A stretch of DNA of 34,157 bases from Nitrospira sp. Lineage in GTDB: Bacteria; Nitrospirota; Nitrospiria; Nitrospirales; Nitrospiraceae. Made by a program: the position numbers and the translations under genes. The notes under the pieces are model-generated. The model ran no database searches. It was not told the DNA's origin and saw nothing but the letters and a program-made list of their open reading frames with translations. The stretch is taken from assembly GCA_029881435.1 (NCBI GenBank), contig JAOUMR010000030.1:1-34157 (forward strand), given 5' to 3'. Positions 1-34,157 of this stretch are shown here, piece by piece. The stretch's first letter is position 1, and every line of letters starts with the position of its first letter.

Positions 1-37
1 ACCCAGGGCCATCAAGCGACGACCAAAACCGTACTCG

Positions 38-286
38 CTACTCACCAAACCACGCGCGATCGCCAGAGAGGACGCCCGTAAATATGGCCATCCCGCAAAG
101 CTTAAGTAAGTGCCATTCGGGTCGGATGGCTTTGTCTGACTCAATCACTCCATTCGGTTCAACCCACGCCACTTCATGGAGGCTTGTAAGTAGGCCAGAA
201 GACGCCCTAACGACATACTCCCCTTCTATGATGCGGGCGAAGTCGATGCGATGCGATGCTCTGGAATCTGTACGGCGGTTCTTGAC
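38..286 (-). other. open reading frame without a start codon; possible gene remnant
   Basis: Reading the minus strand, one frame stays open for about 83 codons between a TGA at 287-289 and a TAG at 38-40. It has no ATG; the only candidate start is an internal GTG near 170. The translation is protein-like, with several tryptophans and segments such as HEVAWVEPNGVIESDKAI and LLKLCGMAIFTGVLSGDRAW, but I do not recognise a family. It could be the decayed end of a gene that once lay antisense to the arsR upstream region, or chance openness. Nothing else in 1-288 is supportable: the plus-strand frame that runs from 84 into arsR does not look like coding sequence before residue 79. Confidence 0.2.
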
Positions 287-288
287 TC

Positions 289-304
289 ATCAATATTCGT
301 TGTT
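289..304 (+). promoter_or_regulatory. ArsR-type operator (imperfect) upstream of arsR
   Basis: The sequence is ATCAA, six bases, then TTGTT, ending 13 bases before the arsR start. It matches the perfect ATCAA-N6-TTGAT repeat in front of arsM at 13 of 16 positions. ArsR/SmtB repressors bind short A/T-rich inverted repeats of this kind near their own promoter, so autoregulation is the likely role. The two matched copies are seen directly; the function is inferred. Confidence 0.5.
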
Positions 305-317
305 ATATTTCTTGGTC

Positions 318-638
318 ATGGTTGCTGGTGCTCTCTCGACCAAGAAAGCTGTGGCGCTGTTTCACGCCCTATCGGACGAGACGCGCTTGGCGTTGCTCGA
401 CCGATTAAAAGATGGAGAACAGTGTGTCTGTGAACTGACGGATGCGATGAAAAGCGGCCAGTCGCGTCTGTCCTTTCACCTCAAGGTGCTCAAGGATGCC
501 GGCCTGGTCGAGGATCGCCGTGATGGGCGGTGGATGTATTATTCGCTGCGTACTCAGGCCATCGAAGAGCTGGAAGACCTAGTGGATTTTCTCAAGAAGG
601 CGGCGAAGGCGGCAAGTTTAGCGCGACGTTGTTGCTGA
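318..638 (+). CDS. arsR: ArsR/SmtB-family metalloregulatory repressor
   Basis: This 106-aa winged-helix repressor would hold the cassette off until arsenite binds and releases it from DNA. The recognisable fold starts at the ATG at 318: FHALSDETRLALLDRL is the family's N-terminal helix pair, GEQCVCELTDAM carries the Cys-Val-Cys arsenic site of classical ArsR, and SRLSFHLKVLKDAGLVEDRR is the recognition helix and wing. The protein ends in Cys-Cys, which could supply a further thiolate. The frame is open upstream to 84, but those residues do not resemble the family and 106 aa is a normal length, so 318 is preferred. The gene sits directly before arsM with matching operator-like repeats in front of both, so they probably form an arsenite-induced unit. 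Confidence 0.9.
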   Translation: MVAGALSTKKAVALFHALSDETRLALLDRLKDGEQCVCELTDAMKSGQSRLSFHLKVLKDAGLVEDRRDGRWMYYSLRTQAIEELEDLVDFLKKAAKAASLARRCC

Positions 639-654
639 TTTTTTGGTCTCATGT

Positions 655-670
655 ATCAATATTTCTTGAT
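655..670 (+). promoter_or_regulatory. ArsR-type operator (perfect inverted repeat) upstream of arsM
   Basis: ATCAA, six bases, TTGAT: a perfect 5-bp inverted repeat lying immediately before the AGGAGG ribosome-binding site (671-676) of arsM. A bound repressor would cover the ribosome-binding region of the DNA and block either a local promoter or elongation from arsR. The second copy, before arsR, strengthens the reading as a true operator. Confidence 0.55.
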
Positions 671-682
671 AGGAGGTGCGTC

Positions 683-1549
683 ATGAGCGAAGACCAGACT
701 CTAAAGGAAGAAATCAGGACCAGATACGGGCAAGCAGCTCTTCAAGCGCAACAGCAGGAACGGCGGTCATGTTGTGGAACCGGCACAGTGTTGGAGGCGG
801 GCAAGCTCGATCCTATCACCTCTGGTCTCTATGCGGATCAGGAAACCTCCACACTTCCCGAGGACGCGGTGCGTGCGTCGCTCGGCTGCGGCAATCCGAC
901 AGCGTTGGCGCAGATCGCCCCGGGCGAAACGGTGTTGGATCTGGGATCGGGCGGCGGTATCGATGTGCTGCTCTCCGCACGGCGGGTCGGACCGACCGGC
1001 AAGGTCTACGGCCTGGACATGACTGACGAGATGCTAGAGCTGGCGCGTGCCAATCAGGCCAAGGCCGGGGTGACGAACGTGGAATTCTTGAAGGGCGATA
1101 TCGAACACATTCCATTACCGGACAATTCTGTCGATCTCATCATCTCCAACTGCGTGATCAATCTATCACCGGACAAAGATTTGGTGTTGGCGGAAGCCTT
1201 CCGAGTGTTGAAGCCGGGAGGGCGTCTGGCTGTATCGGACATTGGCGTCCGAGGGGAGATGCCGGAAGAAATTCAACGCAGCATCGAGCTGTGGGCCGGG
1301 TGTGTTGCGGGCGCATTGGAGGAAGGAGATTATATCGCGAAGCTTGAGCGCGCGGGGTTTGAACGAGTCTCCATCGAGCCGACTCGAGTCTATACCGCCG
1401 CCGATGCTCGAGATCTCTTTGAGGGCACAGATATCGATCTCGATGCTCTCGCGCCGGTCGTCGATGGCAAGTTTATCAGCGGGTTCGTACGAGCAACCAA
1501 ACCGGAGGTGAGCCCGGCGGCCTGCTGCTCGGCCACGTGCTGTTCATGA
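683..1549 (+). CDS. arsM: arsenite S-adenosylmethionine methyltransferase
   Basis: ArsM transfers methyl groups from SAM to As(III), giving methylated and volatile arsenicals in the cytoplasm. The 288-aa product has the Rossmann methyltransferase signature [20 protein letters not shown], a SAM-pocket acidic turn (GLDMTDEML) and the later motif [12 protein letters not shown]. The Cys residues expected for arsenite coordination are present: a Cys-Cys pair in RRSCCGTG, one in SNCVINLSP and one in WAGCVAGAL. The C-terminus adds a Cys-rich end ([10 protein letters not shown]), common in ArsM proteins. The start at 683 is set by an AGGAGG box seven bases upstream; the longer open frame from 530 overlaps arsR and is not needed. 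Together with arsR this makes a minimal detoxification cassette; no efflux pump (arsB/acr3) or arsenate reductase (arsC) lies in the window. Confidence 0.93.
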
Positions 1550-1691
1550 AGCGGCTGCCAATCTGACGCATATTTCCACAGTGCGATTCTGATCGGCGGC
1601 GCTCAATGCGACAGTCCTTGCTCTCGACAAGACCTTCGACGAGACATCTCACGACTAACAGTCTGGAACACGACTTGCGAGGCTTTGCGAC

Positions 1692-2777
1692 ATGCCAACA
1701 ATAAGCAAGCAAGCGCTGGAAAGATATCTGCGCGCTCGGTTTGGTCCGGACGTTCAGCTATTGTCCCATGGGGTCATCGGTAAGGAGAGTTCCAAGGGGG
1801 AGCAGAAGCGTTATGGGTATGGTACGCCGGTCAAATTGACGTTCAAAAACGAGGGTAAAGTTCAGTCCGCCGTACTCGAAACGATGAAGCCAGGCCCGTT
1901 TGGGCACGAACATATGGCCGATCGCGCCCAGGCGATGTTATGGGACTACGAGTCCTATGGGCGCCTTCCTCGCCATGTGAAGTCTCTGGATGTGGGTGCA
2001 TTCGACGCCACGCAGAGGTTGTTTTCACTCGCGGAAGCCCGCGAGTTCTTTGTGCTGAATGAATGGACCGACGGGGTGAGCTACCATGTGGATCTTAAGC
2101 GGTTGGCGAAGGGTGGGGCGCTACGAAAGCTGGATCGCCAACGCACAGTGGCGTTGGCGCGTTACTTGGCACAGGTTCATGCAAAGAAACGACGGGATGC
2201 AGACCTCTACAAGCGTCGGTTGCGCGAATTGATCGGCCACGGGGAATGCATTATGGGACTAACCGACAGCTATCCCAAACGCTATGGCTTTATCACCGAG
2301 GATCTGCTGCGAGCAGTGGAGGAATCCTGCAACCGGTGGCGGTGGCGACTCCATGACAAGGCCTATCGGCTTTCCCAGGTGCACGGGGATTTTCATCCGT
2401 ACAATGTGCTGTTTCGGACTGGGACGGATTTTGCGGTGTTGGATCGGTCACGGGGTGAATGGGGCGAGCCGGCCGACGATCTCACCGGGATGACGATCAA
2501 CTATCTGCTCAACTCGCTGATCAGGTGGGGCAAGCTGCAAGGTTCCTTCGACGTGCTGTTCCGATTGTTTTGGGATACCTACCTGGAAGCCAGCGGCGAC
2601 AAGGAAGTGACGGAAACGGCTGCGCCGTTCTTCGCCTTCCGTGGCCTCGTCGTGGCTAGTCCGCTCTGGTATCCCAAGCTGTCGATGGATATCCGGCGCC
2701 GTCTCTTTTGCTTCATTGAGAATGTGCTGGATGTCCCGCGATTTGAGCCGGAGAGGGTAAACGCATACTGCGGATGA
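1692..2777 (+). CDS. APH-fold phosphotransferase of unknown substrate
   Basis: This 361-aa protein has the aminoglycoside phosphotransferase/choline-kinase fold. The catalytic loop is VHGDFHPYNVLF (His-Gly-Asp and the downstream Asn), followed by the metal-binding region VLDRSRGEWGEPADDLTG. The N-terminal part is less typical, and I cannot name a substrate; resistance to an aminoglycoside is not implied. Its stop overlaps the start of the next gene in an ATGA, so the two are probably translationally coupled. APH-like and P-loop kinase modules are also found fused in other bacteria, which supports a joint role in phosphorylating a small molecule. No strong ribosome-binding site is visible before 1692. 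Confidence 0.75.
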   Translation: MPTISKQALERYLRARFGPDVQLLSHGVIGKESSKGEQKRYGYGTPVKLTFKNEGKVQSAVLETMKPGPFGHEHMADRAQAMLWDYESYGRLPRHVKSLDVGAFDATQRLFSLAEAREFFVLNEWTDGVSYHVDLKRLAKGGALRKLDRQRTVALARYLAQVHAKKRRDADLYKRRLRELIGHGECIMGLTDSYPKRYGFITEDLLRAVEESCNRWRWRLHDKAYRLSQVHGDFHPYNVLFRTGTDFAVLDRSRGEWGEPADDLTGMTINYLLNSLIRWGKLQGSFDVLFRLFWDTYLEASGDKEVTETAAPFFAFRGLVVASPLWYPKLSMDIRRRLFCFIENVLDVPRFEPERVNAYCG

Positions 2778-3340
2778 CGATTCACGCCGTTTCACCAGCC
2801 TTCGCCGTCTGGCTCACCGGCCTGCCCGCCTCGGGAAAAAGCACCATTGTGGCGGCGCTGAAACCGCAACTCGAAGGTTTGGGCTGCGTGGTCGAGGTTC
2901 TGGAATCCGACGCGGTCAGACGGGTGCTCACGCCGACTCCCACCTATTCGCAAGAAGAGCGGGACCTCCTTTACCGGGCTCTAGCATTTATGGGTGCGAG
3001 GCTGGTGGCGCATGGCATAACCGTCATCTTCGATGCCACGGCCACCAAGCGTGCCTACAGGGACTTCGCTCGAAGCCTGATTCCAAAGTTCATCGAGGTA
3101 GCGGTGGAATGTCCGCTGGAACTCGCCATGCAGCGTGACTACAAAGGGACCTATCAACGGGGCCAGCGCGGCGAATCGTCGACGGTTCCGGGCTTGCAAG
3201 AACCCTACGAAGCACCCCTGAACCCAGAGGTGAGGATCGAGACAAGGAAGCTCTCTGCGAAAGACGCAGCAGGGAAGGTGCTGGAAGTTGTGAGGGAGAA
3301 ATTCAAGGCCGATACGACTCCTGGGCGGTTTCTCGCGTGA
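2774..3340 (+). CDS. cysC: adenylylsulfate kinase-like P-loop kinase
   Basis: APS kinase phosphorylates adenosine 5'-phosphosulfate to PAPS. The 188-aa sequence shows the family's Walker A at residues 16-24 (GLPASGKST), an acidic LESDAVRRVL where CysC has LDGDNVR, and the diagnostic C-terminal block: RDYKGTYQRGQRGE, then GLQEPYEAPLNPE. The N-terminal WLTG is also characteristic. It differs from classical CysC around residues 90-110 (FDATATKRAYRDFAR in place of the usual SPYR loop), so a related kinase substrate is possible. No sulfurylase (cysD/cysN/sat) lies nearby; the partner is the overlapping APH-like gene. It may serve that pathway rather than bulk sulfate assimilation. Confidence 0.72.
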   Translation: MTIHAVSPAFAVWLTGLPASGKSTIVAALKPQLEGLGCVVEVLESDAVRRVLTPTPTYSQEERDLLYRALAFMGARLVAHGITVIFDATATKRAYRDFARSLIPKFIEVAVECPLELAMQRDYKGTYQRGQRGESSTVPGLQEPYEAPLNPEVRIETRKLSAKDAAGKVLEVVREKFKADTTPGRFLA

Positions 3341-3409
3341 TGTCCGCAATGGACAAGGTGTACGCTGTGATCACCAGCAGCTGTAGGACTAGGCATCCTT
3401 CACTGTTGC

Positions 3410-3439
3410 TTGAGGAGGTCCTCCCCCTCCCTTTATAGT
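3410..3439 (+). promoter_or_regulatory. putative sigma-70-type promoter of the SNF2 gene
   Basis: TTGAGG (3410-3415), an 18-bp spacer and TATAGT (3434-3439) precede the ATG at 3448. Transcription would begin about at the start codon, giving a nearly leaderless message, which agrees with the lack of any ribosome-binding site before 3448. A short palindrome (GAGGAGGTCCTC) sits in the spacer. The match is modest. Confidence 0.3.
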
Positions 3440-3447
3440 GTGGCGCT

Positions 3448-6400
3448 ATGCGCAAGAAGTCTGTGTATCGCCGCAGAGAGGGGGGTGGTTCCCATTTGGA
3501 CGCGAAGGCTCGTCCCCTCACTCCTGCTCCTGCCTCGGCCGCCCTTCTTGCAACATTTCGTGCCCTCGCCGTCAACGATCTGTATTCGATGGCTCCTAAA
3601 CTGTCGGTGCTTAGGGGATATGACTATTACAGGCAGCATCGGCTTCAGCACTATGTCTGGAGTAAGGATGGCGCCACGCTCACAGCGCAGGTGCAGGGAA
3701 CCATCCTGTACGAGGTCGTCTTTTCTCTCGAGGACGAGTTTCTCTCTTCGTTTTGTGACTGTCCAGCTTGGGATTTCGATCGGCTGTGCAAACATGTTCT
3801 TTGCGCCTGCTTCGCCACCAAACATCTACTGTCGCCCGAGACGTTCCGATTGTCTGGTCGGCAACACGTCCACCTGGCTACGCTCCGAACCGAGTTACTC
3901 GGCGACGTCGCTGAGACTGGTTCGAGGAAGGGGACGGTTCCCTCGCGGAATGGGGACAGTCCCCATGAGGCGGGCTATGAAATCGTGATCGATGCCGCCC
4001 AACCACATCCGCAACTTGTGATCCACCGGAACGGTGTGCAACTCCCTGCAGGATGGGTTCCCACGTTGCCGTTCGAGCTGCGGTCACTCCTGAATCCGTC
4101 TTGGCTTTCGAGAGGGTACGGAGATGATCCCTTATTGCGCTATCTCCGCGTCTCCAAACGCCGATTCCCGATCGTGCTGAAAACCGGTCGGGAATCCGTT
4201 GTCCTTCAATGGGCCCCATCGGTCCTATGTCGGAGCAAGACGGAGATCGCGCTTGCCGGTGATGATGTCAAGATTCGCGCGGTCGGTGTAGCCGACGGAA
4301 CGGTGCTCGACCAGATCGTCCGTTTTCGCAGCTTCGTGGCCGATGTGAAGGGCCGTCGCTTGCTCTTCTTGGATGACGAAAGCGGTTGGGCCTCGTTTCG
4401 TGCGTTGCGCAACGGGTTCCGAGGTTGTAACGGCTCTGAATATGGTGGCGGGCCGGTCGGGACGCTGTGCGCGGTAACCTTGCCGGATAACCAGGGCTAT
4501 GGGCGATGGCAGGACATTCACCATAAGGCGGAATTCACCGTCTCGCGAGACGTGTTTCAATCCGCCCAGATCGACCTCATCCACAAGCAAGCGGACAAAA
4601 CCTTGCACGATCTGCTGTTGTGTGTGGATGGGAAAGAGGCGCCGATTCATTCTTCTGCACCCGTCTCGGCCGGTGAAGAGGTGTCGTATGCGTTGATTCT
4701 GGCACCTTTCTCCGACGAGGCCGGCGCGCCGACCGCCGCTTGGACGTTAGAGGCGCAATGCCGGCGCGGTGATGATCGGTTTGCTCCAAGCGCCTCAACC
4801 TTTTCATTCATCCAGGCATTCGAGCAGGGCCGCGCCGTGTCCGCCCCGTTGCGGGCGCAGAAACGCAAGGCCGTGCTCTACGATCTGTTCTTCGGATTGC
4901 TCACGGTTCGCGAGGCCAAGGAACGAGACCGCCGCATCAAGACGGCGCTGGACCAGACCGATTGGGCACGGAGCATCCGTCTTGAGGCCGCTCAATGGTT
5001 GAGAGACCGTCTGGCGGTGTATGCCGGTCAGGATGTGCGGCTACAGGTCGAAGGAGGGCAGTGGACATTGCAGGCGATCGACAAGTCCCATGAAGTCTTG
5101 CTGTATCGAACCCCATACGAGGTTTTCGGTCTAGACGCGTTTCGCGGCATGCCCTCATACGATGCCATGATGATCGACACTCGTCTGCTGTTCCAACGAT
5201 TGCCGGATCTTTTGGATAAGCTGACGGCGGCCGGGATCGCATTGCTATACAAAGACACGCCGCTCCGGCCCATTCGGTGGGACTGCTCCGTCCATGTTGG
5301 GCGCCAGGACCGAGAGGGGATCGGGATCGATTGGTTCGAGATCCGGCCGGAGATTCGCTGCGACGGGGTGCTGATTGAAGAGACGGAGTGGCGAGCGGCC
5401 ATTCAGCAGGGCGGAATGATCGACACTGGTCGCGGTCTGCGGGTCTTGGATGGTCAGACCCTGGAGCGGCTGCGTGCGATCATCGGCCTCACCGGTGATA
5501 CCCCGAAGGACCGGAAAGCCGCGCAGGTCGTGCGTGTGGCTCGGTTACAGATCCTCGATTGGCTGGTGTTGCGCGAGCAAGGCATCCCCGTGTCGCTGCC
5601 AGCCGAGGACGAGGCGGTGTTGGCGCGCTTGCTGGGATTTGAGCAGATCGAGAAGCCGCCGTTGCCAACGGCCCTCCAGGCGATCTTGCGCCCCTACCAG
5701 CGGGACGGCTACGCCTGGTTGGCGTTTCTCTACGAGCATCGATTCGGTGCCTGTTTGGCGGACGATATGGGATTGGGTAAAACCGTCCAAACCGTCTGCC
5801 TGCTGGCCGCCATCAAGGAGGGACGCATCAAGATGGCTCGCGGAGTGAAGGGCCCTCATCTGGTCGTCGTGCCGACGAGTCTGCTCTTCAACTGGGAACA
5901 GGAGCTGGCGCGCTTCGCGCCCGGTTTGAAGGTCCATGCCTATAGTGGAAGTGAGCGGACCTTCCACGCCAAGGACGGCGAGGTGGTGCTCACAACCTAT
6001 GGGCTGGTCCGCCGGGATATCGACACCTTGGAGCGGATGGCGTTTAACGTGATCGTGTTCGACGAAGCGCAAGCGGTGAAGAACATTCAGGCAGACACGA
6101 CAGGCGCAGTCCGCCGACTCCAGGGGCGCTTCAAGATTGCGCTGACCGGCACGCCGCTCGAAAACCATCTGGGCGAATATTTCTCCGTGATCGACCTGTG
6201 TGTGCCGGGACTCATGGGCGAGTACGATCGGTTCAAGACCGACCTAAAACGTGTTGCGGGTCGCACGCTCGATCAGGTGCTGCGCCGGACGCGGCCATTT
6301 ATTCTGCGTCGGACCAAGGCCGAGATCCTCCAAGAGCTGCCGCCGAAAATCGAGCACGAAGTGTTCCTCGAGTTGTCTGATCGCCAAAAGGCGCTCTACC

Positions 6401-7119
6401 AGCAGACCGTCGACCAGGTTCGCTCAACGATCGACGATGCCTATCGCACCAAGACCTCCGGACAGGCGCAGTTCATCGCGCTCACCGCCATTCTCAAACT
6501 GCGGCAAATCTGTCTTTCGCCCCGCCTCCTTACGAACCAAGCCGACGAGACCTCGCCCAAGCTCAGCTTCCTGGTGGAGCGGCTGCGCGTCTTGCGCGAC
6601 GAGGGGCACAGCGCCCTGGTGTTCTCGCAGTTCACCAGCTTTCTAGACCTCGTACAGGAAGCGTGCACTCGGCACGGGTTGCCATACCAGCGGTTGGACG
6701 GCTCCACGGCACAGGCTGCGCGCAAGGCCCGCGTGATGGCGTTTCAAACAGGTGAACAGCCCGGGGTCTTTCTCTTGAGTCTCAAGGCGGGAGGGCAGGG
6801 GCTGAATCTCACCAGAGCGAGCTATGTCTTTCATCTGGACCCCTGGTGGAATCCGGCGGTGGAGCGCCAGGCGTCGGATCGCGCGCATCGCATCGGGCAA
6901 CGGCAGACGGTCTCGATCGTGCGGATTCTCATGCGCCACAGCATTGAGGAGAAGATGATGGCGCTCAAACAACGGAAGCTTGAGTTGTACGATGCAGTCA
7001 TGGCCGGCGTGGTGCGAGGCTCCGGACAAGGTGTGCTGACGAAAGCCGACTTCGACTTCCTGCTCTCGCCGAGTGTCGGCAGATCGGAGCAGCTTCGGCA
7101 GCCACCAGCGAAATGGTGA
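3448..7119 (+). CDS. SWIM zinc-finger SNF2/Rad54-family DNA translocase
   Basis: This is a 1223-aa ATP-driven DNA translocase. The N-terminus holds a SWIM zinc finger (C103, C105, C114, H116 in CDCPAWDFDRLCKH). A long poorly conserved middle follows, then the SNF2 core: LADDMGLGKTVQ (Walker A, about residue 775), VFDEAQAVKN (motif II, about 872), ALTGTPLENH (III), LVFSQFTSFLD (IV), SLKAGGQGLNLT (V) and QASDRAHRIGQ (VI, about 1145). SWIM-SNF2 proteins in bacteria are linked to nucleic-acid remodelling and repair, but the exact role is not known. The length is normal for the type. Odd points are a start without a Shine-Dalgarno box and an in-frame REP-like palindrome pair encoding residues about 161-173. 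A later start (Met48, at 3589) cannot be excluded. Confidence 0.9.
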   Translation: MRKKSVYRRREGGGSHLDAKARPLTPAPASAALLATFRALAVNDLYSMAPKLSVLRGYDYYRQHRLQHYVWSKDGATLTAQVQGTILYEVVFSLEDEFLSSFCDCPAWDFDRLCKHVLCACFATKHLLSPETFRLSGRQHVHLATLRTELLGDVAETGSRKGTVPSRNGDSPHEAGYEIVIDAAQPHPQLVIHRNGVQLPAGWVPTLPFELRSLLNPSWLSRGYGDDPLLRYLRVSKRRFPIVLKTGRESVVLQWAPSVLCRSKTEIALAGDDVKIRAVGVADGTVLDQIVRFRSFVADVKGRRLLFLDDESGWASFRALRNGFRGCNGSEYGGGPVGTLCAVTLPDNQGYGRWQDIHHKAEFTVSRDVFQSAQIDLIHKQADKTLHDLLLCVDGKEAPIHSSAPVSAGEEVSYALILAPFSDEAGAPTAAWTLEAQCRRGDDRFAPSASTFSFIQAFEQGRAVSAPLRAQKRKAVLYDLFFGLLTVREAKERDRRIKTALDQTDWARSIRLEAAQWLRDRLAVYAGQDVRLQVEGGQWTLQAIDKSHEVLLYRTPYEVFGLDAFRGMPSYDAMMIDTRLLFQRLPDLLDKLTAAGIALLYKDTPLRPIRWDCSVHVGRQDREGIGIDWFEIRPEIRCDGVLIEETEWRAAIQQGGMIDTGRGLRVLDGQTLERLRAIIGLTGDTPKDRKAAQVVRVARLQILDWLVLREQGIPVSLPAEDEAVLARLLGFEQIEKPPLPTALQAILRPYQRDGYAWLAFLYEHRFGACLADDMGLGKTVQTVCLLAAIKEGRIKMARGVKGPHLVVVPTSLLFNWEQELARFAPGLKVHAYSGSERTFHAKDGEVVLTTYGLVRRDIDTLERMAFNVIVFDEAQAVKNIQADTTGAVRRLQGRFKIALTGTPLENHLGEYFSVIDLCVPGLMGEYDRFKTDLKRVAGRTLDQVLRRTRPFILRRTKAEILQELPPKIEHEVFLELSDRQKALYQQTVDQVRSTIDDAYRTKTSGQAQFIALTAILKLRQICLSPRLLTNQADETSPKLSFLVERLRVLRDEGHSALVFSQFTSFLDLVQEACTRHGLPYQRLDGSTAQAARKARVMAFQTGEQPGVFLLSLKAGGQGLNLTRASYVFHLDPWWNPAVERQASDRAHRIGQRQTVSIVRILMRHSIEEKMMALKQRKLELYDAVMAGVVRGSGQGVLTKADFDFLLSPSVGRSEQLRQPPAKW
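3930..3964. repeat. REP-like palindrome pair inside the SNF2 gene
   Basis: Two related GC-rich units lie nine bases apart: GGGGACGGTTCCC (3930-3942) and the perfect palindrome GGGGACAGTCCCC (3952-3964). Units of this form are typical of extragenic palindromes mobilised by Y1/REP-associated transposases, yet here they are in frame within a coding region, adding about a dozen residues (GTVPSRNGDSPH). A weaker cousin, GGGGGTGGTTCCC, lies near 3482-3494 in the same gene. No transposase gene is in the window. Confidence 0.5.
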
Positions 7120-7238
7120 GAGTCGAGCTTCCGGTTGCTTCGTTGCGGAATGACATCAGACGGAACTGATGGCCGATTGGGATCGCCTGCAAACAGGCCA
7201 CAAACCTTTGCCTATTGCTCCGTTGACGTAGAACGATC

Positions 7239-7536
7239 ATGAACTATCCTATTTATCAAGTACGAACTGTCGAGATCATCGAACCCTACACGCTGCGAGT
7301 GCGATTTACTGACGACACGGAGCAAGTCGTTTACCTCAAACCAGTTCTTGCAGGCGAACTCATATGGTCCGCTACTAGACCTTCAGCTGTTCGACCAAGT
7401 GGCTGTAGATCCAGAGGTGAAAACACTCGTTTGGCCGAACGGTGCTGACTTCGATCCTGCGACCTTACACGACTGGCCCGAGCACAAAGAGGCCTTTGCC
7501 GCTCGTGCCAGAGAATGGGAACGGGTATCTACCTAA
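7239..7536 (+). pseudogene. DUF2442-family gene interrupted by a one-base frameshift
   Basis: Two overlapping frames together make one DUF2442 protein of about 98 aa. The first (from ATG 7239) gives IYQVRTVEIIEPYTLRVRF and reads to LAGEL; the second continues YGPLLDLQLFDQVAVD and VWPNGADFDPATLHDWPEH, the family's C-terminal signature. Joining them needs removal of a single base, the A at 7362 (CTC-A-TAT), which restores GELYGPLLDL. Read without correction, the first frame stops at 69 aa. DUF2442 proteins often accompany DUF4160 genes in toxin-antitoxin-like pairs, but no partner is next to this copy. Either the gene is decaying or the base is a sequencing error. Confidence 0.75.
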
Positions 7537-7580
7537 CGAATCACTTCATCTCCCGTACGACACACTTCACGTCGTTCTTG

Positions 7581-8231
7581 TTATTCAACTCCTTTCAGAT
7601 ACCGCCGAAACCATTTCCCCGCATGTTCTGCCACCTGTTCCAGCGTACCGGGCTCTTCAAAGAGGTGCGTTGCCCCGGGGACGATGATCATTTTCTTCTC
7701 ACAGGTCAGCAACTCATATGCTGCCTGGTTCATCTCAATCACCGGTTCATCGTGGCCTCCGACGATCAACAAGGTCGGAGCGATGACCGATGGCAGATAT
7801 GGTTCTGCCAGGTCCGGTCGCCCTCCTCGTGACACCACAGCCTTGATGTTCGACGGTTCCCGTGCTGCAGCCTGCAAAGCCGCTCCGGCGCCGGTGCTGG
7901 CTCCGAAATAGCCGATCTTCAGGTGCTGTGTCTGAGACTCTTTCTCTAGCCAGCCTTTCGCCAGCAACAACCGATCCGCCAGCAGATCGATATCGAACAC
8001 TTTGCGCCGATCATCCGCTTCCACTTTGGTCAGCAAATCAAGCAGCAAAGTGGCCAGCCCATTCTGTTGCAGGTGGCGGGCGACGAAATTGTTACGCGGA
8101 CTCAAGCGACCGCTCCCGCTTCCATGTGCAAAGACAACCACGCCGCGTGGACCAGCCGGGAGGCCGAGGATTCCTTCCAGGACAAGTTCCCCTTTTGTGA
8201 TCCTGACGCTGTGCTCATGTTGCGGCGTCAT
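7581..8231 (-). CDS. dienelactone hydrolase-like alpha/beta hydrolase
   Basis: A 216-aa cytoplasmic alpha/beta hydrolase. The oxyanion-hole loop is FAHGSGSGRLSPRN (about residues 34-47), the nucleophile is Ser112 in GYFGASTGAGAAL, the acid is Asp161 in GGHDEPV and the base is His189 in GATHLFEEPG. This subtype is often found fused or adjacent to phosphoribosyltransferases, and here it ends an operon containing nicotinate phosphoribosyltransferase, which suggests a role tied to nucleotide or NAD metabolism rather than aromatic degradation. Its start overlaps the stop of the pentapeptide gene (ATGA). The substrate is unknown. It converges with the DUF2442 remnant across 44 bases with no clear terminator. 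Confidence 0.85.
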   Translation of the reverse strand: MTPQHEHSVRITKGELVLEGILGLPAGPRGVVVFAHGSGSGRLSPRNNFVARHLQQNGLATLLLDLLTKVEADDRRKVFDIDLLADRLLLAKGWLEKESQTQHLKIGYFGASTGAGAALQAAAREPSNIKAVVSRGGRPDLAEPYLPSVIAPTLLIVGGHDEPVIEMNQAAYELLTCEKKMIIVPGATHLFEEPGTLEQVAEHAGKWFRRYLKGVE

Positions 8232-9658
8232 CGCACCTCTTTCTTAGGAGAACTGCAGGGCGATGGACGACTGAGTCCAGGCGGCAATTTGGTCTGGTCA
8301 TCGACACAGGCGGTATTGAGTTGTGTCTGCGTGAGGCCGGTGACGGTCGAGAGTATGGCGCCTTTGATGTTCGCACGACGCAAGTCCGCTGAGTCCAGCC
8401 GAGCGCCGCTCAGATCGGCTCCGGCCAGGGTCGTGTCCTGAAGGTTAGCTTCTTGAAAATTGGTCTGGGTTAAGTTGGAATAGCTGAAATTCGATCCGCG
8501 GAGATCCGCACCGACGAAATTGGCCTCTTCCAGATTGGATTTGTTGAATTGGGCGTGCCGGAGAGAGGATTTCGGAGCGTAGACTTCGCGCAAGTCACTG
8601 TTCGTAAAGTTGGTACGTACTCCCTTGGCACCGATAAGGACCGCGCGATTCAAATGGGCGTCGCGGAAGTCGGCGTCATCGAGCATGGCGTGATAGAGAA
8701 TGGCCATACGGAGATTCGCGGCGTTCGCGTTGGTTTTGACTAGCAGGGCTTCTTCTAGGTTGGCTCCTTCCAGGTCGGCCTTCTGCAGGGATGCGCCATG
8801 GAGGTTGGCGTACCGCAAATCTGTGCCGCGAAGGATGGCTTCCTTCAGGTTGGCCCCGCGCAGATTCGCTTCGTCCAGATAGGCGCTTTCTAAATCGGCT
8901 TCAACCAACCGGGTCCCATCAAGTCGGGCACGGTCTAACAGCGCGCCTTGAAGATTGGCACGAGACAGATTCGCATCGGTCAAGACCGTGCGGCGTAGGT
9001 CGGCGCCAGTCAGATCCGTGTTGACTAGGATCGCACCTTTCAGTGTCGCTCCGTAGAAATAGGCCTCGGAAAAATTGGCGTCAGTCAAGTCGGCAGAGGT
9101 AAGATCGGCTCCCTCCAGCTGAGCCCGCTCGAACGAGGCCTCATTCAACTTGGCGCCGATGAGAACGGTATCGAAAAGCGCAGCTTCGTCGCCGATGGCG
9201 CGTGAGAGATTCGCGCCTGGGAGTCGGGCACGGCGCAAATCGGCTCCAGAGAGGTTACCGTCTGCTAAGACTGCTCTCGTGAGGTCAACACCGGCGAGGC
9301 TGGCCTGGATCAGCGAGGTCTGCGACAGATTGGCCTGTCGCAAGACCGCGCCTTCAAGCTCAGCCCGTTCGAGATTGGCGCTTGCGAGGGCTGCGCGACT
9401 CAGGTCAGCCTGGCAGAGTTCTAGGCGCTTCGCAGTCGGGTTGCCTCGATACTCAACCCATCGTTCGTGAGAACGGACGAGGGCTTGCAACGTCTTGGCT
9501 GGTACGGGCCTCTTCTTGTAGAGGCTTTCGCAGAGAAGAGGAATGGAAGGCGAGGTTGGTTGGGAAGCTGAGGGATTGGTGGCCTCAGTCTCTGTGACGG
9601 CGAGTGCAATGAGGAGGACGATGCTCACACCGACGGTCGATATGGAGGGGCGCGTCAT
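8228..9658 (-). CDS. exported pentapeptide-repeat protein
   Basis: A 476-aa protein with an N-terminal signal peptide (hydrophobic VSIVLLIALAV, likely cleavage near TEA-T) and then dozens of A(D/N)Lxx pentapeptides from about residue 84 to 455, for example ADLRRARLPGANLSRA. Such repeats fold into a right-handed quadrilateral beta-helix. The 80 residues before the repeats contain two Cys (CESL, ELCQADL) that could form a disulfide. The function is unknown; export argues against the gyrase-protecting Qnr role. It overlaps both neighbours by ATGA, so it is made together with the NAD-salvage enzyme upstream and the hydrolase downstream. The DNA shows a matching 15-bp periodicity. Confidence 0.9.
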   Translation of the reverse strand: MTRPSISTVGVSIVLLIALAVTETEATNPSASQPTSPSIPLLCESLYKKRPVPAKTLQALVRSHERWVEYRGNPTAKRLELCQADLSRAALASANLERAELEGAVLRQANLSQTSLIQASLAGVDLTRAVLADGNLSGADLRRARLPGANLSRAIGDEAALFDTVLIGAKLNEASFERAQLEGADLTSADLTDANFSEAYFYGATLKGAILVNTDLTGADLRRTVLTDANLSRANLQGALLDRARLDGTRLVEADLESAYLDEANLRGANLKEAILRGTDLRYANLHGASLQKADLEGANLEEALLVKTNANAANLRMAILYHAMLDDADFRDAHLNRAVLIGAKGVRTNFTNSDLREVYAPKSSLRHAQFNKSNLEEANFVGADLRGSNFSYSNLTQTNFQEANLQDTTLAGADLSGARLDSADLRRANIKGAILSTVTGLTQTQLNTACVDDQTKLPPGLSRPSPCSSPKKEVR

Positions 9659-11010
9659 ATTGTGTCTCCTTTGATGTTAGAAGCTGCGTCGACTGCGTGA
9701 GCTAAACTCTGCAAAGCTGGAGAAATCTGAACCTCGTAGGCCGGCCCAGTCTCAAGGGTTCGCAGCGATTCCGGAAGCTGTCTCAGTTGCGCAGCCGTAT
9801 GGTTCCGCAGTTCGGCCAAGTCCGGCGATGAGGCAAAGCGGTAGCCTCCCTTCATCACGGATTGGAGCAGCGGTTCGTCAGGTAGTTGATCGGTGAGCGT
9901 CGTGATGATGTCATGATCTAAACGTCCATCGTCCGAATGATACCGATAGACCTGTTTGCGGCCGGGCCAGGTAGCCTTGCCCTCAGATCGTTTACGGCAA
10001 GGACGACCTAGATATTCTTGGAGTTTGTAGGCACAGTCCAGCGAAGGTGCATCTGCTGAGGTCGTCATCGCTGTTCCAACTGCGAAGCTGTCGATCGGTG
10101 CATGGTCTTGGGCCAAGTCTCTCAGGCGATATTCATCGAGGTTGCCGCTGGCGAGGATCAGCGCGTGGGACAATCCGCCTTCGTCCAAGATACGGCGGAC
10201 TTTTCGCGCATGGTCGGCGAGATCACCACTGTCTAATCGTACTCCTTTGACAGCGATGCCTTTGGCCTTTAGTCTCCGAGCCAATGGCACGACTTTGCCC
10301 GCGGCTGCTTCCGTGTCGTAGGTGTCGATCAGGAGGACGACGTTGTCCGGTTGCGTGTGGGCAAAGTGCTCGAAGGCGATGATTTCGTCCTCGTGGGCCT
10401 GCACGAACGAATGAGCCATGGTGCCGTACAGAGGAATGCCATAGACCATACCAGCCAGTACGGTTGCGGTTCCGGCAAAACCGGACAGGTAGCTGGCTCG
10501 CGCGGCGAGGAGACCGGCTTCGGCACCGTGCGCGCGGCGCAGCCCAAAATCGATGAGCGGCTTTCCTTCTGCGACCAGGACCGAGCGTGCTGCTTTGGAG
10601 GCCACCACGGTCTGAAAGTTCAACAGGTTCATGACACGGCTTTCCATGAGTTGGGCTTGTGGAAGCGGCGCGACGATCCTGAGGATTGGCTCGTGAGGAA
10701 AGAAGACCGTTCCTTCGGTCATTGCTTCCACATCTCCAGTAAACCGCAGGGTTTCCAGGTAGTGAAGGAGCCTCGAGCTAAACCACCCAGATTGATCCAG
10801 CCAGGCAAGTTCTTCCTGCGTCACCTGAAGCTCTGCGAGATAGTCCAGCACCTGTTCGAGACCAGCCGCTACTAAGAAGTTTCGGTGGGCAGGCAGTTTG
10901 CGGACGAAGAACTCGAACACGGCAGGCCCGTTCATTCCCTGTTCCAGGTAGGCCTGGGCCATCGTGAGCTCATACAGATCCGTCAGCAGGGCGCTGGTCG
11001 AGGGATTCAT
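9655..11010 (-). CDS. pncB: nicotinate phosphoribosyltransferase
   Basis: The 451-aa enzyme joins nicotinate and PRPP to form nicotinate mononucleotide, the second step of NAD salvage after nicotinamidase. Family signatures are LLTDLYELTMAQAYLEQGM at the N-terminus, FEFFVRKLPAHRNFLVAAGL, DFGLRRAHGAEAG (about 154-166), YGTMAHSFVQAHEDE with the conserved His200, and GVRLDSGDLADHARKVRRIL for the phosphoribosyl site. FAVGTAMTTSADAPSLDCAY is also typical. The length is normal for the shorter bacterial class. The start overlaps the pncA stop and the stop overlaps the pentapeptide start, both ATGA, giving tight coupling of the two NAD-salvage steps. Confidence 0.93.
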   Translation of the reverse strand: MNPSTSALLTDLYELTMAQAYLEQGMNGPAVFEFFVRKLPAHRNFLVAAGLEQVLDYLAELQVTQEELAWLDQSGWFSSRLLHYLETLRFTGDVEAMTEGTVFFPHEPILRIVAPLPQAQLMESRVMNLLNFQTVVASKAARSVLVAEGKPLIDFGLRRAHGAEAGLLAARASYLSGFAGTATVLAGMVYGIPLYGTMAHSFVQAHEDEIIAFEHFAHTQPDNVVLLIDTYDTEAAAGKVVPLARRLKAKGIAVKGVRLDSGDLADHARKVRRILDEGGLSHALILASGNLDEYRLRDLAQDHAPIDSFAVGTAMTTSADAPSLDCAYKLQEYLGRPCRKRSEGKATWPGRKQVYRYHSDDGRLDHDIITTLTDQLPDEPLLQSVMKGGYRFASSPDLAELRNHTAAQLRQLPESLRTLETGPAYEVQISPALQSLAHAVDAASNIKGDTI

Positions 11011-11588
11011 GCTTCAAGCATCTCCAATCGAACAGGCACGGCTCCCAGGCCGATCATCTCCTCTTCGGCGTGCCGACCGTCATCAGGCCGAAGATTGACT
11101 GCCTTGATGCCGTCCACCAACAAACAGACGTCATAGCCCATTGTCCGCGCGTCCTTGACCGAAGTCAGTACGCAATAGTCGGTCGCCAATCCGCCGACGA
11201 ACAGACGCTGCACACACAAGACTCGTAAACGACGATCCAAGCTCGTATTCTGGAACGCTGAGTAGGCTTCTTGGTCACGGTCGGTAGCCTTGTAAATAAT
11301 GATGGCCGATGACGGTATCGCAAACGACGACGGCGGTAGAGAACCGGGCGAACCGGCGACACAATGCGCAGGCCACGGCCCTCCTTGAGACACGAACGAG
11401 CAATGATCCGACGGGTGCCAATCACGCGTCAGAAAGACGGGAAGACTGCTCGCCTGAAACCGCTGAATATAGTTTTCCAGGATTGGAATTATTTCATCAC
11501 CACTGCTGATCTCGAGTGCTCCACCCGGCAGAAAATCGTTCTGAATGTCTGCGATGAGCAACGCATCGGAGGGAGTGAGAGCAATCAT
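11007..11588 (-). CDS. pncA: nicotinamidase (isochorismatase family)
   Basis: Nicotinamidase hydrolyses nicotinamide to nicotinate, the substrate of the next gene. The catalytic triad is visible: Asp14 in ADIQNDFLPGGAL, Lys100 in IIYKATDRDQEAYSAF and Cys139 in GGLATDYCVLTSVKDA. Metal ligands Asp56, His58 and His62 are in TRDWHPSDHCSF. I chose the internal ATG at 11588 (MIALTPSDALLIADIQ) because it fits the family N-terminus; the frame is open to a TTG at 11636 and ATG at 11633, adding up to 16 residues, and no start has a good ribosome-binding site. A weak start plus ATGA overlaps downstream would make it the head of the NAD-salvage sub-operon. Confidence 0.92.
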   Translation of the reverse strand: MIALTPSDALLIADIQNDFLPGGALEISSGDEIIPILENYIQRFQASSLPVFLTRDWHPSDHCSFVSQGGPWPAHCVAGSPGSLPPSSFAIPSSAIIIYKATDRDQEAYSAFQNTSLDRRLRVLCVQRLFVGGLATDYCVLTSVKDARTMGYDVCLLVDGIKAVNLRPDDGRHAEEEMIGLGAVPVRLEMLEA

Positions 11589-11680
11589 AGGGAGGCTGTA
11601 AGGAGTCAAGGAAGTGGATGACCCGTTGCTCATCAAATGTGTGGTGGACTCAACAGTTCATCAACTCGTTACCTAGGCAC

Positions 11681-12073
11681 TTATCGTGCCTGTTCTGACA
11701 GCAAGCGAATGTACGCCACGACATCCTGCATTTCCCCATCGGTGAGCTGTCCGCGCCACGCATGCATCGGGCTGAAGACGACGCCGTGCTCGATCGTCCG
11801 CAGTAATTGCTCATCGGATTTTAGGAACGATTGAAACCGTTGAAAATTGACTGGGGGGACTTTCAAGGAAGCGGCGACAGGTCCATCGCCTCGACCAGTA
11901 GGGCCATGACAGGTCTGACAGTGACGTTCATACACGGCTTTGCCCCGTACAAGGTCGGCAGGATAATCTTGAGCGTACAGAGGGGATATCACCGGACCGC
12001 TCACAATACAGATGCCGAGGAGCCCTGCTGCAAACAGCCGATGTCGTAGGTGCTGTCGCGGAGCTGTGAGCAT
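11681..12073 (-). CDS. monohaem c-type cytochrome
   Basis: A 130-aa exported electron carrier. A signal peptide (LFAAGLLGICIVSGPVIS, likely cleavage after YAQ) precedes one haem site, Cys52-Gln-Thr-Cys55-His56, followed by GPTGRGDGPVA. The likely axial Met is Met103 in VVFSPMHAW, and the C-terminal helix is TDGEMQDVVAYIRLLSE, as in class I cytochromes and cbb3/SorB-type carriers. It starts four bases after the FmdB gene, so they are co-transcribed. It probably carries electrons in the periplasm; the partner is not in the window unless it is the cupredoxin at 14073. Confidence 0.9.
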   Translation of the reverse strand: MLTAPRQHLRHRLFAAGLLGICIVSGPVISPLYAQDYPADLVRGKAVYERHCQTCHGPTGRGDGPVAASLKVPPVNFQRFQSFLKSDEQLLRTIEHGVVFSPMHAWRGQLTDGEMQDVVAYIRLLSEQAR

Positions 12074-12077
12074 GGTG

Positions 12078-12242
12078 TTAACTCTTCTTTGTGGTGTGAG
12101 CGATGAATGGGCTAAAAAGTTGCTGCAGCTTCTTGCTTCCGCAGGCCGGGCATGTGATATCGCCCGCTTCGTGTTCCTTCAACGTCACCACGATCAATGA
12201 TTCCTTTCCGCAATTGACACACTGATAGTCGTACATCGGCAT
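12078..12242 (-). CDS. FmdB-type zinc-ribbon small protein
   Basis: A 54-aa protein beginning MPMYDYQCVNCGKESL and continuing DITCPACGSKKLQQLFSPF. The four Cys (two CxxC knuckles) and the MPxYxYxC opening identify the FmdB/CxxC regulatory-protein family of small zinc ribbons. Four bases separate its stop from the cytochrome start, and 29 bases separate it from the Usp stop, so it belongs to the same operon. Family members are common beside stress and C1-metabolism genes, but their biochemical role is not established. Confidence 0.88.
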   Translation of the reverse strand: MPMYDYQCVNCGKESLIVVTLKEHEAGDITCPACGSKKLQQLFSPFIAHTTKKS

Positions 12243-12271
12243 GGTGAGCCCTTTCGATGATGAGTGGTTCC

Positions 12272-13135
12272 TTATCCAGAAATCATGAGTGGATAGGTTC
12301 CCTGGTGCAAGAGGGCATGTGAAACGCTGCCGAGCACCATGCGGGTGATACCGCGGCGCCCGCGCGATCCCACGATGATCAGGTCCGTATTCGATGCCTT
12401 GGCTTGCTGCAGAATTCCATCAACCGGAGTGCCCAAGGTGGTCGCGACGCGGGTTTGGTAGTCATACTGTTTGAGCTTGGCGGCAATTTCCTCGAGGAAG
12501 TCCTTTCCCGTACGGAGAGAATGGGTTTCCATGTGCTCGGCCGAAACGGCATCTACCGGCCAGGGTGGCCTGGTATGGGGAAGGACGGTGAACAGGGTTA
12601 TCGTGGGCGGCTCACGAAAGGGTTTCTGTTGAAGGAAGGAGAGGGCATGCTCTGCATCATAGCTCCCTTGCAGGGGGAGCAAGATATGATGAAGTGCCTT
12701 CAAGGGGCCGGGAAGAATTAGTTTTGCGCCTGGTCCGTACGTGAGCACTCGGTGGGAGACACTTCCAACGAGCCGTTCCTTGATCGGTCCAAGGCCTCGG
12801 GCACCCAAAAGAATGAGGCCCACCTTGATCTGTTCAGACAACGCCACAATCTGATCCACCGGAGATCCGACGATCAGATGTCTCGTCACAGGTCCCACAT
12901 CCAAGGGCAGTAACGACACGATCCGATCCATCAAACGCGTCCCGTCGTCGCGCATGTTTCGCTCGACCGTTTCATACAGTTCCTGTGACACTTCCGGCAT
13001 CATCATCGGATAGGCTGGCCTAGGGACATCGAGCACGTGCAGGAGATGCAGTTCCTCGGCACGAGCGAGGTATTTGAGGGATCGCACCGCCTCATATGAG
13101 TTGTCGGAACCATCAACGGCGAGCAAGAGTTTCAT
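12272..13135 (-). CDS. tandem-domain universal stress protein
   Basis: A 287-aa cytoplasmic protein with two UspA folds. Domain 1 starts MKLLLAVDGSDNSYEAV and ends with the nucleotide loop LLGARGLGPIKERLVGS; domain 2 ends IVGSRGRRGITRMVLGS. Both loops fit G-2x-G-9x-G-S, the pattern of ATP-binding Usp proteins. The ATG at 13135 is chosen since the domain begins exactly there; the 30 extra codons upstream in frame are read from the neighbouring small gene's region and are Cys-rich and unlike Usp. It is the second gene of the minus-strand operon starting at the near-consensus sigma-54 site. Confidence 0.92.
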   Translation of the reverse strand: MKLLLAVDGSDNSYEAVRSLKYLARAEELHLLHVLDVPRPAYPMMMPEVSQELYETVERNMRDDGTRLMDRIVSLLPLDVGPVTRHLIVGSPVDQIVALSEQIKVGLILLGARGLGPIKERLVGSVSHRVLTYGPGAKLILPGPLKALHHILLPLQGSYDAEHALSFLQQKPFREPPTITLFTVLPHTRPPWPVDAVSAEHMETHSLRTGKDFLEEIAAKLKQYDYQTRVATTLGTPVDGILQQAKASNTDLIIVGSRGRRGITRMVLGSVSHALLHQGTYPLMISG

Positions 13136-13143
13136 AGTAGGCC

Positions 13144-13239
13144 TCACTGACAATCTGCAGGACAGAAGAAGACAAGGTAGATCACAATCGCGACACCTAA
13201 CCCCACAGCTCCCAGCAGAAGCCACTGTGCACGTGTCAT
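13144..13239 (-). CDS. 31-aa single-pass membrane peptide
   Basis: The peptide begins MTRAQWLLLGAVGLGVAI, forms one hydrophobic segment of about 20 residues, and ends CPADCQ with two Cys. A GGGGGG run lies about five bases before the ATG and can act as a ribosome-binding site. Its stop is eight bases before the Usp start, and the leftward sigma-54-like promoter lies just upstream, so it is well placed as the first gene of the operon. No family is recognised; it could be a membrane anchor or regulator, or a leader peptide. Confidence 0.6.
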   Translation of the reverse strand: MTRAQWLLLGAVGLGVAIVIYLVFFCPADCQ

Positions 13240-13269
13240 CGTTCCCCCCAATGCCTGTAGACGGTAATC

Positions 13270-13285
13270 AGCAAGTCCGATGCCC
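13270..13285 (-). promoter_or_regulatory. putative sigma-54 promoter facing left
   Basis: On the minus strand the sequence reads GGGCAT, five bases, TTGCT, against the sigma-54 consensus TGGCAC-N5-TTGCW. The GG and GC doublets have the required spacing (ten bases between them); two flanking bases differ. Transcription would start near 13259, about 20 bases before the 31-aa gene, leaving room for its ribosome-binding site. Confidence 0.5.
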
Positions 13286-13353
13286 GTATGTGACAGTGTG
13301 AACTGGGGCTGAAATAGAGCAGTGGAGAGTTGAGATTCGGGTAGATGACGCTT

Positions 13354-13387
13354 TCTGCTACAGGAGTCGAACGGCCGCTGTAGCAGA
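13354..13387. promoter_or_regulatory. 10-bp perfect inverted repeat between the divergent promoters
   Basis: TCTGCTACAG (13354-13363) and CTGTAGCAGA (13378-13387) form perfect arms around 14 bases. The centre is about 160 bp from the rightward predicted start and about 110 bp from the leftward one, the usual distance for an enhancer-binding activator of sigma-54. A smaller repeat, CATCAC-N10-GTGATG, lies at 13480-13501 next to the rightward -24 element. Function is inferred from position only. Confidence 0.5.
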
Positions 13388-13503
13388 GATCCCCTGCTTG
13401 AGGAGGCGGACCTATGATCGATAGCCGACCATGTAGGAGCAAACAACGTCAAATCTATGAATATCCCTGAGCCCTCGACCATCACGCACGGTCTTGTGAT
13501 GAG

Positions 13504-13519
13504 TGGCACCGCGTTTGCT
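13504..13519 (+). promoter_or_regulatory. sigma-54 promoter facing right
   Basis: TGGCAC (13504-13509), five bases, TTGCT (13515-13519): an exact match to the sigma-54 consensus TGGCAC-N5-TTGCW. The predicted transcription start is near 13530, directly before the AGGAGG box (13532-13537) of the usp gene at 13545. The promoter would need an activator ATPase bound upstream; the inverted repeat at 13354-13387 is the candidate site. Confidence 0.7.
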
Positions 13520-13544
13520 CAAATCGTAATCAGGAGGATCGTTC

Positions 13545-14048
13545 ATGGGGCGAGATACGAATCTCTTCAATGCCATCCTGGTTCCGGTTGATTTCTCTCC
13601 TTGCTCAGATCAGGCGTTTCGGGTGGCATGCCAGATGGCGCGTCTTTGCGGGGCGGCGATGCTGATCTTGCATGTGATTGATACCAGTGCCCTTGCCGCA
13701 TTCAATCGATTGGGATTGCTCGCCGTCCCGTCCGATGCGACGGCACAGCGCCGCCGGTTACGTCACCATGCTCGCTTGAATGTACGTCAATTGTTGGAGT
13801 CGAAGGTGGCTGAGACCGTGAAGGTCACTCGCATGATTGTGGAAGGGGCACCGTTCGTTGAAATTGCGAAAGTTGCACGCACGGGGAACATTGATTTGGT
13901 GGTGATGGGGAGCTACGGCGGCCGGTCCGGCAGCGTGGATAAGATTTTCTTCGGGAGCACAGCAGAAAAAGTCGTTCGCACGGCGGGTTGCCCGGTCTTG
14001 ACCGTTCCGATTCCGGTATCCGCTTCTCAACGGGGAGCGTCGCGTTGA
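13545..14048 (+). CDS. single-domain universal stress protein
   Basis: A 167-aa UspA-fold protein. It opens ILVPVDFSPCSDQAFRVA, the standard first strand and helix, and ends with the nucleotide loop VVMGSYGGRSGSVDKIFFGS and CPVLTVPI. The glycine loop is two residues longer than the usual G-2x-G-9x-G-S, so ATP binding may differ from its paralogues here. An AGGAGG box seven bases before the ATG fixes the start. It is the first gene after the consensus sigma-54 promoter and heads the rightward stress operon; the cupredoxin gene follows after 24 bases. Confidence 0.92.
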   Translation: MGRDTNLFNAILVPVDFSPCSDQAFRVACQMARLCGAAMLILHVIDTSALAAFNRLGLLAVPSDATAQRRRLRHHARLNVRQLLESKVAETVKVTRMIVEGAPFVEIAKVARTGNIDLVVMGSYGGRSGSVDKIFFGSTAEKVVRTAGCPVLTVPIPVSASQRGASR

Positions 14049-14072
14049 CGCATAGCATAGAGGGAGGAGACT

Positions 14073-14504
14073 ATGACCCATGAGCAACATCGTGTGCGGT
14101 GGCGGTTGTTAGTAATGGTTCTTTCTGTGGCGTGCCTGGCCTGGATCTATGGCGGGATCCTTCTTGCGCAATCTGAACAGGTAGTGGATGTGACCATCAA
14201 GGATTATAAGTTCGTGACGAAGCAGAGTACGTTGCGACTGGGGTTCCCCACCGTCATCAAGGTACGGAATGAAGACGCGGAGCGACACGATTTTAGTTCA
14301 ACCATGTTTGAGGGGATTCCGACTCAGATCGAGAAGGACGGAGTCATCGTGTACGGGCGTGGTGTGGGAGGTGTCTTCCTCGACCCGAAACAGGAGGTAA
14401 CCATTCGATTTGACATGACACGGCCAGGTCGGCATGTCTTTCGATGCTCCATCCACCCGACGATGAGCGGCGAGTTACTTCTGCTCAGTGCGGAGGCAGT
14501 GTGA
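14073..14504 (+). CDS. exported cupredoxin-like protein
   Basis: A 143-aa protein with an N-terminal signal or anchor (LLVMVLSVACLAWIYGGILL) and a cupredoxin fold: VDVTIKDYKFVTKQSTLRL, VIKVRNEDAERHDFSS, then the C-terminal copper loop RHVFRCSIHPTMSGEL. Cys, His and Met in CSIHPTM plus the upstream His in ERHDF make a full set of type-1 copper ligands. It probably carries electrons in the periplasm. A GGGAGGAG box precedes the start. Its stop overlaps the GTG of the next usp gene. Confidence 0.85.
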   Translation: MTHEQHRVRWRLLVMVLSVACLAWIYGGILLAQSEQVVDVTIKDYKFVTKQSTLRLGFPTVIKVRNEDAERHDFSSTMFEGIPTQIEKDGVIVYGRGVGGVFLDPKQEVTIRFDMTRPGRHVFRCSIHPTMSGELLLLSAEAV

Positions 14505-15472
14505 CTTTGTCTGAAAGCGGACCGAGACTTCTTCTGGCGACCGACGGGTCGCAGGGATCGGCGGTTGCGGAGGATTATGCCTTTGCGCTGGCCCAATCAT
14601 GGGGTGCCTCGCTGAGCGTGATGAACGTGTTGGAGTGCCCCCCTGGGCTTGATCCGGAGAATCCCGTCAATCAACTGTATTTGACCGAGCTGATGAAACA
14701 GGCTACGAGCGAGCTGGTCGCGCTGAAAGCACGGGCGGTCGATCGCGGCATTTCTGTTCACACGCGGATTGCCACAGGTATCCCAAGCGAGGAAGTCCTT
14801 TCGGTGGCCACTGGGGAAGATCCGGATCTGATCGTCGTGGGCACGCGAGGGAAAACCGGTTTGGCCCATGTGTTGCTGGGAAGTACGGCAGAACGGATTA
14901 TTCGGGGGGCGCCCTGTCCGGTGCTGGCCGCGCGCGCTGAAAGACAAGGAAGGGAGCCGGTTGAGAAAAGCCGACGCGACCCTGCTGGTCTCGAGCGGAT
15001 TCTGGTGCCGGTCGATTTTTCCGACTGTTCGCTCGATGCGCTGGAATACGCAGCGCTGGTTGCGCAACGATCAAAAGCCTCTCTCAAACTTCTTCATGTC
15101 TTGGAACCAATTTCGTATGGATTGGACTTCACGCTCCCCCATAGGGCAAAGCGGGAATCGATCAAGGCAGGGCACACGAAACGGTTATCGGATCTCGTAT
15201 CCAGGCTTGCGACTGCCGGTGTCCCATCCGAACTCCTGATCATGGGCGGACTGCCGACTGATTCTATTCTCGATGCGGCTCGGACGCAGCCGGCTGACTT
15301 GATCGTGATGGGAACTCATGGACGCCGCGGCTTGTCCCACGCGTTATTCGGCAGTATTGCGGAGTCAGTCCTTCGGAAATCTTCGTGCCCTGTTCTGATG
15401 GTCCGGAGCCCGAAATTTCGCCCTGGCCATCGCCGTGTCCTTTCAGGACAATCCCGGCCAACCAACGTGTAA
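14501..15472 (+). CDS. tandem-domain universal stress protein
   Basis: A 323-aa protein with two UspA domains. Domain 1 begins RLLLATDGSQGSAVAEDYA and ends VVGTRGKTGLAHVLLGST; domain 2 begins RILVPVDFSDCSLDALEYA and ends VMGTHGRRGLSHALFGS. Both have the G-2x-G-9x-G-S/T ATP loop. The start is the GTG at 14501, which overlaps the cupredoxin stop (GTGA) and has a GGAGG box about five bases upstream; the in-frame ATG at 14444 lies inside the cupredoxin gene and would add unrelated residues. It shares the rightward operon with the cupredoxin and DUF2934 genes. Confidence 0.92.
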   Translation: MTLSESGPRLLLATDGSQGSAVAEDYAFALAQSWGASLSVMNVLECPPGLDPENPVNQLYLTELMKQATSELVALKARAVDRGISVHTRIATGIPSEEVLSVATGEDPDLIVVGTRGKTGLAHVLLGSTAERIIRGAPCPVLAARAERQGREPVEKSRRDPAGLERILVPVDFSDCSLDALEYAALVAQRSKASLKLLHVLEPISYGLDFTLPHRAKRESIKAGHTKRLSDLVSRLATAGVPSELLIMGGLPTDSILDAARTQPADLIVMGTHGRRGLSHALFGSIAESVLRKSSCPVLMVRSPKFRPGHRRVLSGQSRPTNV

Positions 15473-15486
15473 CCGAGGAGTGAGTC

Positions 15487-15711
15487 ATGCGAACGAGCGT
15501 CAAATCGGCCAGTAAAGGGAAAGCCAAATCCTCCTCGCTAGCGGGTGCAATTGGGAAGCCTATCGAGTTACCGGACGGAATGTGGGACCGCATCTCGCAG
15601 AAAGCCTACGAGCTGTGGGAGCAGCGAGGTTGCCAAGAAGGGAATGCACTCCGCGATTGGCTTGACGCAGAGGAAATCGTCATGGAAGAGATTCATGAAG
15701 CTCGCGAGTGA
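15487..15711 (+). CDS. DUF2934 family small protein
   Basis: A 74-aa protein with a basic, Ser/Lys-rich N-terminal 20 residues followed by the DUF2934 core: ISQKAYELWEQRGCQEGN then ALRDWLDAEEIVMEE. A CGAGGAG box precedes the ATG. The family consists of short helical proteins found in many environmental bacteria; no biochemical role is established. It overlaps the next gene by 17 bases, so the two are translationally coupled. Confidence 0.85.
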   Translation: MRTSVKSASKGKAKSSSLAGAIGKPIELPDGMWDRISQKAYELWEQRGCQEGNALRDWLDAEEIVMEEIHEARE

Positions 15712-17086
15712 CCAGGCGGCCGGGTTTTGGACTCCGAGACCTCCGTCCCTCGATGCGGTGCTCGCGCGGCTTGAATCGCTGTCGCGCAAGCCCGCATTTG
15801 CCCTGCAGCGGGAGATGGGGATGGCACGAGCCCTCAGACCCTATCTGGGAGTAGGGGCTGGGAGAATTGTCGCGCCGCTCGCACAAGAAACTGAACTCGC
15901 CAACCTCTCGCTCATCTGCGATTTCTATCCTGAAGACGGCCAGTTGACGCTCATCGAACAACTGAGGGATGTCATCACCGAACATATTCCAGATGAGGAA
16001 CGGCGGTGGCTCGATCCGCTGAAGCATTCTTATCTCGATCTGTTGGAACTAACCTCCGCACTGAAGACTGAGGAAACGCTTACAGTGCGGTCGCTTGGAG
16101 ATCGAACCTCGTACGTGGTGCCAGGCGTTCAATCCCTCAAGGATGCTGTGGTGGGACAGGTACTACTGACCCGTGTGATTCGTGACCCGGATGCCGGTAC
16201 ATCAGATAACGCGGTATGGTCCGGCAGCGGCATTATCCTGTCACCGGCTGATGCCAACGCGTTGCTCGCGATCACCACAGAATGGCGCCGGGAGATGGAG
16301 GTGAGTTCTGGGTCCTTTGGGTTAGGGGAGTGGCAGGAGTTCACCAAACGTTTTGGGTACATGCTGCTCTGGGCGTTCGCGCAACTCCGCATGGATGCGT
16401 TGGTGGACGCCGTCGTCCATATTCGCTATCGCCGTCCCGATGGCCAGCCCTATCTCTATGCCGTGGCCCTGTACGACCACCACGAGTATCGATTCTTTGT
16501 CGATGGGCTGTCCGAGATGAAGGAGCTTGAGTCGGAGAAGACGGCGTCTTCGGCTGGAAGACAAGGCCCAGCTGGAGCGTTCCCATCAGCGCGCACGTGG
16601 GTCCAGCGGGATGGAAACGGAGGGTCCGACCGTATTGTCGCCAGAGTGACGTTAACGTCGTCTCAGCTGATGGTGGAATGCGACGGACCTGAGCGGCTCG
16701 ACCGGATCAAACATCGACTGGCCGCTACGTTTGGGTTTTCACTGCATTTCCGCGATGAGACGCTCGTGCCACCGGTCCGGCAACTCTCGATAGCCGAGCT
16801 CATGTCCGATGAACCGCCCACGTTGGTCGTGATGGGGGAAGAAGACCGTAGGCTGCTCAACCAGTTTCTGGAGAAAGCCTACCTGGAGTGGTCGGATCAG
16901 CCTCATCTCGCGTTGGGTGCTCAGACCCCTCGACATGCGGCTGCGTCTTCGGCTTTGCGGGGGAAGGTGGGTGAGTTGATCGAGGAAATGGAGCAGCATG
17001 ATCTGGGCCATCAACGATGTGGCCAACGTGCCTTCAATTATAATCGTCTTCGTGGCCATGTAGGATTGGAGGAAAAGCCTGAGTGA
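15695..17086 (+). CDS. 463-aa protein of unknown function, coupled to DUF2934
   Basis: I do not recognise a full-length family. The start at 15695 (MKLASDQAAGFWTPRPP) lies inside the end of the DUF2934 gene, eight bases after a GGAAGAG box. There is no signal peptide or membrane segment. The N-terminal third is helical and acidic, the middle has a beta-rich block (VVHIRYRRPDGQPYLYAVAL), and residues about 400-463 contain LEWSDQPHLALGAQTPRHAA followed by a helix and LRGHVGLEEKPE. That end recalls the 'W-D-x-P...LGGxTPREA' pattern found in SEC-C/DUF2384-type toxin-binding or accessory domains, but the resemblance is weak. Its placement between usp genes and PPi-PFK suggests a stress-related role. 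Confidence 0.7.
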   Translation: MKLASDQAAGFWTPRPPSLDAVLARLESLSRKPAFALQREMGMARALRPYLGVGAGRIVAPLAQETELANLSLICDFYPEDGQLTLIEQLRDVITEHIPDEERRWLDPLKHSYLDLLELTSALKTEETLTVRSLGDRTSYVVPGVQSLKDAVVGQVLLTRVIRDPDAGTSDNAVWSGSGIILSPADANALLAITTEWRREMEVSSGSFGLGEWQEFTKRFGYMLLWAFAQLRMDALVDAVVHIRYRRPDGQPYLYAVALYDHHEYRFFVDGLSEMKELESEKTASSAGRQGPAGAFPSARTWVQRDGNGGSDRIVARVTLTSSQLMVECDGPERLDRIKHRLAATFGFSLHFRDETLVPPVRQLSIAELMSDEPPTLVVMGEEDRRLLNQFLEKAYLEWSDQPHLALGAQTPRHAAASSALRGKVGELIEEMEQHDLGHQRCGQRAFNYNRLRGHVGLEEKPE

Positions 17087-17242
17087 CCCATGGTGTCCAT
17101 AAAGCGGTCCACCATCGCTCTCGATCTAAGCAGCACGCGTCGCGACCGCAGTGCTTGCCTCTGGCTGAAAGGGAGTATACAACCAAGCCGAAGATTATGA
17201 AGAAGTTGGAGGGCCGATGGGAAACAGCGTAGGGAGAAACAG

Positions 17243-18490
17243 ATGACGGAGCAGCGAACAACAGTCGGTATTCTCGTCGGTGGGGGGCCGGCTCCTGGAA
17301 TCAATAGCGTGATCGGCGCAGCCACGATTCGCAGTATTCTTGGGGGCTCGGACGTCCTCGGGATCATCGAAGGGTTCAGGTGGCTCATGGAAGGGGGCAC
17401 CGGACAAGTACGGCCGCTCTCGATTGAAGAGATTAGCCGAATCCATTTTTGGGGCGGATCCTATTTGGGGACCTCCCGGGCCAACCCGACGAAAAGTGTC
17501 GAGTTGCTCGACAACGTCCTATTCTCGCTGTCGAGGCTCGGCGTCACGCGTTTGATGACGATCGGTGGGGATGACACCGCATTTTCAGCTATGAAACTGG
17601 AGGAGCGATCGAGGGGTCGTCTGCAAGTCGTTCACGTTCCCAAGACGATCGACAACGATCTGGATCTTCCTTATGGTATTCCCACGTTCGGGTTTCAGAC
17701 CGCCCGTCACATCGGGGTCGAGATTGTGAAGAATCTCATGGTTGACGCTCGCACGACATCACGCTGGTACTTGGTTGTGACCATGGGGCGCAAGGCCGGG
17801 CATCTGGCATTGGGTATCGGGAAGGCGGCCGGTGCCACGCTGACGATCATTCCGGAAGAGTTTGGAGACCGTCCGGTGAGGCTCCAACGGGTCGTGGATC
17901 TCTTGATAGGGGCCATCATCAAGCGTCGGGAACAGGGTCTAGCCGATGGAGTAGCGGTGTTGGCAGAAGGGTTGATCGAAATTCTTGATCCTCATGATCT
18001 GGGTGGCTTGGAACATGTTGAGAGAGACGAGCACGGTCATATACGCATGACCGAAGTGGATGTGGGCGACGTCTTGCGGCGGGAACTGACGAAGCAGCTT
18101 GACTCGTTGGGCTTGTCTACGACGCTTGTGGCGAAGAACGTCGGATATGAGCTCCGTTGCGCCGATCCGATCCCATACGATATCGAGTATACGCGTGATC
18201 TTGGATATTGCGCCGCGCAGTATCTATTGGACGGGGGAACGTCGGCCATGGTCTCGATTCAGAATGGACGGTTCACGCCAATATCCTTTAAACAGATGGT
18301 GGATTCCTCCACCAGACGAACCAAGGTCAGGATGGTGGATATCGATTCACAGTCCTACCAGATCGCTCGGCAATACATGATTCGGCTCACGAAGGATGAT
18401 CTAAGCAATCCGGACCTGCTGGGTCGATACGCTGCGTTGAGCGGCCTGTCCAGAGAAGTGTTCACAGAACGGTTCAGCGCAGCGCACTGA
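17243..18490 (+). CDS. pfp: 6-phosphofructokinase, PPi-dependent type
   Basis: A 415-aa phosphofructokinase with the family opening VGILVGGGPAPGINSVIG. The donor-determining residues are of the pyrophosphate type: GGDDT at 108-112 (ATP enzymes have GGDGS) and PKTIDND at 133-139 (ATP enzymes have GTIDND). It should therefore convert fructose 6-phosphate and PPi to fructose 1,6-bisphosphate reversibly, saving ATP. The later motifs MGRKAGHLALGIGKAAGA and IIPEEF also fit. An AGGGAG box precedes the ATG. Its place among usp genes supports use under energy limitation. Residues outside the donor site were not compared, so ATP use cannot be fully excluded. Confidence 0.88.
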   Translation: MTEQRTTVGILVGGGPAPGINSVIGAATIRSILGGSDVLGIIEGFRWLMEGGTGQVRPLSIEEISRIHFWGGSYLGTSRANPTKSVELLDNVLFSLSRLGVTRLMTIGGDDTAFSAMKLEERSRGRLQVVHVPKTIDNDLDLPYGIPTFGFQTARHIGVEIVKNLMVDARTTSRWYLVVTMGRKAGHLALGIGKAAGATLTIIPEEFGDRPVRLQRVVDLLIGAIIKRREQGLADGVAVLAEGLIEILDPHDLGGLEHVERDEHGHIRMTEVDVGDVLRRELTKQLDSLGLSTTLVAKNVGYELRCADPIPYDIEYTRDLGYCAAQYLLDGGTSAMVSIQNGRFTPISFKQMVDSSTRRTKVRMVDIDSQSYQIARQYMIRLTKDDLSNPDLLGRYAALSGLSREVFTERFSAAH

Positions 18491-18539
18491 ACACACGAGG
18501 TATATTTCGTCGAAGAATAATAGATGAGGGATAGCCAAC

Positions 18540-19397
18540 ATGAAGATTCTGGCGGCGACGGATGGCTCAAAATACGGTAGATGGGCGATTGAATGGTTGG
18601 CAGACGTGCCGTTTATCGTGCAGCCGGTTGTTCGTGTCCTGCATGTTGTCGACGTGGCCAGTGTTCGGGCTCCATTCATGGTCCAACCGATCGGTGTCGG
18701 GGCGGTGCGCTATGTCCAGTCGGAAGTAAACCGGATGGAGAAGGCGGCCAAGGTGGCCAAAGAAGAGTCGGTCGCCTTGCTGGCCAAGTTAGGCTTGAGT
18801 GGAGGGGTCACGGTAGAGCGAGGCGCTGTGGCCAGGACAATCATGAAATATGCGCAGCGTGGGGCGACCCTTCTATCGATCGGCTCTCGTGGACTGGATG
18901 CCTTAGATCGCTTCATGCTCGGCAGTGTCTCCAATCACGCCATCCACCACGCACCGTGTTCTGTCCTTGTGGTGAAAGAGCGTCCTCGTCCTGTCAGACA
19001 CGTCGTTCTAGCGATCGACGGGTCGGCTGCGTCTGACAAGGCTCTTCGGTTTCTCATGCGCCAAATCAATTCAACACCCGATGCTCCGGATCGCGAACCG
19101 GTGCTGGTAACCGTGGTGCACGCGATGCCGTACTTGAAGTATCCAGAGGTCAGAGAGGCTGGAAAACGATTGATGCGGCGATATGGAGATAAGCTTGCGA
19201 GCTCGGGCTTCCAGATTCGGGAGGCCCTGAGGCTAGGAAAACCGGCAGAGGAAATTCTGACCGTGGCTAAACAGGAGAAGGCTGATCTGATTGTAACCGG
19301 AGCCAAAGGGTTTGGCGCGATCCGTCGCGTACTGCTCGGCAGCGTGTCCACCCGTGTCGTTCAACATGCCCATTGTGGGGTGCTGGTGGTTCGCTGA
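18540..19397 (+). CDS. tandem-domain universal stress protein
   Basis: A 285-aa protein with two UspA domains. Domain 1 begins MKILAATDGSKYGRWAIEWL and ends SIGSRGLDALDRFMLGS; domain 2 begins HVVLAIDGSAASDKALRFL and ends VTGAKGFGAIRRVLLGS. Both loops have the ATP-binding spacing. It resembles the leftward usp at 12272 in layout (methionine-lysine start, short linker), so the two are probably paralogues. The ribosome-binding site is weak (GAGGGATAG about eight bases upstream). It lies 49 bases after the PPi-PFK stop and is likely in the same transcript. Confidence 0.92.
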   Translation: MKILAATDGSKYGRWAIEWLADVPFIVQPVVRVLHVVDVASVRAPFMVQPIGVGAVRYVQSEVNRMEKAAKVAKEESVALLAKLGLSGGVTVERGAVARTIMKYAQRGATLLSIGSRGLDALDRFMLGSVSNHAIHHAPCSVLVVKERPRPVRHVVLAIDGSAASDKALRFLMRQINSTPDAPDREPVLVTVVHAMPYLKYPEVREAGKRLMRRYGDKLASSGFQIREALRLGKPAEEILTVAKQEKADLIVTGAKGFGAIRRVLLGSVSTRVVQHAHCGVLVVR

Positions 19398-19461
19398 TTG
19401 TCGAACCTTGGAAATGACCCAAGAGATGGGGTTGACGGGAAAGACTAAAGCGCAATAGACT

Positions 19462-19500
19462 ACCCCCCTCGCCGACTAACTATTAGGGAGAGAGGGGGGT
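19462..19500 (+). promoter_or_regulatory. 9-bp inverted repeat that covers the ribosome-binding site of the MarR gene
   Basis: ACCCCCCTC (19462-19470) and GAGGGGGGT (19492-19500) are perfect complements with a 21-base loop. The second arm contains the purine-rich ribosome-binding site, four bases before the ATG at 19504. In RNA the hairpin would hide that site; in DNA it could be the MarR operator. A TTGACG at 19433-19438 is a possible -35 element, with a poor -10. Confidence 0.45.
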
Positions 19501-19503
19501 TGC

Positions 19504-20181
19504 ATGTCAGCACTACCGAAGATCGACCAGGACTCACTCCCTGATCGTTTGGTGACAGGGCTTTCAAAAATCGGTTTGGCGATGAAGAGCCGAACCTGGA
19601 GGCGAAAGGGACGACAAGGCATTGGCCCCCTACAAATCCAAGTGCTGACGTTTCTCCGGTCTCGTCCGAACCATTCGGCGACCGTTTCGACAATTGCTCG
19701 GGAACTCTCCGTCAAGCTGCCCACGGCCTCTGAGGTCATCCGAACCCTTGAACAAAAGCGGTTGGTCAGACGGCGACGCCGTGAAGTCGACAACCGTGTT
19801 GTGACCGTGCATCTGACCGCACTGGGGGCTAAAGCAGGTCATGTGGAAAACCGATGGCCTGAGATTTTGGCGTCAGCGACCGACAATCTGTCGACGCAAG
19901 AACAGGTCGCCCTTCTGACGGCGCTTGTGAAACTGATTCGCGCGCTTCAGTTACAAGGAGAAATTCAAGCCGCGCGGATGTGTATTTCCTGTGAACACTT
20001 CAGCCCACATGCACATGGGGAATCAGATTTGCCTCATCACTGTGGTTTCTACAACGTCGCATTTGGCGATGAGGACTTGCGCCTTGATTGCCCGGAATAT
20101 GTGGAAACTTCCGAGGTGGATCCTCGCCAGATGGCCAATTCTTCTGAGGAGGCGAAGCCGGCCCAATCTGCTCTGGTCTGA
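19504..20181 (+). CDS. MarR-family regulator with a Cys/His-rich C-terminal extension
   Basis: A 225-aa winged-helix regulator. The MarR core runs from about residue 40 (IGPLQIQVLTFLRSRP) through the recognition region (KLPTASEVIRTLEQKRLVRR) and wing (RRREVDNRVVTVHLTALG). After residue 158 comes an extension not found in classical MarR: C160 and C163 (MCISCEHF), His169 and His171, the PHHC at 177-180, and C196 in RLDCPEY. Four Cys plus several His could bind zinc, iron or an Fe-S cluster, so it may sense metal or redox state. Tails of this pattern occur in a subset of MarR proteins. Likely targets are itself and the adjacent usp genes. Confidence 0.85.
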   Translation: MSALPKIDQDSLPDRLVTGLSKIGLAMKSRTWRRKGRQGIGPLQIQVLTFLRSRPNHSATVSTIARELSVKLPTASEVIRTLEQKRLVRRRRREVDNRVVTVHLTALGAKAGHVENRWPEILASATDNLSTQEQVALLTALVKLIRALQLQGEIQAARMCISCEHFSPHAHGESDLPHHCGFYNVAFGDEDLRLDCPEYVETSEVDPRQMANSSEEAKPAQSALV

Positions 20182-20203
20182 TCGCGGGGGCTCACAGGAA
20201 CAG

Positions 20204-20761
20204 TTACCGCCTTGATTTCTCCCTGTGTTCAAGATAGAGGAGGTGGTCCTCCTCAATTTTTCTCGTCAAGTCTTCCAAGACCAACCGTAGTGCTGTTTCA
20301 ATAGGGACACGGTCTGAATCCGTTACCCATCGTACTGATGAACCCGCTACGGTGTGTTCAGCACGATAGGAGTTGACGGCTTGTTCCACCTCACTCATCT
20401 CCCCTTGTAGGACGATCCGGTAATGATAGAGACCTTGTCGGGAGGTGAGGAACAGTTTGGTGGCCATGCGAAGTGTGAAGTCACCCGGCTCACCTGAAAC
20501 CGATGCAAAAGTACCGCGTTGTCGCAGATAGCTCAAGATTGCCTGGGTGAGATCGGACTGCGACCATTTCAGCAGCGTGATGCCTGGTCGATGGTCAGCG
20601 CCTTGCAGTGCGGGAGGGCTGACAATGAGCTGAAGGCTTCGCGGAATGCTGACGGATGAAGGCTCGTCCGGAAGCGGTACCACATGAATTCTGTGGACAC
20701 AGCTTGTGCACGCTACCCATAGAGATAGCAGAAGAACTACAAACTGAGTTGGGAAAGGCAT
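20204..20761 (-). CDS. putative lipoprotein of unknown function
   Basis: A 185-aa exported protein with a hydrophobic N-terminus (FVVLLLSLWVACTSC) that contains two possible lipobox Cys, at WVAC and CTSC. The mature part holds beta strands such as FTLRMATKLFLTSRQGLYHY and ends in a charged helix (LEDLTRKIEEDHLLYLEHRE). No family is recognised. It lies 49 bases after another lipoprotein gene, so the pair is probably one unit. It converges with the MarR gene. Confidence 0.7.
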   Translation of the reverse strand: MPFPTQFVVLLLSLWVACTSCVHRIHVVPLPDEPSSVSIPRSLQLIVSPPALQGADHRPGITLLKWSQSDLTQAILSYLRQRGTFASVSGEPGDFTLRMATKLFLTSRQGLYHYRIVLQGEMSEVEQAVNSYRAEHTVAGSSVRWVTDSDRVPIETALRLVLEDLTRKIEEDHLLYLEHREKSRR

Positions 20762-20810
20762 ATGTAGTTAGTAAGAGGAAGTTTCCTCACGGAAGTCGCA
20801 ATATTAACGA

Positions 20811-21302
20811 TCAAGGAGTTGACTCAGAAGCTGGCCCTGACACGATCTCCAAGTCTTTCAATGCTCGAACGGCCTGTTCTCGGTACGCGTGTTCGGTCGA
20901 GTCCGTGTATGTATCGACTACCCGCTGATAGGATGCGCGAGCCCTCTCCGGCTGCTCCTTGATCGCGAAGTATTGCCCCAAGGCAATCCAGTTTTGAGCG
21001 GCCGTTTCTCGAGCCGTTTTCATCAGTGCGAACTCACGCTCAACCTGCGTGGTCCCTTGCGCCTGTCCCCGCTTCTTGACCATTTCCGCCATCTGATCGG
21101 CTATGACTTCGATCTGTTCATTCTCGTGAACCGCTGCACCCACCCGATTAGCCTTGAGGTGATCGTAGAAGTCCTCAACGTGAGTCTTGATGACGTCGGC
21201 TCGCCGTTGATATGGGTCTGGCGCGCAACCGGACATGATCAATACGAACAGGGCTATGACACATGTTGTTTGGAAAGAGAAGCGATGCGGCACGATCATC
21301 AT
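20811..21302 (-). CDS. putative lipoprotein with a TPR-like C-terminal part
   Basis: A 163-aa protein with a clear lipobox: VIALFVLIMSGC, so the mature protein starts at Cys26 and is lipid-anchored. The rest is mostly helical: a DFYDHLKANRVGAAVHE segment and then a tetratricopeptide-like unit, NWIALGQYFAIKEQPERARA followed by SYQRVVDTYTD. TPR-like lipoproteins often scaffold envelope complexes; the partner here may be the lipoprotein encoded next. No specific function can be given. Confidence 0.72.
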   Translation of the reverse strand: MMIVPHRFSFQTTCVIALFVLIMSGCAPDPYQRRADVIKTHVEDFYDHLKANRVGAAVHENEQIEVIADQMAEMVKKRGQAQGTTQVEREFALMKTARETAAQNWIALGQYFAIKEQPERARASYQRVVDTYTDSTEHAYREQAVRALKDLEIVSGPASESTP

Positions 21303-21544
21303 GGATCCTCGTGGGTAAACGGCTAAGGGCGTTTCGAACCGTTGGAGTCTAACATAGGCCCTCCCATGCGAACACTAACCCAATCGATGGGGATGTTGAA
21401 TGGCTTCCTCCGCTTGACCGACTGTGGAGGAGAAGCCACTTGAACCTCTGACGATCGCTGCGCTATCTTAATACCCGATTTCCAGGCGACGGATAATCTC
21501 GCGGAAGTATATGGGTGGGCCTTCGAAATAAGGAGGAGGATGAT

Positions 21545-21970
21545 ATGGGAAAGAGCTTGAAAGGGACAAAGAGTCACGACAATCTCAAGCATGCGTTTGC
21601 AGGGGAATCCCAAGCCAACCGCCGGTATCTGTATTTCGCTCGCCGAGCGGATATTGAAGGCTATCCTGACGTCGGTGGACTGTTCCGAGATACCTCGGAG
21701 GCAGAAACCGGCCATGCCTTCGGCCATCTGGATTTCTTGAAAGAGGTCGGTGATCCAGCTACGGGTGTGCCTATGGGCAACACGGATACGAACCTCAAGT
21801 CCGCGATCGAGGGCGAAACCTACGAATATACACAAATGTATCCCGGGATGGCGAAGACCGCTCGGGATGAAGGGTTCCCTGAGTTGGCCGAATGGTTTGA
21901 GACGTTGGCAAAAGCCGAACGATCTCACGCCAACCGGTTTCAGAAGGGATTGGATAGCCTGAAGGCCTAA
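21545..21970 (+). CDS. rbr: rubrerythrin without a rubredoxin domain
   Basis: A 141-aa diiron peroxidase that reduces hydrogen peroxide. The ligand set is visible: Glu21 in [16 protein letters not shown], Glu54/His57 in SEAETGHAF, Glu91 and Glu94 in [10 protein letters not shown], and Glu125/His128 in [10 protein letters not shown]. The C-terminal rubredoxin domain of classical rubrerythrin is absent, as in sulerythrin-type proteins, so electrons must come from a separate donor; the Fe-S protein encoded next is the natural candidate. Start at 21545 follows an AGGAGG box; an in-frame ATG at 21515 adds ten residues unlike the family. Confidence 0.92.
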
Positions 21971-22070
21971 CGGCCTGGGTATCAGCGCACGTTCAGCGGT
22001 CAGTCTTCGGCGACGTGGCGTGAATCCGTCGGCGAAAGCTGGCCGCTAATCGTTTTGGGAGAGATGAATA

Positions 22071-23345
22071 ATGAAAGGCCTCAGTCTCATCCAACCGATC
22101 GACGCCAAGCAGCTGGAGAAGGAAACCCTACGGATCTACGAGATCTGTGATGGTTGTCGACGCTGCTTTAATCTCTGTCCCTCGTTCAACACGTTGCTGG
22201 ATCGGATTGACGTGTATGAAGGCGATGTTGCCGAGCTGACCTCCGGCGATCACCATCAGGTCGTCGATGAATGTTACTACTGCAAACTCTGCTTCAACCA
22301 TTGCCCGTATACTCCGCCTCATCACTATGAAATTGATTTCCCCCATTTGATGGTGGCTTGGAAGAAGCGCCTGGCGGCTGAGCGCGGCGTCCGGTGGCGG
22401 GATCGTCTGCTTATCATGACGGATACGATCGGGAGGTTGGGAAGCACGACCGCCTCGATCACCAACAGCCTATTGGGCAACCGATTCGTACGTCGTCTCC
22501 TTGAGCGAGTGATGGGGATTCATCAAGACCGTCGGATCTTGCATTTTTCCCGCGAGACGTTTCCTCGTTGGTTCGGCCGTCGAGCCAAGACAGCTACCGC
22601 CGATCCACCTGTTCGCAAGGTCGCCTTGTTTGCCAGCTGCCTCGTCAACTATCAAGCAACGGATGTCGGTAAGGCGACCGTGCAAGTGCTGGAGAAGAAC
22701 GGCGTTCATGTCGTGGTGCCACAACAGAGCTGTTGCGGAATGCCGAGCTTTGATATCGGCGATACCCAAGCGATTCAACAAGCTGCGTACAACAACGTCG
22801 CGTCATTGCTTCCGTGGGTGCTCGATGGTTACGATGTCGTGGTCCCGGCCGCTAGTTGCAGCTTGATGTTGAAACGTGAATATCCGGAGCTTCAGCGCGA
22901 TGAGCAGACCAAACAGGTCGCCGAACGGACCTTCGATATCTGTGAGTATCTCATGGGGATGAAGAAGACCGGCCATCTGGCGACTGATTTCACGATGAAG
23001 CCAGGGCGAGTCGCGTATCAGATTCCTTGCCATTTGAGAGATCAGAATATTGGGTTTAAATCGAAGGAACTCATGGAGTGCGCAGGCGCGCAGGTCGAGG
23101 TCATCGAACACTGTTCGGGACATGATGGGGCGTGGTCGGCTAAGACGGAGTTCTTTTCGCTGTCGATGACAATCGCCGGGAAGGCGGTCCACGCAATCGA
23201 GCAAACCCACCCCGACCTTGTCGCCTCGGATTGTCCATTGGCTGGGTTGCAGTTGGATCAGGCTGGAGGGTCGGCGCATGTGCCTGGCAAGACCGTCCTG
23301 CATCCGATACAGGTTGTCCGCAACGCGTATGGGTTGCCTGCGTAG
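22071..23345 (+). CDS. Fe-S oxidoreductase subunit, GlpC/HdrD-like
   Basis: A 424-aa protein with two [4Fe-4S] motifs, CDGCRRCFNLCP and CYYCKLCFNHCP, followed by two CCG (heterodisulfide-reductase) domains. The first CCG domain is complete (ASCLVNYQAT ... QSCCGMPSFDIGD); the second is changed, IPCHLRDQNIGF then EHCSGHDGAWS, where the usual Cys-Cys-Gly is Cys-Ser-Gly. It probably acts as a cytoplasmic or membrane-associated electron carrier. The order rubrerythrin / Fe-S protein / DUF3501 recurs in many bacteria, so it may supply electrons to the rubrerythrin. A GGGAGAG box precedes the ATG. Confidence 0.88.
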   Translation: MKGLSLIQPIDAKQLEKETLRIYEICDGCRRCFNLCPSFNTLLDRIDVYEGDVAELTSGDHHQVVDECYYCKLCFNHCPYTPPHHYEIDFPHLMVAWKKRLAAERGVRWRDRLLIMTDTIGRLGSTTASITNSLLGNRFVRRLLERVMGIHQDRRILHFSRETFPRWFGRRAKTATADPPVRKVALFASCLVNYQATDVGKATVQVLEKNGVHVVVPQQSCCGMPSFDIGDTQAIQQAAYNNVASLLPWVLDGYDVVVPAASCSLMLKREYPELQRDEQTKQVAERTFDICEYLMGMKKTGHLATDFTMKPGRVAYQIPCHLRDQNIGFKSKELMECAGAQVEVIEHCSGHDGAWSAKTEFFSLSMTIAGKAVHAIEQTHPDLVASDCPLAGLQLDQAGGSAHVPGKTVLHPIQVVRNAYGLPA

Positions 23346-23403
23346 CGGGGATAGTAAGGAGTTAGACCTCATCCGTGTGGGCCGAACAATGTGAGAACAT
23401 TTG

Positions 23404-24009
23404 ATGAAGGAACTTACGGCAGACGATCTCATCTCGATCGAAGAGTATGATCGGGCGCGCGAGTCTTTTCGGGCGAGCATCATTGCACTGAAACAGCGGC
23501 GCCGGATTTCGGTTGGTCCGTTGATCACCCTGGTATTCGAAAACCGGGATACGCTCAGGTTTCAGATTCAGGAAATGATTCGAGCGGAGCGCATCATCGA
23601 TCCAGTTAAGGTTCAGGAGGAACTGGATGTGTATAATGCATTGCTGCCGGGTCCCGACGAAGTGAGCGCAACCCTCTTGATCGAAATTACAGAAGAGGCG
23701 ACGGTAAAGGATAAACTCGATCAGTTCATGGGACTGGATCATGGCAACAAGGTCTCGATTATTGCCGATGGTGACGTGATCTTCGGCGAATTCGAGGGCG
23801 GACGAAGTCATGACACGAAAATCAGCGCCGTTCATTTCGTGCGGTTTCGACCGACTGTCTCGATGAAGCGAACCTTCACGGACCTTACTCGTCCGGTGAA
23901 GATTCGAGTGGATCACGGGGGGTACCAGAAAGAGGTTTCGGTCCCAGGTACCATGCGGGAAGAGTGGCTTGCCGATTTGAAAGGTAATGCCGAGTTATTA
24001 ACGATTTGA
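23404..24009 (+). CDS. DUF3501 family protein
   Basis: A 201-aa cytoplasmic protein that fits the DUF3501 family: MKELTADDLISIEEYDRARE, then RRRISVGPLITLVFENRDT, IRAERIIDPVKVQEELD and the C-terminal beta block AVHFVRFRPTVSMKRTF. The ATG at 23404 directly follows a TTG; no strong ribosome-binding site is seen. The family is defined mainly by association with rubrerythrin and GlpC-like Fe-S genes, as here, and has no demonstrated function. Confidence 0.85.
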   Translation: MKELTADDLISIEEYDRARESFRASIIALKQRRRISVGPLITLVFENRDTLRFQIQEMIRAERIIDPVKVQEELDVYNALLPGPDEVSATLLIEITEEATVKDKLDQFMGLDHGNKVSIIADGDVIFGEFEGGRSHDTKISAVHFVRFRPTVSMKRTFTDLTRPVKIRVDHGGYQKEVSVPGTMREEWLADLKGNAELLTI

Positions 24010-24056
24010 TCCATCTGGTTCATGACTGAGCGCGCAAGGCTCAACACAGAAGAACT

Positions 24057-24809
24057 ATGTCATTGGTGTTACTGACCAAACGTATCGAGTTTGCCGCTGC
24101 GCATCGCTATATGCGGCCGGAGTGGGATGAACCCAAGAATCGCGCCGTGTTCGGCCACTGCTACAATCCTCCCGCGCACGGACATAACTATTTGCTGGAA
24201 GTGACCGTCTCGGGTGAGATTGATCCCAAGACAGGAATGGTCGTCAACCTATTCGATCTCAAGCGGGTTCTTCTCGATGTAATTGAAGAATTCGACCACA
24301 AGAACCTGAACCTCGATATGCCCTATTTCAATGACCGAATCCCCACATCAGAGAATTTTGCGCATGTGCTGTGGGCAAAGCTGGCCGTGCAAACGGATAT
24401 CGGGACACTGCATACCCTTCGGTTGTGTGAAGATGAAGATCTGTATGCCGAGGTCACTGCAGCAGATGGTCGGGAGATCGCCACCGTCACGAAACGGTAT
24501 ACGTTCAACGCTGTCCAAGAGGACCATCAAGGACGGGATTGGGATTGTTTTGTGACGATTCGGGGAAGGATCGATCCGGAAACGGGCATGGTAACCGACA
24601 TCGGTGCATTGGATCGATTGGTGCAGGATGGAGTCATCAAGCCATTCAATCGGCAGGATCTCTGCCAGGTGCTCGGCTGTGATACGGTGAGGGGAGAAGC
24701 CCTCACCAAGACCATCTGGGACCGTCTCATTGGGAAATCCTCAGGTGGAACCCTCCACAATGTCCGCCTCGTCTCCAATCGCGATCTCTCCTTCGACTAC
24801 GCGGGCTAA
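24057..24809 (+). CDS. tandem 6-pyruvoyl-tetrahydropterin synthase/QueD-fold protein
   Basis: A 250-aa protein made of two PTPS-fold halves. The first half is complete: zinc ligands His16 (FAAAHRYM) and His41/His43 (AHGHNYLLEV), catalytic Cys35 (FGHCYNPP) and the Asp/His region EEFDHKNLN. The second half (from about 147) keeps the outline, RGRIDPETGMVTDIGALDRL and LHNVRLVSNRDLSF, but has lost the zinc His and catalytic Cys. It likely acts on dihydroneopterin triphosphate, giving a pterin or the queuosine precursor, with the second half structural. Other queuosine genes are not in the window, so a pterin role is as likely. Confidence 0.85.
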   Translation: MSLVLLTKRIEFAAAHRYMRPEWDEPKNRAVFGHCYNPPAHGHNYLLEVTVSGEIDPKTGMVVNLFDLKRVLLDVIEEFDHKNLNLDMPYFNDRIPTSENFAHVLWAKLAVQTDIGTLHTLRLCEDEDLYAEVTAADGREIATVTKRYTFNAVQEDHQGRDWDCFVTIRGRIDPETGMVTDIGALDRLVQDGVIKPFNRQDLCQVLGCDTVRGEALTKTIWDRLIGKSSGGTLHNVRLVSNRDLSFDYAG

Positions 24810-25004
24810 CAGAGAGGCTCCACAAGCCGCCTGATCATCCCCTGAAGATTCTTGTCACGTCCAACTTGCTGATCTTTCTGTTGTTCCTCAATCCTGAACA
24901 CGGGAATGGAAGCCCATTAGTCACTCAATAGGGCGAGCGAGGATTGGCCTGCCTTAGTTCCTCCTCCCTAGAGTTCGCTCATCCGCGCATGTTAAACAGA
25001 AGCC

Positions 25005-25181
25005 ATGAGTGCGACGGGTTCGTTGATCATCGGGATTGTCGGGGCGCTGATGTTTCTGATCAGCCTGTTTGCGTTCAGTCAACGCAATTGGAAAGGCGGC
25101 GTATGTTGGTTGCTGTCCGGCGTGGGGCTGATCGCGCTTTTAACCTATATGGACAAGCCATCCTCGAATTTGTGGCCCTGA
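25005..25181 (+). CDS. 58-aa two-pass membrane protein
   Basis: A small reading frame in an otherwise empty stretch. It encodes two hydrophobic segments (SLIIGIVGALMFLISLFAF and VCWLLSGVGLIALLTYM) joined by a short basic turn (SQRNWKGG), ending DKPSSNLWP. The alternation of hydrophobic and turn residues is typical of a true membrane protein rather than chance. No strong ribosome-binding site is seen. No family is recognised. The 195 bases before it (24810-25004) hold nothing else I can support. Confidence 0.6.
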   Translation: MSATGSLIIGIVGALMFLISLFAFSQRNWKGGVCWLLSGVGLIALLTYMDKPSSNLWP

Positions 25182-25203
25182 CAGGATTCGAGGAGATACC
25201 CTA

Positions 25204-25668
25204 TCAATGCGCTGGCGCCTTACGCTGGTGGGGCTTTCCGTCTGTGTGTGCGGATCCGCCCTTGGTCTGGCGCGGTGTAAAGCGAGCGGCGTGAGCTTCC
25301 TGTTCCGGCAGCTTGATGAAGACGATGATCCCGGTATCCGGGTTGATCGTAAAGGTCCCGGTTCCCTTCAGCATGTTCTCTCCGGACGGTTCTAAATCCA
25401 CCTGAGTACGGGCTTTTTCGGTTCCATGTTGGATGGTGGCTTTCGCTCTTGCGCCGTCAGTCGTGATACTCGTGTCCGAATGATCCGTCACGTACAGGGT
25501 CAGTTCTCCATCCGTGGCGACCAGTTCAAGGTGATAGGGGCCCGCGGTGAGCGCTTGTCCGCCGTGGAGGGCGGTGACAGGGCCTGAATCTTTTGCCTTG
25601 TGGGCGGTAACTGGCACTGCCCCGAGGAGTATTGTGCACAGCGCGATAGAACCCAGTAGATGTTTCAT
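25204..25668 (-). CDS. exported His-rich protein, paralogue 1
   Basis: A 154-aa periplasmic protein: signal peptide SIALCTILLGAVPVTA, cleavage near TAH, then a beta-rich domain with ALHGGQALTAGPYHLELVA, LTLYVTDHSDTSI, and IIVFIKLPEQEAHAARF. The C-terminus is His-rich (SAHTDGKPHQRKAPAH). The HGG...H-x-E-L-V pattern also occurs in periplasmic parts of heavy-metal efflux systems, which suggests metal binding. It is clearly related to the next gene (same motif order), so the pair arose by duplication. The ligand is unknown. Confidence 0.75.
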   Translation of the reverse strand: MKHLLGSIALCTILLGAVPVTAHKAKDSGPVTALHGGQALTAGPYHLELVATDGELTLYVTDHSDTSITTDGARAKATIQHGTEKARTQVDLEPSGENMLKGTGTFTINPDTGIIVFIKLPEQEAHAARFTPRQTKGGSAHTDGKPHQRKAPAH

Positions 25669-25723
25669 GATCCTGTCTCCCAGAAAGCCGGCGTCATCTC
25701 ATTGCAGAGGCTGATGTTGAATA

Positions 25724-26212
25724 TCAGTGCTTCGGTGAATGGTGGTGATGGTGATGCTCGCCACCGTCGGTTTTCGATGGATCCTCCCGAGGTTTCTCGC
25801 TCGGGTCTGGTTTTGGCCTGAGCGGCATGAAACGGGCGGCGTAACCCTCCTGATTCGGCAACTTCATGAACACGATGACGACGGTACTCGGTGTCAGCGA
25901 AAAGTTGCCGGAGCCCCCGACGATATTGCTTCCGACCGGATGCAAGTTTACCTGTGCCTTCGTTGATCCATTCTCGATGTTGGCCTTCGCCAAGCCGCCA
26001 TCGACGTTAATGGGGTTATCTGCGTGGTCCGTGACGTAGACCGTCAGGGTTCCATTCTTGGCGACCAATTCCATATGGAATGGCCCGGTCATACGCAATT
26101 GTCCGCCATGGGGCGCCTCGACGGATTCGAAATACTCATCAGTATGCGCCCAACTGGGCAACGCTGGGGCCAAGAACGCACTGAATACCAGGCAAAGAAT
26201 CAGCTTGTTCAT
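25724..26212 (-). CDS. exported His-rich protein, paralogue 2, with a natural His6 tail
   Basis: A 162-aa periplasmic protein with signal peptide LCLVFSAFLAPALPSWA and mature start near HTDEYF. The domain has the same order as paralogue 1: APHGGQLRMTGPFHMELVA, LTVYVTDHADNPINVDGG, VVIVFMKLPNQEGYAARF. The C-terminal tail is Pro/Lys/Asp-rich and ends GGEHHHHHHSPKH, six consecutive His encoded in the genome. A metal (Ni, Cu or Zn) chaperone or buffer is likely. A GGAGGC box precedes its start, and paralogue 1 follows after 55 bases. Confidence 0.78.
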   Translation of the reverse strand: MNKLILCLVFSAFLAPALPSWAHTDEYFESVEAPHGGQLRMTGPFHMELVAKNGTLTVYVTDHADNPINVDGGLAKANIENGSTKAQVNLHPVGSNIVGGSGNFSLTPSTVVIVFMKLPNQEGYAARFMPLRPKPDPSEKPREDPSKTDGGEHHHHHHSPKH

Positions 26213-26295
26213 TCTCGATCTGCCTCCTCACTGGCGCGTCACTCAACGCGGCTGATCTTGATGGTAGAAAGGTTTCTTCAGGTCACGGACTCAGT

Positions 26296-26310
26296 GTGGG
26301 GTATCCCCAC
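26296..26310 (-). terminator. hairpin at the end of the thioredoxin-like gene
   Basis: GTGGGG-TAT-CCCCAC forms a 6-bp GC-rich stem with a 3-base loop touching the stop codon of the thioredoxin-like gene. No T-run follows on the transcribed strand, so it is at best a weak or factor-assisted terminator, or a stability hairpin. The rest of 26213-26309 shows nothing else. Confidence 0.3.
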
Positions 26311-26639
26311 TACTTGAGCAAGTGGTCTGAAATGAGTGCGACGAGTTCGGCCGGCTCAACGACTCCTTCGCGTGTCAGTAATAATTTACCATGCGCGAAG
26401 AAATGAGTGGTAGGGTACGTTTCAAACGTGTGGGTCTTCTTGATTTCTCGGCAGCGACCGGGCACATGCATCTTGGCTTTGCCGACCTTCAGCTCGGGAA
26501 ACTTCACAGCCACGTCTTCGAGTATCGGGTCATAGGCTTTGCAGGGTTCGCAGGTGGCCAAGCCGTACACGACAACCGCACCGGCGCTGTCGGTGAATTC
26601 TTTGTAATTGGCGTCGCTGACGTCGAGGACTGTGCTCAT
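26310..26639 (-). CDS. thioredoxin-fold protein with CEPC active site
   Basis: A 109-aa cytoplasmic thioredoxin-like protein. The active site is Cys30-Glu-Pro-Cys33 in LATCEPCKAYDPIL, the strand before it is AVVVYG, and the cis-Pro loop is FETYPTTHFFAHGKLL. CEPC differs from the CGPC of classical thioredoxin, which would alter redox potential. It follows the peroxiredoxin gene by 81 bases on the same strand and is a natural reductant for it. Confidence 0.87.
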   Translation of the reverse strand: MSTVLDVSDANYKEFTDSAGAVVVYGLATCEPCKAYDPILEDVAVKFPELKVGKAKMHVPGRCREIKKTHTFETYPTTHFFAHGKLLLTREGVVEPAELVALISDHLLK

Positions 26640-26655
26640 AAGTGTGCTGGGTTCC

Positions 26656-26705
26656 GAGTGCTGAGTGCTGAGGTGGAAAGGTTAAATCCTCTCGGCTCAG
26701 CACTC
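26656..26705. repeat. inverted repeat with a duplicated arm between prx and trx genes
   Basis: GAGTGCTGAG occurs twice in overlapping tandem (26656-26665 and 26663-26672), and its exact complement CTCAGCACTC lies at 26696-26705. In RNA this gives alternative 10-bp hairpins between the two genes, which could tune the ratio of peroxiredoxin to thioredoxin message. Tandem TGCTGAG units of this kind may also be a dispersed genomic repeat. Confidence 0.5.
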
Positions 26706-26720
26706 AACGCTCATCACTAA

Positions 26721-27191
26721 TTAGTTCAGCTTCGAGAGCGCATCGAGAATCTCTTTATCCTCGCGTGCCGTCTTGATCTCCTGCACCTTCGCATAGGCGA
26801 CCTTGCCGTTCTTATCGACAATGACGGTCGCACGCTTGGAGCAGTTGAGCGGTTCAAAATAGAGACCATAGGCCTTCGACGTTGTCCGGTGCACATCAGA
26901 CAACAGACGGTGTTTCAGGTCTAGGGAGTCCGCCCACGCTTTGTGGGAAAAAAAGCTGTCGCAGCTGACACCGAACAGCTCGGCATTCGCGGACTGAAAC
27001 TTGGGGAAGTCATCAGTCAAACACTTATTTTCCCCCTGGCAAACAGGGCTCCAATCCAGCGGGTAGAAGCAGAGGACGACGTTTTTCTTGCCTTTAAAGT
27101 CGCTCAACTTCACGTCCTTCTGGTCTTGATCCTTCAGATCGAAGTCCGGTGCCGAATCGCCTACCTTAATTTCCGGTGCTACATCGCTCAT
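26721..27191 (-). CDS. AhpC/TSA-family peroxiredoxin
   Basis: A 156-aa thiol peroxidase. The N-terminus is [20 protein letters not shown], and the peroxidatic site is [12 protein letters not shown] with Cys51. Further Cys are 57 (NKCLTD), one in FGVSCDSF and one in LNCSKRAT. The spacing Cys51-Cys57 is one longer than in PrxQ/BCP proteins, so the resolving Cys is not certain. The ATG at 27191 is chosen since an AGGAGG box lies six bases upstream; the GTG just before it is too close. The promoter at 27277-27306 and the neighbouring thioredoxin support a peroxide-defence unit. Confidence 0.9.
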
Positions 27192-27276
27192 CACAAACCT
27201 CCTTATAGAACTGTATGGGTAATTGCTGGACTGAGGTCTTGAATTGGAAGGACCCCACTGCCTAATGCGCTTAAAC

Positions 27277-27306
27277 TTTGTAACCTGTGTTTTAAAAGCT
27301 TGTCAA
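27277..27306 (-). promoter_or_regulatory. sigma-70-type promoter of the peroxiredoxin gene
   Basis: On the minus strand, a perfect -35 TTGACA (27306-27301) is followed after 18 bp by TACAAA (27282-27277), a partial -10. It lies about 85 bases before the peroxiredoxin start. No operator is recognised. The rest of the 174-base gap holds nothing else. Confidence 0.5.
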
Positions 27307-27365
27307 CAGCCTACGAAGGTCCGACGCAGGGTGTGGGATGATAACATGTTGAATAAACGATGAAG

Positions 27366-28118
27366 TCAGGAATTTCTCAGCTCTCGGAATCCTACCATCC
27401 GCCCGGCAGGTGCCGCAGTCCGATAGTTCCTGATCTGGACCGAGCGGCCAAGCTGAGGAAGATCGAGCGATGTTCCGACTTTTGGAGAATGTCCCGCCCG
27501 CAGTAGTTCGCCGGCTGATGCTGACAGGACTTCCTTGGCGGTACTGTCGGAGAGTCCCTTGTTCGTGAATAGTTCGACCTCATCCAGTCCGAACTTGCTC
27601 AACCCCAATGAGTACGACCACACCAGGTCGTCGTGTGACGTGTCGTCATGCACGATCGACAGATGGTCGTCCAAGACAAAACTCGTGAGCGCGCGCTGCT
27701 GCCAGTCCGATGGATTGATGTACGCTTGCGTGGTGACATCGTACGCCGTGCCTTGTGACAACAGCGTCAAGCAACGAGCCAGGCGTGCCGCAAGCAGGAT
27801 AATATCAGGCATGTCCCGAGGGGAGGCAAGCGATGGGGCGACGGCACCCATGAGCTCGTGTTCCCAGGTCAGTTGCTTCATGACTTCAGCCACATGACTC
27901 ATCGGCAAAGGCATCACCACATGGGCCGACCAGGGGCCATGTGTGGCCTGCCAGGATTCTGGCGATCCCTCTTCATGACGGATGACGAGAGGGCCACCAT
28001 ACTCGCGGTCATAGACTGCCTTGACCTCATCGGTCGCAGGCGCCGTACCCCGATAGCCGAGAAAGTAGAGAGGTGGGCGTTTGGCGGACGGTTTGGGAGC
28101 TTTTTTTCGAATTCTCAT
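27366..28118 (-). CDS. protein of unknown function downstream of typA (DUF4261-like?)
   Basis: A 250-aa cytoplasmic protein without signal or membrane segments. The first 14 residues are basic (MRIRKKAPKPSAKR). The middle has ATHGPWSAHVVMPLPMS and LLAARLARCLTLLSQGTAYD; the C-terminal part VWSYSLGLSKFGLDEVELFT resembles the 'GLxKFGxxELE' stretch of DUF4261 proteins. That resemblance is partial and the name is tentative. It starts 19 bases after typA on the same strand, so co-transcription is likely. Confidence 0.7.
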   Translation of the reverse strand: MRIRKKAPKPSAKRPPLYFLGYRGTAPATDEVKAVYDREYGGPLVIRHEEGSPESWQATHGPWSAHVVMPLPMSHVAEVMKQLTWEHELMGAVAPSLASPRDMPDIILLAARLARCLTLLSQGTAYDVTTQAYINPSDWQQRALTSFVLDDHLSIVHDDTSHDDLVWSYSLGLSKFGLDEVELFTNKGLSDSTAKEVLSASAGELLRAGHSPKVGTSLDLPQLGRSVQIRNYRTAAPAGRMVGFRELRNS

Positions 28119-28137
28119 GCTGAGAATCGCCTCAGAA

Positions 28138-29994
28138 TCATTTGCCGGCTTTTCGTGCCTTGCGGCGGTCGTCCGGGTTCAATAGGCGCTTTCGCAGGCG
28201 TAGATTCTGTGGAGTGACCTCGACCAGCTCATCGGCTCCGATATACTCCAAGGCGAATTCCAGCGTCATTTCACGCGGCGGGGTAAGGACCAAGGCTTCG
28301 TCAGAACCCGATGCCCGCATATTGGAGAGGTGCTTTTCCTTGCACACATTCACATCGAGGTCTTCATCTCGGCTGTTTTGTCCCACGACCATTCCTCGGT
28401 ACACCTCGAAGCCTGGACCAATGAACATGGCGCCGCGTTCCTGAGCCATGAAGATGGCATACCCCGTGCTCAGACCATCTTCGTAGGCGACCAGTGAGCC
28501 GTGCGGAGCCACGATCAGGTCTCGTTCCTCGGCCGGTTCATACGCCGTGAAGACATGGTGCATGATGACGGTTCCTCTGGTCTTCGCCAGCAGCATATTC
28601 TTCAACCCCATGATGCCACGGGTTGGAATATGGTATTCGAGGTGCATCTCACTGGTGCCGACATCGGAATGAATGAGTCGCATGTGGCGCATTTCACCGC
28701 GGCGCTTCCCGATTTCCTCGATGACCGTGCCTTGATAGGTCTCCGGCACCTGGATCGTCAACTCCTCGTATGGCTCCATGACGGCGCCGCCTTCACGGTG
28801 GAGAATGACTTCCGGTTGCGAGACTTGCAGCTCGTATCCCTCCCGTCGCATCTGTTCGATCAGCACGGAAAGGTGGAGTTCGCCTCGGCCCGCCACGAGG
28901 AAGCGGTCAGCGCTGTCAGTCTCATTCACGCGGAGCGACACGTTGGTCTCGAGTTCCTTAAAGAGGCGCTCACGCAAATGGCGTGAGGTCAGGAACTTCC
29001 CTTCCCGTCCGGCGAAGGGGCTGTTGTTGACGGAAAACGTCATCTGAACCGTCGGTTCATCGATTGTCACGCGCGGGAGGGCCACCGGCTTGTCGGCATC
29101 GGCGATGGTGTCACCAATGCTCACGTCATCGAGTCCGGCCACCGCGACGATTTCGCCGGCCGCTGCCCGTTCGGTATCGGCCCGCTCAAGGCCCGAATAC
29201 ACCGCGAGGTCGGATACCTTACCGGGAATCTGTGCGCCGTTTTTGCCGAGCACCATGACAGTCTGCCGCCGGGCAATTGACCCGGACTGAATCTTGCCGA
29301 TCCCCATCTTGCCTTTATAGGGATCTTGCACGAGAGCCAGGACGAGGATCTGGAGCGGGGCGTCGGCATGAATGGCTGGGGCCGGAATCTTCTCCAGCAC
29401 GGTCTCAAGCAGCGGGACGATGTCGGTCCCTGGCTTATTGACATCGAGCGTGGCGATCCCTTTGATTGCCGACGTGTAGACGATCTGAAAATCAAGTTGT
29501 TCGTCCGTGGCCCCTAGGTGGACGAAGAGGTCGAAGGTCCGGTTGACCACATCGTCGATGACCGCATCCGGCCGATCGATTTTGTTGATGACGACAATAG
29601 CTTTGTGTCCGAGCGCTAAGGCTTTCCGCAACACGAACGTCGTTTGCGGCATGGGGCCTTCTTTCGCATCGATCAAGATCAACACCCCATCCACCATGCG
29701 GAGTGTGCGTTCCACTTCACCGCCGAAATCGGCATGGCCCGGCGTATCGACAATGTTGATCTTCACGCCGTTGTAGATGACGCTGGCATTTTTAGCGCGG
29801 ATCGTGATCCCGCGCTCCCGCTCCTGGTCCATCGAGTCCATGATGCGTTCGCCCATGTCGTCGATCTTGCGATGGACATGGGTTTGGCGGAGCACCGCAT
29901 CGACCAAGGTCGTCTTGCCGTGGTCAACGTGAGCGATGATGGCGATATTCCGGATATCGTTCCGGCGGTCATGTGGGGCGCGTACGGTGGACAT
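28138..29994 (-). CDS. typA: ribosome-associated translational GTPase TypA/BipA
   Basis: A 618-aa GTPase that binds ribosomes and aids growth under stress and at low temperature. GTPase motifs: G1 IIAHVDHGKTTLVDAVL, G2 ERERGITIRAKNAS, G3 DTPGHADFGGEV, G4 NKIDRPDA and G5 TSAIKG. The elongation-factor-like domains and the TypA-specific C-terminus (HIPTRGIMGLKNMLLAKTRG) are intact, at normal length. The frame is open to 30084, but Met at 29994 (MSTVRAPHDRRNDIRN) is the family start. The ribosome-binding site is weak (AAGGAAG). The gene of unknown function follows at 19 bases; a terminator lies just upstream. Confidence 0.95.
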   Translation of the reverse strand: MSTVRAPHDRRNDIRNIAIIAHVDHGKTTLVDAVLRQTHVHRKIDDMGERIMDSMDQERERGITIRAKNASVIYNGVKINIVDTPGHADFGGEVERTLRMVDGVLILIDAKEGPMPQTTFVLRKALALGHKAIVVINKIDRPDAVIDDVVNRTFDLFVHLGATDEQLDFQIVYTSAIKGIATLDVNKPGTDIVPLLETVLEKIPAPAIHADAPLQILVLALVQDPYKGKMGIGKIQSGSIARRQTVMVLGKNGAQIPGKVSDLAVYSGLERADTERAAAGEIVAVAGLDDVSIGDTIADADKPVALPRVTIDEPTVQMTFSVNNSPFAGREGKFLTSRHLRERLFKELETNVSLRVNETDSADRFLVAGRGELHLSVLIEQMRREGYELQVSQPEVILHREGGAVMEPYEELTIQVPETYQGTVIEEIGKRRGEMRHMRLIHSDVGTSEMHLEYHIPTRGIMGLKNMLLAKTRGTVIMHHVFTAYEPAEERDLIVAPHGSLVAYEDGLSTGYAIFMAQERGAMFIGPGFEVYRGMVVGQNSRDEDLDVNVCKEKHLSNMRASGSDEALVLTPPREMTLEFALEYIGADELVEVTPQNLRLRKRLLNPDDRRKARKAGK

Positions 29995-30017
29995 AGTGAC
30001 GGGGCTTCCTTGATGAC

Positions 30018-30044
30018 AAAAAAAGACGCCTCGACAGTGAGGCG
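30018..30044 (-). terminator. Rho-independent terminator between the receiver gene and typA
   Basis: On the minus strand, CGCCTC, a 6-base loop and GAGGCG are followed by two bases and a run of seven T. This is a complete intrinsic terminator. It lies after the response-regulator gene (stop at 30205) and before typA, so it isolates the signalling operon from typA; as a typA leader it could also attenuate. The 120 bases 30085-30204 show nothing else. Confidence 0.8.
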
Positions 30045-30204
30045 CAAACTCAGTAGTATACTCGAACTCTATCAGCTCAAACAAGCGAAGGATGAGACCC
30101 CGTGTAGAGAACGGCTCAGCCTCTGTCTTCTGTCTATCGGGTGGATGAAAAAGGCGATATCCTCGTTGAGTGTGTTCAGTTTTTTAATCTGAGACGGGAT
30201 CCGA

Positions 30205-30633
30205 TCAGGGATGGACGACTTCAGGTGCGGGTTGAGCGCTTGGTTTCGGCACGAACAATGCGACCGTCCGTAGAAGATGTTCCGGTGAGAAGGGTTTCTT
30301 GAGATACTCCGCGGCTCCCAGGGTGGTCGCCTCGTCCAACGCTTCTGGGCTCGAGTTGGCAGTGAGCATAATGACTGGGATCGACTGCCATCCCGGTGTC
30401 GATCGAATGGCGCGCAGGACCTCTAACCCAGACATGGAGGGCAGTGAGATGTCGAGCAATACCACGTCGGGAGGCGCACTCGTTTCCGTCAGACGTTTGG
30501 CATTTCGCCCATCAGGGGCATGCCGGACCGCATAGCCGTGACGTTCCAGGATGAACCGGACCAAGCAGGCCGTGTCGTCGTGATCTTCGATCATCAGTAC
30601 CGTCGGCACAGAAGAACTTGATGCCGTACCCAT
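30205..30633 (-). CDS. stand-alone response-regulator receiver
   Basis: A 142-aa single REC domain. The acidic pocket is MIEDHDD, the phospho-acceptor is Asp61 in VVLLDISLPSMSGL, the switch Thr is in VIMLTANSSPEAL, and the conserved Lys is in AEYLKKPFSPEH. There is no output domain; the C-terminus is a short Pro-rich tail. It is the last gene of the phosphorelay cluster and is followed by the terminator at 30018-30044. It likely acts by protein contact. Confidence 0.92.
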   Translation of the reverse strand: MGTASSSSVPTVLMIEDHDDTACLVRFILERHGYAVRHAPDGRNAKRLTETSAPPDVVLLDISLPSMSGLEVLRAIRSTPGWQSIPVIMLTANSSPEALDEATTLGAAEYLKKPFSPEHLLRTVALFVPKPSAQPAPEVVHP

Positions 30634-30711
30634 TGGGCCTTCCTGTTCTGCTCGATTGCGCTGTGGAAGCAGGTTATTGATGTGCTCCCGGTACGTGGCC
30701 GGTTGGTCGCG

Positions 30712-31206
30712 TCATGCGGCCCGTTTCTTTCTCTGACTGCCGCGGGGTCGATGGCGTCCCGAGGTGCGACGTTTACGAAGAGCTGTGGCCGTCTCTTTCT
30801 TGACAGTCTGGTCCGGCGCAAGCGCGGAATACACAGGGGTCGGCATAACTCGCCTCACCTCCTGGAGTAACACCTTCGACCCCTTTTGCTTCGTCACATA
30901 CGCCGTTGCGCCGTCGTCCAGTGCTCGTTGAATATCCGGTTCATGGGAATCGGCACTAAGGACGATGATCGGAGTGTATTGCCAATCGGGATGATGGCGG
31001 ATGAGCTTCAACAATTCCGATCCGCTGACATAGGGGAGCACCAGGTCCAACAAGACGAGTGAAGGGGGTTGTGTCGTATCGACGAGGGTGCGGGCTTGGC
31101 GTCCGTCTTTGGCTTGAATCACCGAGAAGCCTTCCCGCTCCAGAACACTTTTCAACAGATTGGCCGTATCCACCTCATCTTCCACCAGTAGGATCTTGTT
31201 TTTCAT
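30712..31206 (-). CDS. receiver protein with a basic C-terminal tail
   Basis: A 164-aa protein with a REC domain (MKNKILLVEDEVDTANLL, Asp54 in LVLLDLVLPYVSG, switch in IIVLSADSHEP) and a tail of about 40 residues that ends in RKRRTSGRHRPRGSQRKKRAA-type sequence, 20 or so residues nearly all basic. The conserved Lys is in YVTKQKGS, where Pro normally follows Lys. The tail could bind nucleic acid or an acidic partner, giving an output without a folded domain. The start at 31206 follows a GAGGAG box; starts at 31233 or 31236 overlap the HPt gene. Confidence 0.85.
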   Translation of the reverse strand: MKNKILLVEDEVDTANLLKSVLEREGFSVIQAKDGRQARTLVDTTQPPSLVLLDLVLPYVSGSELLKLIRHHPDWQYTPIIVLSADSHEPDIQRALDDGATAYVTKQKGSKVLLQEVRRVMPTPVYSALAPDQTVKKETATALRKRRTSGRHRPRGSQRKKRAA

Positions 31207-31232
31207 AGGCCCGCTCCTCTTGTTCATAGGCA

Positions 31233-31568
31233 TCACTCGTAGACCACCTTGATCCGATTGAGATAGGAACCCAGCGCAGGAAGATCGCGTGCGATGGTCG
31301 AGGCGTCGCCCGCCTTTGCCGCCTGCTCGATGACGGCGGCTATTTCAGTGATCCGGTCGAAGCCGTAACTCCCCCCAGCGCCCTTCATCCCGTGCGCCAC
31401 GGTACGGACTGTTTCAAAGTCCTGGACGGCCAGGGCTTCCTGCATTGTCACGACTTCTTTTTTGCGGTTGGTCATGAATTTCGGGATAAGCGGTTCAAAC
31501 GAGGCGTCGACGGACACGAGGATGTCGCCTGGGTCATCAGCAGCCTGGTGTGGCTGAACCTGTTCCAT
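31233..31568 (-). CDS. histidine phosphotransfer (HPt) protein
   Basis: A 111-aa four-helix HPt protein. The phospho-accepting His is His59 in VRTVAHGMKGAGGSYGF, the classic HxxKG motif. It moves phosphoryl groups between receivers, so it probably links the hybrid kinase at 32406 to the two receivers encoded after it. The ATG at 31568 has a GGAGGAG box about nine bases upstream; the frame extends to 31715 but those residues are not HPt-like. Confidence 0.9.
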   Translation of the reverse strand: MEQVQPHQAADDPGDILVSVDASFEPLIPKFMTNRKKEVVTMQEALAVQDFETVRTVAHGMKGAGGSYGFDRITEIAAVIEQAAKAGDASTIARDLPALGSYLNRIKVVYE

Positions 31569-31985
31569 CTGTGCGTCTCCTCCCAAGTCCCAAGCGGTTG
31601 AGCCTGTTCTTGTCCAAGATGGCGTGTTGAAGAACGGGATTGTGCGCAGTATCTGATACGACGGCTGGTCTCTGTACAGGTGTGAAGGGCTCGACGGGTC
31701 TTGCAGGCCATCCATTCACTCCAGTTCCGCACAGGCGGTCTCAAGCCACCTCAGTGACTGACATGGTATCGGACGCTTTCCCCTCGATCTTGAGCGCCCC
31801 CTGGTAGCCCAACAAACACCTGCGCTTCTGAATCGGGCCTGCCTGAAGCGCGCATCAGCTGGCAACCGGTGTGTGATGGTGTCCCCTTATACTTCATGGT
31901 GTTAGAGGATGAACGCGTCGGGAAAGCGTGGCTTCTGGTGGTCATGGCTGTACCACGGACCTGCTCGTTGCAACCCGCTGCTGCA
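31569..31985. other. 417-base stretch with no supportable gene
   Basis: No reading frame here resembles a protein, and no clear promoter or terminator is seen. A 47-codon minus-strand frame (MKYKGTPSHTGCQLMRA...) has no recognised family or ribosome-binding site. The stretch splits the phosphorelay genes into kinase plus pseudo-receiver and HPt plus two receivers, so a promoter for the second group may lie here. Confidence 0.4.
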
Positions 31986-32390
31986 TCACGGGTGTGCCGA
32001 CCGTGTACGCGCTCGCTCGACATAGCTCAGCAAGGTTTCTCGCTTGAACGGCTTCAGGACGTACTCCTGCACCTTGAGAGCAGCCGCCTTCTTGATGGAT
32101 TGCGGATCGGTGACGCCCGTCAGCATGACCACCGGCACGTGCTCCCAGTCGGGTGTGGCCCGGATCGTCTCCAGAATCGCGATGCCATCGACATGGGGTA
32201 ATTGAATATAGAGCAGCACGAGCGACGGGGCCGGCATCAAGGCGATCTTCTCCAGCGCGACCTGGCCATCCGGGGCATGCACGACGTGATATCCCTGTTC
32301 CTTCATGATCAGCGTGACGAGCTCGGCCGTATCTGGTTCATCCTCGACAAGCAGCAGGTGCGGTGTGTCTCGTGAGGGCTGGTCGTTCAT
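31986..32390 (-). CDS. receiver-domain protein with Tyr in place of the phospho-acceptor Asp
   Basis: A 134-aa single REC domain: HLLLVEDEPDTAELVTLIM with intact acidic residues, switch Thr in VVMLTGVTDP and Lys in QEYVLKPFKRET. The acceptor position, however, is Tyr61 (LVLLYIQLPHVDG; codon TAT at 32208-32210), where GAT would encode Asp. It cannot be phosphorylated in the normal way, so it may be a constitutive or ligand-controlled pseudo-receiver, or carry a recent inactivating mutation. It lies 15 bases after the kinase's restored stop and is surely co-expressed with it. Confidence 0.9.
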   Translation of the reverse strand: MNDQPSRDTPHLLLVEDEPDTAELVTLIMKEQGYHVVHAPDGQVALEKIALMPAPSLVLLYIQLPHVDGIAILETIRATPDWEHVPVVMLTGVTDPQSIKKAAALKVQEYVLKPFKRETLLSYVERARTRSAHP

Positions 32391-32405
32391 AGAGGGCTCC
32401 TTGCG

Positions 32406-34157
32406 CTAGGCCGCCTGGCCCGCTGAGGCGGTTCCATATTGGCTGATCGCCGTGAGGAGCGTCTTCTTCCTGATCGGTTTCGTCAGATGCGCTGTGCAAC
32501 CGGCGGCCAGGCTCTTGTCTGATTCTTCTTTGAGTGCATTCGCCGTGAGGGCCACGATCAGTGTGGGCCTGCGCTGGTTGCTCGCGTTCCCATTGGCGAA
32601 TGGCCGCCGTGGCTTGGAGACCGTCCATGACCGGCATCTGCATGTCCATGAACACTAGATCGTACTCCGATGATTGAAATTTTTGGACGGCGATCGCGCC
32701 GTTTTCGGCCTCCTCGATCTGGTACGGCGTGTCTTTGAGGAACAACGCCACCACATCGCGGTTGTCTTCCAGATCTTCGACAAGCAAGATGCGGAGCGGC
32801 GGCAGTACAGACGATTCCGTGTCGACTTGAGCCGGTGTGGTCGCCACGGGCACGGGAGTGGAGGAAGGCTGGCTCAGCGCGATCGCCAGCGATTCCAGCA
32901 GCCGTGTGCGGCTGACGGGCTTGTAGGCATAGGCCGTGATGCCCAGCTCGTCCTTGCCTTGATAGGCTTCTCCGCGAATATCCGAGGCATGCATGATCAG
33001 CGGCAGCGAAGCATAGGCGGGCCGTTCGCGAATGGCCTGTGCTAGCTCCAGCCCATTCATGTCGGGCATATGATAGTCCAGGATCGCAAGGACGATCGGT
33101 TCACCCATGCGCTGGGCTTGGTCCAGTTCCGCCAGGGCCGCGGCCCCGCTGTCCGCCTCGATCACTAGGGCCCCCAGCCGGCTGAGGTGGATTCGAGCGA
33201 CCAGCCGATTCGTACTGGTGTCGTCGACGACGAGAATGCGGCGCCCGCGAATGTCTGGGACGGGCGGCTTGGGAGCGGTGTCGGGTGTGGGGGCTTCCGG
33301 CAGACGCACAACGAAGGAAAAGGTGCTGCCGACTCCAGGGCGACTGTCGACATCGATGCGACCGTTCATGAGTTCCACGAGGCGCTTGGTAATGCTCAGG
33401 CCGAGGCCGCTACCGCCATACTTGCGGGTCGACGAGGAATCGAGCTGGGTGAAGCGGTCGAAGATCGTCTGGAGTTGCTCCTGCGCAATCCCGATCCCTG
33501 TGTCGGTCACCGAGCAGCGGAACGACCCCGATTCGGACTCCGCTGGCTCGACACGAATCACCACCTCTCCTCGTTCTGTGAATTTGATGGCATTGCTGAC
33601 CAGGTTCACGAGGACCTGGCGAAGGCGCGCGGGATCGCCGGTCACAAAGACAGGAACGTCCGGATGCACGAGCGCCACGAGTTCGAGTTTTTTAGCCCGG
33701 GCACGGACGGCCATGATCTCGGCGGTCTTGTCGACCAGATCATGGAGATCGAACGGCACGGACTCGAGGGTCACCTGCTCGGATTCGATCTTGGAGATAT
33801 CCAGGATGTCGTTGATCAACTCAAGCAGGTTCGTCGAGGCGCGCGTCAGCCGTCCGACATACTGTCCCTGGTCCGGCGCGAGCGGGGTTTCTTGGAGTAA
33901 TTCCGCCATCCCAACGATCGCGTTCATGGGCGTGCGGATTTCATGGCTCATCGAAGCCAGAAACGCGCTCTTGGCCCGTGTCGCCGCCATGGCCTTGTCA
34001 TGTGCCGCCACCAGGTCTCGATTGCGGAGCTCTAGCAGGCTGCGGAAAAAGGCGACGTGAAGGAGGTAGAAGCGCCCCAAGTTCGGTCGGGCGTCGCCTC
34101 GAAGTCCGTCCGTGCGGGGCGCCCTCCCACCGTGGACACCCACAGTGGGCGACGGGG
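32406..34157 (-). CDS. hybrid sensor histidine kinase (partial, frameshifted near the end)
   Basis: The reading frame is open to the window edge, so the sensor part is missing. Present in order are HisKA (SMSHEIRTPMNAIVGMAELL), HATPase (VNLVSNAIKFTERGEV, DTGIGIAQ, YGGSGLGLSITKR), a first receiver (ILVVDDTSTN, acceptor in LAILDYHMPDMNG, KPVSRT) and a second receiver (ILLVEDLEDNRDV, FMDMQMPVMDG). After REQ the frame is lost: dropping one base near 32577 gives QRRPTLIVALTANALKEE and AHLTKPIRKK, the expected switch Thr and Lys, and a stop at 32406. Uncorrected, it runs to 32338 and overlaps the next gene by 53 bases. Confidence 0.88.

Follow-up and report, generated by a model that had tools for sequence, protein, structure and literature searches.

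We analysed a 34,157-nt stretch of a Nitrospira sp. genome (contig JAOUMR010000030.1; hereafter the window) and found that the interval 13240-13544 is, judged by conservation, almost certainly a divergent promoter region consisting of two sigma-54 promoters and a shared enhancer. Taken together, the results argue with high probability for a sigma-54 regulon in which one enhancer serves two divergent promoters; its signal is likely a shortage of oxygen or of respiratory energy. An earlier first-pass annotation had described the interval by itself; we confirm that description, which understated the matter, as the genome holds further copies of the palindrome and a probable inducer can be named.

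The rightward promoter, TGGCAC-N5-TTGCT (TGGCACcgcgtTTGCT; 13504-13519, + strand), is an exact match to TGGCAY-N5-TTGCW. It ends 25 bases before the ATG of a universal stress protein (Usp) gene at 13545, and its predicted start lies near 13530. The leftward promoter, GGGCAT-N5-TTGCT (GGGCATcggacTTGCT; 13270-13285, - strand), retains the doublets and TTGCT; its predicted start is near 13259, 12 bases from the C of the -12 element, and the ATG of a gene for a 31-aa peptide (13239) follows 20 bases on. A perfect 10-bp inverted repeat with a spacer of 14 nt, TCTGCTACAG (13354-13363) and CTGTAGCAGA (13378-13387), is located between the promoters. The right predicted start lies about 160 bp downstream of its centre and the left one 111 bp in the opposite direction; we propose the repeat as the activator-binding site common to both promoters. 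The first-pass annotation had reported these three elements, i.e. an exact site before usp, a leftward site with intact doublets and spacing starting about 20 bases before the 31-aa gene, and a repeat at enhancer distance from both, and each of them stands. By itself an exact match to the sigma-54 consensus carries little weight, TGGCACN5TTGCW occurring 11 times in the 3.72-Mb genome (206 contigs) vs 6 times for the reversed pattern. What settles the promoter reading is the conservation of both GG-N10-GC sites, not the single exact match. Sigma-70 elements, named in advance as evidence that would speak against sigma-54, were dismissed after a scan of 13100-13600 that yielded neither a sigma-70-like site nor a terminator.

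Conservation was assessed by a DNA search of 79 genomes of the genus Nitrospira, which matched the locus in 69; the intervals were fetched, scanned and aligned with MAFFT. Locus L027 was excluded from this set as a tandem copy misled the parsing. It belongs to a region (G025:C13:146383-148588) in which the island promoter region and usp are tandemly duplicated and the palindrome is kept in both copies. Every readable interval of the genus carries both sigma-54 sites with doublets and spacing intact, the leftward one conserved as NGGCAY-N5-TTGCT, and the doublets are kept in relatives while the flanking sequence drifts. The T of TGGCAY is often absent from the leftward -24 element across loci, as in the window. 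From the right site to the usp ATG the distance is mostly about 41 bp. The left site is followed by the 31-aa gene after about 45 bp; where that gene is missing or unrecognised, the next gene lies farther off. Only one other block between the promoters is conserved in the genus alignment, TG.CGC.TTCTGCYACAG-N14-CTGTRGCAGAG..CCCC, which corresponds to 13345-13394 of the window and surrounds the repeat. Both promoters are present in 66/66 loci with an automatically scored palindrome, a scoring that left out two loci with a 15-nt spacer. Among the organism-named loci the palindrome was found in 45/51, N. moscoviensis included, and all 45 of these have both promoters. The doublets and the repeat are conserved in other genera of the family as well, so that the scan of relatives for both sites and the repeat, set beforehand as the test on which the promoter reading could fail, came out in its favour.

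The predicted left operon (all genes on the - strand) begins with the gene for the 31-aa single-span membrane peptide (13144-13239), which by its sequence is a real gene: differences among its 48 full-length homologues in the genus concentrate at third codon positions, and one homologue occurs in another genus. The peptide ends in CPxDC. It is followed by a Usp with two Usp domains (12272-13135; PF00582 in two stretches), a 54-aa zinc-ribbon protein that is FmdB-like by eye from its translation (12078-12242; 38/51 named loci), a cytochrome c (11681-12073; PF13442/PF00034), a nicotinamidase-like protein of the isochorismatase family (11007-11636; PF00857) whose best NCBIfam match, bifunctional nicotinamidase, is under its cut-off, a nicotinate phosphoribosyltransferase (9655-11010; NF006696, 651 bits, above cut-off), a pentapeptide-repeat protein (8228-9658; PF00805) and an alpha/beta hydrolase (7581-8231; PF00561/PF01738). 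The predicted right operon (+ strand) encodes a Usp (13545-14048; PF00582), a cupredoxin-like protein (14073-14504; PF13473; 40/51 named loci), a second Usp with two Usp domains (14444-15472; PF00582 in two stretches), a conserved protein (15545-17086; 44/51 named loci) that matched no family in Pfam or NCBIfam, a PPi-dependent phosphofructokinase (17243-18490; NF041103, 637.6 bits, above cut-off), a further Usp with two Usp domains (18540-19397; PF00582) and a MarR-family regulator (19504-20181; PF01047). Homologues suggest that the reading frame at 15545-17086 starts at an ATG near 15695; its product is encoded in the right operon in every locus where it was seen. The counts of eight genes to the left and seven to the right given by the first-pass annotation match the open reading frames. 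Membership of the last right gene, marR, is doubtful, as it was found in 3/51 named loci, with limited flanks.

The palindrome recurs elsewhere. A plain repeat pattern with three mismatches allowed gave no excess over the control in the own genome, and we therefore used a weighted model of the conserved block (R1), built from sequence only and trained on a set including the window site and both sites on contig 63. In the own genome R1 returned the window site (E=2.5e-12, itself in the model), the two contig 63 sites, likewise in the training set, and two sites on contig 183 that were not (E of 1e-4 and a weak 0.07). Within the genus 74/76 genomes have a match at E<=0.1; in the phylum 76/296 genomes match at E<=0.01, all but two from the same family, with ten genera represented. 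At 21 of the 24 palindromes outside the island a sigma-54-like site lies 70-95 bp off, facing away from the repeat; among random positions of these loci the share is 3.6%. For this pairing the nominal P of 1e-27 overstates independence because the 24 sites fall into about four orthologous groups, and we claim no helical phasing of the distance from palindrome to promoter. Since a matching activator site thus stands before other sigma-54-like promoters, the palindrome and its sigma-54 site very likely mark a regulon of which the island is one unit. The earlier suggestion of one activator for both operons agrees with this spacing and with the finding that, apart from the promoters themselves, one palindrome is all that is conserved in the interval.

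Several further operons are predicted members. On contig 63 the genes for a cytochrome c, a DmsE-family decaheme cytochrome and an MtrB/PioB porin make up an outer-membrane electron conduit; this MtrA/MtrB-type operon (L119:4615-8390) has a palindrome and a sigma-54-like site on both sides. Contig 183 carries a cytochrome c' gene followed by RND exporter genes, and also TolC with an ABC exporter. In relatives we found alpha-glucan phosphorylase and acetate kinase together with, by eye, a trehalose-synthase-like glycosyltransferase and a phosphoketolase-like reading frame (L165), and TolC, GlgX and an alternate F1 ATPase beta subunit (L174). The island of G128, which we take to be Ca. N. defluvii, runs on into formate dehydrogenase subunits and FocA, and that of G300 continues with Hsp20, a sulfhydrogenase-like beta subunit and, by eye, additional [NiFe] hydrogenase subunits. 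A strong palindrome (E=7e-10) precedes a gene of the animal-haem-peroxidase family in G016 (L160:4879-6624); no counterpart turned up in the other genomes examined.

Two other readings of the palindrome were weighed. A perfect 10-bp stem might form an RNA hairpin or a terminator, a reading that is largely refuted and that we consider highly improbable: the repeat is upstream of both predicted starts so that neither operon transcribes it, covariation did not exceed that of shuffled alignments, and neither a terminator-like site nor an Rfam match was found. With both -24 elements downstream of it, no transcription from either promoter and no RNA covariation, the palindrome behaves as a protein site. 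The protein might have nothing to do with sigma-54, being a repressor or some other regulator, and the sigma-54 matches would then be incidental; a symmetric operator is the kind used by many regulators, and the right gene set ends with a MarR gene. However, the palindrome is far upstream of both starts, GG-N10-GC sites accompany it in all 45 palindrome-bearing named loci and at most of its other places, and the available loci show no conservation of MarR, which makes this reading very improbable too.

Under the favoured sigma-54 reading, transcription is inferred from the sequence to start at both sigma-54 sites. An AAA+ sigma-54 activator would bind the palindrome between the promoters and, by analogy with the way its family works, would open both by DNA looping. 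This would switch on the 31-aa membrane peptide, Usp, cytochrome c and NAD salvage on the left and Usp proteins, cupredoxin and PPi-phosphofructokinase on the right, and the regulon would favour PPi-driven glycolysis, hold NAD up and add alternative electron routes.

The signal is likely a low oxygen supply or a loss of energy from respiration. In N. marina kept at about 5.6 uM O2, UspA proteins were raised, among the largest changes and beside co-induced clusters, as were formate dehydrogenase, group 3b hydrogenase and an N-type ATPase (PMC8115632), and the genes of the predicted regulon are of the same kinds as these proteins. The authors of that proteome proposed a regulatory role for UspA itself (PMC8115632); we infer that a common sigma-54 enhancer is the simpler account. 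The link to N. marina is an indirect one, as the comparison is by gene kind and the formate dehydrogenases of N. marina and N. defluvii are divergent (PMC8115632). The same sigma-54 circuit could also answer another signal, such as general starvation, nitrite exhaustion, or metal or envelope stress. Usp proteins respond to many stresses, and several palindromes stand before exporters (TolC, ABC, RND) and one before the haem peroxidase. Against this, a limit on respiration would suit the presence of genes for formate dehydrogenase, hydrogenase, N-ATPase, glycogen fermentation and an electron conduit, and N. marina responds to low O2 by raising the Usp, dehydrogenase, hydrogenase and ATPase proteins named above, so that a different signal is possible but rather unlikely.

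Compared with known systems, the island shares with NtrC-family/sigma-54 regulation the GG-N10-GC promoters, an inverted-repeat site 100-160 bp upstream of the predicted starts and a genome with many activator genes, but differs in using one site for two divergent promoters. NifA of microaerobic rhizobia is likewise an example of oxygen-linked sigma-54 control; however, we saw neither its nitrogen-fixation targets nor its TGT-N10-ACA site here. DosR, which governs the mycobacterial dormancy regulon, is a NarL-type regulator with its own palindrome and without sigma-54. Its regulon resembles the island in comprising several Usp proteins, a phosphofructokinase and a nicotinate phosphoribosyltransferase, as well as Hsp20, which one relative of the island has, and in its induction by oxygen shortage, only proposed for Nitrospira. 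In contrast to DosR targets, the island has a different palindrome beside sigma-54 promoters. The sigma-54 activator CbrB of Pseudomonas recognises inverted half-sites TGTTAC / GTAACA spaced 12-16 nt (PMC6296734), a geometry resembling TGCTACAG-N14-CTGTAGCA of the island, whose half-sites, however, read TGYYACA / TGTRGCA and do not match the CbrB subsites. Moreover, CbrAB has been described as exclusive to pseudomonads, with targets that concern carbon limitation (PMC6296734). The Usp, phosphofructokinase and NAD-salvage genes lie in the two operons of the island, and their common site suggests co-regulation; in the papers searched, neither these targets nor the palindrome sequence is described under sigma-54.

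About 22 sigma-54 activators with full PF00158 domains are encoded in the own genome, implying the presence of rpoN. Two activator domains (C151:13737-14238 and C42:591-1037) are each split in two pieces, suggesting frameshifts or assembly errors. The two activators near the contig 183 palindrome in the cytochrome c'/RND cluster are near-universal in the genus; the palindrome-positive genome G029, 99% complete, lacks both, and palindrome-negative genomes have them, so that neither is likely to be the regulator. In G022 (L168) a 338-aa activator directly precedes a palindrome; it was rejected as general regulator since the matching place in the own genome has no activator. The own activators, three excluded, were then profiled against palindrome-positive G029 and G045 and palindrome-negative G030, G223, G227, G328 and G149. 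About nine activators are common to the own genome and G029. The best profile was that of an activator on contig 150 (C150:12368-13705, equal to L372:4369-5706), present in all positives and absent from 4/5 negatives. Its N-terminal receiver looks degenerate (pseudo-receiver) and its HTH is strongly conserved; its neighbours in the own genome are, by eye, a truncated-globin-like protein, a cupredoxin-type protein and a cytochrome c. This protein is a tentative candidate, at below even chance, and is no more than a lead given the small sample and the three excluded activators. Whether one dedicated sigma-54 activator and one palindrome run the low-oxygen/energy-loss programme of Nitrospiraceae, as a sigma-54 counterpart of the DosR regulon, we consider evenly balanced; such a programme would cover Usp, PPi glycolysis, NAD salvage, the MtrAB-type conduit, formate dehydrogenase, hydrogenase, fermentation and N-ATPase, with the contig 150 pseudo-receiver activator as candidate.

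Sigma-54 enhancer regulons are known as a kind; the regulon described here, its motif and the way it combines Usp with alternative-energy genes are absent from the papers searched. Literature on sigma-54 with Usp or with Nitrospira yielded nothing on this regulon, nor did the literature searched describe a regulator for the switch of Nitrospira to low-oxygen survival. Nitrospira are key nitrite oxidisers, comammox organisms among them. Across the family Nitrospiraceae the binding motif provides a ready list of target operons, and the regulon offers a mechanism for the published low-oxygen proteome of N. marina, for which a regulatory role of UspA had been suggested. It would place the outer-membrane electron conduit under one directly testable switch together with formate use and hydrogenase.
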